Shown piece by piece: positions 1-64,000 of a stretch of 64,000 nucleotides of DNA. The position numbers and the translations under genes were made by a program. How positions within the stretch are numbered: the first letter of the stretch is position 1; the number at the start of each line of letters is the position of its first letter. The stretch comes from Marinomonas balearica (GTDB taxonomy: Bacteria > Pseudomonadota > Gammaproteobacteria > Pseudomonadales > Marinomonadaceae), in contig NZ_SNXC01000010.1 of NCBI RefSeq assembly GCF_004362145.1, forward strand, positions 310,001 to 374,000, in the 5' to 3' direction. Under the pieces are notes generated by a model. That model did not search any database. It saw nothing but the letters and a program-made list of their open reading frames with translations, and was not told the origin of the DNA.

Positions 1-1276
1 TTGACGTCTGTGTTCGCTGTGCCAGAGTTCTTACTTCATCCGCTACGACTGCAAACCCACGCCCCTGTTCCCCAGCGCGTGCCGCTTCTATAGCCGCATT
101 GAGTGCAAGTAAATTAGTTTGCTCTGCAATGTCGTTGATGACATTAACCACTGAGTTGATGTTAAGAGTGTCGTTATCCACAGATTTTATTTGGCTAACA
201 ACGTTTTCCATATTGTTCTTTAGGGAGCTTGCAGCATGGACGGTGCTTTCCATTACGGCGTTACCACTATCTGCTTTATCTTGCATGATTTTTGTATTTT
301 GATTGGCTTGTTTGGCCTGGTCTGCAACCTCTAATGAAGTCGAAACCATTTCATTCATTGCACTCGAAACATGTTCAATCTCTTCTCTTTGGCTGTTTAT
401 GTTTTTGCCTGCCATTGAGCTGATCGAGGTCATTTGAGAAGCAGCGCTAGTCAGTTGTTGAGTGGCATTACTGATTCCTGAAATTAGAATGCGTTGCTGC
501 TCTTGCATGTGATTAAAATTTGCTGCAATTCTCGCGAGTTCATTCTTTCCTTTGCTTTCAATGTGTACTGTTAGGTCTGATTCCGTTGATACCTTTCGCA
601 TGGCATTATTGAGTATGTCGAGTGGTGTGATGATCGATTTGTTTATGACATAGCCCGAAATAATAAGGAGTACGATAATAAGTGCGGTCAGCACCCAAAG
701 CAGTATTGTCTGCTCTTTGTAGTCGGATTGGATGTCTTCACGTTCTTGCTTAGCTTCGGTTAGCTGTAAAGCCACGAGTTCGGTGATTTTTTCGCTGATT
801 GGATCAATGGTTTTATACAGTGGGCCATTAAATGCGCTGACTGTGTTCTTTAGATCTGCTTCAGTGGTATTTTTTAATGCGTTTTCTAGTTGGTCTAACG
901 AATTGTTTGCATCTATAAATAATGCTTCGGCTTCATGGGCTAACTTTGCTTCTTCGGGTTTGAGAGCGGTCGCCATGTATTTTTGCCACTTTTGCTTAAT
1001 CTCGCTTCTTGCTTGCTGTATTCCTCTAAGTGCTTCTGGGCCCGTCATAAGTCCAGCGTCGGCTTTGTTAACAGCATCGATCACAAAGACTGCGTAGTTA
1101 TCTGCAATGGTTTTTAGGTCTTCTAAAGGAATGACCCTGTCTTCATAAATTCGCCCGACGCCTTCGTTAGCTTGCTTTAGGTCAGATAAAGAAATCAAGA
1201 CGACTGCAATTATGCCAATAAGTGGTAGTAAGGAATTGAGGTTTAACCTTGTTTGAATCTTTAGATTTTTAAGCAT
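1..1276 (-). CDS. methyl-accepting chemotaxis protein, 3' part beyond the window
   Basis: A transmembrane chemoreceptor that would signal to CheA/CheW. The reverse strand is open for 425 codons from the ATG at 1276 and runs off the left edge, so the C-terminal signalling end is missing. There is an N-terminal membrane segment (about residues 9-29), a helical periplasmic domain of the four-helix-bundle type, and a second membrane segment (about 187-205, [18 protein letters not shown]). A HAMP-like linker and then the cytoplasmic coiled coil follow. The conserved hairpin tip is present near the edge ([20 protein letters not shown] followed by [10 protein letters not shown]). A purine-rich AAAGGACGAG lies just before the ATG. 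The ligand is unknown. Family call is firm. Confidence 0.95.
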
Positions 1277-1585
1277 GCTGTCTCGTCCTTTGGATGTAAA
1301 AAAATCGGCGTTGACTATAAAGTGCCATTAGTTATTTTTATAATTTCCATAGGATATATCTATTATGTCTTAAATCTATAGTTGCTAATTCACGGGTTTT
1401 AGGTTGTTGTGGTTTCTCATTCAATCATTCAATCTGGAAATTGAAGCTTAGAGGTTATTGGAGGTATCTCCATTAGTTGTGAATCAGGCTTCTAAAAATT
1501 GCCTTAAAAAACATTGCTCTTCAAAGTGCTAGGGATTGGTGCTTATGTCATAATGAACTTATGTATAAAAAAGTAGAGGCAAGTT
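1277..1585. promoter_or_regulatory. intergenic region between divergent chemoreceptor and yciA
   Basis: AT-rich gap of about 310 bases that must hold the start signals of the two divergent genes. I see no convincing operator, RNA gene or small ORF in it, and no pair of promoter boxes good enough to name. Confidence 0.4.
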
Positions 1586-2011
1586 ATGTCGAGTGAACCA
1601 GAGTCAAAAGGGCGTTTAACAACACGTACAGTGGCAATGCCAGCAGATACGAATCCAGCAGGTGATATTTTTGGTGGATGGGTTGTTTCCCAAATGGACT
1701 TGGCAGCAGGAATATGTGCAGGGCAACGCGCTCAGACGCGAGTTGTAACTGTATCGATCGACGGCATGAGTTTTATTCGTCCCGTTAAGGTTGGAGATAT
1801 CTTGGGGGTATACACCTACGTTGAATCTATTGGTCGAACGTCAATGAATATCCACGTAGAGGCTTGGGTTCGCCGTGGTCGAATCGGTCATCGGGAGAAG
1901 GTTACAGAGGCATCGTTCAAGTTTGTGGCAATTGATGATGATGGTAAGTCTATGCCGATACCGGCTGAAGAAGATCTGCCTGATTACGTTGATTTGAATT
2001 CGGATTTCTAA
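1586..2011 (+). CDS. yciA: acyl-CoA thioesterase, YciA family
   Basis: Hot-dog fold thioesterase of 141 residues, the normal length for YciA, expected to hydrolyse short to long acyl-CoA in the cytoplasm. The family pattern is clear: RTVAMPADTNPAGDIFGGWV with the catalytic-region Asn/Asp, then QMDLAAG, and later VSIDGMSFIRPVKVGD. An AGAGG lies about 8 bases before the ATG. It is a single gene followed at once by a strong hairpin terminator, so it is probably monocistronic. Confidence 0.92.
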   Translation: MSSEPESKGRLTTRTVAMPADTNPAGDIFGGWVVSQMDLAAGICAGQRAQTRVVTVSIDGMSFIRPVKVGDILGVYTYVESIGRTSMNIHVEAWVRRGRIGHREKVTEASFKFVAIDDDGKSMPIPAEEDLPDYVDLNSDF

Positions 2012-2019
2012 AAGGCATG

Positions 2020-2054
2020 AAAAAAGCCACTTAATCATAGATTAAGTGGCTTTT
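2020..2054 (+). terminator. Rho-independent terminator after yciA
   Basis: AAAAGCCACTTAAT, a short loop, then ATTAAGTGGCTTTT, an almost perfect stem ending in T residues. With A residues on its other side it could also stop transcription leaving tRNA-Leu on the minus strand. Confidence 0.88.
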
Positions 2055-2072
2055 AAAATTTGAGGTCTTCGT

Positions 2073-2157
2073 TGGTACCAGTGGGCGGACTCGAACCGCC
2101 ACGCCGTGAGGCAACGGATTTTGAATCCGTCATGTCTACCAATTCCATCACACTGGC
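2073..2157 (-). tRNA. tRNA-Leu (anticodon CAA)
   Basis: 85-nt class II tRNA with CCA encoded. The acceptor arm is GCCAGTG with CACTGGT plus discriminator A. The anticodon stem ACGGA/TCCGT closes the loop TTCAAAA, giving anticodon CAA for UUG. A long variable arm typical of tRNA-Leu and the T arm GGTTCGAGTCC are present. Confidence 0.97.
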
Positions 2158-2261
2158 GCGAAAACGTGGTGCGTATTCTATGGTTTTTTGACAAAGTGTC
2201 AATCACCAATGTTAAAAAAAACCTAAAAAAATCAAACAATTCAAAAAATTACGATAATTGT

Positions 2262-3494
2262 CTACTTTGCGAGCGATATGATTTCATTTGACCAGCGCGT
2301 AGCTTCCAGAAAAGCCGTATTTAGTTTGCTCAGTGATTCTTTTGGGAGTTGACTTAGCACTTCCCAATCTTGCTGTTCTTGAGCCAAGGTAAAATACAAG
2401 ACTTTGCCTAAGTTGCCATTATAGTGGCTGATGGCATGGCAAAGCTCATCGCTCAATGCGATGTTTTTGAGACCTTCGAGTGTTTCTATGCCAAAGAGAA
2501 GGTCGATTGAAGAGAGCAGGCCAACAATAAAAGCCTTATCTGCATCAACATGCTGTAAGTCTTCCGCAAGCAATTGATTGCATCTCGCTCTTACAAGCGA
2601 TGTTTTGAGAGACCCATTCTTGATATCGTCATTGGCGGTAAGTGTTAGGATAGTCGCCCAGCACTTTAACTGCGCCAACCCAATAAATACCACGACTTCT
2701 TTTATTGTTTCGACCTGTTTAGGAACGCCACACAATGGGCTTTTGAGAATTCTAAGAAATTGAAATGAGAGTTGGGGGCTGCGTTCTACAATGCTCACGA
2801 CTTCATCGATCGAAACATCATCATTTTGTAAAATACTCACCAAATTTAATGAGTCTTTTACATGGGATTCAATTTTTTTCCCCTTAATGATTTCGGGTTT
2901 TTGGAAATAATAGCCTTGATAGAGATCAAAACCGATTGCCTTACATTGCTCAAACATCGTTTGGTCTTCGACTTTTTCTGCAATTAAAGAAATGCCCATG
3001 GCCTTTAACTTCGAAATTTGGTCTTTGTGTTGATCTGGAGGCGTGGCAATGACATCTACTTTTATGATCGTAATGTGTGGCAGTAATGGGTCGTACTCTT
3101 CGTTAAAGAAATAATCATCAAGAACAAAACGGTATCCTGCATTTCGCCATCGTTGTACCGCCGCAATAAAGTCATCTGTGATGATTTGATTCTCTAAAAT
3201 TTCGATAAATACCGTTTCACTTGGCATCGGTAAAAAGGCATCTGAGAGAATCAAATCACGAGACATATTAATGAAGAATGGATCAGACAGCTCATCGTCG
3301 TGTTGGCTGATTCCCATGCATAGGTTCACTAACACTTGGCTAGTAGCGACTTCATTGCTATTAAAAATGGCTTCGTTTTGGGGGCGATCACGAAACAATA
3401 ATTCGTACGCAAAAATGGATTGGTCTTCATAGAAAATCGGCTGCTGAGCCATTAATAGGTCGCCCAGAGTTTGTTTTAATTCTTCTGAGTTCAT
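2262..3494 (-). CDS. EAL-HDOD (YuxH-type) signalling protein, EAL degenerate
   Basis: 410-residue cytoplasmic protein with an N-terminal EAL-like domain (about 10-205) and a C-terminal HDOD domain (about 215-400), the YuxH/CdgJ arrangement. The first EAL motif is ELL (FAYELLFRDRP) and the usual DDFGTG is replaced by DDYFFN, so catalysis and c-di-GMP hydrolysis are unlikely. Family members usually act as scaffolds in motility or signalling. The HDOD part keeps the core SIDEVVSIVERSPQLSFQFL. It is monocistronic between two tRNA genes. The start is the ATG at 3494 behind GGAAGG. The domain call is firm and the role is open. Confidence 0.9.
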   Translation of the reverse strand: MNSEELKQTLGDLLMAQQPIFYEDQSIFAYELLFRDRPQNEAIFNSNEVATSQVLVNLCMGISQHDDELSDPFFINMSRDLILSDAFLPMPSETVFIEILENQIITDDFIAAVQRWRNAGYRFVLDDYFFNEEYDPLLPHITIIKVDVIATPPDQHKDQISKLKAMGISLIAEKVEDQTMFEQCKAIGFDLYQGYYFQKPEIIKGKKIESHVKDSLNLVSILQNDDVSIDEVVSIVERSPQLSFQFLRILKSPLCGVPKQVETIKEVVVFIGLAQLKCWATILTLTANDDIKNGSLKTSLVRARCNQLLAEDLQHVDADKAFIVGLLSSIDLLFGIETLEGLKNIALSDELCHAISHYNGNLGKVLYFTLAQEQQDWEVLSQLPKESLSKLNTAFLEATRWSNEIISLAK

Positions 3495-3735
3495 CGAGCT
3501 TCCTTCCTACTGCATATGAAATTAGGATCTGACTATATAATCAAAAATTATCTTTGATTGCAATTTGAACAATTCCCTATCTCCATTAACTATATCCGTG
3601 AAATGCAAATTCGCCATCGCGACATGTAATTTAATGTTGTTCCATAAGTATTTTTGGCAATGTAAGTAAAGGATTTTTTTATGTGTAGTCTTGACAGGTA
3701 AGAGCACTCTCAATAAAATTCCGCTTACTTTTTGA

Positions 3736-3811
3736 GGGGCTATAGCTCAGCTGGGAGAGCGCCTCGCTGGCAGCGAGGAGGTCAGCGGTTCGATCCCGCT
3801 TAGCTCCACCA
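3736..3811 (+). tRNA. tRNA-Ala (anticodon GGC)
   Basis: 76-nt tRNA with CCA encoded, beginning GGGGCTATAGCTCAGCTGGG. The anticodon stem CCTCG/CGAGG closes the loop CTGGCAG, giving GGC. T arm GCGGTTCGATCCCGC, acceptor end TAGCTCCACCA. Confidence 0.98.
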
Positions 3812-3904
3812 AAAAGTTCCTATCTTTTTACGTCTTTTATCGAATAAAACCCTCATTCTGTTTAGAATTCATTGAGTTACTGTATTTTCAATGAAGGGCA
3901 TCGT

Positions 3905-6900
3905 ATGTTTCAACTCTATACAGGCAATAAACTCGAAGATTTGTCTGTTTTACTCGCTAAAATTTTGAGTGTGAGCCCCCCTAAAAATGTATTTCAAAGC
4001 GAATGCATTTTGGTGCAAACACCGGGTATGGCACAGTGGTTAAACATTCGATTAGCTCAGTTGATGAGTGTTTCTGCAGGCGTTGATTTTCCTTTGCCGT
4101 CGAGCTTTGTTTGGCGTGTTTTTCAGTCCGCTTTGGATGATATCCCAGCCCAAAGTGCGTTTAATAAGCCGTATTTAACATGGCGATTAATGCGGATACT
4201 GGAGCGTTTTGAACACGATGAGACCTTTTCCGATCTGTCTAATTATTTAGCGGAAGATGGGAGTCAGGTTCGGCGCTATCAGCTGTGTGCGACGATCGCC
4301 GATATCTATGACCAATATTTGGTGTATCGACCGGATTGGATCAGTGCATGGGAATCGGATCAGGAGGATTCGTTACCAAAAAAGGTGCGTGACAAGTTTG
4401 ATGCTCAACCATGGCAGGGAACTCTTTGGCGTGAATTAATGGCGGATGTCGCTCAGGATGATATGTCTTTATATCATCGTGGCAACTTATTAGAAGCTCT
4501 AGCAGAAATGACGAAAAGCCAATCTCGGCCAGCGTCTGTCCCTGAACGAATATTTATTTTCGGTGTGTCCTCATTACCACCCAATACGTTGAATGCGCTG
4601 CAAGTGCTTGCTAAGAGTGGATGGATCGAAATTCATCTATTCCTTCAGAATCCATGTCGGTTTTATTGGGGAGATGTGGTCGATAAACACTTTGTCGGAC
4701 GGGCGATTAAGCGCCAAACATTAAAGCCGGGCATGCGAACAGATACCTTGCATCTTGATGCGAATCCGTTACTCGCAAGTTGGGGACGATTAGGGCGAGA
4801 TTATATTGCTCAGCTTCAGGATGTTGCCGATGGCGAGCTTGAGGTCTTTGAAGATTATGTCGAAGAAGGTGTGACATCGAGCCTCTTGCAAAGGGTTCAG
4901 CAAGATGTCTTTACGATGGAAAACCACGGTGCGGAGGAAGAACGCGCGCTTGTTGCTACAGCAGAGTTTCGTCATGCTGTGAATGAGTCTGACAGAAGTA
5001 TTCAGGTTCATGTTTGCCACAGCCCACTGCGCGAAGTGGAAGTGTTACACGATCAGTTGTTTGCATTGTTTGAATCGAACGCAGATTTAACACCAAAAGA
5101 CGTTATTGTCATGCTGCCTGACGTGAATCGGTACAGCCCTTATGTGAAGGCGGTTTTTTCTCAAAAAGTGGCATCAAAGCGCGAATCGACTAATGCGTCA
5201 GGTCATGCTTGCGGTGCTGAAAATCAAAGTATTCCGTTTGCATTGATTGATCAGGCAGGAGGGATGGAAAACCCCGTTGTTGATGCATTTTTATACCTTC
5301 TTGGTCTTGGTGACAGCCGATTTACACTGTCAGAGCTGATTAGTATTCTTGAAGTTCCAGCGGTCATGACGAAATTTGAATTGACTGTCGAAGAGTTGGA
5401 AAGAGTGCGTCAATGGGCAACAGAAGTGGGTGTTCGCTGGGGGCTAAATGACGAAACGGCGGCTCAACATGATCTGCCCAAACAAACCATTCATACGTGG
5501 CACCACGGCCTTAAACGAATGCTCCTTGGTTACAGTATCGGACATGATCACATTTGGCAGGGAATACTGAGTTACGGGGATATTGAAGGCTTAGAAGCAA
5601 GCATCGCCGGAAAACTAGCCGGTTTTCTCGATAAACTGCAAACCTCAGCAATGCATTTTTCTCAATCTCAATCGCCAGAGTGTTGGATTACAACCCTTAA
5701 TACCTTGCTAACCGATTACTTTGAACTGGCTGAAGATGATCCATTCCAATCGCTTTTTAGTCGTCATTTAGAGACGCTACAAGAAGAGTGGCAGGGCGCA
5801 AACTTTCATGCAGACATTGAGTTTCCGGTAATACGAGAGGTGCTAGCGCCGAGGCTTCAAGAGAGTTCTGGATCGCATCGCTTTTTAGCCGGTCGAGTGA
5901 ACTTCTGTACGCTCATGCCGATGCGATCTGTTCCGTTTAAAGTAATTTGCGTGTTGGGTATGAATGAAGGCGATTATCCGCGTAATGCTGTGCCAATGGG
6001 GTTTGATTTGATGGTCGGTGATTATAGGAGCGGTGATCGAAGCCCGAGGGACGACGACAAATATCTTTTTTTAGAGGCGCTCATGTCCGCTCGCGATACT
6101 TTCTATTTGAGTTATATTGGACGTAGCGTACAGGATAACAGTGAAAAAAATCCGTCGATCATTTTAAGTGAATTGGTAGAGTACGTTGCGCAAAGCTGCG
6201 CCCTTGAAGCGCAACGTATGGAGGCGCCTGATGTTTCTGCTAAGAAAATGGTGGCACATTTAGTCACAGAGCATCCGTTGCAGCCTTTTAATCCACGCTA
6301 CTATTTAGAAGAGCACTTAGAAGAGCATTTAGACGCCTCTCAATCAGGGCTGTTTAGCTATAACGACCAATGGTTGCCTTTGTTTCAGAAAGACTCTGAT
6401 CATTCATTAGCAGCGGAAAAAGCGCAGCTTGATGAATACGATGGCGATTTGACTGAATTGGATTTGGACGAATTGCGGCGTTTTTTGCGCCATCCTGCGC
6501 GTTACTTTACACAAAAACGATTGCGAGCCTATCTGACGTTTAATGAAGAAGATGAACTGGAAGACGAACCTTTTTCGTTAACAGGGCTTTCAGGCTATCA
6601 AATTAAAACCGAATTGTTAGAAGCGATGCTAAAAGGCGAAGAAGCGGATTTGATTGCACGTCTGCCGCTTACGGGAAGCTTACCTTCGGGCTCTATGGGG
6701 AAAGTCGCATTTGACGAAGTGGTTCAGCAATGTCGAGGCCTATCCGACGCGGTGAAGTCCTATGGTGTAGAAGAGGTGCCCGATCAAGAGGTGGATCTGC
6801 TCATAAATACAGGTTCAAAGCGCTGCCGGATAACAGGTTGGTTGCCGATGACCAATACGACGATGAGAGTCTCCTATCGATTGGGTGATATCACGGCCAA

Positions 6901-7354
6901 TCAAAAAATGATTCATTGGCTGGAGCATCTCTTATTATGTGCTCAAGGCTCGCCCAAGCGCCATATTTTTGTGAACGATGTAAAAGGAAAGCTGAAAACG
7001 CTGGAGTTTACGGTATTGTCGGTTGAGGAAGCTCTTCAGCCTCTACAAACCATGTTGAACCTTCTGCATGAAGGGTTACGAGCTCCCCAACTGGTTCCTG
7101 CCAAATCGAGCGATGCTTGGTGTACGTCGTTTTTAAATAAAAAAGCGTTGGAGTGTGAGGATACGGCCTTTGAAAAAGCGTTAGCAAGTTACCAAAACTT
7201 GGACGACGAGTTTCATTCCGTTGAAGTCTCTGATCCGTATTGGCAACGCTTTTACCCCGATTTGAACAAGGAACGCGCCGTGTTTGAGCAGAATGTTCGA
7301 TCCATCTGGTTGCCATTGCATCGCCAATTAAATCCAATGGAGGAGAGCGCATGA
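3905..7354 (+). CDS. recC: exodeoxyribonuclease V gamma subunit RecC
   Basis: RecC subunit of the RecBCD helicase-nuclease, which processes double-strand ends, recognises Chi and leads to RecA loading. About 1149 residues, close to the family norm. The N-terminus reads MFQLYTGNKLEDLSVLLAKI and then QTPGMAQWLNIRLAQ, the typical RecC opening that matches the degenerate helicase core. A C-terminal pseudo-nuclease region follows. I take the ATG at 3905, which has GAAGGG seven bases upstream; an upstream TTG at 3872 in the same frame has no ribosome site. The stop overlaps the recB start. Very likely the first gene of a recC-recB-recD operon. Confidence 0.96.
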   Translation: MFQLYTGNKLEDLSVLLAKILSVSPPKNVFQSECILVQTPGMAQWLNIRLAQLMSVSAGVDFPLPSSFVWRVFQSALDDIPAQSAFNKPYLTWRLMRILERFEHDETFSDLSNYLAEDGSQVRRYQLCATIADIYDQYLVYRPDWISAWESDQEDSLPKKVRDKFDAQPWQGTLWRELMADVAQDDMSLYHRGNLLEALAEMTKSQSRPASVPERIFIFGVSSLPPNTLNALQVLAKSGWIEIHLFLQNPCRFYWGDVVDKHFVGRAIKRQTLKPGMRTDTLHLDANPLLASWGRLGRDYIAQLQDVADGELEVFEDYVEEGVTSSLLQRVQQDVFTMENHGAEEERALVATAEFRHAVNESDRSIQVHVCHSPLREVEVLHDQLFALFESNADLTPKDVIVMLPDVNRYSPYVKAVFSQKVASKRESTNASGHACGAENQSIPFALIDQAGGMENPVVDAFLYLLGLGDSRFTLSELISILEVPAVMTKFELTVEELERVRQWATEVGVRWGLNDETAAQHDLPKQTIHTWHHGLKRMLLGYSIGHDHIWQGILSYGDIEGLEASIAGKLAGFLDKLQTSAMHFSQSQSPECWITTLNTLLTDYFELAEDDPFQSLFSRHLETLQEEWQGANFHADIEFPVIREVLAPRLQESSGSHRFLAGRVNFCTLMPMRSVPFKVICVLGMNEGDYPRNAVPMGFDLMVGDYRSGDRSPRDDDKYLFLEALMSARDTFYLSYIGRSVQDNSEKNPSIILSELVEYVAQSCALEAQRMEAPDVSAKKMVAHLVTEHPLQPFNPRYYLEEHLEEHLDASQSGLFSYNDQWLPLFQKDSDHSLAAEKAQLDEYDGDLTELDLDELRRFLRHPARYFTQKRLRAYLTFNEEDELEDEPFSLTGLSGYQIKTELLEAMLKGEEADLIARLPLTGSLPSGSMGKVAFDEVVQQCRGLSDAVKSYGVEEVPDQEVDLLINTGSKRCRITGWLPMTNTTMRVSYRLGDITANQKMIHWLEHLLLCAQGSPKRHIFVNDVKGKLKTLEFTVLSVEEALQPLQTMLNLLHEGLRAPQLVPAKSSDAWCTSFLNKKALECEDTAFEKALASYQNLDDEFHSVEVSDPYWQRFYPDLNKERAVFEQNVRSIWLPLHRQLNPMEESA

Positions 7355-10300
7355 GTCATGATGACGTGTCTATCACGAATGAAACAGTGGCATTGGATGC
7401 GCACACTTTCCCTCTATTTGGTAAGCGCTTAATAGAAGCGAGCGCGGGAACAGGGAAGACCTATACAATAGCCAACCTCTATTTACGTTTGCTTGTTCCA
7501 GCGGGTAATGAATGTGATTTGGATCGACCTTTAACGGTCGATCAAATACTTGTTGTGACGTTCACGGAAGCGGCGACCGCCGAACTGAAAGCGCGGATTA
7601 GAGCTCGAATTCGCGCTGCGCGTAAAACCTTGATGAGCGGTTACAGCGAGGATGAGTTTTTAACCACTTGGCGACAAAAGCTAAATGACGAGCAGATCGC
7701 GGACGGCATTGAAAAGCTACTGTATGCCGAAAAACAAATGGATGAAGCGGCTGTTTTTACCATTCATGGTTTTTGTCAGCGTATGCTCAGTCAAAACGCG
7801 TTTGAAAGCCGAATGCTGTTTCGTCAGGAAATAGAAACAGATGAAATGGCACCGATGACGGTTGCTGTTAAGGATGTGTGGCGACGTTTTGTTGCGGAAT
7901 TGAGTGAAACAGAAGCGAGTTTTATAAGGCGATTCTGGTCAGAGCCAATGGCGTTGCTTAAAGAGCTTCGAGTGTTACAGAGCCAGCCTGATGCCCAATA
8001 CGAACAACTACAATTTGATTGGCGGTCTCATATTCAAACATTGGAATCGACGATTCAAAAGGTAAAACAAGCGTGGCTCAAGAGTGGCGCAGACATTGTA
8101 GAAGCGCTGAATACCAGCGGCATTAAACGTAATTTTTGGAAGAAAGACCCCTCGAAAGACATTCGTTCGATTGACGCTTGGGCGCATTCAAGCGCTTTGT
8201 CAGTGCCTGAGTGTCTAAAATACATCGATGCTCGTGAGCATGAAACGCGTCTATCAAAAGGCGGAGAAGCTCCTAGCCATTCTGTTTTTAGCGACGTTGC
8301 TGAGCTTCGGGTAATGTCTGAAGCGTTAAGCCAATTAAAGTCCGTCTTGATTCCTGAGCTTTGGCAACAAGTACAAGAGCGGATGATGCGTTGGAAGCGT
8401 TCTACGCAGTCTCTTACCTTTACCGATTTGTTGACCACGCTGGATTCCGCGTTGACGGGGGAATCGGAAAGAGCGGGGCAAAATGCACTTTCCGAACGTA
8501 TTCGAGAAACGTACCCCATTGCGCTAATTGATGAGTTTCAGGACACAGACCCAGTACAATATCGTATCTTCTCAAGCATTTATAAAGAGGCACATCAAAA
8601 CCAAAATAGGATCGGTCAAATCATGATCGGTGATCCTAAACAGGCCATTTATGCGTTTCGAGGGGCGGATATTTTTACTTACTTGTCGGCTAAAAAGGAC
8701 GCTCATCAAATCTATTCATTGGCGACAAATTACCGCTCTTCTGCTGCGATGATTCGGTCCGTCAATGCGTTATTCTCAACGCAGGCGAACCCATTTCGTG
8801 TTGAGGGTATTCCATTTGTTAGAGTGAACGATCGCGAAGTTCCCTGTGCTTTTTATCGCAACGGGCAGCCTCAATCGGCATTGCAATTTTTGTATTTGAA
8901 TGAAGATCATCCCGTTTCTGTTAAAGGCTATCGCGAAGCCATGGCTGAAGGGTGCGCCCAACACGTTCATCGACTATTGAACGAAGGGTTAGAAGGAGCG
9001 GCTAAGATCGAAGGAACGCCTGTTCGCCCTAAAGACATTGCTTTGTTGGTGAGCAACTTTACACAAGCTCAATTATTAAAAAGCGCTCTGTCTGAACGAG
9101 GCATTCCCAGTGTCTATTTAAGTGACAAAGGTTCCGTTTACGACAGCCAAGAAGCCAGCGAATTATTAATTATCCTTAACGCCATTATCGAGCAAGGAAG
9201 AGAAAACGCAACGCGATCAGCGTTAGCAACCGGTCTAGTTGGTTGGAGCCTCGATAAGATCGATGCACTGAATCATGATGACTTGAGTTATGAGCGGTGG
9301 GCGCGCGCATTCCAGCAATACTGGATAATGTGGGACGAAAAAGGGTTATTGCCTATGCTTCGAGCCTTGCTGGAAGATCTAGGCATCCCCGCGGGTCTCT
9401 TATCGAGAAAAAATGGAGAACGACGTTTAACCGATCTTTTGCATTTGTGTGAAAAACTACAGGAAAAATCACTCGAACTGGAGTCAAAAGAAGGCGTTTT
9501 GCGTTTTCTTAGATTGTCTATTCAGAACCCCAATGGCGACAGTGATGAACAAAAAATACGTTTGGAGACCGACGCGGAGTTGATTCGAATCGTAACCGTC
9601 CACAAAAGTAAAGGTTTGGAATATCCCATTGTTTATTTACCCTTTGCTTTCACGCCGGTTCGAAGCGCATCGAAAGAAGCGTTATATCATAATAAAAATG
9701 GCCAGCTTATGGTCTCATTTGATCCTACTGATGAAGAGGCTGCGAAGCATTTGGAAGAAGCCTATGCAGCTGAAATTCGATTGGCTTACGTGGCATTGAC
9801 GCGCTCCAAAGAAGCGTGCTTTATCGGCACAATGGAAGTCGGGAAGTCTGCCAGTAAGACCAAAGCGGCAGAATCTCATAATCACTTGAGTGGTGTGGGT
9901 GCGCTTGTATGCCAAGGTGAACCGCTAGACGCAGGCGATCTATTACCGAGTTTGTTGCTGTTTGTCGAACAACACGGCGACGCACTGGTAAAAGTGGAAT
10001 CGCTTGGTATCGATAACGAAACCTTACCTCGCTATGAAATGAAACCAAAGGGCGATTTAAAGGCTTCTGTTCGTCAATTTTCAGGGCACATTGAGCGTGA
10101 TTGGTGGGTAGGAAGCTACTCGTCTTTGGTGGTAGAAGCACCGCACGAAGTGTCATTCCAGCCCGGGTTTGATGAAGTCGGCCTTGAAGATGTAACGCTG
10201 TCGAATGCGCCTGCATTGGACGTTGAGCAGCAAGAAGAGCCTAGCGTGCCTGACGAGCACAGTCGTTTTACCTTTCCAAAAGGGGCAAATCCGGGGACTT

Positions 10301-11067
10301 TCTTACATGATGTGTTAGAAGGCAAAGCATTTAATGGTGTTTCATTTAGAAAACAAACCCAAGATGCGAGCTTTTCAGATCTCCTCAAAGTCAGTCATCA
10401 AGCTTCGTTGAGCGCGTATTTTTCTGCGCGTGGGTATGAAGAGTGGATTGACGTTTTGAATGGCTGGTTGCCAGATATGTTGAGTGCGCCGATCATTGTG
10501 GATCGTACTATTGTGGATTGTGCCGGCCAAGAAGTGACCTTGTCAGACCTTCGCCCCGATCAATGTCGAAAAGAAATGGAGTTTTACCTCCCGGTAAGCA
10601 AAATGAACGCCTTGCAATTAGACCGTATTGCTCGGTTGCACGATGCGGTATCCCAAAGTGCCCCACCGATTCAGGATCGTCCCTTAAAGGGGATGTTAAC
10701 GGGTTTTATCGATTTGTTATTTGAATGGGAAGGGCGATATTACGTGCTGGATTATAAATCTAATCATCTCGGCTACACCTTCGACGACTACAACAATGAG
10801 TCAATGCAAAACGCCATAGCGGAACACAGATATGATCTGCAATATCAGCTCTATACATTGGCATTGCATCGATTCTTAAAACAAAGAATCCCCGATTATG
10901 ATTATGAAAAGCACATCGGTGGCGTATGTTATTTATTTTTGCGTGGACTGCGTCAAGGTCAGACGACCGGCGTGTTTTCTAATCGGTTGAGTCGGGCTCA
11001 TGTCGACGCCATTGATTCCTTGTTTGCTAACGAACAGCAGGAGGAGAAGCAATTTGGACTTCTCTAA
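7351..11067 (+). CDS. recB: exodeoxyribonuclease V beta subunit RecB
   Basis: 1238-residue RecB, the 3'-5' SF1A helicase and nuclease subunit. Walker A is EASAGTGKTYTIANLYLRLL near residue 30. Walker B is IDEFQDTDPVQY (about 395) and a later helicase motif is TVHKSKGLEYPIVYLPF (about 750). The C-terminal nuclease domain contains GFIDLLFEWEGRYYVLDYKS, with the metal-binding Asp and the DYKS catalytic motif intact. The ATG overlaps the recC stop (ATGA), preceded by GGAGG, indicating translational coupling. No ptrA-like gene lies between recC and recB, unlike in E. coli. Confidence 0.97.
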   Translation: MSHDDVSITNETVALDAHTFPLFGKRLIEASAGTGKTYTIANLYLRLLVPAGNECDLDRPLTVDQILVVTFTEAATAELKARIRARIRAARKTLMSGYSEDEFLTTWRQKLNDEQIADGIEKLLYAEKQMDEAAVFTIHGFCQRMLSQNAFESRMLFRQEIETDEMAPMTVAVKDVWRRFVAELSETEASFIRRFWSEPMALLKELRVLQSQPDAQYEQLQFDWRSHIQTLESTIQKVKQAWLKSGADIVEALNTSGIKRNFWKKDPSKDIRSIDAWAHSSALSVPECLKYIDAREHETRLSKGGEAPSHSVFSDVAELRVMSEALSQLKSVLIPELWQQVQERMMRWKRSTQSLTFTDLLTTLDSALTGESERAGQNALSERIRETYPIALIDEFQDTDPVQYRIFSSIYKEAHQNQNRIGQIMIGDPKQAIYAFRGADIFTYLSAKKDAHQIYSLATNYRSSAAMIRSVNALFSTQANPFRVEGIPFVRVNDREVPCAFYRNGQPQSALQFLYLNEDHPVSVKGYREAMAEGCAQHVHRLLNEGLEGAAKIEGTPVRPKDIALLVSNFTQAQLLKSALSERGIPSVYLSDKGSVYDSQEASELLIILNAIIEQGRENATRSALATGLVGWSLDKIDALNHDDLSYERWARAFQQYWIMWDEKGLLPMLRALLEDLGIPAGLLSRKNGERRLTDLLHLCEKLQEKSLELESKEGVLRFLRLSIQNPNGDSDEQKIRLETDAELIRIVTVHKSKGLEYPIVYLPFAFTPVRSASKEALYHNKNGQLMVSFDPTDEEAAKHLEEAYAAEIRLAYVALTRSKEACFIGTMEVGKSASKTKAAESHNHLSGVGALVCQGEPLDAGDLLPSLLLFVEQHGDALVKVESLGIDNETLPRYEMKPKGDLKASVRQFSGHIERDWWVGSYSSLVVEAPHEVSFQPGFDEVGLEDVTLSNAPALDVEQQEEPSVPDEHSRFTFPKGANPGTFLHDVLEGKAFNGVSFRKQTQDASFSDLLKVSHQASLSAYFSARGYEEWIDVLNGWLPDMLSAPIIVDRTIVDCAGQEVTLSDLRPDQCRKEMEFYLPVSKMNALQLDRIARLHDAVSQSAPPIQDRPLKGMLTGFIDLLFEWEGRYYVLDYKSNHLGYTFDDYNNESMQNAIAEHRYDLQYQLYTLALHRFLKQRIPDYDYEKHIGGVCYLFLRGLRQGQTTGVFSNRLSRAHVDAIDSLFANEQQEEKQFGLL

Positions 11068-12991
11068 TTCACTACTAAAGACTGAAACCGATTGGACTGA
11101 CGCATGGTTGACGGCCAAAGTAATACGACCAATTGATTTACAGTGGGTTCAATACCTTCAAAATCACACCAACACCTCCGACGAGGCGGTTTTAATGGCG
11201 GGCGTGTTGGTTAGCGCTTATCTTGGGGCGGGTCATACGTGTATCGACCTGAATTCTATTTATAACGGCGATTTAGCCGGGTTAGAGTTCGATCCAGCTC
11301 CGAATGTTGTGCTCTCATCTTGGGGCATTGCCAGTGCAGGTGATTGGTATGATCGTCTCAGTAACAGCCCGTTGGTGGTTTTTGCTCATGCTGGCTCTGT
11401 GACTGAATCTAACACTGATTCCGCACCTTTGATGCTGACTGAGTCTGGTTTACTGTATGCCGCTCGTTATTTTTCGTTTGAACAAAGTCTGTTGTCTTTC
11501 ATTCAATTACAAGAAGTAAAAGGGCGAAGGCAAGTAGATGCTCAGAAGCTGGCTGCATTGTTTCCTAATGCAGAGACAAGAGAGCTTGATTGGCAAAAAA
11601 TTGCGGTGGCCAACGCCGCCAGTATGGATTTCTCCATTATCAGCGGCGGCCCAGGAACCGGCAAAACAACTACTGTGACCAAGCTGCTAGCGCTGTTGGT
11701 TTGGCAGTCTCTAGACGATGCAAATGTCAGCGTGGGCAAGACGGTCCCCAGAATAGCCTTAGCTGCTCCAACAGGAAAAGCCGCCGCGCGTCTGACAGAA
11801 TCTATTTCAGGCGCTAAACAAAAGCTGGATATAGCGCCTCATATTTTCGAGGCGATACCTGAAACGGCAACCACATTACATCGCCTTTTGGGGGCTGATT
11901 TTGGGCGATCTCGATTTAAGCATCATAAAGGCAACCCATTACACATTGATATTTTATTAGTGGATGAAGTATCGATGGTGGATATGCCAATGATGGCAAA
12001 GTTAATCGACGCACTGCCTACACATGCGAGGTTAGTCTTATTGGGGGACAAGGATCAGTTATCTTCAGTAGAGGCAGGCAATGTTTTGGGCGACTTAACT
12101 TTCGGTATTCAGCGTGAAAAAGTCACTCGTGCGCAGTTTACAGGTCTTGCTGACTCATTGGGTGCGGAAGAATTGACGCTTTTATCTAGGCAGGTAATTG
12201 AACAAGCGCCCGCTATTCAGCGACATTTATCGTTACTAAGCAAAAGTTATCGGTTTAATGATCAAAGCGGAATCGGACGATTGGCTTCTGCCGTTAATCT
12301 ATGTCAGGTCGATCGAACTTTGAATGTTCTGCGTTCAGGTTACGATGAAGTACTTTGGAAACCAACGGATTTAGTCAATGAAGAATTGGACATAGCATCG
12401 CTTGCGCAAGGCTATAAAGAGTATTGGAAGCAAGTTAGGCAACGAACTTCTCCCGCTCAGCTTCATTCAACCTTTAGCCAGTATCAAGTGCTGACCGCCG
12501 TAAGGCAGGGAACATTTGGGGTTGAGTCTGTGAACGATTCACTTGAGAAGTATTTTTACCGCCAAGGGTACATCGAATCGCAATCCATCTGGTATCCGGG
12601 CAAAGCCGTCATTATGACCCGTAATGATTCAAATACAGGCTTGTTTAATGGCGATGTTGGTTTGTGTATGCCGGATGAGCAAAATGTTCTTAGAGTGTGG
12701 TTTATTCTCGCTAACGGTGAAATAAAAGGTCTATTACCGAGTCGAGTAAGTAGCTTCGAATCGGTATTTGCCATGACCGTTCACAAATCTCAAGGGTCAG
12801 AGTTTGAGCGTGTCACAATGATTTTGCCTAATAACGCCTCGCCCGTATTAGGAAAAGAGCTCATTTATACGGGCATCACCAGGGCGAAGCAGTATTTTGA
12901 GCTTTGGGCGAACGAGCTTATCCTGCAAGGAGCATTAAAAAAACGCGTTCAGCGACGTTCTGGATTGACCAAAGCCATTTGGAAAGACTGA
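11054..12991 (+). CDS. recD: exodeoxyribonuclease V alpha subunit RecD
   Basis: RecD, the 5'-3' SF1B helicase of RecBCD, about 645 residues. Walker A is SGGPGTGKTTTVTKLLALL (about 193), Walker B is ILLVDEVSMVDMPMMAKL, and the C-terminal motif is AMTVHKSQGSEFERVTMILP, then YTGITRAK. The likely start is the TTG at 11054: AGGAGGAG lies seven bases upstream, inside the end of recB. The longer reading from 11000 has no ribosome site and adds 18 unlikely residues. The gene therefore overlaps recB by 14 bases, consistent with coupled translation. Confidence 0.95.
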   Translation: MDFSNSLLKTETDWTDAWLTAKVIRPIDLQWVQYLQNHTNTSDEAVLMAGVLVSAYLGAGHTCIDLNSIYNGDLAGLEFDPAPNVVLSSWGIASAGDWYDRLSNSPLVVFAHAGSVTESNTDSAPLMLTESGLLYAARYFSFEQSLLSFIQLQEVKGRRQVDAQKLAALFPNAETRELDWQKIAVANAASMDFSIISGGPGTGKTTTVTKLLALLVWQSLDDANVSVGKTVPRIALAAPTGKAAARLTESISGAKQKLDIAPHIFEAIPETATTLHRLLGADFGRSRFKHHKGNPLHIDILLVDEVSMVDMPMMAKLIDALPTHARLVLLGDKDQLSSVEAGNVLGDLTFGIQREKVTRAQFTGLADSLGAEELTLLSRQVIEQAPAIQRHLSLLSKSYRFNDQSGIGRLASAVNLCQVDRTLNVLRSGYDEVLWKPTDLVNEELDIASLAQGYKEYWKQVRQRTSPAQLHSTFSQYQVLTAVRQGTFGVESVNDSLEKYFYRQGYIESQSIWYPGKAVIMTRNDSNTGLFNGDVGLCMPDEQNVLRVWFILANGEIKGLLPSRVSSFESVFAMTVHKSQGSEFERVTMILPNNASPVLGKELIYTGITRAKQYFELWANELILQGALKKRVQRRSGLTKAIWKD

Positions 12992-13036
12992 TCGACCATT
13001 TTTAGGCAATTGAACCATTAGGTTACTAAAAATGAG

Positions 13037-13065
13037 AAAAAGGCTTGCTGCCAGCAAGCCTTTTT
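13037..13065 (+). terminator. Rho-independent terminator after recD
   Basis: AAAAAGGCTTGCTG/CCAGCAAGCCTTTTT, a stem of more than ten pairs ending in T5. The T-run and A-run make it usable from both sides, so it may also stop nagA transcription from the minus strand. Confidence 0.9.
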
Positions 13066-13097
13066 AATCCAGTGCTTTTTTAATCCAGTGCTTTTTT
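13061..13097. repeat. 16-bp tandem duplication beside the terminator
   Basis: Two head-to-tail copies of a 16-bp unit (TTTTTTAATCCAGTGC and neighbours) start in the T-run of the terminator, which suggests replication slippage. No function is apparent. Confidence 0.75.
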
Positions 13098-13142
13098 AAA
13101 CCAAAGTGCTAAGCGCGGCCAACTATTTGTACTAGGAAGACA

Positions 13143-14273
13143 CTAATAAACTTGTTTTCCGTCAATCCAAGTGCGGTCTACGTGATAATTTTGGTTGAGT
13201 GCTACCATACTCGCTTGATAGCCTGTTTTGATTCGACCAAATCGATCATCGATTCCCAAAAATTCAGCGGGTCTTAATGAGGCCATTTGTAAGGCTTCTG
13301 CGGGTGTTCGTTGAATTAAGTTGATTGTATTTCGAACGGCACTTGCCATATCTAAGTCTGACCCGGCAAGTGTGCCGTCTTCCGTTGTGACTTTTCCATT
13401 CTTACGGTGAATTTTCTTACCCAAAAACGGCAACTCTGATTTATCTGAGCCTACACTTTGTATTGCGTCCGTGACCAGCATGATGTGCTCGCAGCCTTTC
13501 GCTGCTGTGGCAATTCGCATGGTAGCGGGGTGAACATGGTGTCCGTCGGCGATGAGCCCACACCAAGTCTTAGCGCGGTTTTGCAGCGCCGCGCCGACAA
13601 CGCCAGGTTCTCGACTCGTAAGGGGGGTCATGGCGTTAAAGATGTGTGTAAAGCCTCGTGCGCCACTTTCTACTGCAGCCATTGCTTCATCGTAGGTCGC
13701 TGCGGAGTGGCCTATGCAAACAATCGCGGCTTCATTGACAAGCTTTTCAATGAAGCCTTGAGGCACTTTCTCGGGCGCTAATGTCACCATCAGCTTTCCC
13801 TGTTTTACAACATCCAGTATTTTGAAAAGTCTTTCTTCATTGGGCGCACGCAGCTTGTCTTCGTTGTGAACGCCTTTTCGAATTGGGTTTAGGTAAGGGC
13901 CTTCATAATGCAGCCCTAATATTCCGCCAACGTTCTGTTTTAGCGCGGTACAAACGGCTTCGTGAGCTTGCACCATAATGTCGTAGTCGTCAGAGATCAG
14001 TGTTGGCATCATAGCAACCGTGCCAAATTGAGCATGACTCTTTATGATTGCTTTTAGAGCGTCAAGTGATGGCGTATGGTTAAACAAAATTTCACCGCCG
14101 CCATTAACGTGTACATCGATAAAACCGGGTGCCAGTATGTCGATGTAATCGGAATCAGGTATGGGTTGTTCGATAGGGCGAATATCATCGATTTTATCCT
14201 CTAGGATGCTTACTTTTTGATTGGTAAGCCACTGTTCGCCATCGAATAATCGTTTTACGTTAAGCTCTGTCAT
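13143..14273 (-). CDS. nagA: N-acetylglucosamine-6-phosphate deacetylase
   Basis: 376-residue amidohydrolase that converts GlcNAc-6-phosphate to glucosamine-6-phosphate and acetate in the cytoplasm. Family marks are APGFIDVHVNGGGE near residue 68, HYEGPYLNPIRKGVH (about 145), IGHSAATYDEA with the metal-binding His (about 190), FTHIFNAMTPL (about 210) and LVTDAIQ with the catalytic Asp (about 265). The start overlaps the stop of the kinase gene by four bases (ATGA). It is the last gene of a nagB-kinase-nagA transcript running leftward. Confidence 0.95.
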   Translation of the reverse strand: MTELNVKRLFDGEQWLTNQKVSILEDKIDDIRPIEQPIPDSDYIDILAPGFIDVHVNGGGEILFNHTPSLDALKAIIKSHAQFGTVAMMPTLISDDYDIMVQAHEAVCTALKQNVGGILGLHYEGPYLNPIRKGVHNEDKLRAPNEERLFKILDVVKQGKLMVTLAPEKVPQGFIEKLVNEAAIVCIGHSAATYDEAMAAVESGARGFTHIFNAMTPLTSREPGVVGAALQNRAKTWCGLIADGHHVHPATMRIATAAKGCEHIMLVTDAIQSVGSDKSELPFLGKKIHRKNGKVTTEDGTLAGSDLDMASAVRNTINLIQRTPAEALQMASLRPAEFLGIDDRFGRIKTGYQASMVALNQNYHVDRTWIDGKQVY

Positions 14274-15151
14274 AATGAACTTCTCCCTATTTTTTGCTTC
14301 GCCATCCTAATGGCGCCATCCATCGCATCTCCTATTGCGGGTCGTAAATAGTCTTGTAATTCCTGTGGCAAATACGGGCTAATAGCGGCGGATACACCGC
14401 CAGCTAAGACGATGTCCTGAGCACCTTTGTTAATTAAACACCTTAAATATTGGATCACCCATTGGACTTGTTCTGAAATTATTTTTAAAGCGATGGGGTC
14501 CCCCGACTCGGCAAATTCAAAAACTTTGATTGCGAACACACCGAACTCTTTTGGTTGCGGAGAGTGGTTTTGAAATTGCACATAGTGTTCTGGGGTGTGG
14601 CCAAATTCGTTGTTTATGGCGTGAGTTAATTCAGACGGAGGAATAACACCGCTTAGTGCAGCAAGAGAGTATTCTAGAGCACTTAAACCAATTCGAGCGC
14701 CGCTGCCTTGATCTGAAAGTGGAAACCCCCAACCTCCGACAACGTCAAATTGCTCATCGATATACACGACACCACAACTGCCTGTCCCCAAAATAAGTAA
14801 TCCGCCGTTGTTGCCTTCAAACGCGCCTAGGCAAGCCGCATGAGCATCGGTTAAAAGATAGTGTCGGCCAAACGGAGAGTGCTGAGATAAAATAAGTTCT
14901 TGTTCAAATGGCTGATTAACGCCTGCCAGTCCAAGGCCGACTGAAATGTTGGTGTAATCGTCTATTGGTATATGGCCTTGTTTGCATGCTTCAAAGCATG
15001 CGCCAAGGATGTTTTGCCATGCAGATTCAATCCCCGTTCTTGGATTGCCTGAACCTCCAACGGCTTCGCCCAAGACTTCACCTGTTTCATTGACCAAGCG
15101 AGCACGACAAAATGTTCCGCCACCATCGACACCTAAATAAAACTGTTTCAT
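14270..15151 (-). CDS. BadF/BadG-type kinase, probable N-acetylglucosamine/glucosamine kinase
   Basis: 293-residue ASKHA-fold ATPase. The phosphate-1 loop is YLGVDGGGTFCRARLV, with a later ILGTGSCGVVY phosphate-2 loop and VLAGGVSAAISPYLP adenosine loop, as in BadF/BcrA-family amino-sugar kinases (GspK, NagK-like). An ABC importer delivers unphosphorylated sugar, so this enzyme supplies the 6-phosphate needed by NagA. GlcNAc is the preferred guess because a deacetylase is its direct neighbour; glucosamine is possible. Start ATG at 15151 has AAGGAG upstream. Confidence 0.85.
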   Translation of the reverse strand: MKQFYLGVDGGGTFCRARLVNETGEVLGEAVGGSGNPRTGIESAWQNILGACFEACKQGHIPIDDYTNISVGLGLAGVNQPFEQELILSQHSPFGRHYLLTDAHAACLGAFEGNNGGLLILGTGSCGVVYIDEQFDVVGGWGFPLSDQGSGARIGLSALEYSLAALSGVIPPSELTHAINNEFGHTPEHYVQFQNHSPQPKEFGVFAIKVFEFAESGDPIALKIISEQVQWVIQYLRCLINKGAQDIVLAGGVSAAISPYLPQELQDYLRPAIGDAMDGAIRMAKQKIGRSSL

Positions 15152-15161
15152 CTGAGTCTCC

Positions 15162-15947
15162 TTATTCGAGATCCTGACGCTGTTGTTCGCACCAAAGATA
15201 GTAATCTTTCATCACCAGCTTATCGGCTGCTTCGCTATCAATGACGATGGTTGCGTCTTGATGAAGTTGCAGAGCACTGGCAGGACACATTGCCGTTAAA
15301 GGACCTTCTACCATATCTTTGACTGCATTCGCTTTTTTAGAGCCTGTTGCTAATAACAGCAGTTGTCGGCTTTCCAAAATCGTTTCAATTCCCATTGTTA
15401 ATGCAAGACGAGGTTGATACTCCCCGTTTTTAAAAAATCGTTTATTTGCCTCTATCGTTGACTCAGAGAGCGACTTAATGCGTGTACGAGAACGAAGGCT
15501 TGATGTTGGTTCATTGAAACCAATGTGTCCATTTTCACCAATGCCCAATAATTGTAGGTCTATTCCACCTGCTTTTTTTATCGCCTCTTCATATTGATGT
15601 GCATTTTTATGGAGCTGAGCTTCGTTAAGAGAAGCCGCACTCGGCAAAAAGGTATTTGAGAGTGGAATGTCAATATGACTAAAAAAGTGTTGGTTCATAA
15701 AATATCGATAACTTTGGATATGCTCTTCTTTAATACCAATGTATTCATCAAGGTTAAAGGTAACAGTTTGAGCGAACGAGACACGATTCGCTTTATACGC
15801 ATCGATGGCTGCGCGATAGGCTTCAATAGGCGTTGAGCCAGTCGCCAAACCGAGGGTTGGCCGCATTTTTCGATTTACGGTATCGATGATCGTGTTAGCT
15901 GCAAACTGAGCGACGTCTTTAGCAGAATCAAGAATGATAACGCGCAT
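15162..15947 (-). CDS. nagB: glucosamine-6-phosphate deaminase
   Basis: 261 residues, normal for NagB, which converts glucosamine-6-phosphate to fructose-6-phosphate and ammonia. Signatures are LGLATGSTPIEAYRAAI, then FNLDEYIGIKEEHIQSYRYF with the catalytic Asp-Glu region, and LLGIGENGHIGFNEP with the catalytic His. It is the first gene of the leftward nag operon, ten bases ahead of the kinase. Its start faces the transporter operon across a shared control region. Confidence 0.96.
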   Translation of the reverse strand: MRVIILDSAKDVAQFAANTIIDTVNRKMRPTLGLATGSTPIEAYRAAIDAYKANRVSFAQTVTFNLDEYIGIKEEHIQSYRYFMNQHFFSHIDIPLSNTFLPSAASLNEAQLHKNAHQYEEAIKKAGGIDLQLLGIGENGHIGFNEPTSSLRSRTRIKSLSESTIEANKRFFKNGEYQPRLALTMGIETILESRQLLLLATGSKKANAVKDMVEGPLTAMCPASALQLHQDATIVIDSEAADKLVMKDYYLWCEQQRQDLE

Positions 15948-16151
15948 AGGGTTTTACTCATTAAATAAAACCAATTTAACACCAAAAAAATGATTTATGC
16001 AAAAAATAATCAATAAATTGTTTCATATATTTGACGATTGTATTTTTTTGGTATTATATTGTGGAAATGACGATACCTAAAAAATACCAATAATAGCGTC
16101 AAAATGTAAAAAACCAAGTGAACGACAAATAAAACCAATTGGAGAGTGATC
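15948..16151. promoter_or_regulatory. divergent nag control region with candidate NagR/GntR half sites
   Basis: About 200 AT-rich bases between nagB and the transporter operon. A plus-strand promoter fits TTGACG (16031) - 18 bases - TATATT (16055). An inverted pair TTGGTAT (16049) and ATACCAA (16084) sits in its spacer and start region. A 14-bp direct repeat, AAATAAAACCAATT, occurs at 15963-15976 and 16127-16140, close to the two starts. Several copies of ACCAA or its complement are expected for an operator of the GntR regulator downstream; this is inference from position and repetition. Confidence 0.6.
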
Positions 16152-17417
16152 ATGCTAAAAGTACGTTCCGCTTTACCCCATAAAACGCTTACCTGCCTTG
16201 CTGCCTTAATGCTAGCCGGCACAGCGAGTGCTTCTAATACACTTTATGTAGAAAGCTGGCGTTCGGATGATGCCAATATATGGTCAGACACCATTATTCC
16301 CGCTTTTAATAAGCATTACCCAGACATCAAACTTCAATTCGCACCTACACCACCAACTGACTATAACTCTGCGCTTCAAGCTAAGCTTCAGGCAGGTTCC
16401 GCGGGCGATATTATTACTTGTCGTCCATTTGATGCGTCGTTACAACTGTTTAAATCGGGCTATCTTGAAAGTTTAAACGGTCTTGAAGGCTTAAATGATT
16501 TTTCAGACGTCGCAAAAAGTGCATGGGTCACGGACGATGGTAGTGAACAATTTTGTTTACCAATGGCGTCGGTTATTCATGGTTTCATTTATAACAAAGA
16601 AATTTTTGAAGAGTTAAATTTATCGGTTCCAAATACCCAAAAGGAATTCTTTGATACGTTGGCAACGATAAAATCTGAAAGTCGTTATACTCCTTTAGAT
16701 ATGGGGACAGCGGATCAATGGGAAGCTGCAACCATGGGCTTTCAAAACATTGGACCGAACTTCTGGAAGGGCGAAACGGGACGCAAAGGCCTTATCGATG
16801 GCAGCGCAAAGTTAACGGATCAACCTTACGTCGATACTTGGAAAGAGCTGGCGAAGTGGAAGCCGTATTTAGGCCGAGGGTTTGAAGCTCAAAAGTACTC
16901 GGATTCGCAAAATTTATTTACCTTAGGTCGCGCCGCAATTTACCCAGCAGGTTCTTGGGACATTCAAACTTTTAATAATCAGGCTGATTTTGAATTCGGT
17001 GCCTTTAAGCCTCCGGTGCTGAAAGAAGGGGATACTTGTTATATCAGTGATCATACTGATATTGGTATTGGTATTAATGCTGCGTCGAAAAACAAAGAGG
17101 CGGCGAAAATCTTTTTGAACTGGATGGCGAGCGCAGAATTTGGTGCGTTGTTCGCGAATGCGGTACCGGGCTTCTTCCCGTTATCTAATCACACTATTGC
17201 AATAAAAGACCCGGTGGCAAAGGAGTTTATTAGTTGGCGTAGTCAGTGTGAATCCACTATTCGAAATTCGTATCAGATCCTCTCTCGAGGTACGCCAAAC
17301 CTTGAAAACCAATTGTGGAATGTCAGTGCGCAAGTGATCAATGGAACGATGACACCTGAAGAAGCTGCTAGCGAAACGCAAAAAGGTCTGGAGCAATGGT
17401 ACGCGCCTCAACAATAA
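16152..17417 (+). CDS. ABC transporter sugar-binding protein (CUT1), amino-sugar uptake
   Basis: 421-residue periplasmic binding protein with a signal peptide (KTLTCLAALMLAGTASAS, cleavage after ASA) and the family-1 extracellular solute-binding fold (IIPAFNKHYPDIKLQF early, RAAIYPAGSWDI in the middle). Start: ATG at 16152, with GGAGA six bases upstream; a GTG at 16146 would overlap the ribosome site. It heads the importer genes beside nagA and nagB, so the likely ligand is GlcNAc, a chito-oligosaccharide or a related amino sugar. Ligand not shown by the sequence. Confidence 0.88.
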   Translation: MLKVRSALPHKTLTCLAALMLAGTASASNTLYVESWRSDDANIWSDTIIPAFNKHYPDIKLQFAPTPPTDYNSALQAKLQAGSAGDIITCRPFDASLQLFKSGYLESLNGLEGLNDFSDVAKSAWVTDDGSEQFCLPMASVIHGFIYNKEIFEELNLSVPNTQKEFFDTLATIKSESRYTPLDMGTADQWEAATMGFQNIGPNFWKGETGRKGLIDGSAKLTDQPYVDTWKELAKWKPYLGRGFEAQKYSDSQNLFTLGRAAIYPAGSWDIQTFNNQADFEFGAFKPPVLKEGDTCYISDHTDIGIGINAASKNKEAAKIFLNWMASAEFGALFANAVPGFFPLSNHTIAIKDPVAKEFISWRSQCESTIRNSYQILSRGTPNLENQLWNVSAQVINGTMTPEEAASETQKGLEQWYAPQQ

Positions 17418-17438
17418 TTGAGTTGAATTAGTGCTTAT

Positions 17439-17464
17439 AAGTGGCGAGAAATATCTCGTCACTT
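17439..17464 (+). promoter_or_regulatory. intercistronic hairpin after the sugar-binding protein gene
   Basis: AAGTGGCGAGA, loop AATA, TCTCGTCACTT: 11 pairs with one G-T. There is no T-run. Such hairpins between binding-protein and permease genes commonly stabilise the upstream mRNA or reduce permease expression, as known for malE-malF. Confidence 0.7.
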
Positions 17465-17489
17465 CTTCATTCATTGATGAGAGCTGGTT

Positions 17490-18425
17490 ATGTCATCTTC
17501 AATACAACCTGAAGAAAAAAAACCGTTTCCTTGGCACTTAATTGTGTTTCTAGGCCCCGGTTTATTGATTTACGTGACATTTAGCGTTTACCCATTACTT
17601 GATACCTTGATCTTAAGTTTGTATCAGGAGCAGTCTGGGGAAAGCTACTTTGTTGGGCTAGAAAACTTTGTGACGCTTGTGACTGATGAGAATTGGTCGT
17701 CCGCATTTTGGAATGCTTTGAGTAATAACTTTCAATTTTTTGCATTTCATATGTTACTGCAAAATCCTATCGGCCTCATTTTGGCCGTTTTACTGAGTTC
17801 CCCTAAATTAAGGCTTGCTGGTACGTATCGAACCTTGATTTTTATGCCAACGATGCTTTCTGTCGTGATTATAGGATTCGTCTGGCAATTGATTTTAAGT
17901 CCAATCTGGGGAATTTCAGAAGAGTTTCTATATAACATTGGCTTAGGGCAGTTTTTTGATGCTTGGTTAGGAAAAGAAGGCAGTGCTTTAGTAACGTTGA
18001 GCTTTATCTCCGTTTGGCAATTTGTTGGCATTCCAATGATGCTGATTTATGCAACGCTACTTAATATCCCTGATGACATTATCGATGCTAGTACGGTAGA
18101 TGGAGCAAATGCCTTTCAAACATTTTTGTATATAAAACTACCATTAATTTTGCCAACCATAGCAATGGTTTCGATTTTAACCTTCGTTGCTAACTTCAAT
18201 GCATTTGAACTTATTTATGCTGTTAAAGGTGCATTGGCGGGGCCTAATTTCTCGACGGATCTGCTAGGAACGTTTTTCTATCGGACCTTTTTTGGTTTTC
18301 AGCTTCAGCAAGGCAGCAGCACAATGGGCGCTGCGGTAGCAACACTGATGTTCTTAATTATTTTGGTGGGCGTGATGTTGTTTTTGTTTTTCGTTCAACG
18401 TCGCATTCAACGCTTCCAGTTCTAA
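17490..18425 (+). CDS. ABC transporter permease, MalF/UgpA type
   Basis: 311-residue inner-membrane permease with six predicted membrane segments starting at HLIVFLGPGLLIYVTFSVYP. The EAA cytoplasmic loop is DASTVDGANAFQTFLYIKLPL (about residue 205), the contact site for the ATPase. It forms a heterodimer with the next gene product. It lies 73 bases after the binding protein and 12 before the second permease, so co-transcription is expected. Confidence 0.92.
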   Translation: MSSSIQPEEKKPFPWHLIVFLGPGLLIYVTFSVYPLLDTLILSLYQEQSGESYFVGLENFVTLVTDENWSSAFWNALSNNFQFFAFHMLLQNPIGLILAVLLSSPKLRLAGTYRTLIFMPTMLSVVIIGFVWQLILSPIWGISEEFLYNIGLGQFFDAWLGKEGSALVTLSFISVWQFVGIPMMLIYATLLNIPDDIIDASTVDGANAFQTFLYIKLPLILPTIAMVSILTFVANFNAFELIYAVKGALAGPNFSTDLLGTFFYRTFFGFQLQQGSSTMGAAVATLMFLIILVGVMLFLFFVQRRIQRFQF

Positions 18426-18436
18426 GGGGCTAAATC

Positions 18437-19300
18437 ATGAGGTTAACACAAAGTTTCTTATCCAATATATCGGTAAGAAATGTCTCAAAAAGTACCACGG
18501 TGCATGCGGTGTTACTCGCTTATACCGTGATTGCCTTGTTTCCTATTTTGATCGTCATTGTCAATTCGTTCAAAGACCGCAAAGGTATTTTTCGTGACCC
18601 GTTGGCTTTGCCAACGAGCGATACGTTTTCAATGGTGGGATTTGAGCAAGTATTACTGAGGTCAGACTTCGGCTTATTTGCCTGGAATAGCATCATTGTC
18701 ACAGTATTAGCGGTCGGCTTAGTTCTTCTACTCGGTGCAATGGCGGCGTGGGCGCTGACTGAATACCGATTTAGAACGAACTTACTCATTACGTTTTTGT
18801 TTGCCATGGGAATTATGATTCCGATTCGCTTAGGCACAGTCAGTATTTTGCGTCTGATGGTCGAACTCAACCTGGTCAATACTTTGACGTCGTTGGTGTT
18901 GGTTTACATCGCACAAGGGCTGCCTTTGGCGGTATATATCCTGTCTGAATTTGTTAGAACGATACCAAAAGAGTTAGTTGAGGCTGCACGTTGTGACGCC
19001 GTCAGTGAGTATCGTATCTTCTTCAGTATTATTTTGCCTTTGCTGAAGCCTGCCATGGCAACCGTGGCCGTGTTTACCATGATCCCTATATGGAATGACT
19101 TATGGTTTCCGCTAATTCTCGCGCCAAGTGAAGAAACAAGGACGATCACGCTCGGTGTTCAGCAGTTTGTAGGGCAATATGTGACCAATTGGACTTCGGT
19201 ATTAGCCGCACTCACGATGGCGATCGTTCCTGTACTTATACTCTATACAATTTTTTCTAGGCAGTTAATTCGTGGCCTAACGAGTGGCGCGGTCAAGTAA
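18437..19300 (+). CDS. ABC transporter permease, MalG/UgpE type
   Basis: 287-residue second permease of the amino-sugar importer. The first membrane segment is VLLAYTVIALFPILIVIVNS and the EAA loop is EAARCDAVSEYRIFFSIILP (about 182-201). The ending RQLIRGLTSGAVK is the usual CUT1 MalG-type tail. It directly follows the first permease and precedes the ATPase by 30 bases. Confidence 0.92.
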   Translation: MRLTQSFLSNISVRNVSKSTTVHAVLLAYTVIALFPILIVIVNSFKDRKGIFRDPLALPTSDTFSMVGFEQVLLRSDFGLFAWNSIIVTVLAVGLVLLLGAMAAWALTEYRFRTNLLITFLFAMGIMIPIRLGTVSILRLMVELNLVNTLTSLVLVYIAQGLPLAVYILSEFVRTIPKELVEAARCDAVSEYRIFFSIILPLLKPAMATVAVFTMIPIWNDLWFPLILAPSEETRTITLGVQQFVGQYVTNWTSVLAALTMAIVPVLILYTIFSRQLIRGLTSGAVK

Positions 19301-19330
19301 CCGACTCCATTGCGACCGGAGGTATTCAAA

Positions 19331-20425
19331 GTGGCAAATTTACAACTTAAAAATGTGCAAAAGCGTTTCGGTAATGTGGATGTTTTGCATGGTATTGATC
19401 TTGATATTAAGGACGGTGAGTTTGTCGTTCTAATCGGTGAGTCGGGTTGCGGAAAATCAACGTTATTGAGATTACTCTCAGGCTTAGAAGAGATTTCAGA
19501 GGGGGATTTAATCATCGATGATCAGCGCGTAAATACGGCGCCACCGGCGAAGCGAGGTGTAGCAATGGTGTTCCAGTCTTACGCGCTATACCCGCATATG
19601 AATGTTTATAAAAATATGGCGTTTGGGCTCAAAATTGCGGGTCAAGACAAGGCATTTGTAAAAAGTAAAGTCACCGATGCGGCGAAAAAACTCAAAATAG
19701 ACCATTTGTTGGAGCGTTTGCCTCGCGAACTGTCAGGAGGGCAGCGTCAACGTGTTGCCATAGGTCGAGCGATTGTTCGAGAGCCGAAAGTGTTTTTGTT
19801 TGACGAGCCTTTGTCTAATCTCGATGCGTCATTGCGAGTACAAACACGTGTTGAGCTTGGGAAGTTACACCAAGAGCTAAAAGCGACCGTGATCTATGTG
19901 ACGCACGACCAAACCGAAGCAATGACATTGGGTGATAAAATTGTCGTCATGAATAAAGGGCGTATCGAGCAAGTTGGCGCACCTTTAGAGCTTTATCATC
20001 ATCCAAAAACGCAATTTGTTGCTGGCTTTATTGGTTCTCCGAAAATGAATTTCTTATCGGGGAAAATCCACCTTCAAGGCACAGAATCAACCCAAGTCAT
20101 GTTAGAATCCGGCCGCATTATTGTGGCATCGGTCGACAGTTCTCACCTGCATCAGGGACAAACGGTCACCATCGGATTGCGCCCAGAACATTTTAGTCGC
20201 CAGTGTGTGGACAATATTCTGGTCGGGCAAGTGTCTCTTGTAGAGCATCTCGGAGAAGTCTCTTACCTTTATATGGATTTAAACGGAGAGGGTGAGTTGG
20301 TGACGAAAGTGGACGGTGACAATGATCATCGCGCGGGAGATGAGCTTTCATTTGGGATCGATCCGCGTAAAGTCTATGTATTTGATGAGCAAGGGGCGGC
20401 GCTTGATAGAGTAAAGCTTCAATGA
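19331..20425 (+). CDS. ABC transporter ATP-binding protein, UgpC/MsmK type
   Basis: About 364 residues. Walker A GESGCGKST, signature LSGGQRQRVAIGR, Walker B VFLFDEP, switch His in VIYVTHDQTEAM. A C-terminal regulatory OB-type domain (MOI/TOBE) spans about residues 240-364, as in CUT1 ATPases. The best start is GTG at 19331 with GGAGG eight bases upstream; the frame extends to a TTG at 19310 that overlaps that ribosome site. It energises the permease pair above. Confidence 0.93.
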   Translation: MANLQLKNVQKRFGNVDVLHGIDLDIKDGEFVVLIGESGCGKSTLLRLLSGLEEISEGDLIIDDQRVNTAPPAKRGVAMVFQSYALYPHMNVYKNMAFGLKIAGQDKAFVKSKVTDAAKKLKIDHLLERLPRELSGGQRQRVAIGRAIVREPKVFLFDEPLSNLDASLRVQTRVELGKLHQELKATVIYVTHDQTEAMTLGDKIVVMNKGRIEQVGAPLELYHHPKTQFVAGFIGSPKMNFLSGKIHLQGTESTQVMLESGRIIVASVDSSHLHQGQTVTIGLRPEHFSRQCVDNILVGQVSLVEHLGEVSYLYMDLNGEGELVTKVDGDNDHRAGDELSFGIDPRKVYVFDEQGAALDRVKLQ

Positions 20426-20498
20426 CGTAATCTGATTATTGATATATGTACCGTAATGAAGAAAAAAATGGCACGGAGCGCCAGTTTAGGAAAAATAT

Positions 20499-21254
20499 AT
20501 GACAGCACATCGTGTAAATGACTTGTTTGGTAATCCTGATTCGCTTCGAGAGAAAGGCATTCCATTGTATATTCAAGTCAAAAAGGCCATTCAATCTGCC
20601 ATCGTAGCAGGTCGCCTTTTGAACGGAGACGTATTGCCACCTGAGCGAGACTTGGCTAAATATATGGATGTGTCGAGAGTAACTATCCGAAAGGCGATCG
20701 ATGAGTTAGTTAAGGAAGAAACGCTGACTCAGCGACAAGGCGCAGGCACCTTTGTAAGTGAGCGAGTGGAGCAACCCCTCAATCATCTACGCAGTTTCAC
20801 AGAAGTGATGCGTGACCGTGGTAAAGAGACCACGGCAAAATGGCTGGATCGATCTCTCGGTATTCCTCATGAAGATGAGCGCCAAGCACTTCAGTTAGAA
20901 CCTGATCAAGATGTTGTGCGTTTCTATCGTTTGCGTTACGCGGATGGTAAACCGATGGCGCTTGAACTTGCGACGGTTCCCAGTCATTACTTGGATAACC
21001 CTTTTGCGATTGATGGTTCGTTGTACGAAGTACTCGAAGAACAGGGAAAGCGTCCGGTACGCGCTTTCCAACGGCTGCGTGCAATTACAGTAGACGATCA
21101 GCGAGCACAACTGCTTGATATTCCAGAGCTTGCGGCGGTGCTGTATATAGAAAGGACTGGCGTCGATAAAGAAGGGGTGCCCGTTGAGTTTACGAGGTCG
21201 TGGTTTCCAGGAGACTCTTATGACTTTGTCGCTGAAATTCACGATACGCATTAA
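20499..21254 (+). CDS. GntR/HutC-family regulator, probable NagR
   Basis: 251 residues: N-terminal winged helix (PPERDLAKYMDVSRVTIRKA, about 45-65, then TLTQRQGAGTFVSE) and a C-terminal UTRA ligand-binding domain (about 105-245, ending SRSWFPGDSYDF-like). HutC-type proteins of this size next to nag genes (NagR, DasR) usually sense GlcNAc-6-P or GlcN-6-P. The gene follows the transporter operon by 73 bases and may be co-transcribed. The candidate target is the divergent region at 15948-16151. The specific effector is inferred. Confidence 0.88.
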   Translation: MTAHRVNDLFGNPDSLREKGIPLYIQVKKAIQSAIVAGRLLNGDVLPPERDLAKYMDVSRVTIRKAIDELVKEETLTQRQGAGTFVSERVEQPLNHLRSFTEVMRDRGKETTAKWLDRSLGIPHEDERQALQLEPDQDVVRFYRLRYADGKPMALELATVPSHYLDNPFAIDGSLYEVLEEQGKRPVRAFQRLRAITVDDQRAQLLDIPELAAVLYIERTGVDKEGVPVEFTRSWFPGDSYDFVAEIHDTH

Positions 21255-21303
21255 TGAGACGACAGATCTACGCGTCATTTTAAGCCATACATCATGAAAA
21301 AAG

Positions 21304-21340
21304 AAAAACCACGCCTGATTGATCAGGGTGGTTTTTTTTT
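21304..21340 (+). terminator. Rho-independent terminator after the GntR regulator
   Basis: AAAAACCAC, GCCTGA, loop TTGA, TCAGG, GTGGTTTTT: about 14 pairs with one bulged G, followed by nine T in total. It closes the rightward transporter-regulator transcript. Confidence 0.9.
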
Positions 21341-21374
21341 GGTTTTTGTCTTGGTTTTTATCTTTAAGTCGGAA

Positions 21375-21941
21375 CTAAGCGCGGCCTGTAAATTTACGCT
21401 CTTCAACGTTGACGCGTATGCGATCACCGGTCGAGATATGCTCAGGTACTTGTACCGTTGCACCTGTTGATAGCGTCGCAGGTTTCGTACGGGACGTAGC
21501 AGAAGCACCTTTGATAGACGGATCTGTTTCGATGACTTCTAGTTCAACAACCGTTGGCATATCCAAAGCCACTGGCGCATCGTCAACCAAGATGACTTGC
21601 ATGCCTTGAGTGTCTTCGTTTAAAAACAAGACTTCGTCGGCAATGGCTTCTTTGTTCAGGTTGTAAGGCGTGTAGTTTTCTTCATCCATAAATACGTATT
21701 CTTCGCCGTCGATGTAGGAGAAGTTCGCTGGACGACGAATAAGGTCAGCAAGGTCCAGCATTTCAGAATCTTTAAACGTTTCATCGATTTTACGGCCTGA
21801 TACGACATCGTACATGCGCATGCGGTAAAGGCTTCCGCCCGCACGGCCCTGCGGTACGGAGCGCTCGATGTCTTTAACAATGCATGTTTTGTCCTGATAT
21901 TGGATCGCCATGTTCTTTTTGATGTCACTTGCCTTTGGCAT
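21375..21941 (-). CDS. yeiP: elongation factor P-like protein EfpL (YeiP)
   Basis: 188-residue EF-P paralogue that binds ribosomes stalled on proline-rich or related sequences. The YeiP signature is present: [11 protein letters not shown] start, [18 protein letters not shown] (about 94-111) and the C-terminal [18 protein letters not shown], then [12 protein letters not shown]. The tip loop reads [14 protein letters not shown], with Arg rather than the Lys that EF-P uses for beta-lysylation. It starts only 35 bases after the LacI gene, so it may be read through from the ABC operon or from a promoter inside it. Confidence 0.94.
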
Positions 21942-21976
21942 ATCAATTTCCTACTGATGTTTGTGTTGCAACGATG

Positions 21977-23101
21977 CTAATCGACTTCAGCGTATTGTTC
22001 CAGTGTAGATTCAGTGCTTCTAACCGTGTCACGCCATTTTGGGGTAGCTTGCAGTTTTGATCGCAAATCTCGTTTTTCAGTTTGGGTGTGGTTTTGACGC
22101 TCTGCGTCGGTGCTGGGTTCTTCGTTGCTTTCCTGATCGTTTAGGTTAACCTGATCACAGTTTAGAATGTCGGTCACACGTTCTGCGATGGCGTTATAAG
22201 GTTGTGCGAATGTTGTCAGGTTGTAGCTTTTCCAACTGGCTTGAGGAATGTCATCAAAGCCGAGCACACAGAGGTCGTTAGGAATGTCCACATCATACTC
22301 ATGAGTCGCCGTATCGATAAATCCACAGGCCACTAGGTCCGTAATACAGAAATAGCCGTCGTCTCGTGTTGGTTTCGATAACAATGTCGTGGCGGCGAGT
22401 TGTCCGTCTTCGTAATTTGTATTCTCACCCCGCCAGATAGTCAATTGCAGACCTCGTTCCTGTGCAGAGCGGATAAAAAAGCGTTCGCGGGCAAGCAAAC
22501 TAGGGGTTCCCTTTGAAGAGCTAATCAGTGTTAATGTCTGACAGCCTGCTTGAACGAAAAATTCGACCGCTTCCTGCATCGCCTGTGCATAGTCTATTTG
22601 TATGTGGTGCACGTCTTGTAGATCATTGTGGCGGTTGATCAGTATGACTTTTTGCCCCGCTTTTATACAGGACTGCACCATTTCTTCTGGTGGTGTTCCT
22701 GACATCACGATGCTGGCCGCCGCTCGGTAATGCAGCGCTCTATTGAGTGCTTCGCCTGCGCTGGTAGGGTCGGCACTGACATTAATAACCATGACCATAC
22801 GGCCATCTGCTTGCAATTGACGTGTTAACGCATCAAGCAAAAGGTTGTGATAGGGCTTATCAAGGTTTGCTGCGAGTAAGCAAACAGGGCGACTTTTTTC
22901 CTGAGACAAGCCACGTGCCAGATGATTGACGTGGTAGTTCAGCTCTTCGGCGGCGGCGAGCACTTTCTCCCGTGTCTTTGTCGACACGCTCGCGCCGTCG
23001 GTAAAGGTTCTTGAGACAGCCGAGCGCGAGACGCCAGCGAGTCGAGCGACATCAGCAGCGGAAGCCGCACGGCTTTTACTAGGGCCTTTCGGCTTGCGCA
23101 T
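21977..23101 (-). CDS. LacI-family regulator of ABC locus 1, with long C-terminal tail
   Basis: 374 residues. The HTH is at about 14-33 (AADVARLAGVSRSAVSRTFT) with hinge region YHVNHLARGLSQ, and a periplasmic-binding-like effector domain ends near residue 315 (GFDDIPQASWKSYNLTTFAQ). About 60 polar residues follow that ordinary LacI proteins lack (NDQESNEEPSTDAERQNHTQ region). It is the last gene of the minus-strand ABC operon, three bases behind the phosphatase gene. It probably binds the palindromes at 28807-28845. Confidence 0.9.
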   Translation of the reverse strand: MRKPKGPSKSRAASAADVARLAGVSRSAVSRTFTDGASVSTKTREKVLAAAEELNYHVNHLARGLSQEKSRPVCLLAANLDKPYHNLLLDALTRQLQADGRMVMVINVSADPTSAGEALNRALHYRAAASIVMSGTPPEEMVQSCIKAGQKVILINRHNDLQDVHHIQIDYAQAMQEAVEFFVQAGCQTLTLISSSKGTPSLLARERFFIRSAQERGLQLTIWRGENTNYEDGQLAATTLLSKPTRDDGYFCITDLVACGFIDTATHEYDVDIPNDLCVLGFDDIPQASWKSYNLTTFAQPYNAIAERVTDILNCDQVNLNDQESNEEPSTDAERQNHTQTEKRDLRSKLQATPKWRDTVRSTESTLEQYAEVD

Positions 23102-23104
23102 AGA

Positions 23105-23746
23105 TTAACTCTCTTTCGGTAGATAGGGGGTGATTCGTTTTACTTGTTCTGCGGCCCAACGTGCAGCGTCCACTAAGATCGGTTTCGGTGCTTCTGGCCA
23201 TTCTTCTTTAATCAGTTGTCTTGCTACTCTAATGTGATTGATGGCGGCGTCAAGGGTTGGATACGTTTCAGTCTCATCAAGGTGCAAAAGAAGTGCGGTT
23301 AAGGTAACGGAACGGCTGCGGCCACCACGGCAGTTGATCAAAATATTACCTGTGCCATTCCAAGGGTAGCTTGGTTTATCTGGCAACTCTTGATCAATGA
23401 CACTGCGCAGTTGATAGTATCCTGCCAGTATCATTGGGTGCGGATTACCGGGACCGTCTACAATACCATGCTTGTAGTATCGAACCGATGCCCAGCCGAA
23501 CGCTTGTACTTTGCTCAGTGGGTCGTTCTTTTCCACAATGTTTATATCTAGGTTGACTGCGCAGTTGAATACGGTACCGATATTGTGTTTTTTGAGTAAG
23601 CTTGGATCAGAAGCCGCTTGCTTATTACCAATGTACAGGTCGATGCCTCGGCCTAGAAAGTTTTCATGAATAAGGTGCATTGGTCCACGGGCTTCGTCCG
23701 CTTCTTGAAATACTTGCTTTTTGTTGGCTATTTCGACAGTGCTCAT
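23105..23746 (-). CDS. dual-specificity-phosphatase-like protein
   Basis: 213 residues with the Cys-based phosphatase loop CRGGRSRS (C-x5-R, about residue 148) preceded by NILIN in place of the usual VLVHC. The upstream Asp region is YYKHGIVDGPGNPHP, which offers a general acid. This is the DSP/protein-tyrosine-phosphatase fold. The substrate need not be a protein: the operon pairs it with an IMPase-like enzyme and an importer, so a small organophosphate is plausible. Its ATG overlaps the IMPase stop (ATGA). Confidence 0.82.
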   Translation of the reverse strand: MSTVEIANKKQVFQEADEARGPMHLIHENFLGRGIDLYIGNKQAASDPSLLKKHNIGTVFNCAVNLDINIVEKNDPLSKVQAFGWASVRYYKHGIVDGPGNPHPMILAGYYQLRSVIDQELPDKPSYPWNGTGNILINCRGGRSRSVTLTALLLHLDETETYPTLDAAINHIRVARQLIKEEWPEAPKPILVDAARWAAEQVKRITPYLPKES

Positions 23747-24552
23747 AAGCTGTCCTTCAGTTTCATATTAGGGTAGTTGATGCCTTCAATTGCGTTTGCA
23801 ATTAAAGGGGAAGACGCGATAACAGGGCCTTTCTTGGCTAAGTCGGCAACGGAATTTGGCCAATGACCTACGCGACCACCAGCTTCTTCGACGAGTAGCA
23901 TGCCCGCGACGCAATCCCAGCTGTTCATTGACAGTTCTAGGTACGCGTCAGACCATCCTTCTGCCACCCAGACCAACGCGAGACCGCCAGAGCCGCGACG
24001 ATGAATACTGGCGCCTTGTTCAAGTAAATATCGCTGGACGCTAAGGTGTTCGTCTATTGTTATGTTGCGAGACCAACCAAATTCCAGACTCGCTTGATCC
24101 AGCGAGGCGGTTTTTGAGGTGTGGATCGGCTGGTCATTTTTATAGGCACCTTTGCCTTGCTGAGCAAAGTAAATTGTCTTTAGTACTGGCTGAGCGATGG
24201 CGGAAAGTACCGCTCGTCCATTTAAACAAAATGCGATGATGACGCAAAAATGGGGCGTGCCTCGAGCGAAATTTTCGGTGCCGTCTATTGGATCGATAAT
24301 CCACGTCATTTCATTCGGCTCACCTCCTGTTTCCTCTCCCAATATCGCATCTTCGGGGAAGGCACGACTGATTTCGTCGCGAATTAGGTTCTCAACGGCT
24401 AGATCGGTTTCAGTAAGGTAATCTTGTGGACCTTTCAAGCTATAGTCGCCCGTGCTGCGATTGTTGTAGCCATCCAATGCACAATCAGCCGCACGTTGGA
24501 TAAGTGACTTCAAAAACGTTGCCCGAGTTTCAACCGTGTTTTTTATATTCAT
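23743..24552 (-). CDS. inositol-monophosphatase-family phosphatase (ABC locus 1)
   Basis: 269 residues, usual for Mg-dependent IMPase/HisN/CysQ-type enzymes. Metal sites visible are ILGEETGG (about 72) and WIIDPIDGTENFARG (about 87), with the C-terminal NSWDCVAGMLLVEEAGGRVG. Acceptor-recognition residues differ from SuhB (RRGSGGLALVWVAEG). The strong AAGGAGG before the ATG suggests high expression. Substrate unknown; context suggests a phosphorylated polyol or sugar brought in by the adjacent importer. Confidence 0.9.
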   Translation of the reverse strand: MNIKNTVETRATFLKSLIQRAADCALDGYNNRSTGDYSLKGPQDYLTETDLAVENLIRDEISRAFPEDAILGEETGGEPNEMTWIIDPIDGTENFARGTPHFCVIIAFCLNGRAVLSAIAQPVLKTIYFAQQGKGAYKNDQPIHTSKTASLDQASLEFGWSRNITIDEHLSVQRYLLEQGASIHRRGSGGLALVWVAEGWSDAYLELSMNSWDCVAGMLLVEEAGGRVGHWPNSVADLAKKGPVIASSPLIANAIEGINYPNMKLKDSL

Positions 24553-24591
24553 AAGCCTCCTTTTTATGGCATGTTTTTATGGCATGAAATC

Positions 24592-24613
24592 AGCAGGCCC
24601 TTAACGAGCCTGC
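24592..24613 (-). promoter_or_regulatory. intercistronic hairpin after the binding-protein gene of locus 1
   Basis: AGCAGGC, eight-base loop, GCCTGCT: seven perfect pairs between the binding-protein stop and the IMPase start, with no T-run. Likely an mRNA-stabilising or attenuating element. Confidence 0.6.
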
Positions 24614-24634
24614 TTCGGGTGTGCTGGCGTCGCC

Positions 24635-25741
24635 TTAAAGCTGACCTGCTCGCGCAAGGGCCCAAAGATCCTGCCAATCCTGACGGCTTGCCCAATCGTC
24701 TTTCGAGGTTGCTGGATTGTATTTAAAGAGTTGATCAAGATGAGCGGCAACACCAGAAGGTTCTTGTGTCGGAATCTTGTTGTCGATGTTTGTTGAAATC
24801 TTACCGTCGATTGCCTGAGGAGCGAAGCCTTCGCTGGTTAGCATGTAATGTACAAAGAGTTTCGCTGCATTCGGGCTGTCTGTGCCAGCCGTAATCATCA
24901 TAAACTTAGGATACAGCATGCCGACCATCGGTTTCATTGAGTCACAAATGCCTAACTTCATACCGTTTTTGTTTTCACGGAATTTCGCTGAGGACATGAT
25001 ACCAATGAAATTTTCTTTCGTATCGGGTGCGCCAACGGCGGAGGCAACATCACTATCCGAGTTAGTGAGCAATGGCTGATTACCAGCCAAAGCTGCAACA
25101 AAAGCCGCTGTTGCGCTGTCTAGGTCTGTTTTAAGCGGTTTTCCATAATGGGCTTCATAGGCCGCGGCAATGTCAGCATCATGATGCATGGCAAACTGAT
25201 TGAACCAGTCAGTGTAGATCGACTTGTTCAGAGGATCAGGCATCGCAATGTGACCCTTCCATTTTGGATCTGTCAGCGCCCAAATGTTATCTACTGGGCA
25301 ACTGTCGTTTAGTGCTGTGTTATATGACCAAACAACAGGTGAGGTTGATACTACCAATGGATCACGGAATTCCGCCGGAATCTTATCCGTCATATCGGCT
25401 GGCAAATAGCTCGTTGTGTAACCTGTAGCAAGCAACTGAACGGCAGCAGCGGGTACGTCGGAGATAATAACCACGTCGGATTTGACGTTATTGGCTTTGG
25501 TCTCGCCTGTTACCATTTTGATGTTTGCCCCTGCTTTTATTTTCGTCCCAGTTGTTTCAATTCCGTACTTCTTAGCAAAAGCGGCTGCTTGTTTTTTGAT
25601 TTTACCGGTTGAATCGAACACCGAAAGAGGTGGCTCGGCTTTAGCGGCTAGGATCAAGGCATCGATATTGAAATCTTCAGCCATCGCGGAGGTGGAAACA
25701 AGCGCACTGACCAAGAGTGCGTTAGCTGCATTACGAATCAT
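24635..25741 (-). CDS. ABC transporter substrate-binding protein, Fbp/AfuA type (locus 1)
   Basis: 368 residues with signal peptide (NALLVSALVSTSAMAED) and the type-2 solute-binding fold of the iron/thiamine/sugar-phosphate group (DVVIISDVPAAAVQLLATG, later PDPLNKSIYTDWF). It is followed by IMPase and phosphatase genes and encoded with a fused permease. AfuA-type proteins once annotated as iron binders are known to bind hexose phosphates, so a phosphorylated ligand is a reasonable inference. No tyrosine pair typical of ferric binding is obvious by eye. Confidence 0.85.
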   Translation of the reverse strand: MIRNAANALLVSALVSTSAMAEDFNIDALILAAKAEPPLSVFDSTGKIKKQAAAFAKKYGIETTGTKIKAGANIKMVTGETKANNVKSDVVIISDVPAAAVQLLATGYTTSYLPADMTDKIPAEFRDPLVVSTSPVVWSYNTALNDSCPVDNIWALTDPKWKGHIAMPDPLNKSIYTDWFNQFAMHHDADIAAAYEAHYGKPLKTDLDSATAAFVAALAGNQPLLTNSDSDVASAVGAPDTKENFIGIMSSAKFRENKNGMKLGICDSMKPMVGMLYPKFMMITAGTDSPNAAKLFVHYMLTSEGFAPQAIDGKISTNIDNKIPTQEPSGVAAHLDQLFKYNPATSKDDWASRQDWQDLWALARAGQL

Positions 25742-26916
25742 GGGGTGTCCTCAAGTTTTGTTTGAACGAAAGTAGGCGAAGCAAGTTCCGAATTGGAAGA
25801 CGAAACCATGACTTCAGGTTGTGCTTCGAGGGACAATCGATCCCCTTCAGCGGAAAATAAATGCACGGCGTGTGGGGCAACGTGCACGTAAACGACCTCT
25901 CCTTGTTTCCAGTGTGGCGGAGTCTGTGTCGTATGGACGAGGTGGTAGCCTTCGCTACCGGTTTCGTTGCTTCCGACATTCAGCTCAATAATCCACGCTC
26001 CGCCTGTCGGTAATATGTCGGTCACGGTTGCGAGCACACTGGATAAGCTGGCATCTCGTCGAAGGTCTATACCTTCTGGGCGTAGCCCCAGTTGAGCGCC
26101 AATCGGTGGTGTATCTTGGTAGCCTATTGCTTGTAAGAAGGTTTGCGCTGCGCTTGTATTGGCTGGGATCATGTTTATTGGAGGGTTTCCAATAAACTCG
26201 GCCACAAAACGGTTTGCTGGGCGTTCATATATATCGTCTGGTGTGCCAAGTTGTTGTAACTCGCCTTTGCTCATAACCGCAATCTTGGTGGCTAATGTCA
26301 TGGCTTCCCATTGATCGTGGGTAACAAAGACAATCGTGGTTCCAAACTCCTGATGCAGGCGGGTGAGTTCAGCGCGCATTGATAAACGAAGCGCTGCATC
26401 TAGGTTGGATAAGGGCTCGTCCAGAAGAAGAATCCCCGGATTCATCGCCAGTGTTCTAGCCAGTGCGACACGTTGTTGCTGTCCGCCAGAAAGTTGAGCA
26501 GGATAACGATCCTCTAAGCCTTCGATCTTAAGCATGACGATCATTTTCGCGACGCGCTCAAGGCGCTCTTCTTTGGACATGCCTTTTAATTTGAGGCCAA
26601 ATTCTATATTGCGGCTCACTGTCATATGAGGCCAAAGCGCATAAGACTGAAAGACTAAGCCGATATGACGTTTTTCAGGCGGTATGAAAATGCCTTTGGA
26701 AACGTTATCAAGCGGCTTGCTGTCAACGGCTATTTCCCCATCACTAAGGTGTTCAAGGCCTGCAATCATCCGCAGTATCGTCGACTTTCCGCAGCCTGAA
26801 GGACCGAGGACGCACATAAAAGCACCGTCTTCGATTTCCATCGATACGTTGTCGACAGCAGGTGGATGATCCGCGGTATAGCGTTTAGAAATATTGGTAA
26901 GCGTAATGTTCGACAT
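25738..26916 (-). CDS. ABC transporter ATP-binding protein (locus 1)
   Basis: About 392 residues. Walker A GPSGCGKST, signature LSGGQQQRVALAR, Walker B ILLLDEP, switch loop VFVTHDQWEAM, then a TOBE-type C-terminal domain. I use the ATG at 26916 (MSNITLTNISKRY); a TTG five codons upstream is possible. The frame overlaps the binding-protein start by four bases and begins four bases after the permease stop, so the three are translationally coupled. The end (about residues 365-392) is longer and more polar than in most homologues. Confidence 0.92.
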   Translation of the reverse strand: MSNITLTNISKRYTADHPPAVDNVSMEIEDGAFMCVLGPSGCGKSTILRMIAGLEHLSDGEIAVDSKPLDNVSKGIFIPPEKRHIGLVFQSYALWPHMTVSRNIEFGLKLKGMSKEERLERVAKMIVMLKIEGLEDRYPAQLSGGQQQRVALARTLAMNPGILLLDEPLSNLDAALRLSMRAELTRLHQEFGTTIVFVTHDQWEAMTLATKIAVMSKGELQQLGTPDDIYERPANRFVAEFIGNPPINMIPANTSAAQTFLQAIGYQDTPPIGAQLGLRPEGIDLRRDASLSSVLATVTDILPTGGAWIIELNVGSNETGSEGYHLVHTTQTPPHWKQGEVVYVHVAPHAVHLFSAEGDRLSLEAQPEVMVSSSNSELASPTFVQTKLEDTP

Positions 26917-26920
26917 ATGG

Positions 26921-28741
26921 TTAGCTCTCAAGTCCTTGGGCTAAGCCCGTTCCGGTGAGACGATTAATAAGCAAGGTGCCTAATAGAGCGATCAGTGCAA
27001 TCATCAACACAACGGCGTTAGCGGCCTGGGTATAATTGAAATCGATAAGACGAATTGAGAAGGTGGTTAATACATCCGTTGCGGGAACAGCGAGAATAAT
27101 AAACAAGCTGACGCCTTTAATGCCGGAAATAAAGGGCATCAGTACGGCAGTGACAAGGGCGTTTCGTTGAATCGGTAATATGATCGAAAACATGCGTCGT
27201 AACCAGCCAGCGCCTGCCACACGAGCGCTGTCTTCGACATCGCTGCCGAGTTGCGTCATGGCGGAGATTCCGGCGCGACTGGCAAAAGGCATTTGGTCGG
27301 CAACTAAGGCTAAAAATAGAATGATAGGGGTGCCATATAATGCCGGTATAGGACCATGTGGTACCGCGAATAAGGTTAAAAATGCCGCAGCGAATGCAAT
27401 CCCCGGAACAAGGTAAGGGAAGAACGTAATCTGGCGTAACGTGATTGATACGCTACGTAAAGGCGATCTCAATACGATGTAACCTGTGAGCAATCCTAAG
27501 ATACCAGCACAAATAGAGGCGCTGCCGACGATTCGAACAGAGCTCCATGCCGCATTCCAAAATTCGGATGACAATAGAATGCCGTTGCGTAACGCGATGG
27601 TGTCGAGGTTTGTCCCGATCCAATAATCGAGGGTGAAGTTAGATAAATTGAATCGCCCCGGTAAATGCATGACAGTGGAAAGGGCGAGTGCGCCCATCGG
27701 AACGACGACACTGATAAAAAACATGAGTAATGCAATCGAAAAGGCGGGCCATTTTAGAATTCCCAGAGACTGGCGGCGTTCCATCGCGCCTTTTGAACCG
27801 ATAATGGCAAAGCGGCGTGCTTCTCGCATCATCCATGTGTCTAGTGCGAGCGTTGCCATTCCAACCACTAAAATAACGCCAGCAAAGACGGCTGCGACAC
27901 CGTTTTGTTGTGTGCCTATTGCGCGGTAAAGCGAGGTGGCAAGTGTTTCAAATTGAACAGGAAGGCCAAGCACATAAGGAACGGAAAACTCCCCAATGGC
28001 GTCCGCAAAGATTAATAAAGCAGCAGACATAATGGCGGGACGCATTAATGGAAATACAATCGATAGCGCGACACTGCCTTTACTTGCGCCGAGCATCTGT
28101 CCCGCTTCTTCAAGCTGACTGTCTAAGCGGCGTAATGCATTGCCCACCAGCAAGATAACAAATGGAATGTAGTTGAGCGTCATAATGACGATCGTTGGAA
28201 ACGCGCCATACGAGACCCAATCAGGAAGCTGGAGCCCCATTGCTTCAGCCCAACCGGGTTGACCGCCTATCGTTGCGTTTTTGAACAGAGTGGTCCAAGC
28301 AAGTGCAAAGGTCCAAGCCGGTAACATAAATGGAATGATCAGAGCAGTAGATAACCAGCGGCGACCCATTAAGTTTGTGCGAACGAGCAACCAAGCGAGT
28401 ATCGCGCCAATCACCATCGCGAGGATCATGGATGTGAAAGCCACCATAAGCGTGTTCCAAAGCGGTCGCCAAAAAATGATCGATGACATGCGAGAAGAGA
28501 AAACGCGCTCAAGGTAATAGGTCGTTATGCCGCCTGCTTCTGTGCCAGTGCGCATTTCGTCGCCAGATTGGACCGTCATGATCTCAAGCATCACGTTTAG
28601 AATCGGCGCGGCAATCAACCAAGCGAAAATAAACAGTAATATGAGCCCGATCAAAAGGGTTGGATCTCGTTGAGCAATGACAAGTTTGTGCCGCAGTCTT
28701 CTCATGGGCGACAAGTGTTTGGAATCGGTAACAGCGATCAT
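26921..28741 (-). CDS. fused two-domain ABC transporter permease, FbpB/AfuB type (locus 1)
   Basis: 606 residues with about 12 membrane segments in two repeated halves, each with its own EAA loop: EEAGQMLGASKGSVALSIVF (about 210) and EDSARVAGAGWLRRMFSIIL (about 505). This replaces the usual pair of permeases. It is the first gene of the leftward operon: permease, ATPase, binding protein, IMPase, phosphatase, LacI. The ATG at 28741 follows AGAGGATGGC. Confidence 0.92.
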   Translation of the reverse strand: MIAVTDSKHLSPMRRLRHKLVIAQRDPTLLIGLILLFIFAWLIAAPILNVMLEIMTVQSGDEMRTGTEAGGITTYYLERVFSSRMSSIIFWRPLWNTLMVAFTSMILAMVIGAILAWLLVRTNLMGRRWLSTALIIPFMLPAWTFALAWTTLFKNATIGGQPGWAEAMGLQLPDWVSYGAFPTIVIMTLNYIPFVILLVGNALRRLDSQLEEAGQMLGASKGSVALSIVFPLMRPAIMSAALLIFADAIGEFSVPYVLGLPVQFETLATSLYRAIGTQQNGVAAVFAGVILVVGMATLALDTWMMREARRFAIIGSKGAMERRQSLGILKWPAFSIALLMFFISVVVPMGALALSTVMHLPGRFNLSNFTLDYWIGTNLDTIALRNGILLSSEFWNAAWSSVRIVGSASICAGILGLLTGYIVLRSPLRSVSITLRQITFFPYLVPGIAFAAAFLTLFAVPHGPIPALYGTPIILFLALVADQMPFASRAGISAMTQLGSDVEDSARVAGAGWLRRMFSIILPIQRNALVTAVLMPFISGIKGVSLFIILAVPATDVLTTFSIRLIDFNYTQAANAVVLMIALIALLGTLLINRLTGTGLAQGLES

Positions 28742-28806
28742 GCCATCCTCTTATGTTGGTTGATTTGCGGACAACAATAGAAGCTGAATGTTGCAGAGAC
28801 GTGACA

Positions 28807-28845
28807 TTTTGCAACTAGATGCAAAACAAGGTGAAACTAGTTGCA
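28807..28845. promoter_or_regulatory. tandem LacI-type operators upstream of ABC locus 1
   Basis: Two CTAG-centred palindromes. The first is TTTTGCAACTAGATGCAAAA (28807-28826), symmetric except for one pair. The second is TGAAACTAGTTGCA (28832-28845), also one mismatch. Their centres are 22 bases apart, about two helical turns, allowing same-face binding. They lie 66-104 bases before the permease start, which places them at the operon promoter. The regulator at 21977-23101 is the natural candidate; this is inference. Confidence 0.75.
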
Positions 28846-29025
28846 ATTAGGGTTCTTTGCTCGTCGGATTTATACCGAAGGGCGCATGCGTTACGGGTAT
28901 AAGCTTCCTTAGCGCTTTGATCATGTAAAGTATTGTTATATTGCAGGAAATTTGGTGAAGGGAATCTATAGTTAGAATACAAAACGACGATTCAGTCGCA
29001 AGCATGTCATGCAAAAGGAGGAAAT

Positions 29026-29841
29026 ATGACGATTCGTATTTTGATGATGGTTTCATTGTTATTCTCAGCAGTTGTGAGTGCACAAGGCTTGACCTTTGGC
29101 GTTGTCCCCCAACAGTCTGCTAAAAAGCTGGCGGCAAAGTGGTCGCCTGTTTTGAAGTACATCAGCGATGCCTCAGGTGTCGATATACAGTTTACAACTG
29201 CGAAAAATATCCCTGAATTTGAAAAACGTTTGTTGGCGGGAGAATATGATCTTGCTTATATGAACCCATATCACTACATCGTTTTTCATGAAAAACCGGG
29301 ATACGAAGCGGTCGCTAAGCAAAAGAATAAGCAAATTAAAGGAATTGTAGTTGTCCGCAAAGACAGCACGATTAATAGTTTATCGGAATTACAAGACGCG
29401 CAATTAGCGTTCCCGTCGCCTGCGGCGTTTGCCGCGAGTATTTTGCCCCGTGCTCAACTAGCGAAAGACAATATTGCGTTTACTCCGCGATACGTGTCTT
29501 CTCATGATTCCGTGTATTTAAATGTCTCGAAAGGCTTTTTTCCGGCAGGCGGTGGCGTGTTGCGCACATTCAACAACACCTCTCCTGAGGTTCGTAAACA
29601 GTTGAAAGTTCTTTGGACCACGCAGCCGTACACGTCTCATGCTATTGCGGCTCATCCGCGTGTGGCAAAGGAAAAAGTGCAGAAAATTTTACAGGCTATG
29701 CTGCAGATGAACGATGACCCACAAGGCATTGCGTTATTAAAAACACTAAATTTTAAGGGATTAGAGGAAGCAACCAATGACCGCTGGGATGATATTAGAG
29801 GCTTAAACATACATCTACTGGAGCACATGATTGAGGAATGA
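29026..29841 (+). CDS. PhnD-like periplasmic binding protein paired with a histidine kinase
   Basis: 271 residues with a signal peptide (MMVSLLFSAVVSAQG) and the phosphate/phosphite/phosphonate-binding (PhnD) fold: FGVVPQQSAKKLAAKWSPVL, AYMNPYHYIVF, FPSPAAFAASILPRAQL. No permease or ATPase gene accompanies it; the next gene, 44 bases on, is a sensor kinase. Such orphan PhnD-type proteins may deliver ligand to a receptor. AAGGAGG lies five bases upstream of the ATG. Ligand unknown. Confidence 0.87.
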   Translation: MTIRILMMVSLLFSAVVSAQGLTFGVVPQQSAKKLAAKWSPVLKYISDASGVDIQFTTAKNIPEFEKRLLAGEYDLAYMNPYHYIVFHEKPGYEAVAKQKNKQIKGIVVVRKDSTINSLSELQDAQLAFPSPAAFAASILPRAQLAKDNIAFTPRYVSSHDSVYLNVSKGFFPAGGGVLRTFNNTSPEVRKQLKVLWTTQPYTSHAIAAHPRVAKEKVQKILQAMLQMNDDPQGIALLKTLNFKGLEEATNDRWDDIRGLNIHLLEHMIEE

Positions 29842-29885
29842 CTTCAAGCAAAGGCAGGATGTAAAAGCAAGATAGGAATACAACG

Positions 29886-31502
29886 ATGTCTCTCAAGCTT
29901 AAAACGATTCTAGGAGTCGCTTTTATAGAAGCGATTCTACTTGCAGTGTTGATCTCGATGACACTGAACTATTTAGAAACGACCAACTATGAGGGGCTTT
30001 ATAAACGAGCAACCACAACGGCGACTTTATTTTCTACAACCACAAAAGACGCCGTTATTTCCTATGATCTTGCGTCACTGGATGCCTTCTCAAGTGAGCT
30101 GATGAAAAACCCTGATTTAGTCTACGTTAAGGTGCTCAACCCCGACGGGCAGATCTTTGCTCAAGCGGGCGAAAAAAAATACCTAGAAAGAGATTTTATT
30201 GAAGATACTGATGTGGCAATGATCAACGACGGTGTGTTTGATGTGCGCGCTGAAATTAACGAAGGAGGGCAATCTTTTGGAGAAATACGTATTGGGATCG
30301 ATACGTCAGGTTTAACTCAAGCCCTTACCGAAGCGCGATACTGGAGTGCTACTATCGCTTTCGGTGAAATGCTGCTGGTGGCGCTTTTTTCTTACATCCT
30401 AGGTTCTTATCTTACCAATCGTTTAAGTAAACTCAGGCAAGCCGCCAACGACATTTCGCATGACAATATGGACATAAAGTTGGACACTAAGGGGAGTGAT
30501 GAGGTTGCAGAAGTTGCACAGGCTTTTATTCAAATGTCATCGCGTTTGAAACGAGAATCTCAGCGGAGAAGTGTTTACGAGCGAGAATTGAAATCCCTCA
30601 ACAGCTCGTTAGAGACACGCGTCGAGCGTCGAACTTTGCAGTTGCAAGATAACGTTGCCAAGCTTGAAAAAACCAATGACGCATTGCAGCAGACGCACGC
30701 TAAATTGATCCAGTCTGAGAAAATGGCATCAATAGGCACCTTGGCTGCCGGGGTCGCGCATGAGATCAATAATCCGGTCGGCTATGTGATGAGCAATGTT
30801 AGAACGCTGGGCGAATATGTAGGCATCTACAGTGAGACAATTACTAAATTGCAGGCTTTAGACAGTCAATCCTCCGAACTTGAACTAATAGAAGCCATTG
30901 AAAACATTGAGGAGTGGCTAAAAGAGCAAGACATCGAATTTATTCAATCGGATACCGCATCGTTAATCAAAGATACGGTAGATGGCACAGAGCGAATTCG
31001 CGATATCGTTTCTGGTCTGAAAGAGTTTTCCCACTCTGCGCCAGACAAAGTTATGCAGCTTGCGAATCTAAATGAGGCAATAGAGCGAACACTAAAAGTC
31101 GCGCACAATGAGCTTAAATACAAATCTCGTGTAACGACATCTCTTGCTGAGATACCGCCTATCGAATGCAATATAGGTCAAATTCAGCAAGTGCTGTTGA
31201 ATTTGGTGATCAATGCGAATCATGCGGTCGAAGAAAACGGTTTAATTCAGATTAGAAGTGGTGTTTCAGGCCAAGACGTATTTGTGTCTGTGCGGGACAA
31301 TGGTTGCGGAATTCCGGCTGAAATTAAGAAGAAAATCTTTGATCCGTTTTTTACTACCAAGGGCGTTGGGTCAGGCACAGGTCTTGGGCTGTCCATTGTT
31401 TATGGCATTATGAAAGATCATCGAGGAAGGATCGATCTGGAAAGTACCCCCAAAAAAGGCTCAAAGTTTACGCTGTATTTTCCGATCCAAAGTCACATCT
31501 AA
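29886..31502 (+). CDS. membrane sensor histidine kinase
   Basis: 538 residues: membrane segment (about 9-28), periplasmic sensor of about 125 residues, second segment (about 157-175), HAMP (about 175-225) and coiled coil. The dimerisation domain has the phosphoacceptor in [19 protein letters not shown] (His292). The ATPase domain has [21 protein letters not shown] and [12 protein letters not shown]. All catalytic boxes are intact. There is no receiver domain and no response-regulator gene nearby, so the partner is encoded elsewhere. Upstream PhnD-like protein is the probable ligand carrier. Confidence 0.93.
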
Positions 31503-31536
31503 GCTTGGGAAAACCGCATCTTAGCGATGAGGGAGA

Positions 31537-31573
31537 AGAGTGTAAGCGACCTGTATCGTATTACTTACACTCT
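31537..31573. terminator. stem-loop between convergent kinase and acuI genes
   Basis: AGAGTGTAAG and CTTACACTCT form ten perfect pairs around a 17-base loop. There is no T-run on either side, so it is only a possible terminator between converging genes. Confidence 0.45.
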
Positions 31574-31588
31574 AATCTTAACGCTGTA

Positions 31589-32569
31589 CTACGACATTGT
31601 TTTTACGACCAGTCGGCCTCTAACTTCACCCGCGAGAAGCGCTTCGGATTTCTCGATGGCCTCATCCAGAGCGATGTCTGTTGTCAGTGATTCAAGCAAC
31701 TCTAAATCAAGGTCCGTAGCCAAACGCGACCATGCTTCCATGCGTTTCTCATAAGGGCACATAACGCTGTCGACCCCAGCCAGTTTCACGCCACGTAAAA
31801 TAAACGGAGCAACAGACGCTGGGAAATCCATACCGCCAGCCAGTCCGCAGGCCGCGACTACACCACCGTATTGGGTTGTTGCGCACGCGTTTGCTAGTAC
31901 ATGAGAACCAACAACATCGATGACACCTGCCCAGCGCTCTCTGCCAAGAGGACGTCCCGGTTGAGACATTTCTGCTCGATCTAAAATATCGTGCGCGCCA
32001 AGTGATTTAAGGTAATCAGCCTGTGATGCACGTCCTGTTAGCGCAATAACTTTGTAGCCTAATTTAGCAAGGATTGCGATGGCCACACTGCCTACACCGC
32101 CGGCAGCGCCCGTTACCAGAATTTCTCCGTCTTCAGGTTTAACGCCGTGCTTTTCAAGCTCTAAAACACATAGCATGGCAGTGTAACCTGCGGTGCCAAT
32201 TGCCATCGCTTGACGGGCATTAAACGCCGCGGGTAGAGGAATAAGCCAATCCGATTTTACTCGTGCTCGTTCAGCTAAACCGCCACAATGGCGTTCGCCG
32301 ACACCCCAGCCATTTAAAACGACAGTGTCGCCTTCTTTGAAATTCGGAGAATCGGATTGAATAACTTTGCCTGCGAAATCAATCCCGGGAATCATTGGGA
32401 ATTGACGAACAACGGGGGATTTACCAGTAATAGCCAACGCGTCTTTGTAATTTAGGCCCGAGTACTCAACTTCGACGGTGACATCACCTTCTGGTAATAA
32501 ATTTTCATCGAAGTTTTTTAATTCTGTTTGATATTCATTGTTGTTGTTTTCAATTAGCAAAGCTTTCAT
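31589..32569 (-). CDS. acuI: acrylyl-CoA reductase AcuI/YhdH-type MDR oxidoreductase
   Basis: 326-residue medium-chain reductase, NADPH-dependent. The AcuI/YhdH pattern is clear: [33 protein letters not shown], and cofactor loop [16 protein letters not shown] (about 153). It lacks the zinc-binding set of alcohol dehydrogenases. In marine bacteria this enzyme detoxifies acrylyl-CoA from DMSP breakdown, but no DMSP lyase is in the window, so a general housekeeping role is equally possible. Confidence 0.9.
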
Positions 32570-32694
32570 CTAAGTTACTCCATAAACCTTTAACTTTAAG
32601 TTGCAGGGAAAAGCTTACATCAAACGATGTTGTTGCAGGGGTATATTAGTAGACAATAATTAGTAAGGAATTAGGATCTTTATTCAGATAGGTT

Positions 32695-32738
32695 ATAAAA
32701 AAAACAGTAACCAAAGAAAGCTGAGGCTTTCTTTGGTT
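32695..32738 (-). terminator. Rho-independent terminator after the ParA-like gene
   Basis: Read on the minus strand: AACCAAAGAAAG, loop of six, CTTTCTTTGGTT, twelve perfect pairs, followed within five bases by T8. Strong terminator. Confidence 0.93.
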
Positions 32739-32754
32739 GGGGGTTATGAGCGGG

Positions 32755-33438
32755 TTAACCGAGCTGATCCAGTTGTTCATACGCATTGCGCAGCCATACT
32801 CGCATACGTTGGCGCTCTGCGATATTCATCAGGCTTTTATTATTTGCAACGGCCCAAAAACTGCTGTTATTGAAATCCATCTTTTGGGTGAGCTTGGTTT
32901 GCAGCTTTGGCAGATCGAGTATTAGGGCGTCCTGTTTTTCGGCTGCTTTAAACGTAGCGGAAGCCTTGAAACGAGAAAAGTCTGATCCACGCCCGTAGTT
33001 TTGTACAACGACAAAATCCACTTCCGAATCTTTGTATTGATTCAGTAATTTATCGAGTAAAGAGACAGAATCTGCACCGTCATCCATTACATGCCATAGA
33101 CACACTTGATAGCCTAGCTCGTCAAGTAATCCAAACACATCGGTTTCGGCAATCCATTTATCGAGTGGTTTCGCAGACTGTGCTGCTAGATCGATAATCA
33201 GGTCTTTTTCAGGGAATTCTTCAATTGTGGCTAACATTCCATCCAAGCTGTCGTCGTCGCCAATAACCACAGAAGAAGCGAAGTCGCTGTAGAAACGAGA
33301 GAAGGTTGCGTGGGAGGAATCGCAATCGAATCCCACAAAATCCAGATCTTTGTCGATGTGATATTGAGCCAGTAAACGGGCTGTCATGGATTTGCCAACA
33401 CCGCCTTTTTCTCCACCAATAAAATGTACCTTACGCAT
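32755..33438 (-). CDS. orphan ParA/MinD-like P-loop ATPase
   Basis: 227 residues. Deviant Walker A near the start is GGEKGGVGKSMTARLLAQ, with FVGFDCDSSHATFSRF as the Walker A'/switch I region and DLIIDLAAQSAKPLDKW as Walker B. It resembles the small ParA-like proteins of mobilisation modules (TraL/MobD type) more than chromosomal ParA, and has no ParB or parS-like neighbour. I use the ATG at 33438 with AAGGAGC seven bases upstream. It is monocistronic and ends at a strong terminator. Function unknown. Confidence 0.82.
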   Translation of the reverse strand: MRKVHFIGGEKGGVGKSMTARLLAQYHIDKDLDFVGFDCDSSHATFSRFYSDFASSVVIGDDDSLDGMLATIEEFPEKDLIIDLAAQSAKPLDKWIAETDVFGLLDELGYQVCLWHVMDDGADSVSLLDKLLNQYKDSEVDFVVVQNYGRGSDFSRFKASATFKAAEKQDALILDLPKLQTKLTQKMDFNNSSFWAVANNKSLMNIAERQRMRVWLRNAYEQLDQLG

Positions 33439-33835
33439 TTTTTGCTCCTTTATATTGTATTTAATGCGAGGCACCGCTTGGCAGCCGTCTCGAAAACCTT
33501 TTACAACAGCCTGCTTTGCGGTACGTAAGCAATGTAGGTGTGAGACCTCTAACCACCATACAGTAAGAATGTGACGAATAAAATCGATAAGAACGTTTCG
33601 TTATCAAATGTCGATTCAGAGACGAGCCTTCGTGTTTCTACTTTTTCTAACTTGTTCATGAGCCTTCAATAACCGTGATGTTAAGACGTTAGTTGAATAG
33701 ACAACCCACATAAGGCGGATAACACCATGCTATAACACTGACGTGGATCAATGCTCGTTCAGGAGGGGATAGGCGATTCGCCAGTCGTTAAGTACACTCG
33801 AGTGAAAAATTTTGCTTATAGTTGGAAAGAGAAAT
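33439..33835. other. 397-base gap between divergent genes
   Basis: Holds the start regions of the ParA-like gene and the GGDEF-EAL gene. I see no RNA gene, convincing palindrome or credible small ORF. Confidence 0.4.
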
Positions 33836-36085
33836 ATGGTCGAACAATTGCCTAAAAATGTAAGAGAGTTGATCATCGCCTTCACCGTCTTTTTTTCTAT
33901 ACTGGCTGCTGGTTTATATATCACCAAGTTATCAAACGATAATTTTTTAAGCAGTCAGCGATTGCTTCTTTCAGGAATCTCACGTTCAAAAGCATCAAAT
34001 ATTGAAAGACGAATCTCATATTCCTTTACCTCTGTTCGTGTGTTGGCCCACGAGGTGAAGCGAGCGGGAGGCACGTTACCGGATTTTGAAGATTATGCGC
34101 GAAACATCAGCCGCTCAATAGAAGGCGTCGCCAGTTTGAATCTCGCGCCTAACGGAGTGATAACGCAGGTTTACCCATTGGAGACGAGCCGTATAGCGTT
34201 AGGCATTAATGTTATGAAAGATCCGAAGTATCGTGAAGCGGCTACCCACTCGATCAAAACCAAAAATATGATAACTGTGGGTCCTGTACCGTTGCGTCAG
34301 GGTGGTGTTGCCGTTATCGGGCGCTATCCCATTTTTATGGAAGATGAGCACGGTGAGGAATCATTTTGGGGTTTTTCGACAGCGCTGGTAAGGTTAGACA
34401 CACTGTTAAAAGATTCTGGTTTTGATCAGCTGGAGAGTGAAGGGTATAGCTTTAGGCTAACTCGCGAACACAGCGATACGCATGAGCCATTAGAGATCTA
34501 TCGTTCAAAAGCGGATCTTGAGCATGATGTTGTTGCAACGTCTCAAATTAAGCTGCCATCTACAACTTGGACATTAACATTGTCACTGAGTGCTCAACAG
34601 GCTATTTACGGTCGTTCAGTCAACGGAGCATTGATTTCATTTTTAGTCGCGTTAGGATTTTCCATCGCGCTGTACTCTATATTGCTACAACCGCGTCGAC
34701 TCAAAGAACAAGTAATAAATAAAACCAAAGAGCTTCAGGAGCTGGCACACGGCGACCCTCTAACTGGGCTTCCTAATCGCCGGTATCTCAATGAACGGGT
34801 GCCTTCGTTAATACAGCATATCATTAAGCATAAGAAACTGGGTGCGTTCATCTATTTTGATCTTGATAATTTTAAGTCGATCAATGACTCGATCGGTCAC
34901 GATATTGGCGATGAAGTGCTTACGCAAGTGGCTGCAAGGTTAAAAAATGTCGTGGGCGACACGGGCAAAGTGATCCGATTGGGCGGGGATGAGTTTGGCA
35001 TTCTGTTAGAAAGCGCCAAAGACGAACAAAGCATCCTAAAAATGGCCGATACCATATTGGATTCCGTCCAATATACGTTAAAAATACGTCAAAGAGAGTT
35101 TAGGCTAAGCACTTCTCTTGGTATTGCGTATATCCCTCAACACGGTTCAAAGGTACTCAGTCTAATGCAAAACGCAGACATGGCTCTGTATCAAGCAAAA
35201 CGCAAAGGAAGGAATCGTTACGAAGTATTCACGGAAGGTATGCGCTTATGCACAGTAGAGTTAAACCAAGGTCGGATAACATTAGAACGCGGCATTCAAA
35301 ATTCACAAATAGAGCTGTATTACCAACCTCAATTTGATTTAGCCAGTAAGAGTATTGTCAGTGCTGAAGTGCTTATTCGCTGGAATCACCCTAGACGCGG
35401 ACTTTTGTTTCCAGACAGCTTTATTTCTACCGCAGAAGAAACTGGGTTAATCGTTGCGTTGGGTAATTATGTTATTGAAAAAACCTTTCAATATCAGGCG
35501 AAAAGAATGGCGCAAGGTATGCCGCCGATGTGCTTGCATATTAACGTGTCACCTATCCACGTGAATGACCCTCATTTGCTCGATTTCGTGAAAAAGATGA
35601 TCTACCTGTACCAAGTGCCCGGTGATCTTATTGGCCTAGAAATTACTGAGACCGTGTTGGTTGAAGATTTAAATCAAGCCGTGAAAGTTCTCTGTGCGAT
35701 TAAAGCGCTGGGAGTGCGTATTGCGATTGATGATTTTGGAACAGGCTTTTCTTCTTTGAGTCAGTTAAAGAATTTACCGGTCGACATCCTTAAAATTGAT
35801 CGCAGTTTTGTGAAAGACATCGAACACGATCAAAACGATCGCATGATTGTTGAAGCGATCATTGCGATGGCGCATAAGCTGAATATCGAAGTAATAGCAG
35901 AAGGCATCGAGACGCCAGAACAGATGCAAATGTTAGAAGGCTATTGCTGCGACACAGGGCAGGGATACTTAGTGAGTAAGGCGGTTCGTGAGCCTGAGTT
36001 TAGTCGAATGGATCTCGATATCAGAGGAAAAGTGATCAACGCGTTTGGGATTGAAAACAAGGCGCTGTATTCAAATGCCAGATAG
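33836..36085 (+). CDS. CHASE-GGDEF-EAL membrane c-di-GMP enzyme
   Basis: About 749 residues from the ATG at 33836 (GGAAAGAG upstream; the frame reaches an unlikely TTG at 33812). Membrane segment (about 10-32), periplasmic CHASE-type sensor (about 80-185, with NVMKDPKYREAATHSIKT and VGPVPLRQGGVAVIGRYPIF), then membrane segment (about 264-284). Next come GGDEF (RLGGDEFGILL, about 381-391) and EAL (SAEVLIRWNHP, ending with DDFGTGFSSLSQLKNLPVD). Both active-site motifs look intact and no inhibitory RxxD site precedes GGDEF. Either activity may dominate. No partner gene. Confidence 0.92.
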   Translation: MVEQLPKNVRELIIAFTVFFSILAAGLYITKLSNDNFLSSQRLLLSGISRSKASNIERRISYSFTSVRVLAHEVKRAGGTLPDFEDYARNISRSIEGVASLNLAPNGVITQVYPLETSRIALGINVMKDPKYREAATHSIKTKNMITVGPVPLRQGGVAVIGRYPIFMEDEHGEESFWGFSTALVRLDTLLKDSGFDQLESEGYSFRLTREHSDTHEPLEIYRSKADLEHDVVATSQIKLPSTTWTLTLSLSAQQAIYGRSVNGALISFLVALGFSIALYSILLQPRRLKEQVINKTKELQELAHGDPLTGLPNRRYLNERVPSLIQHIIKHKKLGAFIYFDLDNFKSINDSIGHDIGDEVLTQVAARLKNVVGDTGKVIRLGGDEFGILLESAKDEQSILKMADTILDSVQYTLKIRQREFRLSTSLGIAYIPQHGSKVLSLMQNADMALYQAKRKGRNRYEVFTEGMRLCTVELNQGRITLERGIQNSQIELYYQPQFDLASKSIVSAEVLIRWNHPRRGLLFPDSFISTAEETGLIVALGNYVIEKTFQYQAKRMAQGMPPMCLHINVSPIHVNDPHLLDFVKKMIYLYQVPGDLIGLEITETVLVEDLNQAVKVLCAIKALGVRIAIDDFGTGFSSLSQLKNLPVDILKIDRSFVKDIEHDQNDRMIVEAIIAMAHKLNIEVIAEGIETPEQMQMLEGYCCDTGQGYLVSKAVREPEFSRMDLDIRGKVINAFGIENKALYSNAR

Positions 36086-36127
36086 CGCTTCTGCACGAGT
36101 GTGTATAGAGCCATAAAAAAAGCGAAA

Positions 36128-36183
36128 TAAGAGAAAATACTGCGGCATTTTAAGTCTATAGACTGCGCAGCTATTTTCTCTTA
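36128..36183. terminator. long stem-loop between convergent GGDEF-EAL and IMPase genes
   Basis: TAAGAGAAAATACTGCG pairs with CGCAG, one extra C, TATTTTCTCTTA, giving 17 pairs with one bulge. Seven T follow about ten bases further on the minus strand. It probably terminates both converging transcripts. Confidence 0.7.
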
Positions 36184-36235
36184 AAACGTCAAAAGTCCAA
36201 CTCGCACTTTATTTTCTAGCTCTTCGCTATTTGTA

Positions 36236-37063
36236 TCAGGGCTCGATTTCGAACCAATCCGCCAGTTTGTGCCATTGCTCTTCTGATTGAGCGACAAGCA
36301 GTTTACCGTTCTCCATCGTAGCGGAATAATCGGAGCCATTTAGAAGTTGGCAATATCCACCAGCTTCTTGAAGGATCAACACACCTGCGGCATGATCCCA
36401 CGGGTTCATTTTTAAGTAGAGCCCGAAATTAAAATGGCCTATCGCTAATTGTCGATAGGCGTGGCAAGAGGGTAGGCTGTGAATACGAGCAAAGGCAGTA
36501 GACTTAACCGCCAGATGGCGATTCATCTCAGGACCGTAAGAATAGAAAGACAGTATCCCCAGCATTTTCTTAAGATCCAATTCCGGTTCAATAGACAGTT
36601 TGATCGGATCACTGTTTGGACGAACTAAAAACGCGCCTTCACCTTTGTTTGCATAAACGTAATCATCATGAACCGGATCGTATAGCAGTCCAAAGACCGT
36701 TACACCTTTAACAACGACCGCGATAATCACACCAAAATCCGATAATCCATTTGCAAAATTCCAAGTGCCGTCAATGGGGTCTATTATCATGCAAGTGTCG
36801 GCGGTCTCGATGTTTTTTAGCAGTTCAGGGCTTTCTGCGACCGCTTCTTCGCCCACAATAGTCCAATTTGGAAATTTTTCTGCTATCTTTTCAGTAATAT
36901 AGCGTTCACATGCTTGATCTGCGACGGTTACCAGATCAAGTTGGGAGGATTTACTTGCAATTTGATCGGCATCCAAGTGTCTGAAATGCGGCATGATGAT
37001 GTCACGGGCAGCATCTCGAATAACGTTTAAAATTATTGATTGGCTGTCTTGATTCAGATTCAT
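36236..37063 (-). CDS. inositol-monophosphatase-family phosphatase beside the GAK operon
   Basis: 275 residues. The metal-binding motifs are intact: IVGEEAVAE (about 75), MIIDPIDGTWNFANG (about 92), NPWDHAAGVLILQEAGG (about 217). It differs from the two IMPase-like enzymes of the ABC loci, for example in RQLAIGHFNFGLYLKM. It is transcribed away from the GAK operon, with a 107-base gap that must contain both promoters, so a shared function is possible but not shown. SuhB-type housekeeping activity is an alternative. Confidence 0.9.
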   Translation of the reverse strand: MNLNQDSQSIILNVIRDAARDIIMPHFRHLDADQIASKSSQLDLVTVADQACERYITEKIAEKFPNWTIVGEEAVAESPELLKNIETADTCMIIDPIDGTWNFANGLSDFGVIIAVVVKGVTVFGLLYDPVHDDYVYANKGEGAFLVRPNSDPIKLSIEPELDLKKMLGILSFYSYGPEMNRHLAVKSTAFARIHSLPSCHAYRQLAIGHFNFGLYLKMNPWDHAAGVLILQEAGGYCQLLNGSDYSATMENGKLLVAQSEEQWHKLADWFEIEP

Positions 37064-37170
37064 GTTTATATGATCCCTAAAAGCTTATATTGAGTATTGT
37101 CACGGAAACTTAACAATTGGACTCTGTGAATTCAGTATAGTAGTCGGCAATTTATAACGGTAAGGAAAAC

Positions 37171-38814
37171 ATGCCAACACCGCCACCCTCTTCGGCAGTA
37201 CAAGAGAATATCTATTTTCTCCTGAATGAAGTAGAAAAGCACTGCCATTTTGTTGAACTTTTTTTTAAAACTCATTCTGTTGAGCTTTTACCTCGTATTC
37301 GTGCAAGGCGCGGTTATGTTCAAACGCTTCGCGAGAAAATAGAACGCGAATGCGCACTCATGATCAAGCGGCGCAAACCGGGTACGGCATTCTACAATCA
37401 GGTTACAGCCACTCGTGCTTTAGCGAACGCTTTGCAAGGGATCTCTTCACATTGCATAGAATGTGTTCAGGAAGGCACTTTAGATGAGCCTTACCAACAC
37501 CCTGTTAATGATCTGTGTCGAAAGCTTATACGTCGAATAGACCGCTCAATTAATCTTGTAAAGCTTGGAATGAATACGTCTCAACGCCGTACAGGGATCA
37601 AATTAGCACGACGCACGCGACGTTTATTAGACATATACGACGATATTCAATCGAGAACACTTTCAGCCAAACAATCGCTCACGGACGATCAGCTAAGAGC
37701 CGCCGTCCTGTGTAATTACGGACTAAAGCGTTTGATTAAACAACTTGCATTAGTCGGTGAGGCTTTAATCAAGGCGGATCTGGGGCAAGTGGCCACATTA
37801 CAAAACTTTGATCACCTGAGAGATACCGCTTCATCGCTAAATTATGATCTCAACGATTTGAAAGTGAGACGCCTAGCCTTGACGCGTTCTGGCAGCGCCA
37901 TTGCGGCGATTTCTCATAAAAATGAGAATGGTAAAGACATCCTCGCGGTATACAAAGAAGGCGATCACACCAAGATCGAAGAAGAAATTCAAGGTGTAAA
38001 ACAGTGGCGAAAAGTTGATCCAAGGCTTGCTCCTAATGTGTTGGCGCAGGCAAAAGCCGACGGTGAAAATTCAGCCTTACTGATTGAACACATTCAAGGA
38101 AGCACGTTCGAAGCGTTATTGTTAGAAGAACGTAAAAGTGGCGTCAAGGCTGCTTTGAAGGCGCTGTTTAAAACGCTCAATAGCTCTTGGAAAGAAACCT
38201 ATACCCCAGAGCAATCTTACGCGAAATTCATGCAACAACTGGAAAAACGGGTCGAAGACAGCAAAAAAGTACACCCAGATTTCTTTGCGCCCGAGCAGCA
38301 TATCTGTGGGCTTCGACGTTTGGCTTTTGATGATCTAACCCAGATTGTAGCTAAGAAAGAGTCGACATGGAGAGCGCCATTTTCAGTGCTGATTCATGGT
38401 GATTTCAACGTTGATAATTTGATATACGACGATTCCGAAGATCGAATCTATTTTATTGATTTACACCGTTCCGACTACTTTGACTACGTGCAAGATATCT
38501 CTGTTTTAATGGTGTCCATTTATCGGTTGCAGGTGCTGAGCGGATCGACTCGCAAGCTCATGATGGAAAGCGCTAAAGAGATTTATCAATTCGGTAAACG
38601 GTTTGCAAAACGTCACAACGATACAACATTTGAGCTTCGTTTAGCGGCGGGGCTCGCACGATCTTTTGCAACCTCAACACGGTTTATTTTCGACAAAAAA
38701 TTGTCGTCTAAAATGCATTTAAGATCTCGATATTTATTGGAAAAATTGGCGGCATTGCCACAAGAAAACGAATCTAAGTTTAAAATTCCACTTAAGGAGC
38801 TTTATATTGAATAA
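37171..38814 (+). CDS. PhoU-like/APH-kinase fusion protein (GAK operon)
   Basis: 547 residues, first gene of a seven-gene operon. The N-terminal 230 residues are all-helical with basic patches, resembling a PhoU-type or CHAD-like bundle (QENIYFLLNEVEKHCHFVEL onward). From about 240 there is an aminoglycoside/choline-kinase-like domain with catalytic loop LIHGDFNVDNLIYDD (about 407-421) and metal site YFIDLHRSDYFD (about 427-438). HGDxxxDN is intact, so a phosphotransferase is likely. The acceptor could be a small molecule or a protein. The last eight bases overlap the next gene. Confidence 0.75.
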   Translation: MPTPPPSSAVQENIYFLLNEVEKHCHFVELFFKTHSVELLPRIRARRGYVQTLREKIERECALMIKRRKPGTAFYNQVTATRALANALQGISSHCIECVQEGTLDEPYQHPVNDLCRKLIRRIDRSINLVKLGMNTSQRRTGIKLARRTRRLLDIYDDIQSRTLSAKQSLTDDQLRAAVLCNYGLKRLIKQLALVGEALIKADLGQVATLQNFDHLRDTASSLNYDLNDLKVRRLALTRSGSAIAAISHKNENGKDILAVYKEGDHTKIEEEIQGVKQWRKVDPRLAPNVLAQAKADGENSALLIEHIQGSTFEALLLEERKSGVKAALKALFKTLNSSWKETYTPEQSYAKFMQQLEKRVEDSKKVHPDFFAPEQHICGLRRLAFDDLTQIVAKKESTWRAPFSVLIHGDFNVDNLIYDDSEDRIYFIDLHRSDYFDYVQDISVLMVSIYRLQVLSGSTRKLMMESAKEIYQFGKRFAKRHNDTTFELRLAAGLARSFATSTRFIFDKKLSSKMHLRSRYLLEKLAALPQENESKFKIPLKELYIE

Positions 38815-39697
38815 GCCCAAAATCGGAGTCATCGGTACTCCAGGTAAATGGTCAACAGAAGTACTAGCGGAACGTTTAAAAGAGCGTACGGGATACAGCT
38901 TAGTCATCGACATGAAGGAAGTTGAACTTCGTCTGGATACTAATCAGCTTATTTACCGAGGCGTGGATCTTTCGCAATTGGATGGACTTATTGTTAAAAA
39001 GATCAGTGAAGTGTATTCACCAGCCACTGAAGACCGCATTCATATGTTGTCTCACATGGAAAATCTTGGCATCAAAATCTTCAGCCCTGCACGCAGCATG
39101 GGCAAGCTCATTAATCGATTAAGTGGAACACTGGCGCTACAAGCTGGAAACGTTCCTATGCCTAAAACACGCATCACGGAAAGTGAAGAACAAGCGTTTA
39201 CGAGCGTTCGTGAGTTTGGTTCCGCTATTTTGAAACCGTTATATTCGACGAAAGCGCGAGGAATGGAAATCCTAACGGCCGACGATTCCGATGAAAAAGT
39301 TAAGGAAACGCTGAAAGCGTATCGACAAGCGAACTCGATTTTTTACATTCAGCAAACCGTTGAATTAGACGGGCGTGATCTAGGAATGGTCTTCCTTGGT
39401 GGCGAGTATTTGTGTACGTATGCGCGTGTGGGTAATAAAGACTCTTGGAACACCACGATCAACAGTGGTGGCAAATACGAATTGTTCGAGCCTACACCTG
39501 AGCTGATCGAGCTAGGCCGTCAAGCTCAAGGGTGCTTTGATTTGAGTTTTACAACGGTAGACATCGCCTTGACCAATCAAGGCCCCGTTGTCTTTGAAGT
39601 ATCTGCCTTTGGTGGGTTCAAAGGCGCTTTAGAAGGCTGCAATATAGATGCAGCGGCAGCCTATGCAGATTACGTACTAAAAGAGGTTGCTAAATAA
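38807..39697 (+). CDS. GAK-system ATP-grasp enzyme
   Basis: 296 residues with a RimK-like ATP-grasp arrangement: N-terminal KIGVIGTPGKWSTEVLAERL, then the grasp region AGNVPMPKTRITESEEQAF, SAILKPLYSTKARGMEIL (ATP-binding Lys), FYIQQTVELDGRDLGMVF and C-terminal metal site GPVVFEVSAFGGFKGALEG. Matches what I recall as the ATP-grasp member of the 'GAK' (Grasp, Amphi-Trp, Kinase) gene set. Such enzymes join a carboxylate to an amine; the substrate is unknown. It overlaps genes on both sides (8 bases and 1 base). Confidence 0.88.
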   Translation: MNKPKIGVIGTPGKWSTEVLAERLKERTGYSLVIDMKEVELRLDTNQLIYRGVDLSQLDGLIVKKISEVYSPATEDRIHMLSHMENLGIKIFSPARSMGKLINRLSGTLALQAGNVPMPKTRITESEEQAFTSVREFGSAILKPLYSTKARGMEILTADDSDEKVKETLKAYRQANSIFYIQQTVELDGRDLGMVFLGGEYLCTYARVGNKDSWNTTINSGGKYELFEPTPELIELGRQAQGCFDLSFTTVDIALTNQGPVVFEVSAFGGFKGALEGCNIDAAAAYADYVLKEVAK

Positions 39698-40884
39698 TGA
39701 CGATGACACAAAGTAAAATGGACGAATCTACGCAATCAAACAACGTCTTGTTCACAGACGAACAGCTAAATGAAAAACGTAATCTTTGTGAGTTCAGCGC
39801 GTCTTTAACGTTTGGTGATTTGGGCGTTAAATTGTTTAGCAACAACGAGGCGTTGTTGTCTGAATTAACACAATACTATAAAAGCTACGTTTCACCAGAA
39901 ACACAAGAAGCGATCGAAACTCAAACCATCGAGGTTTACTTTGTCGAACAAGCTAATACAGGCGACGATTTAGACTGGTTAGAAGTGCCTCGTGAAGTCG
40001 GTAAAACGGGCAAAAAAGAAGGCTACCTTGATGTCGAAGGTGGACGTTGGATCAAAAAATTCAAAACGGGTATGTGCTTTTTACAACGTAAAGAGCGCCC
40101 TGTAGCGGTTGGCCAGTGCGCCGAAAACCTCGCGCAAATGGTGAACTTCATCAACAACCAATTCTTGAATCACCACCTTCGTCAAGGCTTTATGCTTGGA
40201 CACGCTGCCGCGTTTTCTCGTGTTGATGAAAGCGGTGTAGCGAGCGTAACGGCGATCGCAGCCGGCTCTGGCGGCGGTAAATCGACCACAATGTTGCGTT
40301 GTCTCGAAGACGAATTAAATGCTTTTTTGACGAACGACCGCCTACTGTTTGTGAAACGAGACGCTGTTGAGAGCGACGAATCAATTCAAACCGAAAGCAC
40401 TCAAACAGAGACCCAAACCATCGGCTTGGCAAAGCTTCCACGAGTTAATCCCGGAACCTTATTACATTCAGATCGCTTACGTCATATCTTACCTGAAGCG
40501 CGTCAGAAAGAGCTGCTTGAGCTGCCACAATCTGAACTTTGGACATTAGAAGAGAAATACGATGTTCAAATCGAAGACGAATACGGCAAAGGCCGCGTTG
40601 CTTTGAAGGGTGAGTTTAAAAACTTGGTTATGCTAGACTGGTCTCTAAACTCCGACGAGCCGACACAGCTTAAAGCGGTTGATTTGCAAAAAGAGCCAGA
40701 ACAAATCGAAGGTCTACGCAAACGCCCAGGGCCGTTCTATCAAGATGAGAATGGCAAGTTTGCAGATCTAGATGTTATGGATTCTACCGAAAAATACTGC
40801 GACGCATTGAGTCATGTGAACGTCTATCGTTTGACGGGAAATATTGATTTTGATCGAGCTTTTGAACTGATCAACGCGCTGTAA
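39697..40884 (+). CDS. HprK-related kinase B (GAK system)
   Basis: 395 residues. Walker A is AAGSGGGKSTTMLRCL (G190 to T197), as in HPr kinase/phosphorylase relatives, followed by LTNDRLLFVKRD (about 211-222). A polar insert rich in Glu, Thr, Gln and Ser lies directly after (about 224-241). The C-terminal half contains RVALKGEFKNLVMLDWSL and RLTGNIDFDRAFELI. HprK relatives phosphorylate Ser on a protein partner; no HPr or PTS gene is present. Its ATG shares one base with the preceding stop (TAATG). Confidence 0.88.
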   Translation: MTMTQSKMDESTQSNNVLFTDEQLNEKRNLCEFSASLTFGDLGVKLFSNNEALLSELTQYYKSYVSPETQEAIETQTIEVYFVEQANTGDDLDWLEVPREVGKTGKKEGYLDVEGGRWIKKFKTGMCFLQRKERPVAVGQCAENLAQMVNFINNQFLNHHLRQGFMLGHAAAFSRVDESGVASVTAIAAGSGGGKSTTMLRCLEDELNAFLTNDRLLFVKRDAVESDESIQTESTQTETQTIGLAKLPRVNPGTLLHSDRLRHILPEARQKELLELPQSELWTLEEKYDVQIEDEYGKGRVALKGEFKNLVMLDWSLNSDEPTQLKAVDLQKEPEQIEGLRKRPGPFYQDENGKFADLDVMDSTEKYCDALSHVNVYRLTGNIDFDRAFELINAL

Positions 40885-40914
40885 AGACAAACCGAAAGAG
40901 CGTATAAATAAAGT

Positions 40915-41634
40915 ATGAAACAACGCCAGCAGACTCGTTGTGCACTGATTCGACACGGTGCATACGAGCAACTAAAAAATGTGCCGAGTGCGCTACAGCC
41001 GTTTCCCCTTACGGAGGAGGGGGAAAAAGAAGTACGCCATCAGGCACGCTTGTTTGGCGAATGGCTCAAAGAATCGGGAAATAAGCTAAACCCTGTTGTG
41101 GATTCGTCTAGCTTGTTACGAGCTTGGCAAACGGCCAGTATTTACATCGAAGAGTTAAACGACTTCTTTGTGTCTGAACCAGTGTTAACTGGGTATCCTG
41201 AACTGTGTGAGCGCAGTGTTGGAGCCGTAGCGAATCTGCCAATAGCTGAAATCGAGCGCTTACTGGCGTTAGATCCAAGGTTCGGTGTCCCGCCAGAAAA
41301 CTGGAAATCGGACAGCTACTACAAGCTGCCGTTCGACGGTGCAGAATCATTGATCGAAGCAGGGCAGCGCGTCGCGGATCATATTGCTCAATGGCAAAAC
41401 CATGTTCATGACGACGAAAAAATGAATGATCCCCAATTAATAAAATTGTTTGTGGGACACGGCGCCTCAATTCGACACGCTGCATTTCATCTTAATGTCA
41501 TAAACTTTTGCGATATTAAGCGACTAAGTATGTACTATGGGCATCCTGTGGTTTTTGAATTTGTTAAAGATAAGCATTCGACCAAACTTTTCGGGGATTG
41601 GAAAAAGCGTCAGATCCAAGAAGTGCCAGATTGA
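40915..41634 (+). CDS. histidine phosphatase superfamily protein (GAK operon)
   Basis: 239 residues of the phosphoglycerate-mutase/SixA-like branch. The catalytic motif is CALIRHGAYEQL near residue 10, the second basic residue is in SSSLLRAWQTASIY, and the second catalytic His is in LFVGHGASIRHAAF (about 181). Acts by a phosphohistidine intermediate. SixA-type members remove phosphate from proteins, but a small-molecule substrate is as likely. It lies 30 bases after the kinase gene and 30 before the metallophosphatase. Confidence 0.88.
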   Translation: MKQRQQTRCALIRHGAYEQLKNVPSALQPFPLTEEGEKEVRHQARLFGEWLKESGNKLNPVVDSSSLLRAWQTASIYIEELNDFFVSEPVLTGYPELCERSVGAVANLPIAEIERLLALDPRFGVPPENWKSDSYYKLPFDGAESLIEAGQRVADHIAQWQNHVHDDEKMNDPQLIKLFVGHGASIRHAAFHLNVINFCDIKRLSMYYGHPVVFEFVKDKHSTKLFGDWKKRQIQEVPD

Positions 41635-41664
41635 TCCAGCCCACTCTGAATAAATAGGTTTATA

Positions 41665-42996
41665 ATGCGAAATCCTCTACCTAAGGTGTCTAAACGCCCA
41701 CAACACAAAGAAATCATTGCTCGTCTTCCAACAGAGTGGACGCCTTGGCCTCACGATAAAAGCTCATGTAACGCAGCGGTACGAGAACCGCACGACGCGC
41801 CAAATAACAAGCATTGGAAAAAGAAAGTGTACTGGCCCAAAAAACCAGTTGTCTTTATTTCCGACCCGCATGCCGATGCAACTGCTTTCGAAGCGTCTCT
41901 GATCGGTGCAGGCCTTGTTGAGCGAAAATCTAAAAAAGACGGTCTTTGCAAGTACACTTTAACCAAAGTGGGCAAAAAAACAGAGATCGTCATCGGTGGT
42001 GATTGCCTTGATAAAGGCCCAAGCAATCTCGATTTATTGCGAAGCGTAAAACACCTGTATCGCTTGAAAGCAAACGTCACCTTATTAGCTGGTAATCATG
42101 ATTTACGCCTATTAATGGGGCTGTTGGCCATTGCACGCAAGAAAGATGTGGGTAATCAGCACTTGTTTGTCCGTATGGGTAAAAAAGTGGTGCCCCTGTT
42201 TCGAGAAGTGTTCGACCAATACCTTGACGGCAAGAAGTGGGACAAAAAAATCCCAGACGAAGACGCATGCCGTCAAAAGCTGTTTCCGGGCGACGAGTGG
42301 TTTAAAGAGTTTCCGTTTCATGCCGCTGGATTTTTGACCGCAGAAGGCATTGACCGTGAAGTCCGTAAGATGGAATCAAAATCCCACAGCTTCGAACAAC
42401 ATTGTCGTGACGCAGGCTTAAGCCTTCGACAAGTCTATGCGGCATCGCTTGTCTGTCAGAAGCTGTTTTTGCATAAAAAAGGTGAGTTCAACTGGTTCTT
42501 CCGTAAAATGGAACTGGTTGCTAAACGTGGCTCTTTCTTATTTTTGCATGCTGGACTTGATGACATAATGGGCGAAGTGTTACTTAAAAATGGCACAAAA
42601 TACGCGAACAAAGCGTTCCATAAGAACCTACAGCGCCGCGACTTATTTGGTTTTTACTACAGCTCAATCGCCAACACCTTCCGTACAAAATATCGCGATG
42701 CTGATTTGCCGTTGACCGAACGTGGCGTCACCGCGATCCATAAAGCGGGCATAAAAGTCGTTGTTCAAGGACACGTAAACCGTAACGAAGGCCAGCGAAT
42801 CACGATCAAAAAAGGTCTGGTTCACATTGAAGGGGACGTAACGCTCGACGAGCATTCCCGTCAACAAGAAGGCTTGCAAGGATACGGAATTGGTGCGACA
42901 TTAATCGACAAGAAAAAAGGTGTGGTTGGCATCAGCTGTGATTATCCAACGGCTAAAGTCTTGCGACCGAATGAACTTCATAATATTTACGCGTGA
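41665..42996 (+). CDS. calcineurin-like metallophosphatase (GAK operon)
   Basis: 443 residues, larger than simple family members. Metal-binding motifs are FISDPHADATAF (about 64), VIGGDCLDKGPSNLDLL (about 109) and LLAGNHDLRLLMGLL (about 140); late His residues are in FLHAGLDDI and VVVQGHVNR. GDCLDKG resembles the GDxxDRG of PPP-type protein phosphatases. A basic N-terminal 55 residues precede the domain. Cytoplasmic, no signal peptide. With the two kinase-like genes it suggests a phosphorylation/dephosphorylation pair. Confidence 0.88.
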   Translation: MRNPLPKVSKRPQHKEIIARLPTEWTPWPHDKSSCNAAVREPHDAPNNKHWKKKVYWPKKPVVFISDPHADATAFEASLIGAGLVERKSKKDGLCKYTLTKVGKKTEIVIGGDCLDKGPSNLDLLRSVKHLYRLKANVTLLAGNHDLRLLMGLLAIARKKDVGNQHLFVRMGKKVVPLFREVFDQYLDGKKWDKKIPDEDACRQKLFPGDEWFKEFPFHAAGFLTAEGIDREVRKMESKSHSFEQHCRDAGLSLRQVYAASLVCQKLFLHKKGEFNWFFRKMELVAKRGSFLFLHAGLDDIMGEVLLKNGTKYANKAFHKNLQRRDLFGFYYSSIANTFRTKYRDADLPLTERGVTAIHKAGIKVVVQGHVNRNEGQRITIKKGLVHIEGDVTLDEHSRQQEGLQGYGIGATLIDKKKGVVGISCDYPTAKVLRPNELHNIYA

Positions 42997-43002
42997 TGGA
43001 CT

Positions 43003-43269
43003 ATGAAATCAAAAACTGAATTTAAACATGAAGCATTACTCGACGCGAGTGACATCCAAGATGTGCTGAAAGCCATTTCCAAAGGAATGGGCAAAGGCAA
43101 ATTGGAGTTCAGCGATGACAAAGACGGAGAGCTGCTCTTACATCCACAAGGGTTGCTCCGTTTAAAAGTCACCGCTTCAGAAGAAGATGACCGACAGCAA
43201 TTTGAGATAAAAGTACGCTGGGAAAAAAGCCCAAAAGCCATTAGTAAGAATCCTCCTAAGATTGCGTAG
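43003..43269 (+). CDS. amphi-Trp domain protein (GAK system)
   Basis: 88 residues covering one amphi-Trp domain: KTEFKHEALLDASDIQDVLK, then an amphipathic strand stretch (LRLKVTASEEDDRQQFEIKV) ending in the conserved Trp73 of RWEKSP. It is short and charged and has no catalytic motif, so it is the best candidate for a substrate or adaptor of the operon's kinases and ATP-grasp enzyme. It starts six bases after the metallophosphatase stop and is the last gene of the operon. Confidence 0.85.
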   Translation: MKSKTEFKHEALLDASDIQDVLKAISKGMGKGKLEFSDDKDGELLLHPQGLLRLKVTASEEDDRQQFEIKVRWEKSPKAISKNPPKIA

Positions 43270-43270
43270 T

Positions 43271-43293
43271 ACCGTTGTCCGGAAGACAACGGT
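43271..43293 (+). terminator. hairpin at the end of the GAK operon
   Basis: ACCGTTGTC, loop CGGAA, GACAACGGT: nine perfect pairs two bases after the amphi-Trp stop. Only TT follows, so termination may be partial and the GNAT gene 20 bases on could be read through. Confidence 0.6.
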
Positions 43294-43314
43294 TAATCTG
43301 AAAGTGAGACAACA

Positions 43315-43833
43315 ATGAAGTTAGAACTGATTCAAACTAAGCACATTCAAGCGCTGGTGAAGATCGCCTCAGATACGCGCATATCTGACACCAGCGGCGT
43401 GCCGGAAAATTGCAATGAAAACGACGTTACGGCTTGGCTGGAGAGCAGCCTAGCTGTACCCAGCGCCGAAATGCACTTCGTGCTTTTAGAAGGCGAAAAT
43501 GTGTGCGGATGTTGTATCCTAAAAAAAATAGACTGGGTCAAACGTGAGGCAGAACTGTCTTACTGGTTAGGCATCGACTACTGGGGCAAAGGGCTTGGCA
43601 CCCAAGCCGCCCGACTGATAGCCGAGAACGCATTTAACCTATTCGGCTTTAAAGCACTCAACTCCCATTATCTCAAAATCGCCAATGCCCCATCGGGCAA
43701 AATCCTCCACAAACTCGGCTTCGTAAAAGACGAAACACGAGCAGATCTAAAAGCGGAAGGGCGTTTCCTAATGCACGAAAACGACGTCTGGACCTTCGTA
43801 ACGCTAGAAAGAGAAAGCTTCATCGACTCCTGA
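43315..43833 (+). CDS. GNAT N-acetyltransferase, RimJ/RimL-like
   Basis: 172 residues with the GNAT core: ELSYWLGIDYWGKGLGTQAA (acetyl-CoA loop, about 82-101) and IANAPSGKILHKLGFVKDET (about 122-141). The RimJ/RimL-type order suggests an N-terminal or small-molecule acetyltransferase. It lies 45 bases after the GAK operon and may be partly co-transcribed, but it also opens a stretch of small plus-strand accessory genes. Substrate unknown. Confidence 0.88.
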   Translation: MKLELIQTKHIQALVKIASDTRISDTSGVPENCNENDVTAWLESSLAVPSAEMHFVLLEGENVCGCCILKKIDWVKREAELSYWLGIDYWGKGLGTQAARLIAENAFNLFGFKALNSHYLKIANAPSGKILHKLGFVKDETRADLKAEGRFLMHENDVWTFVTLERESFIDS

Positions 43834-43963
43834 TATCACCTTTACTCGTCATGCATTGAAGATGTTCGACGAGCTTACCTAAAATGCTCTTCTTAATATA
43901 CAGAAGGTGTTTCTGGACAGTACAAAGAATCAATATCGTTAAATTAACAAAAAAGGAAAAATT

Positions 43964-44449
43964 ATGAGCAGCACTGAAATGGAAAACTTAGACGATTCAT
44001 ATAACTATTCAGGCTTTTGGATAAGAATGGTCGCGACACTGATTGATTCAATTTTGATGATGTTTATTACGATGCCGCTCCTATACTCAATATACGGCGC
44101 TTCGTATTTTGACTCTAAAGAAATCGTTTTGGGTGTTCCTGATTTATTGATTAGTTATGTTGTCCCCATTTCCGCGACGATACTATTTTGGGTTTATAAG
44201 TCAGCAACACCAGGGAAAATGGTCATGAAACTAAAGGTCGTTGACGCTAAAACAGGAAATCCACCTTCTATTCAACAATCAATTATCCGATATGTTGGGT
44301 ACTTTATTGCATTTATACCCTTGTTTTTAGGTGTTATATGGATTGCATGGGACAGCAAAAAACAAGGTTGGCACGATAAGCTCGCAGGTACAGTCGTTGT
44401 TCGTTCTCAGAATAACGTTGTGGAAGACGTGGATTTCTCAGAGGCCTAG
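43964..44449 (+). CDS. RDD-family membrane protein
   Basis: 161 residues with three membrane segments and the RDD signature FWIRMVATLIDSILMMFITM near residue 16. The second conserved part is KSATPGKMVMKLKVVDAKTG (about 85-104), and the end is WHDKLAGTVVV. Some RDD proteins are ion/proton antiporters; most are uncharacterised. AAGGAAA lies upstream of the ATG. A larger relative is at 49674-50285. Confidence 0.88.
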   Translation: MSSTEMENLDDSYNYSGFWIRMVATLIDSILMMFITMPLLYSIYGASYFDSKEIVLGVPDLLISYVVPISATILFWVYKSATPGKMVMKLKVVDAKTGNPPSIQQSIIRYVGYFIAFIPLFLGVIWIAWDSKKQGWHDKLAGTVVVRSQNNVVEDVDFSEA

Positions 44450-44557
44450 TTCTTGCCGCTTAGCGTTTGAAGTCTAGTGCTCGTCCCACGTTTTTGTTCG
44501 GTTTCCAACCTCGATTATGTGATTACATTGATTCTGAAATTAACTCTTAGATTAACT

Positions 44558-44920
44558 ATGAAAGTAGCTCTGAAAATAATAGCCTCACTTATTCTGATAG
44601 GGGTGCTAAGTGGTTGTGACTTTGGCATCCCAGAAGCGGATGAAAAGTTTGGAACGCAGAACTTCGTATCTGCTGTTTCCATTATTGAGCTTCATAAGCT
44701 CAGAAACGGCGAATACCCCAAAGACCTCGACGATCTAGAATTCTTAGGGGATTGGGATGGCATTTGGCTATCAGCCGTTCGCTATGAACGAAATGGCGAC
44801 GGCTACAATCTCTATTTAGAACGTGGTTGGTCTAAGAAACCCAGTTTAGAATTTCCTGTAAAATTCAAAAAGGGGCTTGGTATTAAGGAGAGTAATGTAA
44901 CTTGGGCCTCAGCTAAGTAA
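44558..44920 (+). CDS. small lipoprotein of unknown function
   Basis: 120 residues from the ATG at 44558; the frame opens earlier but the signal peptide fixes this start. Lipoprotein signal MKVALKIIASLILIGVLSGC with lipobox LSGC. The mature part has NGEYPKDLDDLEFLGDWDG, similar to pilin-like or minor secreted proteins that use the same PxxLxDL pattern, though no such family can be assigned. Single gene with gaps of about 110 and 35 bases around it. Confidence 0.7.
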   Translation: MKVALKIIASLILIGVLSGCDFGIPEADEKFGTQNFVSAVSIIELHKLRNGEYPKDLDDLEFLGDWDGIWLSAVRYERNGDGYNLYLERGWSKKPSLEFPVKFKKGLGIKESNVTWASAK

Positions 44921-44955
44921 ATTTCATAACCGTTGGAAGGGAGTAATCGTTAATT

Positions 44956-45426
44956 ATGGATATCACGTTTAGAAAAGCCACCGTAGAGGATGCTGAATCG
45001 ATTAGCTCAATGGTGCTAGAACTCACGAATGAAATAGGTGAACGAACCAATGTTCAGCACTTCGATATTAACCCAAAAGAAACCATTGAGCGCTGCCAAC
45101 AGTTAATGTCTGACGGCCATTACACCGCCATTCTCGGCTTTTCTGACACCACGCCTATTGCCGTTGCAACATTTACAGAAACCTATGCCTTGTACTGTGG
45201 TGGTAAAATTGGCTTGATTCAAGAATTCTATGTTTCTCCTACTCAGCGTTCCTTAGGCGTAGGAGAGATGTTGTTAAATCAAGTGAAAGAACATGGTGTC
45301 CAACATAGCTGGTCTTGCATTGAGTTATGCACCCCACCATTGCCCGAATTTGCCAAAACACTCTCTTTTTACCAGCTGAATGGACTGAAACCAGTCGGTG
45401 GTCGAAAAATGAGAGTGTCACTTTAA
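44956..45426 (+). CDS. GNAT N-acetyltransferase
   Basis: 156 residues. The N-terminus is DITFRKATVEDAESISSMVL and the acetyl-CoA loop is FYVSPTQRSLGVGEMLLNQV (about 91-110). The C-terminus ends in FYQLNGLKPVGGRKM. GGAAGGGAG lies 11 bases upstream. Typical of single-gene acetyltransferases of mobile or integron-like regions; substrate unknown. Confidence 0.87.
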   Translation: MDITFRKATVEDAESISSMVLELTNEIGERTNVQHFDINPKETIERCQQLMSDGHYTAILGFSDTTPIAVATFTETYALYCGGKIGLIQEFYVSPTQRSLGVGEMLLNQVKEHGVQHSWSCIELCTPPLPEFAKTLSFYQLNGLKPVGGRKMRVSL

Positions 45427-46222
45427 TCGTCATTCCTATCAATAAACTCTAAGCGGCAACGATGGTTTGGGTGAGCTTCAAACTATTTTTGCTTTATCTC
45501 AAAAATGTCACACTAATTTCTAGGTGAATGAAATTCACTTTCTTGCTTCGTCTACCATGCTTTTTGAAAGTGTATTAGTATCAAGGTTATAGTGAATGGA
45601 TGGCTGAAATAAGGTGTCATCACGATAAATATATATGCGTATGCCTATCGACATGGCACGGTTTTTATAAAAGGCTAAAACCCTATTTAGATCAGAGTGT
45701 TAGAGGTCGGATAAAAATCATACTTGTGCGGTTGGGCGTGTCTATTAATAAAATGTTAGCCTCAAGTAGAGTAATTTCATGTCCGCTCCAGAATTTCTTT
45801 ATCACTACACAAGTATTGAAGGTTTAGCGCACATCCTGTCTTCAAAAAAAATAAGATTTTCGAGGCTGGATTTTTTAGAGAACGTTACTGGACACCCAAC
45901 GTAACGTTGACCTAATGGTTTTTTGTCCAAATTGGGTTTGCTGTATTGTGACCCTCCTGTTTTCTGAGGGCCGCGCAATTTAATTAATTTAGGGAAAATC
46001 GAATGAAAGGATGGAAGCTGTTGCTAGCAAAGTCAGCCTATGAGTATCCAGCGAAAACTTGTGCTGTATTGTTTTTCAGTAACTTATTAGCTTTTTTTCA
46101 ACACATTGATATCTCAGTGGCAACAGGGTCATTTTTTGGTCTAAAAGATTCTTGGTGCCGAGTAGCACCACAATCGGTAGAAACGAATAATTAATTTATA
46201 AAACGTTTAGGAAGATTATAGA
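45427..46222. other. 796-base region without a convincing gene
   Basis: AT-rich. It contains a perfect inverted repeat AACGTTAC/GTAACGTT (45881-45908) and two open frames of 75 codons (45600-45827) and 63 codons (46003-46194). The 63-codon frame has AGGGA seven bases before its ATG and encodes MKGWKLLLAKSAYEYPAKTC onward with no known domain; it could be a real small gene ahead of the LysE gene or a remnant. The 75-codon frame has no ribosome site and looks accidental. Confidence 0.4.
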
Positions 46223-46828
46223 ATGGATTCATTAATGATATTTTTTTTAAATTGCATTGCTCTCAGCTCATTGCCTGGACCAAATAATATATTGTGTTTT
46301 AATTACACTATTAAAGAAGGTGTATTTTATAGCATGACAGGCTGTCTAGGCCGATTTCCTTCTTATCTTTTACTTATGTCTGTTTCTGTTTTTTTATTGT
46401 TTTTTACGATAGGTATTAATGATAATGTACTCAATGTCGCGCAAGTAATCGGCAGTTTCTATATTGTTTTTTTAGGAGTGAAAATCTTCCGTGCAGTGAG
46501 CTCTGGCGACGAATCGAATAACGTATCAAATAAAAGCCACTTTTTACAAGAGTTTTGGACAGCTTTATCTAACCCAAAAGCCATATTGGTTTTCTTGGCG
46601 ATTTTCCCTAATTTTATTAATAAAACAGACAGTTTCTTTTTGCAGTTTTTATTGTTAGGCAGTCTAGCCATGCTGGCTGAATTATTAATGGCGTATTCCT
46701 ATATTTTATTAGCTAGCCTTCTACCTAAAAAAAGTACATTCATTCAATCTATCAATAAAGTGTCTGGAGCGGCATTAGTCATAATGGCTGGCCTGATGTT
46801 GTACAACACCTTTAGCAATATAATTTAA
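46223..46828 (+). CDS. LysE/RhtB-family exporter
   Basis: 201 residues, five to six membrane segments, family motif SSLPGPNNILCFNYTIKEGV near residue 17 and SNPKAILVFLAIFPNFI in the middle. Predicted inner-membrane exporter of amino acids or related solutes. The gene is clearly more AT-rich than the core genes of the window (T-runs, ATA and AAT codons), which suggests recent transfer. Monocistronic, no LysR regulator beside it. Confidence 0.88.
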   Translation: MDSLMIFFLNCIALSSLPGPNNILCFNYTIKEGVFYSMTGCLGRFPSYLLLMSVSVFLLFFTIGINDNVLNVAQVIGSFYIVFLGVKIFRAVSSGDESNNVSNKSHFLQEFWTALSNPKAILVFLAIFPNFINKTDSFFLQFLLLGSLAMLAELLMAYSYILLASLLPKKSTFIQSINKVSGAALVIMAGLMLYNTFSNII

Positions 46829-47532
46829 TTATGAGTCTCCATCTGACATGTAAATACGGCGTAATACAAGCCATCCATACAACTAATCTAATAATTTCAA
46901 AAATTTAGTTTTTTCTTTATCAGAGCGACTCTATCAAAAGCACAATGCCTCTCACCTTTTCTGCGCTGACGACGACAGTGACGCAAGCAGAAAAGGCGAA
47001 GGCTTTTTGCCCATACCAAATAAATCCGCTAGCGTTCAAGAGCAAGGCAGGTTTACTCGCAGTTACTTCCAATATGATGTATCGAACTACTACTATTCTT
47101 GCCCTGAAGAAAAGCGATTAACGCCATCAGGTTAAGGTTAGGCCAAACCGAAGGCGCACAAGGCTACTCGCGTAATTTAATTCCCTGATAATCTACCATC
47201 ATTCCTAAACAGATCTAAGATCGTACAATGTGATCGGTATGAGGCCGCTTCTCGCGTGAAAACTGAGAATAATCTCCGGTTTACCGTGAGTTTCCAAAAT
47301 AGGCAGTTTAGCCACTGGTTTTAACTCGATAGATTTGATTGTAGAGCTGGAAAGTGTTTTCTTATTCTATCTAGTGGGTGTCTGTTTGTGTACGGGAGGA
47401 TACCGTTTTTGGAAGAGCTTAGAGCATCGCAGAAAACAACGCACGAGATCGCTTTCCAAATTGTACTAAGGTAAATGGCCACCGTTCTATTATAATCGCC
47501 CCCAGCTTTATTTATTCCGCCTGTTTTTAACT
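46829..47532. other. noncoding region with transposase remnant
   Basis: About 700 bases between the LysE and epimerase-like genes. The only recognisable content is the broken IS1182-type transposase fragment at 46968-47135. The rest shows no ORF, RNA gene or terminal inverted repeat that I can identify. Confidence 0.5.
46968..47135 (+). pseudogene. IS1182-family transposase fragment
   Basis: One frame reads DDDSDASRKGEGFLPIPNKS, then a stretch containing GRFTRSYFQYDVSNYYYSCP and EEKRLTPSG before a stop. This matches the part of IS1182-type transposases where a G-F-x(5)-F-x-Y-D-x(5)-Y-x-CP-x-(5)-L-T pattern precedes the Cys cluster. No start, no DDE core and no C-terminus are present, so it is an internal relic. 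Confidence 0.72.
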
Positions 47533-47559
47533 ATGAACCTTGTTTTCGGGAGTCTATCT

Positions 47560-48723
47560 ATGTCGTCAGCTAACCTTTATTCAAAAGTCTTGCTAAACAG
47601 TTCTGATGGCATTGATGCTGGTAATTGTGTGGTTTCCGCATTAGACATGGGGTTGCCAGAGGATGTGAAGGTGGAGCTAAGACAATGCGTACTGACAGGA
47701 GGAAAAGAGCAGGGGTCACGACTTATCACCTTAACAGTTGGAGATAAAGTACTGCGTATTGTCCCCACACGTGCGATGGCGATTCTAGATGCCACTCGAA
47801 ATGGCATTCGATTTGGTTGGGATTCTCCGGTCAAGGAAGTAGTACATCCTAGTTTCATTGATCAAGGGGCTTCTGGCGGAATAGGCTGGCTAGATGGCTT
47901 TAATGAAATGTTGGTTCGATGCGGCTATCAATGGGCCGGGCACCCAGGTGAAGACAATGGTGAGTTTCTGACGTTACATGGCCGTATCCAAAATACACCT
48001 GCCGACAAAGTTGTTTTAGAGGTTGAGCAAATACCGCCTTATCGCGTAGCGCTAAGAGGTTGTGTGGATGAAAAGCGTTTTAAATCTACAAACTTTACAG
48101 TGAATACCGCCATTACACTTTCATTAGATGAGCCTTATATCTACATAGAAGACACACTGACGAACAAAGCGAGCTATGATAATTCTTATCAAGCCATCTA
48201 CCATAATAATTTTGGTGCTCCTATTCTTGAAGAGGGGGCCAAACTGCATGTTGCTGCCAACGAGATATCGCCATTCAATACCTACGCGGCTATAGGACTT
48301 AACGATTGGGATACGATGCCAGCTCCCACCGAAAACTTTGATGAAATGGTATTCAATGTAAAGCCTATCTCGGATAAGCATGGATTCGGCTATGCGTTAA
48401 TGGCAAATCGAAACGAGTCAGCAGCAATTGAGGTGGGCTTTAATACTGATACTTTGCCCGTTCTTACTATTTGGAAGAATGTTGATACAGTTGAACAAGG
48501 GTATGTCGTAGGTATTGAACCGGGAACTTCCTTTGCGTATAACCGAAAGCATCAATGGGAACTTGGTTTAGTCCCTACTATTAAAGCCAAACAGAGTAAG
48601 ACCTTCAGAGTTCGGTTTGGTCTTTTGACAAGTAACAAAGAGGTTTTACAGTCGAAAGCAAGCATTCAGACTTTGCAAACAGAGCCCGCTACAATGACGG
48701 CAGAACCAATAGTCAAACTGTGA
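47560..48723 (+). CDS. DUF4432 / aldose-1-epimerase-like protein
   Basis: 387 residues from the ATG at 47560 (GGGAG upstream; an in-frame ATG nine codons earlier has no ribosome site). The galactose-mutarotase-like fold of DUF4432 is visible: ATRNGIRFGWDSPVKEVVHP, then GGIGWLDGFNEMLVRCGYQW, GEFLTLHGRIQNTPA and the YHNNFGAPILEEGAKL strand. Catalytic His and Glu equivalents appear to be present. Likely a sugar or sugar-acid epimerase, not tied to a pathway here. Confidence 0.85.
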   Translation: MSSANLYSKVLLNSSDGIDAGNCVVSALDMGLPEDVKVELRQCVLTGGKEQGSRLITLTVGDKVLRIVPTRAMAILDATRNGIRFGWDSPVKEVVHPSFIDQGASGGIGWLDGFNEMLVRCGYQWAGHPGEDNGEFLTLHGRIQNTPADKVVLEVEQIPPYRVALRGCVDEKRFKSTNFTVNTAITLSLDEPYIYIEDTLTNKASYDNSYQAIYHNNFGAPILEEGAKLHVAANEISPFNTYAAIGLNDWDTMPAPTENFDEMVFNVKPISDKHGFGYALMANRNESAAIEVGFNTDTLPVLTIWKNVDTVEQGYVVGIEPGTSFAYNRKHQWELGLVPTIKAKQSKTFRVRFGLLTSNKEVLQSKASIQTLQTEPATMTAEPIVKL

Positions 48724-49217
48724 TTTCAGGCGCTGACTGCTGTTTTAAAGCGTAGTCTATTATGTCGGCCACTCACAACCTTATTGACGTTCAATCGATA
48801 ACTCGTTAATCTCAAACAATAAACTCAAGGATGAGAAAGTTCGTAATGCCTAGATCAAAATTCCAGAAAATCAGTTTTTCTGACGCCCCTCGCAGTTCAT
48901 TCACAGTTCTTATAGAACCCCCAACTACTTATTACTCGTTTTGCGGTAATTCATCTGTTCACTATGTGGGATAGGCTGCATCAAATAGCCGGAGCGCAAG
49001 TGACTAAGGTCTGATTAATCGGCGTTCAGCATTTTAAGCCGTTCTAGGCTGAATCTAGAGGCACAAGTACTCGAAAACACACCGCAAAGACACAGGGAAG
49101 TCAGATCGTGAAATGAGCAAATCCCCTAAATAAAATGTGCTATTTCGACAAAGGGTTATAACAGAGGCTTCGCCGTCGTATAACCCTTAATTTTCAAATA
49201 TACAACAAGGAAGTTAC
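48724..49217. other. 494-base gap containing one repeat copy
   Basis: No gene seen. The right half (about 49058-49188) is a copy of the dispersed repeat described below, ending in a hairpin just before the next gene. The left half shows nothing recognisable. Confidence 0.55.
49058..49188. repeat. dispersed accessory-region repeat, copy 1
   Basis: Contains the core AACACACCGCAAAGACACAG (30 bases matching from 49069) and ends in a hairpin (49151-49188: AAGGGTTATA arm, inner GGC/GCC pairing, TATAACCCTT arm). The start codon of the next gene lies 30 bases beyond. Same layout as copy 4 at 60723-60980. Confidence 0.75.
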
Positions 49218-49622
49218 ATGAAACTATCAATTTCAATGATTTTAATACTTTTTTCTGTCGCTACTTATGCAGATACAGCTTCAGAGATTAACGCAGCGAT
49301 TGTTGCCAACTTTAAGCATACTCAGTCTGAAGATGCTGCCGCAGCTCTGAATGATCTACATTCAGAGTCACCTGCATATCTGTCAACTAAACAAGCTCTC
49401 CAGCAGGTATTTTCAACCTATGATCTTAAATACGAACTTCTTAATTATCAGTTTGTAGGTGAGGATAGCGAATATGCCTATGCAAAAATAAAACAGAGAA
49501 CCTCGAAAGTGAGTGGCCCAGCGTTTGACAATAATGAATTAGAGATGTTAATGATTTTCAAACAAGAACATGGGATATGGAAAATATGGACTCAGGTCAA
49601 TCTCTCTCTTTCATTCTTATAA
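49218..49622 (+). CDS. exported protein of unknown function
   Basis: 134 residues with a signal peptide (MKLSISMILILFSVATYADT, cleavage after YAD-type site). The mature part is helical at first (SEINAAIVANFKHTQSEDAA) and then strand-rich with EHGIWKIWTQVNL at the end, compatible with an NTF2/SnoaL-like fold, but this is a weak guess. AAGGAAG lies five bases before the ATG. Confidence 0.65.
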   Translation: MKLSISMILILFSVATYADTASEINAAIVANFKHTQSEDAAAALNDLHSESPAYLSTKQALQQVFSTYDLKYELLNYQFVGEDSEYAYAKIKQRTSKVSGPAFDNNELEMLMIFKQEHGIWKIWTQVNLSLSFL

Positions 49623-49673
49623 ACGTAACTAAAATGCAGAGCCTGAACTTGCGTTCTGAGTAAAGGAGTAAAA

Positions 49674-50285
49674 ATGGAATTTTCACCAATCGAAAAGAAT
49701 GGATTTAATGCTTATGCAGGGTTCTGGAAGCGATTTTGTGCCGGAATTGTAGACACTATCGTATTAATCCCAGTTGTAATTATCTTCTTTTATCTGGAAA
49801 GTATTTCAATTTCAGGGGCTATGATTGTTGCGTTCATATCAAGCGCGCTTTATTCGGCATATTGCGTATATTTTCATTATCGCTACGGTGCCACACTTGG
49901 GAAAATGGTATCAAAAATAAAAGTCACAAACCTCGATGGCTCGTCTATTAATTTAAGAAAAGCAATTCTTCGTTCCTCTGTAGATATTGGTTTTGCAGTC
50001 TTAATGGTTACGGCTCAAATTATTGCAATATCTCACGCGACTCCTGAGGAGTATCTCTCTGCGGGCTGGATGGAGCGAGTAGAATATATCACCCCACTAT
50101 ATCCATCATGGTTTGGTTTGGTCACTATTGGCTCTAATGTCTGGGTTTGGGGTGAGTTTTTTGTTTTATTGCTCAACAAAAGAAAGCGAGCAATTCATGA
50201 TTTCATAGCCGACACAGTGGTTATAAAACGGGAATACGCAGAGCAAGACGCTCAGTTAAGAGACAACGCGCTGCGTACTTCGTAA
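49674..50285 (+). CDS. RDD-family membrane protein
   Basis: 203 residues. RDD motif FWKRFCAGIVDTIVLIPVVI (about 18-37), second conserved part YGATLGKMVSKIKVTNLDGS and C-terminal KRAIHDFIADTVVIKR. Four membrane segments. AAAGGAG lies six bases upstream. It shares the fold with the protein at 43964-44449 but the two are not close copies. Function unknown. Confidence 0.87.
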   Translation: MEFSPIEKNGFNAYAGFWKRFCAGIVDTIVLIPVVIIFFYLESISISGAMIVAFISSALYSAYCVYFHYRYGATLGKMVSKIKVTNLDGSSINLRKAILRSSVDIGFAVLMVTAQIIAISHATPEEYLSAGWMERVEYITPLYPSWFGLVTIGSNVWVWGEFFVLLLNKRKRAIHDFIADTVVIKREYAEQDAQLRDNALRTS

Positions 50286-50681
50286 GTGTGTTAGACGCAC
50301 TTCAAAGAAAAGGCGCCTATGAAATACATAGAAAAGATCTAAATAGTTATTGCTCACGGACTCACAGTGTGGAGACCGAAGCGTCATAAGGTTTTCCAAT
50401 CAACCGCGTTTTGAAAGCTGCAAAGATTAATGAGCAAAAACGTTCAAAAGAGAGTTTCTTAGCTCTATTTAAGGGTAAGAACTCTCGAAAACACACCGCA
50501 AAGACACAGGGGCGTCGCATCATGAAAAAAGTAGACCCCTTACGTAAAGACGCGGTAGGATTTGTTACGGCATCCGTTTCTCAATACGACGTAAAGAACG
50601 ATAAATTGACGATGTATTGAGTGCTTTTATGAGCCTAACAAAGCGCCGATTTAGGCTCTGATCTTTTGTTTAAATAGTTCG
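50286..50681. other. 396-base gap containing one repeat copy
   Basis: No convincing gene. The middle (50437-50555) is repeat copy 2. A 69-codon frame over it (50411-50620) translates the repeat itself and has no family match, so I do not count it as a gene. Confidence 0.5.
50437..50555. repeat. dispersed accessory-region repeat, copy 2
   Basis: Shares AAACGTTCAAAAGAGAG-like left part, a TTTAAGGG/TTTTAGG middle and the core AACACACCGCAAAGACACAG (50490-50509) with the copy at 60723. The terminal TATAAC hairpin of copies 1 and 4 is absent. Confidence 0.7.
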
Positions 50682-51293
50682 ATGGCCGATGAACTGCGGG
50701 AGATGATTTTGAATAACGAGTGGGATGAATATGCTGAAAACTGGGATGTAGATCCGGTGGTTGAAGCGTATGCAAAAAATGCATTTTCGGTACTATTAGA
50801 AAACATCGATATAAACGGACTTACAGTGCTGGATTTTGGTTGTGGGACCGGTGCGCTGACTCGGCTAATGAGCCCTTACGTTAAAAGCGTTGTAGCGATA
50901 GATCCGTCTTCAGAAATGATAAAGCATTTGAATAACAAGGCGCTGAATAACGTGTTGTCTATCTCAGACTATCTATCAACAGAGCTTGTTCAAAACTCCC
51001 CTGAGTTAGACTGTGAGTTTGATTTAATTGTAGCCTCGTCTGTTTGTAGCTTTTTACCCAACTATGAAGAAACATTAAGTGTTCTCAAATCCCTCTTAAA
51101 AAGAAATGGCGTGTTTGTGCAATGGGATTGGCTGTCTAATGATGAGTCCTCTGGTATGGGATTGTCAGAGGAACGAGTCAAACACGCGTTGGTAGAAAAT
51201 GGTTTTGTAGATATCGAGCTGGCAAGACCTTTTACAATGAGCAGTTCAAAAGGAAATATGCCTGTTTTAATGGCGATGGGCAAAAATGTTTAA
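50682..51293 (+). CDS. class I SAM-dependent methyltransferase
   Basis: 203 residues. SAM-binding motif VLDFGCGTGALTRLM (about 48-62), acidic end of strand 2 VVAIDPSSEMI, and later DLIVASSVCSFLPNYEETL. The N-terminal WDEYAENWDVDP is typical of small-molecule methyltransferases. Start uncertain: ATG 50682 or 50703, neither with a good ribosome site. Substrate unknown. Confidence 0.83.
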   Translation: MADELREMILNNEWDEYAENWDVDPVVEAYAKNAFSVLLENIDINGLTVLDFGCGTGALTRLMSPYVKSVVAIDPSSEMIKHLNNKALNNVLSISDYLSTELVQNSPELDCEFDLIVASSVCSFLPNYEETLSVLKSLLKRNGVFVQWDWLSNDESSGMGLSEERVKHALVENGFVDIELARPFTMSSSKGNMPVLMAMGKNV

Positions 51294-51339
51294 CCAAGGT
51301 TAAACACGTACAAAATACCGTGAGCAGTGAAGCCAAAAT

Positions 51340-51406
51340 GGGCGTTTTCAGAGGTTGATTTAGCCTCAAAATAACAGGAAAACACACCACTAGAAACAGG
51401 GATGTC
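51340..51406. repeat. dispersed accessory-region repeat, copy 3 (short)
   Basis: Degenerate copy of the core: GAAAACACACCACTAGAAAC then AGGGATGTCC. Lies about 100 bases ahead of the next exported-protein gene. Confidence 0.55.
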
Positions 51407-51508
51407 CTAGTGTTCAACTATCAGGAACACCTCTTTAAAACACAAGCTCCCTCGCTAAAGGTGCGATCGTTCCTATTACCCCTTTTTTTTAATATTTAGA
51501 GAGGAAGT

Positions 51509-51913
51509 ATGAAGTATCTTTCCATGGTAAGTGTCTGTCTTATATGTGGTCTTGTTAGCGGGGTCGTCTATGCTGATGGCTGCATAGCTGAAGTAACCCA
51601 AGCGACGTCTGATATGACGTTTGAAAACATTGTCGAGCTGGTTGAGGAAGAGGGCGAACGCTACGATCAATTTGTATCTGGGTTGAAGTCGGTTGGAACC
51701 GTTCGTCGACTCAGCGCAGGTAATCAGTTTTATCAGTCAAACACTTCGTTCAATCGAAAAACAGCGTACATTAATGGCGATGTTCTTGAAGGCGAGTTCA
51801 TCGGAGTACACTTCAGTGGTACAACAGACACCAATGCAGCCTTTGGTCTGTTTCTTGGTTTTGAGAAGAGGGGCTGTAAACTACGGTCGGTTTCATATGA
51901 CAGGCCTACGTAA
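51509..51913 (+). CDS. exported protein of unknown function
   Basis: 134 residues with signal peptide MKYLSMVSVCLICGLVSGVV and cleavage near YADG. Two Cys in the mature part (DGCIAEV and RGCKLRS) could form one disulfide that ties the ends together. No family recognised. GAGGAAG lies upstream of the ATG. Confidence 0.65.
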   Translation: MKYLSMVSVCLICGLVSGVVYADGCIAEVTQATSDMTFENIVELVEEEGERYDQFVSGLKSVGTVRRLSAGNQFYQSNTSFNRKTAYINGDVLEGEFIGVHFSGTTDTNAAFGLFLGFEKRGCKLRSVSYDRPT

Positions 51914-51970
51914 CCTTCCGACTAATGTCTTTTAACTAATACGTTTAATCCATACTTTTAACTAATAAGA

Positions 51971-52003
51971 TCACACGGACAGTGATGATGCCATCCGTGT
52001 GTG
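51971..52003 (+). promoter_or_regulatory. stem-loop ahead of the DUF2867 gene
   Basis: TCACACGGA and TCCGTGTGTGA can pair over nine bases around a 14-base loop, ending ten bases before the ATG and next to GAGGTAACG. It could hide or present the ribosome site. Function untested. Confidence 0.45.
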
Positions 52004-52013
52004 AGGTAACGTT

Positions 52014-52538
52014 ATGAATATACCGTTTAAGACTGCACTCCCAGAGAATAGTCAAATTGAGCCACGTGCGTTAGGAGCCTATTTTTACGATGCTTGGAGT
52101 GTACAAGCTGCAATGGCAGATCTAGATCCTCTTGCGCAATTTATCCGAGTAGCGAAGAAAACGCCCAGCTGGATTGATCTAATGATGGTCTTGAGAAACC
52201 GCGTGGTTCAACTATTTGGGCTCAAAAACGTAGGTGTGCTTTCTGATATTGATCCCTCAAAGCCCAGTGCTGACTACAAAGTCGGTGAGCGGGTTGGTGT
52301 TTTTACACTCCTTGAAAACAGTGAAAATGAAGTTTTATTAGGAGACGAAGACAATCACCTAAGTGTGGTTGTTTCAATCCATAAAAAAAGAAATGCTAAC
52401 GACACAGAGACAATGGTAACGGTTTCTACTGTCGTCCATATAAAAAATTGGATGGGAAGATTGTATATGTTACCGGTTGCGCCAGTTCATCACGTCATTG
52501 CCAAAAGAATGACGGGAGCGATGGGTAATGCGCTCTAG
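52014..52538 (+). CDS. DUF2867-family protein
   Basis: 174 residues. The pattern PSWIDLMMVLRNRVVQLFGL (about 51-70), followed by strand-rich VFTLLENSENEVLLGDEDNH and the C-terminal GRLYMLPVAPVHHVIAKRM, is that of DUF2867, a START-like family of unknown role. No signal peptide. Single gene in the accessory stretch. Confidence 0.8.
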   Translation: MNIPFKTALPENSQIEPRALGAYFYDAWSVQAAMADLDPLAQFIRVAKKTPSWIDLMMVLRNRVVQLFGLKNVGVLSDIDPSKPSADYKVGERVGVFTLLENSENEVLLGDEDNHLSVVVSIHKKRNANDTETMVTVSTVVHIKNWMGRLYMLPVAPVHHVIAKRMTGAMGNAL

Positions 52539-52684
52539 CTAAAGCGTATTTTCTTCCTGTTGGTGCTTTTTTATACAGAGGCCCAATGCGTATAGAAGAA
52601 GGGTTGTCGATGTGTCGGATAGAACTCCCATTTGACAACTTGATTGGTCTTAAAGGTCGCGTCTCGCAGTATCAGGAGTGGTGT

Positions 52685-53293
52685 ATGGATAAAAATACGG
52701 AAATTTTGCAGCAATACTATAAACGTGCGTTGTCTCACCCACATTCTAAACAAACGGAATCCGCTGTAACGTTAAACGAATCAAACTTAAAAGTGGCGAT
52801 TGATTGCGGCTGCGGTACGGGAAGTGATGCTGATTTTTTAGAAAAAAACGGTTATCAGGTTCACGTCTTTGATATTAACCCAGATTCAGTTGCCATTTGT
52901 CTTGATCGGTTCGACACGAAATCACTCGTCGAAGTCACTGTGTCACCTTTTGAGACTTTTGACTATCCGAGTGCCGGTGCCGTTATTGCAAACTCCAGTT
53001 TCTTCTTTGCTGATGCCGCTCAGTTTGGCTTAACTTGGCGTAGTATTACTTCTTCCCTTGCTATTGGTGGCGTGTTTGTTGGCGATTTTATGGGGTTAAA
53101 CGACGGTTGGGCTTCCAATTTTCGTGTCCCGACCATGCCATTATCCGAATCAGAGGTACGGGATTTGTTTGTAGAGTTTGATATTGTTACGTTCATTGAA
53201 CGAGATGAAAACGCTAAAACCTCGCTGGGTAAGATGAAACACTGGCACACTTATTCAGTTGTTGCGATCAAGAAGGGAAAGATGAAAAACTGA
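52685..53293 (+). CDS. class I SAM-dependent methyltransferase, TehB-like
   Basis: About 202 residues from the ATG at 52685, chosen for AGGAG six bases upstream; the frame extends to 52586 without a comparable site. SAM motif VAIDCGCGTGSDADFLEKNG, then VHVFDINPDSVAICL and a GGVFVGDFMGLNDGW stretch. Resembles TehB and other small-molecule methyltransferases. Unrelated in detail to the one at 50682. Confidence 0.82.
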   Translation: MDKNTEILQQYYKRALSHPHSKQTESAVTLNESNLKVAIDCGCGTGSDADFLEKNGYQVHVFDINPDSVAICLDRFDTKSLVEVTVSPFETFDYPSAGAVIANSSFFFADAAQFGLTWRSITSSLAIGGVFVGDFMGLNDGWASNFRVPTMPLSESEVRDLFVEFDIVTFIERDENAKTSLGKMKHWHTYSVVAIKKGKMKN

Positions 53294-53326
53294 ACTATTT
53301 TCATCTTTCCGCAAGCCTAATCAGAC

Positions 53327-53462
53327 GAGTAACTGAGCAACCGTGATTAGGTAAAAGGTGCTAGGGGATTAGATGTACCAATTACCTACGATCTGGGTAA
53401 AACGACAGATATTGGTGGTTAAATTGCGATCAAAAAGAGTCTCTTTAGCCTACTTATAGGTT
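53327..53462. repeat. dispersed accessory-region repeat, left part only
   Basis: GAGTAACTGAGCAACCGTGA and about 110 further bases align with 60723-60850 at high identity (for example ATCTGGGTAAAAC in both). The core and hairpin of the full copy are missing, so this is a truncated copy. Confidence 0.75.
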
Positions 53463-53463
53463 T

Positions 53464-53494
53464 GCCATCAAGCATAGGAAAATTGATGGCTTTT
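53464..53494. terminator. hairpin between convergent methyltransferase and ABC locus 2
   Basis: GCCATCAA, 11-base loop, TTGATGGC, followed by TTTT on the plus strand. Eight perfect pairs; a reasonable terminator for the plus-strand gene. Confidence 0.65.
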
Positions 53495-53528
53495 CGCATA
53501 ATAAAGCTAATTCCACTCTTCTAAGTTC

Positions 53529-54407
53529 TTATTTACCTATCTTGGCTAGCATTTCAGGCTTCATAAATCGGTTGATGAGCAGCATAAATAGTATAGAGGG
53601 TACCAGTAGTATCAATGCCGTGATCGAAGCGATCTGGTAGTTACCCTCCATACTGGCGGTATAAAGCAGTAAAGGAAGCGTCGTTATATCGGGTGCTCCC
53701 ACAAAGAATGTTCCTGTGAATTCGTCTAGGGATTCCAAAAAAACAAAGATACAGCTCGCGATAATACCCGGCGCTGCCTGCGGTAAGACGATATGGAAAA
53801 AAGTATAAATAGGGCCTGCGCCAAGGTTGCGCGAAGCTCGCTCTAACATCGGGTCGGTAGAAGCGAAGGCAGCTACACATATCCAAACTGAGAACATTAG
53901 CCCGTGTACGCTGTGTACTATGACTACGCCAACTATCGTACCGTTCAAACCAACATCATAAAATAAGCGCGCGATGTTCATATAAACCGTCAGGTTTGGG
54001 AATGCCTGAGGGATCAGGAACAAGAGCATCCAAAATACTCTAAACGGCATACTGTGTTTAGATAAAGCATATCCCGCAGGAACCGACACTAGTAAACAGA
54101 CAATGACGGTAAGTACTGCAATGAAAATACTGGTAAGCAACGACCCTGACACATCACTGTATGGATTGAATACCTGATACCAATATTTCATTCCCCATTG
54201 TGAAGGGAGAGCGTTAGGAAAGTACCATGTTTCGGCAACAGTCCATATCAGCAGGTTCGTGATTGGGCCGAATAGGATGAGCGCGAAAATTAAAATGAAA
54301 ACGCATTGGGACCAAAAACTCATGCGAGAGTTAAAAGCGTCGAAAAAACACTTACATTTCTTCATAACAGAGGGTTCAGGCTGATGTTGGTGGTTGGAAT
54401 GCATCAT
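53529..54407 (-). CDS. ABC transporter permease, PotC type (locus 2)
   Basis: 292 residues with six membrane segments (FILIFALILFGPITNLLIWT first). The EAA-like loop is LERASRNLGAGPIYTFFHIV (about 190-210), followed by LPQAAPG. It is the second permease of the importer and the last gene of the leftward operon. The ATG overlaps the other permease's stop by four bases. Confidence 0.91.
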   Translation of the reverse strand: MMHSNHQHQPEPSVMKKCKCFFDAFNSRMSFWSQCVFILIFALILFGPITNLLIWTVAETWYFPNALPSQWGMKYWYQVFNPYSDVSGSLLTSIFIAVLTVIVCLLVSVPAGYALSKHSMPFRVFWMLLFLIPQAFPNLTVYMNIARLFYDVGLNGTIVGVVIVHSVHGLMFSVWICVAAFASTDPMLERASRNLGAGPIYTFFHIVLPQAAPGIIASCIFVFLESLDEFTGTFFVGAPDITTLPLLLYTASMEGNYQIASITALILLVPSILFMLLINRFMKPEMLAKIGK

Positions 54408-55240
54408 GCTGTTGCTCCTTTATCTTTCAAGCTTTGGCGAAGGTAGAACCACGCCAGACCAGAACAAATGAGGTAAGACACTAGCCCTAATGCATTTGCG
54501 ACATTGTAGTCTCCGTATGAATTCACACGAAAGGCCATGTCTGCGCTCATCATAGTTGGAGTCCCTGTTCCTATCATCAAAGGCACGGATAAAACGGACA
54601 TCATGGTGACGGTTGAGAGCACCAAAGCGACACCTAGAGTCGGAAAGACTTGTGGAAGCATAATGTGAAAGAGTATTCGAACACGAGAAGCGCCGAGGTT
54701 TTGCGCGGCGCGAATCTGATTCTGATCAAGTGCGGCCATTGCGCCAGATAATAATAGAGTAGAGAAAGCCAGCTGTTTCCAGACAAATGTGATGATTATT
54801 CCTGTCCAGCCAAGAAAGGATATGGTGTCCATTGGTGTCATCATACCTGAGGCAACAAAGGCATTATTCATCAAGCCGTTTTTGGCGAGAAATGTCCGCA
54901 TCATTTGTGCTGTGACGATAAAAGGAATAAATAACGGTAAACGGTAAAGAAGGCCTAACAAACTCACAAGGGACTTAAATGGCGATAATACAATCATCGC
55001 GGAAATCGTAATCGATAGAATTGCCAGTACAACAACCGATGCTAAAACAATCGCGATAGTAAAAAGTATATCGTTAGAATACAGCGAGAACGCTTTTGTA
55101 AGGTGCGCAAGTGTCAGGCTTCCATCTTCTAAAGTAACAGCCGAATACAGAGAGAAAAACAGCGGGTACAAGAAAAAAATGGCCACCATAATAGCGGCGG
55201 GGGCGACTAACCAAAGGCTATGGGTTGTCTTGTTTTGCAT
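54404..55240 (-). CDS. ABC transporter permease, PotB type (locus 2)
   Basis: 278 residues, six membrane segments beginning SLWLVAPAAIMVAIFFLYPL. EAA loop QIRAAQNLGASRVRILFHIM (about 175-195), followed by LPQVFPT. The pair corresponds to the two halves that are fused into one protein in locus 1. GGAAG precedes the ATG. Confidence 0.91.
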   Translation of the reverse strand: MQNKTTHSLWLVAPAAIMVAIFFLYPLFFSLYSAVTLEDGSLTLAHLTKAFSLYSNDILFTIAIVLASVVVLAILSITISAMIVLSPFKSLVSLLGLLYRLPLFIPFIVTAQMMRTFLAKNGLMNNAFVASGMMTPMDTISFLGWTGIIITFVWKQLAFSTLLLSGAMAALDQNQIRAAQNLGASRVRILFHIMLPQVFPTLGVALVLSTVTMMSVLSVPLMIGTGTPTMMSADMAFRVNSYGDYNVANALGLVSYLICSGLAWFYLRQSLKDKGATA

Positions 55241-55290
55241 ACTTCTTCCGATTTCGTTTTGTGTATAGATTAATATCTAGCACTGCCAAT

Positions 55291-55311
55291 CTCCCCCTAG
55301 AAAAGGGGGAG
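55291..55311 (-). promoter_or_regulatory. intercistronic hairpin after the binding-protein gene of locus 2
   Basis: CTCCCCC, loop TAGAAAA, GGGGGAG: seven GC-rich pairs in the 107-base gap between the binding protein and permease genes. No T-run. Probably an mRNA 3'-end stabiliser or attenuator. Confidence 0.7.
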
Positions 55312-55347
55312 GTGACGCCTAGAGAGAGCTAAAGTAGGGTTGCAAGC

Positions 55348-56496
55348 TTAGTTAGAAACTTGCTGTTCATAGCCTTCTTTAATGTCGTTGAAGTAAGGCG
55401 CAATCGGGAAGCTCTTACCGTATTTAGACAAATCAGATGGCGTGATTTCTGCGAATAGTTTTTTCCATGTTGCTGCATCTAGTTGGCTTTTCACGTGATC
55501 CGCATCGATACCTGGATACCAGTTAAAGCGTTTCACAATGCCTTCTGCTTGAACTTCTGGGCTTGTCGCCAATGCAATGAACTCACGAGCAAGTTCCGGG
55601 TGAGCGGCTTTTGTCGGAGTGACGTAGTACATCGGCTGACCTGGCATACCTGGAGCGATTAAAGAAAGCTTCATCGTCGGAGGAATCTTGCCCTGATCTT
55701 TCCAGCTGTAGAACATATCTACCCATACTGGCCCCATGAAGATTTCACCACGGTTAAGCATGTCTAGCGTACCCGCGTTACCTGGAGTGAAGGTGATGTT
55801 TTTGTTGAACTCTTTGAGTTCTTTAAAAGCTTTGCTCCAGTTGGCTTCATTGGCTTTGTTATAAGGCGTACTAGAAAGTGTTTTTGCATCGCTGCCATAC
55901 GCGTAGATCCAGCCTGTGACGAAACTCACGCCTGACATGCCGTTTTTGATACCGTTATAACCAAATGCTTTTGGGTTTTTCTCTGTCCAAGTAACCAATT
56001 CATCGTAAGATTTCGGAGGGTTCTTGATGAATGCGCTGTTGTATGCAATGGCTGTTTGGCTGTGGAACATAGGCATTACGTAGCCGCTTACATTAGTGCC
56101 CAGCGCGTTTTCCGCACTGCTACGAGAAACCAACTTACCTGTTTCAATGTCGTTGCGGTATTTCGCGAGTAGGTCTTCAGTCACCATTTCTCCCCCCATT
56201 TTTTGGTGTACAACGGCAACATCAATATCCCATGTAGCTTTATTAGCCCCTTTTTGCGCAGAAAGCTTCTCGTAAATCTTGTGAGAGCCTGCGTCTCCAG
56301 GTCCTGTTCCGACGACATTAACTTTTACGTCTGGATGCATTTCCTCAAATTTCGGCGCTAGATAAGTTTTGACGTAATCCACCATGTTTTGACCGCCAGC
56401 AGAAGCTACGTTCAAAACGGTTTCGGCATGCGCTGCGTTCATTAATGGCGCGATGCTAAGAGTGGCCAGGACCGCAAATTTCGTTTTAGCTAACAT
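55348..56496 (-). CDS. ABC transporter substrate-binding protein (locus 2)
   Basis: 382 residues with signal peptide (FAVLATLSIAPLMNAAHAET). Type-2 binding fold of the putrescine/thiamine/phosphonate group (GAGDAGSHKIYEKL-like region, then NRGEIFMGPVWVDMFYSWKD). The ligand is not evident. Its companions are an IMPase-like and a metallo-beta-lactamase-fold hydrolase, so a phosphorylated polyol, sugar or related ester is possible. GAGGAA precedes the ATG. Confidence 0.86.
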   Translation of the reverse strand: MLAKTKFAVLATLSIAPLMNAAHAETVLNVASAGGQNMVDYVKTYLAPKFEEMHPDVKVNVVGTGPGDAGSHKIYEKLSAQKGANKATWDIDVAVVHQKMGGEMVTEDLLAKYRNDIETGKLVSRSSAENALGTNVSGYVMPMFHSQTAIAYNSAFIKNPPKSYDELVTWTEKNPKAFGYNGIKNGMSGVSFVTGWIYAYGSDAKTLSSTPYNKANEANWSKAFKELKEFNKNITFTPGNAGTLDMLNRGEIFMGPVWVDMFYSWKDQGKIPPTMKLSLIAPGMPGQPMYYVTPTKAAHPELAREFIALATSPEVQAEGIVKRFNWYPGIDADHVKSQLDAATWKKLFAEITPSDLSKYGKSFPIAPYFNDIKEGYEQQVSN

Positions 56497-56508
56497 GATT
56501 TTTCCTCG

Positions 56509-57624
56509 TTAAATTGTTTGAAACGATGTTGAAGTTTGAATCGTTGCGTATGCGTTTGACTTGAACGAAGTTTCAATGTCATATACATGCAACGCATGAG
56601 CTGGAACACTCAATAAAACAGGGGTGTTGGCAGGTAGATCACAGGTATGATCTGCCTGAATAATGTGCTCCCCACACTGCACACTAATTCTGTAATTGTT
56701 GCCAAAAAAGGCACTTTGCATAACATGGCCACGAAGCGACAGAACTGAATTATCGTTGTCGAAACGGCTGGTATTTGTAATGAGCGTGACGTTTTCGCTG
56801 CGGAAGAAAACCTGCTGATTGGCGGTTAGGTTGGTAGGCCTGCTAACAAATAACGCTTCGCTATTGCCGGTTAAAATTGAGCTTTCAAGCTCCGGCGTCC
56901 AGACGATTTGGTTCTCGGCACCCATAAAATTCGCGACAAATGGCGTTTTAGGCGACTGATATATCTCTTCTGGCCTACCAAGTTGCTCAATTTGTCCCTT
57001 GTTTAGAACCGCAATTCTATCTGCCATTACAAGCGCTTCTTCTTGATCATGGGTAACAATGAGTGATGTGAAGCCCAGTTGCTTTTGAAGTGCTTTGATT
57101 TCGTGACGAACGTTGAGCCGAACCTTAGCGTCGAGATTGGAAAGAGGCTCGTCCAGCACCAAGACATCAGGACGAATGGCTAGCGCCCTAGCTAGAGCAA
57201 CACGTTGACGTTGGCCTCCTGATAGCGTGGTAACTTTATCGTTAGCGAGGCCAGCCAATCGAACAATGCTAAGCAGTTCATGGACTCTTTCTTCGATTTC
57301 TTCGCGTGCCACTTTCTGAACTTTAAGACCATATCCAACATTTTGGGCGACCGTCATATGGGGCCAAAGTGCATAGCTTTGAAACACCATAGTGATGTTG
57401 CGATTTTCTGCAGGCAGAGTCGTAATATCCCGATTTCCCACCTTAATTTTGCCTCCTGAAACGGGGACGAAACCACACAGTGCATTCAACAGTGTCGTTT
57501 TTCCGCAACCGGATGGACCGAGCAATGCGATCATTTCACCTTGTTCTACAGTCAGGCTTATATCATTCAGTATTTGCTTATTACCGTAGCCCGCATTCAG
57601 GTTTTCGATGTTTAATCGAGTCAT
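56509..57624 (-). CDS. ABC transporter ATP-binding protein (locus 2)
   Basis: 371 residues. Walker A GPSGCGKTT, signature LSGGQRQRVALARAL, Walker B VLVLDEPLSNLDAK, switch loop LIVTHDQEEAL, then a TOBE-type domain (about 245-360). Unlike locus 1, the ATPase gene comes first, 12 bases before the binding-protein gene. Starts opposite the hydrolase gene across a 183-base control region. Confidence 0.93.
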   Translation of the reverse strand: MTRLNIENLNAGYGNKQILNDISLTVEQGEMIALLGPSGCGKTTLLNALCGFVPVSGGKIKVGNRDITTLPAENRNITMVFQSYALWPHMTVAQNVGYGLKVQKVAREEIEERVHELLSIVRLAGLANDKVTTLSGGQRQRVALARALAIRPDVLVLDEPLSNLDAKVRLNVRHEIKALQKQLGFTSLIVTHDQEEALVMADRIAVLNKGQIEQLGRPEEIYQSPKTPFVANFMGAENQIVWTPELESSILTGNSEALFVSRPTNLTANQQVFFRSENVTLITNTSRFDNDNSVLSLRGHVMQSAFFGNNYRISVQCGEHIIQADHTCDLPANTPVLLSVPAHALHVYDIETSFKSNAYATIQTSTSFQTI

Positions 57625-57807
57625 TACTCATCTCCGATGACGCTTTCGAGGATCATTAGAAACTCGAATTTTTAATAATTTTCATTCAATGAACACGTGT
57701 TCATTGATTTGTAAAAAAAATGCAATATCTAGACGACATTATGGGATTACTTTGTCGGATCTTTGTGACATTTTAATTAAGCTAAAAAGACAACTTCGCG
57801 AGCAAGT
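57625..57807. promoter_or_regulatory. divergent control region of ABC locus 2 with perfect palindromic operator
   Basis: CAATGAACACGTGTTCATTG at 57687-57706 is a perfect palindrome and the next base on each side also pairs, giving 22 symmetric bases with a central CG, the classical LacI-family operator form. It lies between the importer operon and the hydrolase-regulator-IMPase operon. The LacI protein at 58626 is the obvious binder (inference). Confidence 0.85.
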
Positions 57808-58587
57808 ATGAAAATTGATGTAGTTGGAAGCGGCAGCGCCTTCTCGAAAACGAACAATACCTCTTCGATCTTAATAGAGGATGATCAAGGCATTAAATGG
57901 TTGATAGATTGTGGGCCGACAGTACCGCGGGCATTGTTCCAACGAGGTCTGGATGTGAATGAAATAAAGGTGATTTATTTTACACATATCCACCCTGACC
58001 ACAGCACAGGCTTAACGGCGCTCATAAATAATTGGAAGAGTTTTAACCGCTCTGAGTCGCTTGATATTTATTGCCAGCTTGATCAACAGGAACCGTTGAA
58101 AGGACTGGTGGCTTTGGCTATCTGGCCTGAAACCGAAGTGTGTTTTGACATCCGTTGGCACGATATTGAAGATGTATTTTCATGGCCTCTTACTCAAACA
58201 GATAGTCTGAATCAAAGAGTTTGGAAGGTTGAAACTGCGTACACTCAGCATGAGATCTCTAATCGCTCGCTTAAGATTAGGCTTGGAGATTGTACTCTGT
58301 TTTATAGCGGTGATGGGCGAGCGACTGAAGAAACCAAACGTCTAATGAAAGGGGCCGATGTCGCGTTTCAGGAGTGTGCTTCGTTTGTTGCGCTTTCTGA
58401 TAATTCGTCTCACGGAGATTTGCCAGACTGTATTGGTATTGCTGAAGCGTTAGATCTGAAATCGCTAGGGATATACCACTGTTGGGATGAAGAAATTTCG
58501 CTTTTAAAACAAGTGGTTAATAAAAGAGATAATATGTTTTTGAGTTATGACGGACTAACAATCGATTTAATGAACGGTAAAACCTAA
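57808..58587 (+). CDS. metallo-beta-lactamase-fold hydrolase, RNase Z/PhnP-like
   Basis: 259 residues. Metal motif FTHIHPDHSTGL (about 56-67), early GSGSAFSKTNNTSSILIE typical of the RNase Z/PhnP branch, YSGDGRAT late Asp region and a C-terminal HGDLP/HCWDEE His pair. PhnP is a cyclic phosphodiesterase, so a phosphoester substrate is plausible. First gene of a three-gene rightward operon (hydrolase, LacI, IMPase) that starts opposite the importer. Confidence 0.85.
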   Translation: MKIDVVGSGSAFSKTNNTSSILIEDDQGIKWLIDCGPTVPRALFQRGLDVNEIKVIYFTHIHPDHSTGLTALINNWKSFNRSESLDIYCQLDQQEPLKGLVALAIWPETEVCFDIRWHDIEDVFSWPLTQTDSLNQRVWKVETAYTQHEISNRSLKIRLGDCTLFYSGDGRATEETKRLMKGADVAFQECASFVALSDNSSHGDLPDCIGIAEALDLKSLGIYHCWDEEISLLKQVVNKRDNMFLSYDGLTIDLMNGKT

Positions 58588-58625
58588 AGATGGATTCAAA
58601 GGTGTTTGAAGGTAAGAAAGGAACG

Positions 58626-59681
58626 ATGAATAAACAGAGCAAGACATTTACAAACCGTCAAACGGTAACGGCACAGGATGTTGCGGACAAGGCTGGCGTC
58701 TCTCGTGCTTCAGTTTCAAGAACGTTCACCAGTAATGGCAGTATCGCACCTGAAACCCGTGAAAAAGTCATGCGAGCAGCGAGCGAGCTTGGTTATCAGG
58801 TGAACTTCCTTGCACAAGGCCTCAATCGTAAGCGAAGTCAATTAATCGGAGTGGTCGTTGCACGCTTAAGTGACCCTTTTAGAAGCAGCTTATTAGAAAG
58901 CTTATTAACTGAGATTCACGAAAAGGGTTACCAGGCTTTAGTGACAGAAGTTAAAAATCAAGAGCAGTTAGAAGAAACCATTCGCCAGTTTACTCAATAC
59001 CGAGTTTCGGGTGTGGTTGTGACTTCTGGGCAGCCTCCAACTGAACTTGTTAGCGAGTGTGTTCAACATAACATTCCTGTAGTAGGCATTAACCGACATA
59101 TGGATTTGCCGTATGTGGATTTTGTATGTTCAGACAATAAGATGGGAGCCGAGTTGGCTCTAGCGCAATTGCTGCAATCTAAATGTCGTGCACTTGGTTG
59201 GTTAAACTATAAGGGGTCAACTTGGGCAGGGGTGAATCGCGGAAAAACGTATCGGCGTTTAGTAGAGAGCAAGCAGCCAGAGTTTGGTTTGACACTATCT
59301 GATCTCACTGCTTTTGAAGATGGGTATGAAGGAGGGCGTGCCGCCGCTCATGATTACTGCTTGTCTCTTAAGACCGGATCGGTGAGCAAACTGGATGGTA
59401 TTTTTTGCGCCAATGCTCAACTTGCCTGCGGTTTTCTAGATGGCATGAGAGAGTGCGGATTTGAAGCGCCAAAAGAATTTCATCTTATAGGGTTTGATGA
59501 TACGCAGATAACGGCTCAATACAGTTACCGATTAACCACAATCAGACAAAACACGAGTGCTATGGCTTCTCAGGCAATCGCGTGTTTAGAAGCGCGAGGC
59601 GCAGATGCAAATTCGGCTCAACGAATTGAAATGATCCCTGTTTCATTAGTTTGTCGTCACACATCACCAATGAATGACTAA
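58626..59681 (+). CDS. LacI-family regulator of ABC locus 2
   Basis: About 351 residues from the ATG at 58626, which has AAAGGA upstream; an in-frame ATG at 58590 lacks one. HTH TAQDVADKAGVSRASVSRTF, hinge-helix YQVNFLAQGLN, effector domain to the end (HLIGFDDTQITAQYSYRLTT). Similar HTH to the locus-1 regulator. It probably binds 57686-57707 and senses the imported compound. Confidence 0.92.
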   Translation: MNKQSKTFTNRQTVTAQDVADKAGVSRASVSRTFTSNGSIAPETREKVMRAASELGYQVNFLAQGLNRKRSQLIGVVVARLSDPFRSSLLESLLTEIHEKGYQALVTEVKNQEQLEETIRQFTQYRVSGVVVTSGQPPTELVSECVQHNIPVVGINRHMDLPYVDFVCSDNKMGAELALAQLLQSKCRALGWLNYKGSTWAGVNRGKTYRRLVESKQPEFGLTLSDLTAFEDGYEGGRAAAHDYCLSLKTGSVSKLDGIFCANAQLACGFLDGMRECGFEAPKEFHLIGFDDTQITAQYSYRLTTIRQNTSAMASQAIACLEARGADANSAQRIEMIPVSLVCRHTSPMND

Positions 59682-59708
59682 AACATCGTATAGATGTAAG
59701 GGGATAGA

Positions 59709-60533
59709 ATGGAATTTTTTCCAGAGTATGCAAAATTAGAGGCTGCGATTAAAGCGGCTGGAAAGCGAGCGCAAGACATTCGGGCCAACGGCTTGGCAAT
59801 TATGGAGAAAGGGCGGCAGGATTTCGTTTCCGACGCAGATATAGCGGTTGAAAATGACCTTAAAGAAGCCATTTTGCCCTTGTTTCCAAATGATCAATTT
59901 CTAGGGGAAGAGAGCGGGTTATCTGACAAAGAAGGAGTCAAAGCACAAAGTCACAAAATGGGCGTATGGGTAATTGATCCAATAGATGGGACGACAAACT
60001 TTTTACAGCGCATGGATTATTGGTGTGTCTCGGTTGCTTATGTAGTGAATAATGAGATTGAGTTAGGTTTTATTTATGCGCCAGATCGAGATGAGTTTTT
60101 CTTTGCGATGCGAGATAAAGGCGCGTATTTAAATGGCAAGAAACTTTCCATGACCGAGCCAGAAATAGGGCAGGCAATAATCGGTCTGGGGAGGTCGAAC
60201 CGTCGACCATTGAAAGGATATCTGGACTTATTGCAGACGCTAGATGCACTAGATATTGAGTATCGCCGCTTTGGCGCAGGAGCATTAATGCTTGCGCACG
60301 TCTCTTCAGGTCTAGTTCATGGGTACTTCGAAGCACATCTAAATAGTTGGGATGCATTAGCAGGGCTTTTGCTGATCCAAGAAGCGGGGGGAAAAGTATC
60401 CTCTTTCTTAGATTCTAACGGCTTATTTGAAGGTAATCTGGTATGGGCAGCAAGTCCACTTTTGTGGGATAGACTCGAAACGAACTGTTTAACCAATGAT
60501 TCATTTTTACCCAAAAGTAATGACTTAAGATAG
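59709..60533 (+). CDS. inositol-monophosphatase-family phosphatase (ABC locus 2)
   Basis: 274 residues, all metal motifs present: FLGEESGLSD (about 64), VWVIDPIDGTTNFLQ (about 88) and LNSWDALAGLLLIQEAGGKV (about 214). Its acceptor region (RRFGAGALMLAHVSSG) resembles that of the locus-1 enzyme more than the one at 36236. Last gene of the divergent operon; AAGGGGATAG precedes the ATG. Confidence 0.9.
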   Translation: MEFFPEYAKLEAAIKAAGKRAQDIRANGLAIMEKGRQDFVSDADIAVENDLKEAILPLFPNDQFLGEESGLSDKEGVKAQSHKMGVWVIDPIDGTTNFLQRMDYWCVSVAYVVNNEIELGFIYAPDRDEFFFAMRDKGAYLNGKKLSMTEPEIGQAIIGLGRSNRRPLKGYLDLLQTLDALDIEYRRFGAGALMLAHVSSGLVHGYFEAHLNSWDALAGLLLIQEAGGKVSSFLDSNGLFEGNLVWAASPLLWDRLETNCLTNDSFLPKSNDLR

Positions 60534-60625
60534 TCGTAATACTCTTAGTATATAAACTTTTTTGTCACAAGCTTGGGCAAATGATCCCATACATGACCCC
60601 AGCTATTTACTAGCCTACTTTCGAT

Positions 60626-60660
60626 GATCCATCCTCTCACTATGTATGAGAGGATGGATC
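60626..60660 (+). terminator. long perfect hairpin after the IMPase gene of locus 2
   Basis: GATCCATCCTCTCA, loop of seven, TGAGAGGATGGATC: 14 perfect pairs. Only AAATTG follows, so it may act as a processing or stability structure rather than a classical terminator. Confidence 0.6.
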
Positions 60661-61004
60661 AAATTGTTGGAAATAAAAGCAACTAATATCAAATTAATCT
60701 ACGTTCAGAATTGTCTCTAGTTGAGTAACTGAGCAACCGTGATTACGTAAAAGGTACGGAGGGATTAGGCTTGCCAATCACCTAAAATCTGGGTAAAACT
60801 ACAGGGATAGACGAGTAAAAAACGTTCAGAAAAGAGCCTTCGTAGCCTGATTTTAGGACAAGAGCACTCGAAAGCAAACCGCAAAGACACAGGGAGGTCG
60901 CATTGTAAAAAAGAACATCCCTATATAAAACGCGGCATTTCTACAGACGGTTATAACAGCGGCTGCGCCGCCGTATAACTCTTAATTGTTATACAAGGGA
61001 AACT
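60661..61004. repeat. dispersed accessory-region repeat, copy 4 (most complete)
   Basis: Runs from GAGTAACTGAGC (60723) through the core AAACCGCAAAGACACAGGG (60874-60894) to a hairpin GTTATA...TATAAC with inner GCGGC/GCCGC (60950-60979), 25 bases before the lipoprotein start. It contains both the left part seen at 53327 and the right part seen at 49058. Confidence 0.78.
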
Positions 61005-61481
61005 ATGAAGATTCTAGCAGTACTATTATCAATGGCATTGTTTTTGACAGGTTGTGCAACTACTACAATCCAAAATGGAGACGCACTCACTGAGTTTAAA
61101 CCAGTTTTAAGTGAGGACAAAGAGGCACTTAGAGCAAGCTTTGTGGGTAAATGGCTGTCCAAACAACCTACAAAAGAAGGTGGTATGAGAGAAACTCTAG
61201 TTGAGCGATTTAACGATGGTCAGTATCTAATAGAATTTAAAGTTTATGATGCTGCTGGAACTATGACTATCACACAAAAAGAGTTTGGTGTTTGGGGAGT
61301 GTCCGGCGGAGTGTATTTTACAATGTATCGAGGATTGATTGAACGTGGTGAATTATATCCGTCTGACCCTAGCGATGCATACAACTACGACTCTTACAGG
61401 ATTTTAGAAACATCACAGAAACAACTAGAATATTTAAGTTTGTCCTCGGGAAATCGTTTTACTTATCAGAAAGTTGAATAA
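61005..61481 (+). CDS. lipoprotein of unknown function
   Basis: 158 residues with lipoprotein signal MKILAVLLSMALFLTGCATT (lipobox LTGC). The mature protein looks like a small beta-rich domain (VGKWLSKQPTKEGGMRETLV, YLIEFKVYDAAGTMTITQKE, GVWGVSGGVYFTMYRG), lipocalin-like in rhythm but not assignable. AAGGGA lies six bases upstream. It is directly behind a full repeat copy. Confidence 0.7.
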   Translation: MKILAVLLSMALFLTGCATTTIQNGDALTEFKPVLSEDKEALRASFVGKWLSKQPTKEGGMRETLVERFNDGQYLIEFKVYDAAGTMTITQKEFGVWGVSGGVYFTMYRGLIERGELYPSDPSDAYNYDSYRILETSQKQLEYLSLSSGNRFTYQKVE

Positions 61482-61977
61482 GTGTATACCAATCCTCTGC
61501 ACACGACTGGACTTTCCGCTCGCCGCTTAAAATGGAGTTAATATGACTCAACTCGTCAAGTAAAACGCAGGGTAAGGCCTAATTTAATAGGCCAATTTGT
61601 CACTTGAAAATAGGTGAGCGAGCACGTCAGAAGAAGCCAGTAATGTCGTTAGTTACTATGCTGGGATTATGCCAGACTCCTGCCCTACATCGAAGACCAG
61701 CCGAACTGTTTAAAATCGTTTCCGACGATCTTATTGTAGATTAAATGGCATAAGCCATTCAGAGCTGACCTTACTTGATACGTTGTGGCACTGGGTCTTC
61801 AGTCTATGCTTGTGGTTCAATAAGCGAGGTTGCTTATTTCAGCCAGAAGTTTTTGCCCAATTTGATATATTAAAAGGCCACACGTTAAGAAGGTGTGGCC
61901 TTTTAAAGTAAAGCCCTGAAGGGGGAGGACTTTGTTTGTTGTTCTAATGGATTGCCTGCACTGCAAAATGCTACAAA
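61482..61977. other. 496-base gap
   Basis: No gene or repeat copy recognised. The right end holds the terminator at 61872-61904; the rest has only short broken frames. Confidence 0.45.
61872..61904 (-). terminator. bidirectional terminator near the aldolase gene
   Basis: AAAAGGCCACAC, nine-base loop, GTGTGGCCTTTT: twelve perfect pairs flanked by A and T runs on both sides, so it can serve both the lipoprotein side and the aldolase transcript. Confidence 0.88.
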
Positions 61978-62631
61978 TTACAGTGAGCTTCGAGCATCCT
62001 TGACAGCGGCTAAGAAGGTTTTAGCAGCTTCAGTCACTTTTGAGTAATCACCAGTACCTTGAGCGGCTTTGGAGATATAGCTGCCTACGCCTACTGATAC
62101 ACAACCCGCAGCAAACCATTCGCGAGCGTTCTCTGGAGTGACGCCTCCTGTTGGAGCGATCGGAGCTTGTTCTAGCGGCGCTTTAATTGTTTTAACATAC
62201 TTTGGCCCTAGCATATCTGCTGGGAACAGCTTCACAATGTCAGCGCCAGCTTCGATGGCCGCTACACTTTCTGTTGGTGTGTAAGCGCCACAAACGCTCA
62301 CTGCTTGATAGCGATTGGCCATTTGGATCATGCTGGTTGTGACATGAGGGCTTACTAAAAGCTCCGCACCTGCCAAGATCGCAGCGCGCGCTGTTTCAGC
62401 ATCCAGCACAGTGCCTGCACCAATCAAGATGCCTTGATCTTTATACTTTTTGGACAATGTGGAAATGACGCCAAGGGCATTGGGTACGCTTAATGTTACT
62501 TCTAGTGCTTTTATTCCGCCCGCAATGGCGGCTTCAGCCACGGCCAGTGCTTCGCTTTCATCATCAAGACGAATAATTAATAGAATACCTGTATCAGCTA
62601 TGGCTTTTAGGTTTTCAAACTTTTTCCACAT
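61978..62631 (-). CDS. KDPG/KHG-type 2-keto-3-deoxy-phosphogluconate aldolase
   Basis: 217-residue TIM-barrel class I aldolase, like Eda or DgoA, splitting a 2-keto-3-deoxy-6-phospho sugar acid into pyruvate and glyceraldehyde-3-phosphate. Catalytic Glu in LEVTLSVPNA, GAGTVLDAETARAAILAGAE, Schiff-base Lys in IVKLFPADMLGPKYVK, GGVTPENAREWFAAG and the final GVGSYIS. Eda and the galactonate homologue cannot be separated by eye. The neighbouring IclR gene suggests a sugar-acid pathway. Confidence 0.9.
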   Translation of the reverse strand: MWKKFENLKAIADTGILLIIRLDDESEALAVAEAAIAGGIKALEVTLSVPNALGVISTLSKKYKDQGILIGAGTVLDAETARAAILAGAELLVSPHVTTSMIQMANRYQAVSVCGAYTPTESVAAIEAGADIVKLFPADMLGPKYVKTIKAPLEQAPIAPTGGVTPENAREWFAAGCVSVGVGSYISKAAQGTGDYSKVTEAAKTFLAAVKDARSSL

Positions 62632-62669
62632 CGTTTTATTATCCTTAGTAATATTGAATCTCCATTACA

Positions 62670-63458
62670 TCAGTTTGCATATAATTTGTTCCCTCCGTAG
62701 CCTAACTGCTGCGAAAGTTTTAATGCTGTTTCTTTTACCAATGTAATGATGGTTTGCTCACGTTCTGAATTCATCGCGGAGTACATGCTAGCAACACTAA
62801 TGGCGGCAATAGGTTGAGACCATTGATCGTATATGGCGGAACCAATACAGTAGGTTTCTATGTTGTCTTCTCGATCATCTATCGAGTAGCCCCGATCACG
62901 AATTGCTTGAACGTCTTTTAAAACATCCTGTATTGACACATTGGAATGTGCTGTTTTTGGAAGCAAGTCATCTTGGGTTAGGATATAGTGAATTTTTTCA
63001 TCGTTTAAAGCAGCCAGCAATGCTTTACCGAGCCCCGTTGTATGCATAAACCGACGAGAGCCAAGTTTTGCTGTGGGTCGAACGACTGAAAAGCTTTCAG
63101 CTTTATCCAAATAAACAATTTTTCCTTTATCTTCAACACCCAGAAACACTGTACTGCCTGTTTGTCGATTCAGTTCTTGAAGCAGAGGACGCGCTAATTG
63201 AGACACGCTCATTTTAGATAAATAAGCGATGCCTGTTTCAAATGCGCCAATTCCTAACTTGTAGGTTTTTAATCGAGTGTCTTCTATTTCTAAAAAGCCT
63301 TTATAAACCAAGGTTTGTACTAACTCAAAACCGCTGCTTTTAGGCAAGGTTAATGCCTTGCAGATTTCGTTTAGAGTAAGTGCCTGTTCTGCTTTAGAGA
63401 GCAAAAATAAGACATCGACAACTCGCTCGGCTGACTTATTTAACTTAATCGTTTCCAT
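62670..63458 (-). CDS. IclR-family regulator
   Basis: About 262 residues from the ATG at 63458; a GTG three codons upstream is possible. N-terminal winged helix (TLNEICKALTLPKSSGFELV, about 28-47) and the IclR effector domain (FMHTTGLGKALLAALNDEKI, then GYSIDDREDNIETYCIGSAI). It is 38 bases ahead of the aldolase gene, in the same direction. KdgR-type regulators of this family sense 2-keto-3-deoxygluconate, which fits the aldolase; the ligand is inferred. Confidence 0.92.
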   Translation of the reverse strand: METIKLNKSAERVVDVLFLLSKAEQALTLNEICKALTLPKSSGFELVQTLVYKGFLEIEDTRLKTYKLGIGAFETGIAYLSKMSVSQLARPLLQELNRQTGSTVFLGVEDKGKIVYLDKAESFSVVRPTAKLGSRRFMHTTGLGKALLAALNDEKIHYILTQDDLLPKTAHSNVSIQDVLKDVQAIRDRGYSIDDREDNIETYCIGSAIYDQWSQPIAAISVASMYSAMNSEREQTIITLVKETALKLSQQLGYGGNKLYAN

Positions 63459-63673
63459 ATAATTCACCGTCTATCAGTATTCGCATATACGAACTTAATT
63501 CTTATATATGAATATGAGTATTGATAATTTACTCAAAACTCAATCAATTAACAAACTTATTTTACTTTTATTGTGGTTTGGATATACTCAACCGCTATCA
63601 AATCAATTGAACGATCTACTTTCGTTCGTATATACGAACCAAATTCTCATATGTGAATTGTAAGGCGGTAAGA
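63459..63673. promoter_or_regulatory. divergent region with duplicated 34-bp composite operator
   Basis: Two copies of a 34-bp element at 63480-63513 and 63625-63658. Each begins with TTCGyATATACGAA (a perfect palindrome in copy 2, TTCGTATATACGAA) and continues with an imperfect palindrome (ATTCTCATATGTGAAT in copy 2). Copies sit next to the two divergent starts, with 145 bases between them. The IclR protein is the likely binder (inference). Confidence 0.85.
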
Positions 63674-64000
63674 GTGAGTCATGCAGTGATTTTAATAGTC
63701 GGTTTTCCTGGATCAGGGAAGTCGACTATTGCCAGAGCTATTGCAAGCAGCCTAGGCGCAACATACTTAGACAAAGATACCATTTGCAATAGTTTAACCG
63801 GACTTTTGCTCGAACAAAATGGTGAAGCGCCAAACGCTCGTGATAACTCTGCTTTATACAAAGAAAAAATCATGCCGCTAGAGTATCAAACGTTGTTTAA
63901 AGTCGCGAACGACACCTTGTCTTCAAGTTCATGTGTTGTGATTGATGCGCCTTTTATCAGTTTTTTTGACGACCCTGATTACATAGACAAACAACGAGCT
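63674..64000 (+). CDS. P-loop kinase-like protein, C-terminus beyond the window
   Basis: Starts at GTG 63674 with AAGGCGG six bases upstream; the nearby ATG is out of frame. The 109 visible residues begin VSHAVILIVGFPGSGKSTIA with the P-loop GFPGSGKST, then YLDKDTICNSLTGLLLEQNG and CVVIDAPFISFFDDPDYID. This resembles small-molecule kinases of the gluconate/shikimate or AAA-ATPase group (COG0645-like). It faces the IclR-aldolase genes across the duplicated operator, so a sugar-acid kinase is possible. Confidence 0.75.
   Translation, partial: MSHAVILIVGFPGSGKSTIARAIASSLGATYLDKDTICNSLTGLLLEQNGEAPNARDNSALYKEKIMPLEYQTLFKVANDTLSSSSCVVIDAPFISFFDDPDYIDKQRA

Follow-up and report, generated by a model that had tools for sequence, protein, structure and literature searches.

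Conserved kinase and phosphatase genes accompany the GAK system of Marinomonas and lie behind a putative Pho box

What process is served by the protein families grouped under the name 'GAK system'? The NCBIfam collection names parts of this system (TIGR04354, TIGR04355, TIGR04356 and TIGR04357), and a literature search under the family names and accessions (these four and PF20068) yielded no paper that gives a function. Similarly, the main text of a study on Desulfovibrio alaskensis under phosphate limitation (PMC5193443) makes no mention of ATP-grasp or CofD proteins. We examined this question by using a 64,000-nucleotide stretch of Marinomonas balearica DNA (hereafter called the window), in which GAK genes reside in an operon with additional kinase and phosphatase genes. 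The original prediction for this locus, derived from the letters and their translations, proposed that extra phosphatases and a second kinase form a reversible modification circuit, with the amphi-Trp protein as its target or adaptor.

Composition and conservation of the GAK operon

Positions 37171-43269 carry six plus-strand open reading frames (Table 1) rather than the seven genes initially counted, and only six products had in fact been named. The spacing was read correctly: two gene pairs overlap, by 8 bases and by 1 base, and the remaining gaps measure 30, 30 and 6 bases. All six product calls are also backed by Pfam or NCBIfam scores, or by a profile search for the PhoU half of the first protein.

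Table 1. Features of the GAK operon and its upstream region, numbered by window position.
Feature	Position	Strand	Basis or remark
Inositol-monophosphatase-family gene, divergent neighbour	36236..37063	-	Pfam Inositol_P, 158 bits
Pho-box-like direct repeat TTGTCAC-GGAA-ACTTAAC	37097..37114	+	Read from sequence; 74 bases upstream of gene 1
-10-like hexamer TATAGT	37136..37141	+	39 bases after box start, the spacing of relatives
PhoU-like domain (~residues 8-221) fused to APH-fold kinase (~231-537)	37171..38814	+	547 aa; Pfam, profile, AlphaFold, Foldseek
GAK-type ATP-grasp ligase (RimK/MptN/LysX relative)	38807..39697	+	296 aa, TTG start; TIGR04356
HprK-related kinase B	39697..40884	+	395 aa; TIGR04355
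Histidine phosphatase (branch 1)	40915..41634	+	239 aa; Pfam His_Phos_1
ApaH/PPP-like metallophosphatase	41665..42996	+	443 aa; Pfam Metallophos, ApaH structures
Amphi-Trp protein	43003..43269	+	88 aa; TIGR04354

The assignment of three of these genes to the GAK system holds, as each product exceeds its NCBIfam cut-off. These are the ATP-grasp enzyme (grasp_GAK; 447.4 bits, curated cut-off 300), the HprK-related kinase B encoded by the adjoining gene (HprK-B; HprK_rel_B, 265 bits, cut-off 200) and the amphi-Trp protein of the same operon (67.8 bits, cut-off 31), which scores below the cut-off of its Pfam model (PF20068; 21.5 versus 27). A GAK CofD-like protein is encoded on another contig of the same genome (487 bits, cut-off 340), and all four NCBIfam families are over their cut-offs in this genome. 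CofD-like genes neighbour the operon at 7 of the 52 loci described below. A CofD-like protein over cut-off is also present in all eight genus members that have no HprK-B, and therefore CofD is not strictly dependent on GAK and is rejected as an obligate partner in this genus.

The 52 loci were gathered mainly through HprK-B, leaving out L035, which has the same match as L021, and L084, which duplicates the position of L027. Since nearly all were found in this way, the presence of HprK-B is a product of selection, but the presence of the other genes is not. The order fusion gene, ATP-grasp, HprK-B, histidine phosphatase (where present), PPP phosphatase and amphi-Trp is observed at 41 loci, or 42 if the amphi-Trp gene of L073 is counted, which argues that the arrangement is more than chance. 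The fusion gene occurs at 49 of the 52 loci and the PPP phosphatase gene at 47, and the GAK trio therefore does not normally occur without them; the opposite outcome would have counted against the original prediction. Thus, the fusion and the phosphatases are core members of the unit rather than the extra genes they were first taken to be. Two of the three loci that carry no fusion gene lie at a contig edge, and the third (L095) has HprK-B and a truncated ATP-grasp gene with no fusion gene within 8 kb. The histidine phosphatase is missing from 8 of the 28 genus loci. At 44 of the 48 loci scored, the ATP-grasp gene has an in-frame start codon that overlaps the fusion gene, 4-11 bases before the latter ends.

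The distribution of these genes among genomes is equally consistent. Within the genus, ATP-grasp, HprK-B and PPP phosphatase genes occur together in 27 of 35 genomes and are missing from the same eight; for the PPP phosphatase, absence from these GAK-less genomes comes from a search that included 28 strongly matching genomes. In a 398-genome sample of the phylum, all 14 genomes with the ATP-grasp enzyme (E 1e-60) are among the 16 that have HprK-B; in the remaining two, HprK-B lies at the edge of a contig. These six genes form a single co-inherited system, which is the common Pseudomonadota form of the GAK system, with the PhoU-kinase fusion and two phosphatases now added to its usual operon.

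Genes for NUDIX, SixA-NUDIX, CofD and CHAD proteins join the operon in some lineages. Neither the accessory NUDIX, CofD and CHAD genes nor the Pho box discussed below had been noticed at first. Four loci (L026, L027, L082 and L083) encode a 390-amino-acid protein that by eye, from its motif, resembles a PHP phosphoesterase. Library searches do not support this reading: two members have no match in Pfam or NCBIfam, one has none in PHROGs, and the four-member profile has none in the PDB. The divergent inositol-monophosphatase-family gene shares a 107-base promoter region with the operon in the window; it is accessory, and its link to the operon is uncertain. No operon protein among the six matches a PADLOC defence model at E 0.01, and a PHROGs scan of five proteins returned weak matches only (fusion and PPP protein).

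Catalytic residues and relatives of the six proteins

The kinases and phosphatases tied to the GAK trio retain their catalytic residues. For the fusion protein, the kinase half is recognized by Pfam (APH, 40.6 bits, cut-off 23.2) and by Foldseek comparison with APH(3')-Ia (E 6.8e-8), using an AlphaFold model of mean pLDDT 83.7 from a prediction set that comprised the window and seven relatives. Residues K262, E272, H409, D411, N416 and D430, which we take to have kinase roles, are invariant in 43 aligned sequences. The N-terminal half of the window's protein falls under the Pfam PhoU cut-off as a single sequence (17.7 bits versus 23.5). However, a 31-sequence fusion profile matches solved PhoU proteins (best 4q25, E 2.1e-12, profile positions 7-221), and all 31 members, including those from outside the genus, carry the PhoU-like domain. 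This half resembles the PhoU of PstSCAB-PhoU systems, from which the fusion differs by its added APH-fold kinase. The metal-binding motif of PhoU (E...D in both repeats) is, by eye, degenerate in six of eight fusion members aligned: it is kept in L026, partly kept in L027, and lost in the window's protein.

HprK-B retains an invariant Walker A sequence (G194-K195-S196-T197) and N213-D214-R215 in 45 sequences; N213-D214 follows this P-loop and may correspond to the catalytic Asp pair of HPr kinase/phosphorylase (HprK). The HprK structure 1jb1 matches the Walker A region weakly (E 0.05) and over a short stretch only, whereas ABC transporters score better (E 0.002).

Both phosphatases exceed their Pfam cut-offs. 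The histidine phosphatase (His_Phos_1, 56 bits, cut-off 21.7, E 4.7e-15) has R13, H14, R69, E99 and H182 invariant in 35 sequences. The PPP phosphatase (Metallophos, 31.6 bits, cut-off 21.5, E 2.8e-7) has D67, H69, D113, D116, N144, H145, D146, H295 and H370 invariant in 42 sequences. Its best curated NCBIfam match is ApaH at 27 bits, far under the ApaH cut-off, and it matches ApaH structures at E 5e-4.

The ATP-grasp enzyme shares its fold and many motifs with the RimK, LysX, MptN and CofF ligases. It matches RimK/LysX structures at E 8e-21 to 3e-19, and its best-scoring family after GAK itself is the cofactor ligase MptN (145.8 bits), with the RimK family model scoring below its cut-off (99.5 bits versus 143.4). 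However, two aligned RimK-type relatives read E-V-N where the GAK enzymes have E264-V265-S266, which is invariant in 44 sequences. The E-x-N residues serve as ATP-grasp metal ligands, and this pattern is missing in all 44 GAK sequences. Because S266 replaces the Asn of the RimK relatives, ligase chemistry by this enzyme is not assured.

Putative Pho boxes upstream of the operon

The first lead to the function of the cluster comes from its upstream region, where a sequence that we read as a PhoB-type Pho box precedes the GAK operon in Marinomonas, a feature that we add to the NCBIfam description for this genus. Among 27 of the 28 genus loci (all but L028, whose fusion gene is split), a strict match lies before the operon in 16, and 20 of the 27 strict matches in 629,914 positions fall upstream of the operon. 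Relaxed matches precede the operon in 24 of the 27 loci, compared to 2.1 expected. In ten representatives picked for having a box, conservation rises from 46% in the flank to 88% in the box and 92% in the -10 element (mean major-base frequency for the hexamer).

The window itself carries a weak box at the position where sister species carry strong ones. This box is not among the seven window matches with three or fewer mismatches, and the 18 bases of the box alone rank 362 of 127,912 window positions. A 45-base matrix that covers box, spacer and -10 element, trained on seven other loci, ranks the site 2 of 127,912.

Known phosphate genes served as a reference. Of the Pho-box matches across 400 kb of one closed genome, just two precede genes, namely those of the GAK operon and of pstC, and thus the operon has a box like that found before this phosphate transport gene of the Pho (PhoB) regulon. 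A second control genome, from a close relative of the window, is less clear: the pstC site has three mismatches, a level at which 799,320 positions yield 30 matches, 7 of them before genes, and both of the two-mismatch matches are not before genes. In neither genome does a site before pstS have fewer than five mismatches to the strict consensus. Outside the genus, none of 21 loci has a strict box (best three to six mismatches), and the relaxed box is marginal at 4 of 19 loci versus 0.8 expected (19 of 24 loci, leaving out the near-duplicates L024 and L057 and the cut loci L058, L094 and L095).

A possible phosphate-linked pathway and its alternatives

Our best reading of these data is that GAK is a ligase/kinase/phosphatase pathway linked to phosphate status, since both the PhoU homology and the upstream Pho boxes point to phosphate. 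On phosphate starvation, PhoB would bind the box and switch the operon on in Marinomonas. The RimK-type ATP-grasp enzyme, acting in the cytosol and presumably in the direction of synthesis, may ligate a carboxylate with an amino acid, probably one that resembles glutamate. Phosphorylation of that compound or its carrier protein could fall to the HprK-type kinase and to the APH-fold kinase, the latter gated by PhoU, and the two phosphatases would take the phosphate off again. The PhoU domain, perhaps together with an HprK-like phosphate dependence, might set the balance by phosphate status, and the amphi-Trp protein may act as a binding or carrier protein. Taken as a whole, the model of a co-inherited, PhoB-induced unit for such a cytosolic pathway stands at slightly less than even chances in our judgement. 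Counting against it are the poor box of the window, the degenerate PhoU metal motif, S266 of the ATP-grasp enzyme, the fusion-less locus L095, the less clear second control genome, pstS sites with at least five mismatches, and the marginal boxes outside the genus.

We lean toward a small molecule rather than a protein as the substrate, because MptN is the best match of the ATP-grasp enzyme beyond GAK, because the accompanying hydrolases, which vary between lineages, are from families that mostly act on metabolites, and because CofD-like genes are among the neighbours. However, where the targets of HprK relatives are known, they are proteins or peptides, and this speaks for a protein substrate.

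A circuit that modifies protein is doubtful, although several observations fit it. HprK-B and the PhoU-kinase would act on the amphi-Trp protein, or on a partner that it brings in, by phosphorylation, the ATP-grasp enzyme would add amino acids to a protein tail, and the phosphatases would reverse the modification. The ATP-grasp enzyme does resemble RimK, a protein ligase that adds amino acids to the tail of ribosomal protein S6, and HprK is a protein kinase. In addition, the amphi-Trp gene was scored beside the core at 47 of 52 loci, and at 44 of 48 GAK loci its product has a [PL]x[IV] motif among its 20 C-terminal residues. However, W73 is the sole invariant residue among 27 aligned amphi-Trp proteins (three from genomes without GAK), the C-terminal residue varies, and 8 of the 21 amphi-Trp genomes in the 398-genome sample have no HprK-B. 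The data thus neither support nor refute the original proposal that the amphi-Trp protein is the target. A LysW-like C-terminal carrier role for this protein was dropped because its C-terminal residue is not conserved. Its AlphaFold model (mean pLDDT 71.9) has no PDB match at E 0.001 or lower, and no HPr was identified among the operon genes.

We consider it quite unlikely that the operon serves the storage, sensing or breakdown of polyphosphate or nucleoside polyphosphates. The PhoU domain, the NUDIX and SixA-NUDIX genes within the operon, the ApaH-like phosphatase, the ApaH genes next door at 3 of 52 loci and the CHAD genes that adjoin the operon at 3 of 52 would suit such a role. CHAD domains are described as binding polyphosphate (PMC6537752), and a Streptomyces ppk-CHAD-NUDIX operon (ppk-pptA-NUDIX) is described as being under PhoP control, thus joining CHAD and NUDIX genes under phosphate control, as may hold here; the passages on that operon mention no ATP-grasp, HprK-like or PhoU-kinase gene (PMC8003754). 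However, CHAD is not enriched with GAK (7 of 16 GAK genomes versus 201 of 398 overall), is absent from the three Marinomonas genomes sampled, and a polyphosphate role leaves the ligase unexplained.

Still less probable is that the Pho box and the gene content are unconnected, such that the genes serve some other pathway that fell under PhoB control by chance in this genus only. The dearth of convincing boxes elsewhere would agree with this, but the PhoU-like domain of the 31 aligned fusion proteins extends beyond the genus. Finally, we regard it as very improbable that an ATP-grasp kinase like eukaryotic PPIP5K carries out inositol-phosphate or pyrophosphate chemistry here: the combination of ATP-grasp, histidine phosphatase and NUDIX proteins recalls the eukaryotic inositol-pyrophosphate enzymes, and an inositol-monophosphatase-family gene adjoins the operon, on either side, at 9 of 28 genus loci, but the ATP-grasp enzyme belongs to the RimK/MptN ligase group, and this neighbour, scored in part of one genus only, has HisN as its best NCBIfam match, below the HisN cut-off.

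Returning to the phosphate-linked pathway, a more specific version would make GAK an undescribed, PhoB-controlled arm of the phosphate-starvation response, wherein an amide ligase, together with the HprK-like kinase/phosphorylase and the kinase under PhoU gating, builds a phosphorylated amino-acyl signal of phosphate status (or a modified carrier protein) that the dedicated phosphatases recycle. We view this version as rather unlikely as stated. Regardless, the Pho box and the usual operon content narrow the GAK question to expression under low phosphate and to a low-phosphate phenotype. If true, the proposal would place a new enzyme pathway within a stress response that is among the best studied in bacteria.

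Gene content and conservation of the operon

The cluster is a standard member of the named GAK system, for which no characterisation was found in the literature by family names or accessions. The original prediction placed seven genes in the operon; its spacings hold and its product types are matched by family-profile searches (Pfam, NCBIfam), but the seven were a miscount and the interval carries six plus-strand genes.

Features of the GAK operon and of related loci
Feature	Locus	Positions	Strand	Basis
Operon	window	37171-43269	+	
Gene 1, PhoU-like/APH fusion	window		+	profile searches, structure comparison
Gene 2, GAK ATP-grasp enzyme	window		+	family-profile match
Gene 3, HprK-related kinase B (HprK-B)	window		+	family-profile match
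Gene 4, branch-1 histidine phosphatase	window		+	family-profile match
Gene 5, ApaH/PPP-like metallophosphatase	window		+	family-profile match
Gene 6, amphi-Trp protein	window		+	family-profile match
Candidate Pho box	window	37097-37114		
Inositol-monophosphatase-family gene	window	36236-37063		
Second RimK-family ATP-grasp gene	L021	11435-12241		library-tested
390-residue protein	L026	932-2122		
390-residue protein	L027	4224-5390		
390-residue protein	L082	4129-5397		
390-residue protein	L083	4802-6001		
Amphi-Trp gene without GAK	L089	4929-5252		
Amphi-Trp gene without GAK	L091	4917-5249		
HprK-B locus at contig edge	L095	1-1668		
AAA_21 ATPase and RloB-like genes	L096	2106-3797		

As a single sequence, the N-terminal half of gene 1 falls under the Pfam PhoU cut-off; a 31-sequence profile matches solved PhoU proteins (4q25, E 2.1e-12; 1t72, E 4.3e-10). 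In the AlphaFold model of the gene 1 product (mean pLDDT 83.7), residues 8-221 form a helical domain and a kinase fold comes after it; for this kinase fold the top Foldseek hit is APH(3')-Ia (E 6.8e-8). We do not read gene 1 as an aminoglycoside resistance gene because it scores far under the cut-off for aminoglycoside kinase families (46 versus 205 bits). In each of the five enzyme sets (43, 44, 45, 35 and 42 sequences), the residues that we take to be catalytic do not vary, except for the ATP-grasp Asn.

Relatives were gathered by family search and gene-order reading, and 52 loci were tabulated; HprK-B was the entry point for nearly all of them, so its presence there reflects selection. The gene order, whose conservation was proposed as a check in the original prediction, is kept in 41 of the 52: 30 have all six genes (including L028, whose fusion gene is in two parts), eight loci, each from the genus of the window, lack the histidine phosphatase, and three carry an extra SixA-NUDIX gene. 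The six genes form a unit. Other arrangements have neither phosphatase in the DNA around the locus (L026, L027, L082, L083), the phosphatases placed first (L029), or CHAD genes (L063, L064); three loci are interrupted by contig ends (L058, L094, L095), and the plasmid locus L073 stands outside the 41 because an overlap filter removed its amphi-Trp gene. L095 (genome G087) is a partial counter-example, since the ATP-grasp gene adjoining its HprK-B matches only from position 101 and the fusion gene was not found upstream within the 8 kb examined; this locus may be a remnant or a misassembly.

Of 35 genus members, the same 27 have HprK-B (above its cut-off), the ATP-grasp enzyme and the PPP phosphatase, and the same eight lack all three. 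In a phylum sample of 398 genomes, HprK-B occurs in 16, the ATP-grasp enzyme (at E 1e-60) in 14 of these and in no others, and amphi-Trp in 13 of the 16 plus eight further genomes. A FastTree phylogeny of joined core proteins, given without support values, suggests that the histidine phosphatase was lost at least three times within the genus.

In genome G011 (L041 and L085), the PPP phosphatase gene is split into two fragments that overlap, the histidine phosphatase was not found, and the unlinked CofD-like gene is broken as well. Either the system is decaying there or the assembly is faulty. In the tree of core proteins, the L024 record, named Enemella evansiae (Actinomycetota), forms a tight group with Rhodobacterales, which would indicate contamination or recent transfer.

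Lineage-specific partners and neighbours

A SixA-like/NUDIX fusion (two of seven copies were checked against Pfam and NCBIfam) separates HprK-B from the histidine phosphatase in seven loci (L055, L058, L060, L061, L063, L064, L094), and a NUDIX gene lies directly 5' of gene 1 in L055, L060 and a Qingshengfaniella plasmid. The GAK CofD-like gene adjoins the operon in seven of the 52 loci, whereas the genome of the window carries it on a different contig; it is over cut-off in 34 of 35 genus members and broken in the remaining one. In six genus contexts (L077-L081, L085) it sits away from GAK beside a response-regulator gene, named by eye.

At the four loci with neither phosphatase, a protein family of 390 residues shows 47% identity between distant lineages and metal-site-like histidines. 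It looks by eye like a PHP phosphoesterase, but matches were absent from Pfam and NCBIfam (two members searched), PHROGs (one member) and PDB (a profile of all four). L027, a record titled Atribacteria (L082 and L083 are from genomes of its phylum), also has a YfcE-like metallophosphatase downstream. The L026 sequence stops 203 bases past HprK-B. Phosphatase absence was scored within the DNA at each of these loci. Therefore, hydrolase kinds appear to vary between lineages while hydrolases persist.

CHAD genes adjoin the operon in L024, L063 and L064, accompanied in L063 by a ParA-like gene and amphi-Trp. CHAD presence is not enriched with GAK (7 of 16 GAK genomes versus 201 of 398 overall). 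CHAD is described as polyphosphate-binding (PMC6537752). On the contig shared with L063, an AAA_21 ATPase gene and a small RloB-like gene (by eye) lie between the PPP phosphatase and CHAD, which gives the impression of a defence pair inserted into the operon.

The inositol-monophosphatase-family gene also flanks the operon in L032, L036, L038, L039, L040, L047, L049 and L054, on the opposite strand in 9 of 9 cases; species differ in whether it lies upstream or downstream, and thus the pair stays together despite changed order. A second RimK-family ATP-grasp gene lies within a few kb downstream of the operon on the opposite strand in L021, L033, L041 and L042, the L021 copy being the one tested against the libraries. 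In two genomes, amphi-Trp genes without GAK lie directly 3' of glycerol-3-phosphate dehydrogenase (gpsA), identified by eye.

A candidate Pho box in one genus

Inspection of the DNA upstream of the operon in 27 loci of the genus brought to light a repeat resembling a PhoB site. A strict scan of both strands (at most two mismatches to the consensus CTGTCATN4CTGTCAT) gave 27 matches in 629,914 positions, 20 of them 35-86 bases before the called gene 1 start on its strand, in 16 of the 27 loci. With a relaxed box (at most two mismatches), 24 of 27 loci match, versus 2.1 expected from base shuffles. In ten representatives, picked among loci with a recognisable box without regard to the hexamer, mean major-base frequency is 46% over the 60 bases flanking the box, 88% within the box itself and 92% for a -10-like hexamer at fixed spacing.

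The window's candidate box keeps the first half (TTGTCAC), but its second half is ACTTAAC. Scored on its 18 bases it comes 362nd, and with spacer and -10 included 2nd of 127,912, a rank that shows mostly promoter homology. These half-sites resemble, as noticed post hoc, GTTTAAC and TTGTCAC, which were picked out by eye upstream of pstS in the two control genomes; there the strict consensus was never better than five mismatches.

A scan of 400 kb (about 9%) of one closed control genome, or 799,320 positions, gave four matches. Two precede genes: the GAK operon at 74 bases and a 755-residue PstC at 44 bases. This PstC is over the TIGR02138 cut-off and lies in a pstS-C-A-B-phoU-like run whose other genes were named by eye; the control offers one positive, located between pstS and pstC. 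A close relative of the window, whose PPP protein is 95% identical, was also scanned over 400 kb: two matches with two mismatches occurred, neither before genes, and the pstC site has three mismatches, a looseness at which six other gene-upstream matches occur among 30. Outside the genus the strict box is found in 0 of 21 loci and the relaxed box in 4 of 19 versus 0.8 expected, a marginal excess.

A predicted small-compound pathway

After GAK itself, the ATP-grasp enzyme best matches the cofactor ligase MptN (145.8 bits, versus 99.5 for the RimK family model), and it belongs with the amide ligases. It has an invariant E-V-S, whereas two aligned RimK-type proteins have E-V-N. Small molecules are the usual substrates of APH-fold kinases and of ApaH-, CobC- and NUDIX-like hydrolases, and HprK substrates are proteins. 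Since Firmicutes HprK runs its own reaction backwards with phosphate, HprK-B is plausibly a phosphate-responsive step.

One might instead propose a circuit that acts on amphi-Trp as its target. Most GAK versions of this protein (44 of 48) do have a [PL]x[IV] motif close to the C-terminus, but W73 is its sole invariant residue among 27 aligned sequences. Because of the MptN-like ligase, the small-molecule hydrolase and kinase families and the possible phosphate-responsive HprK relative, we modestly prefer a small-compound pathway. The new findings are the usual GAK gene set, now defined, and, in one genus, a candidate PhoB site before the operon. The system may be a pathway under phosphate-status control in which a small compound would be ligated and phosphorylated, with amphi-Trp as its binder or carrier.
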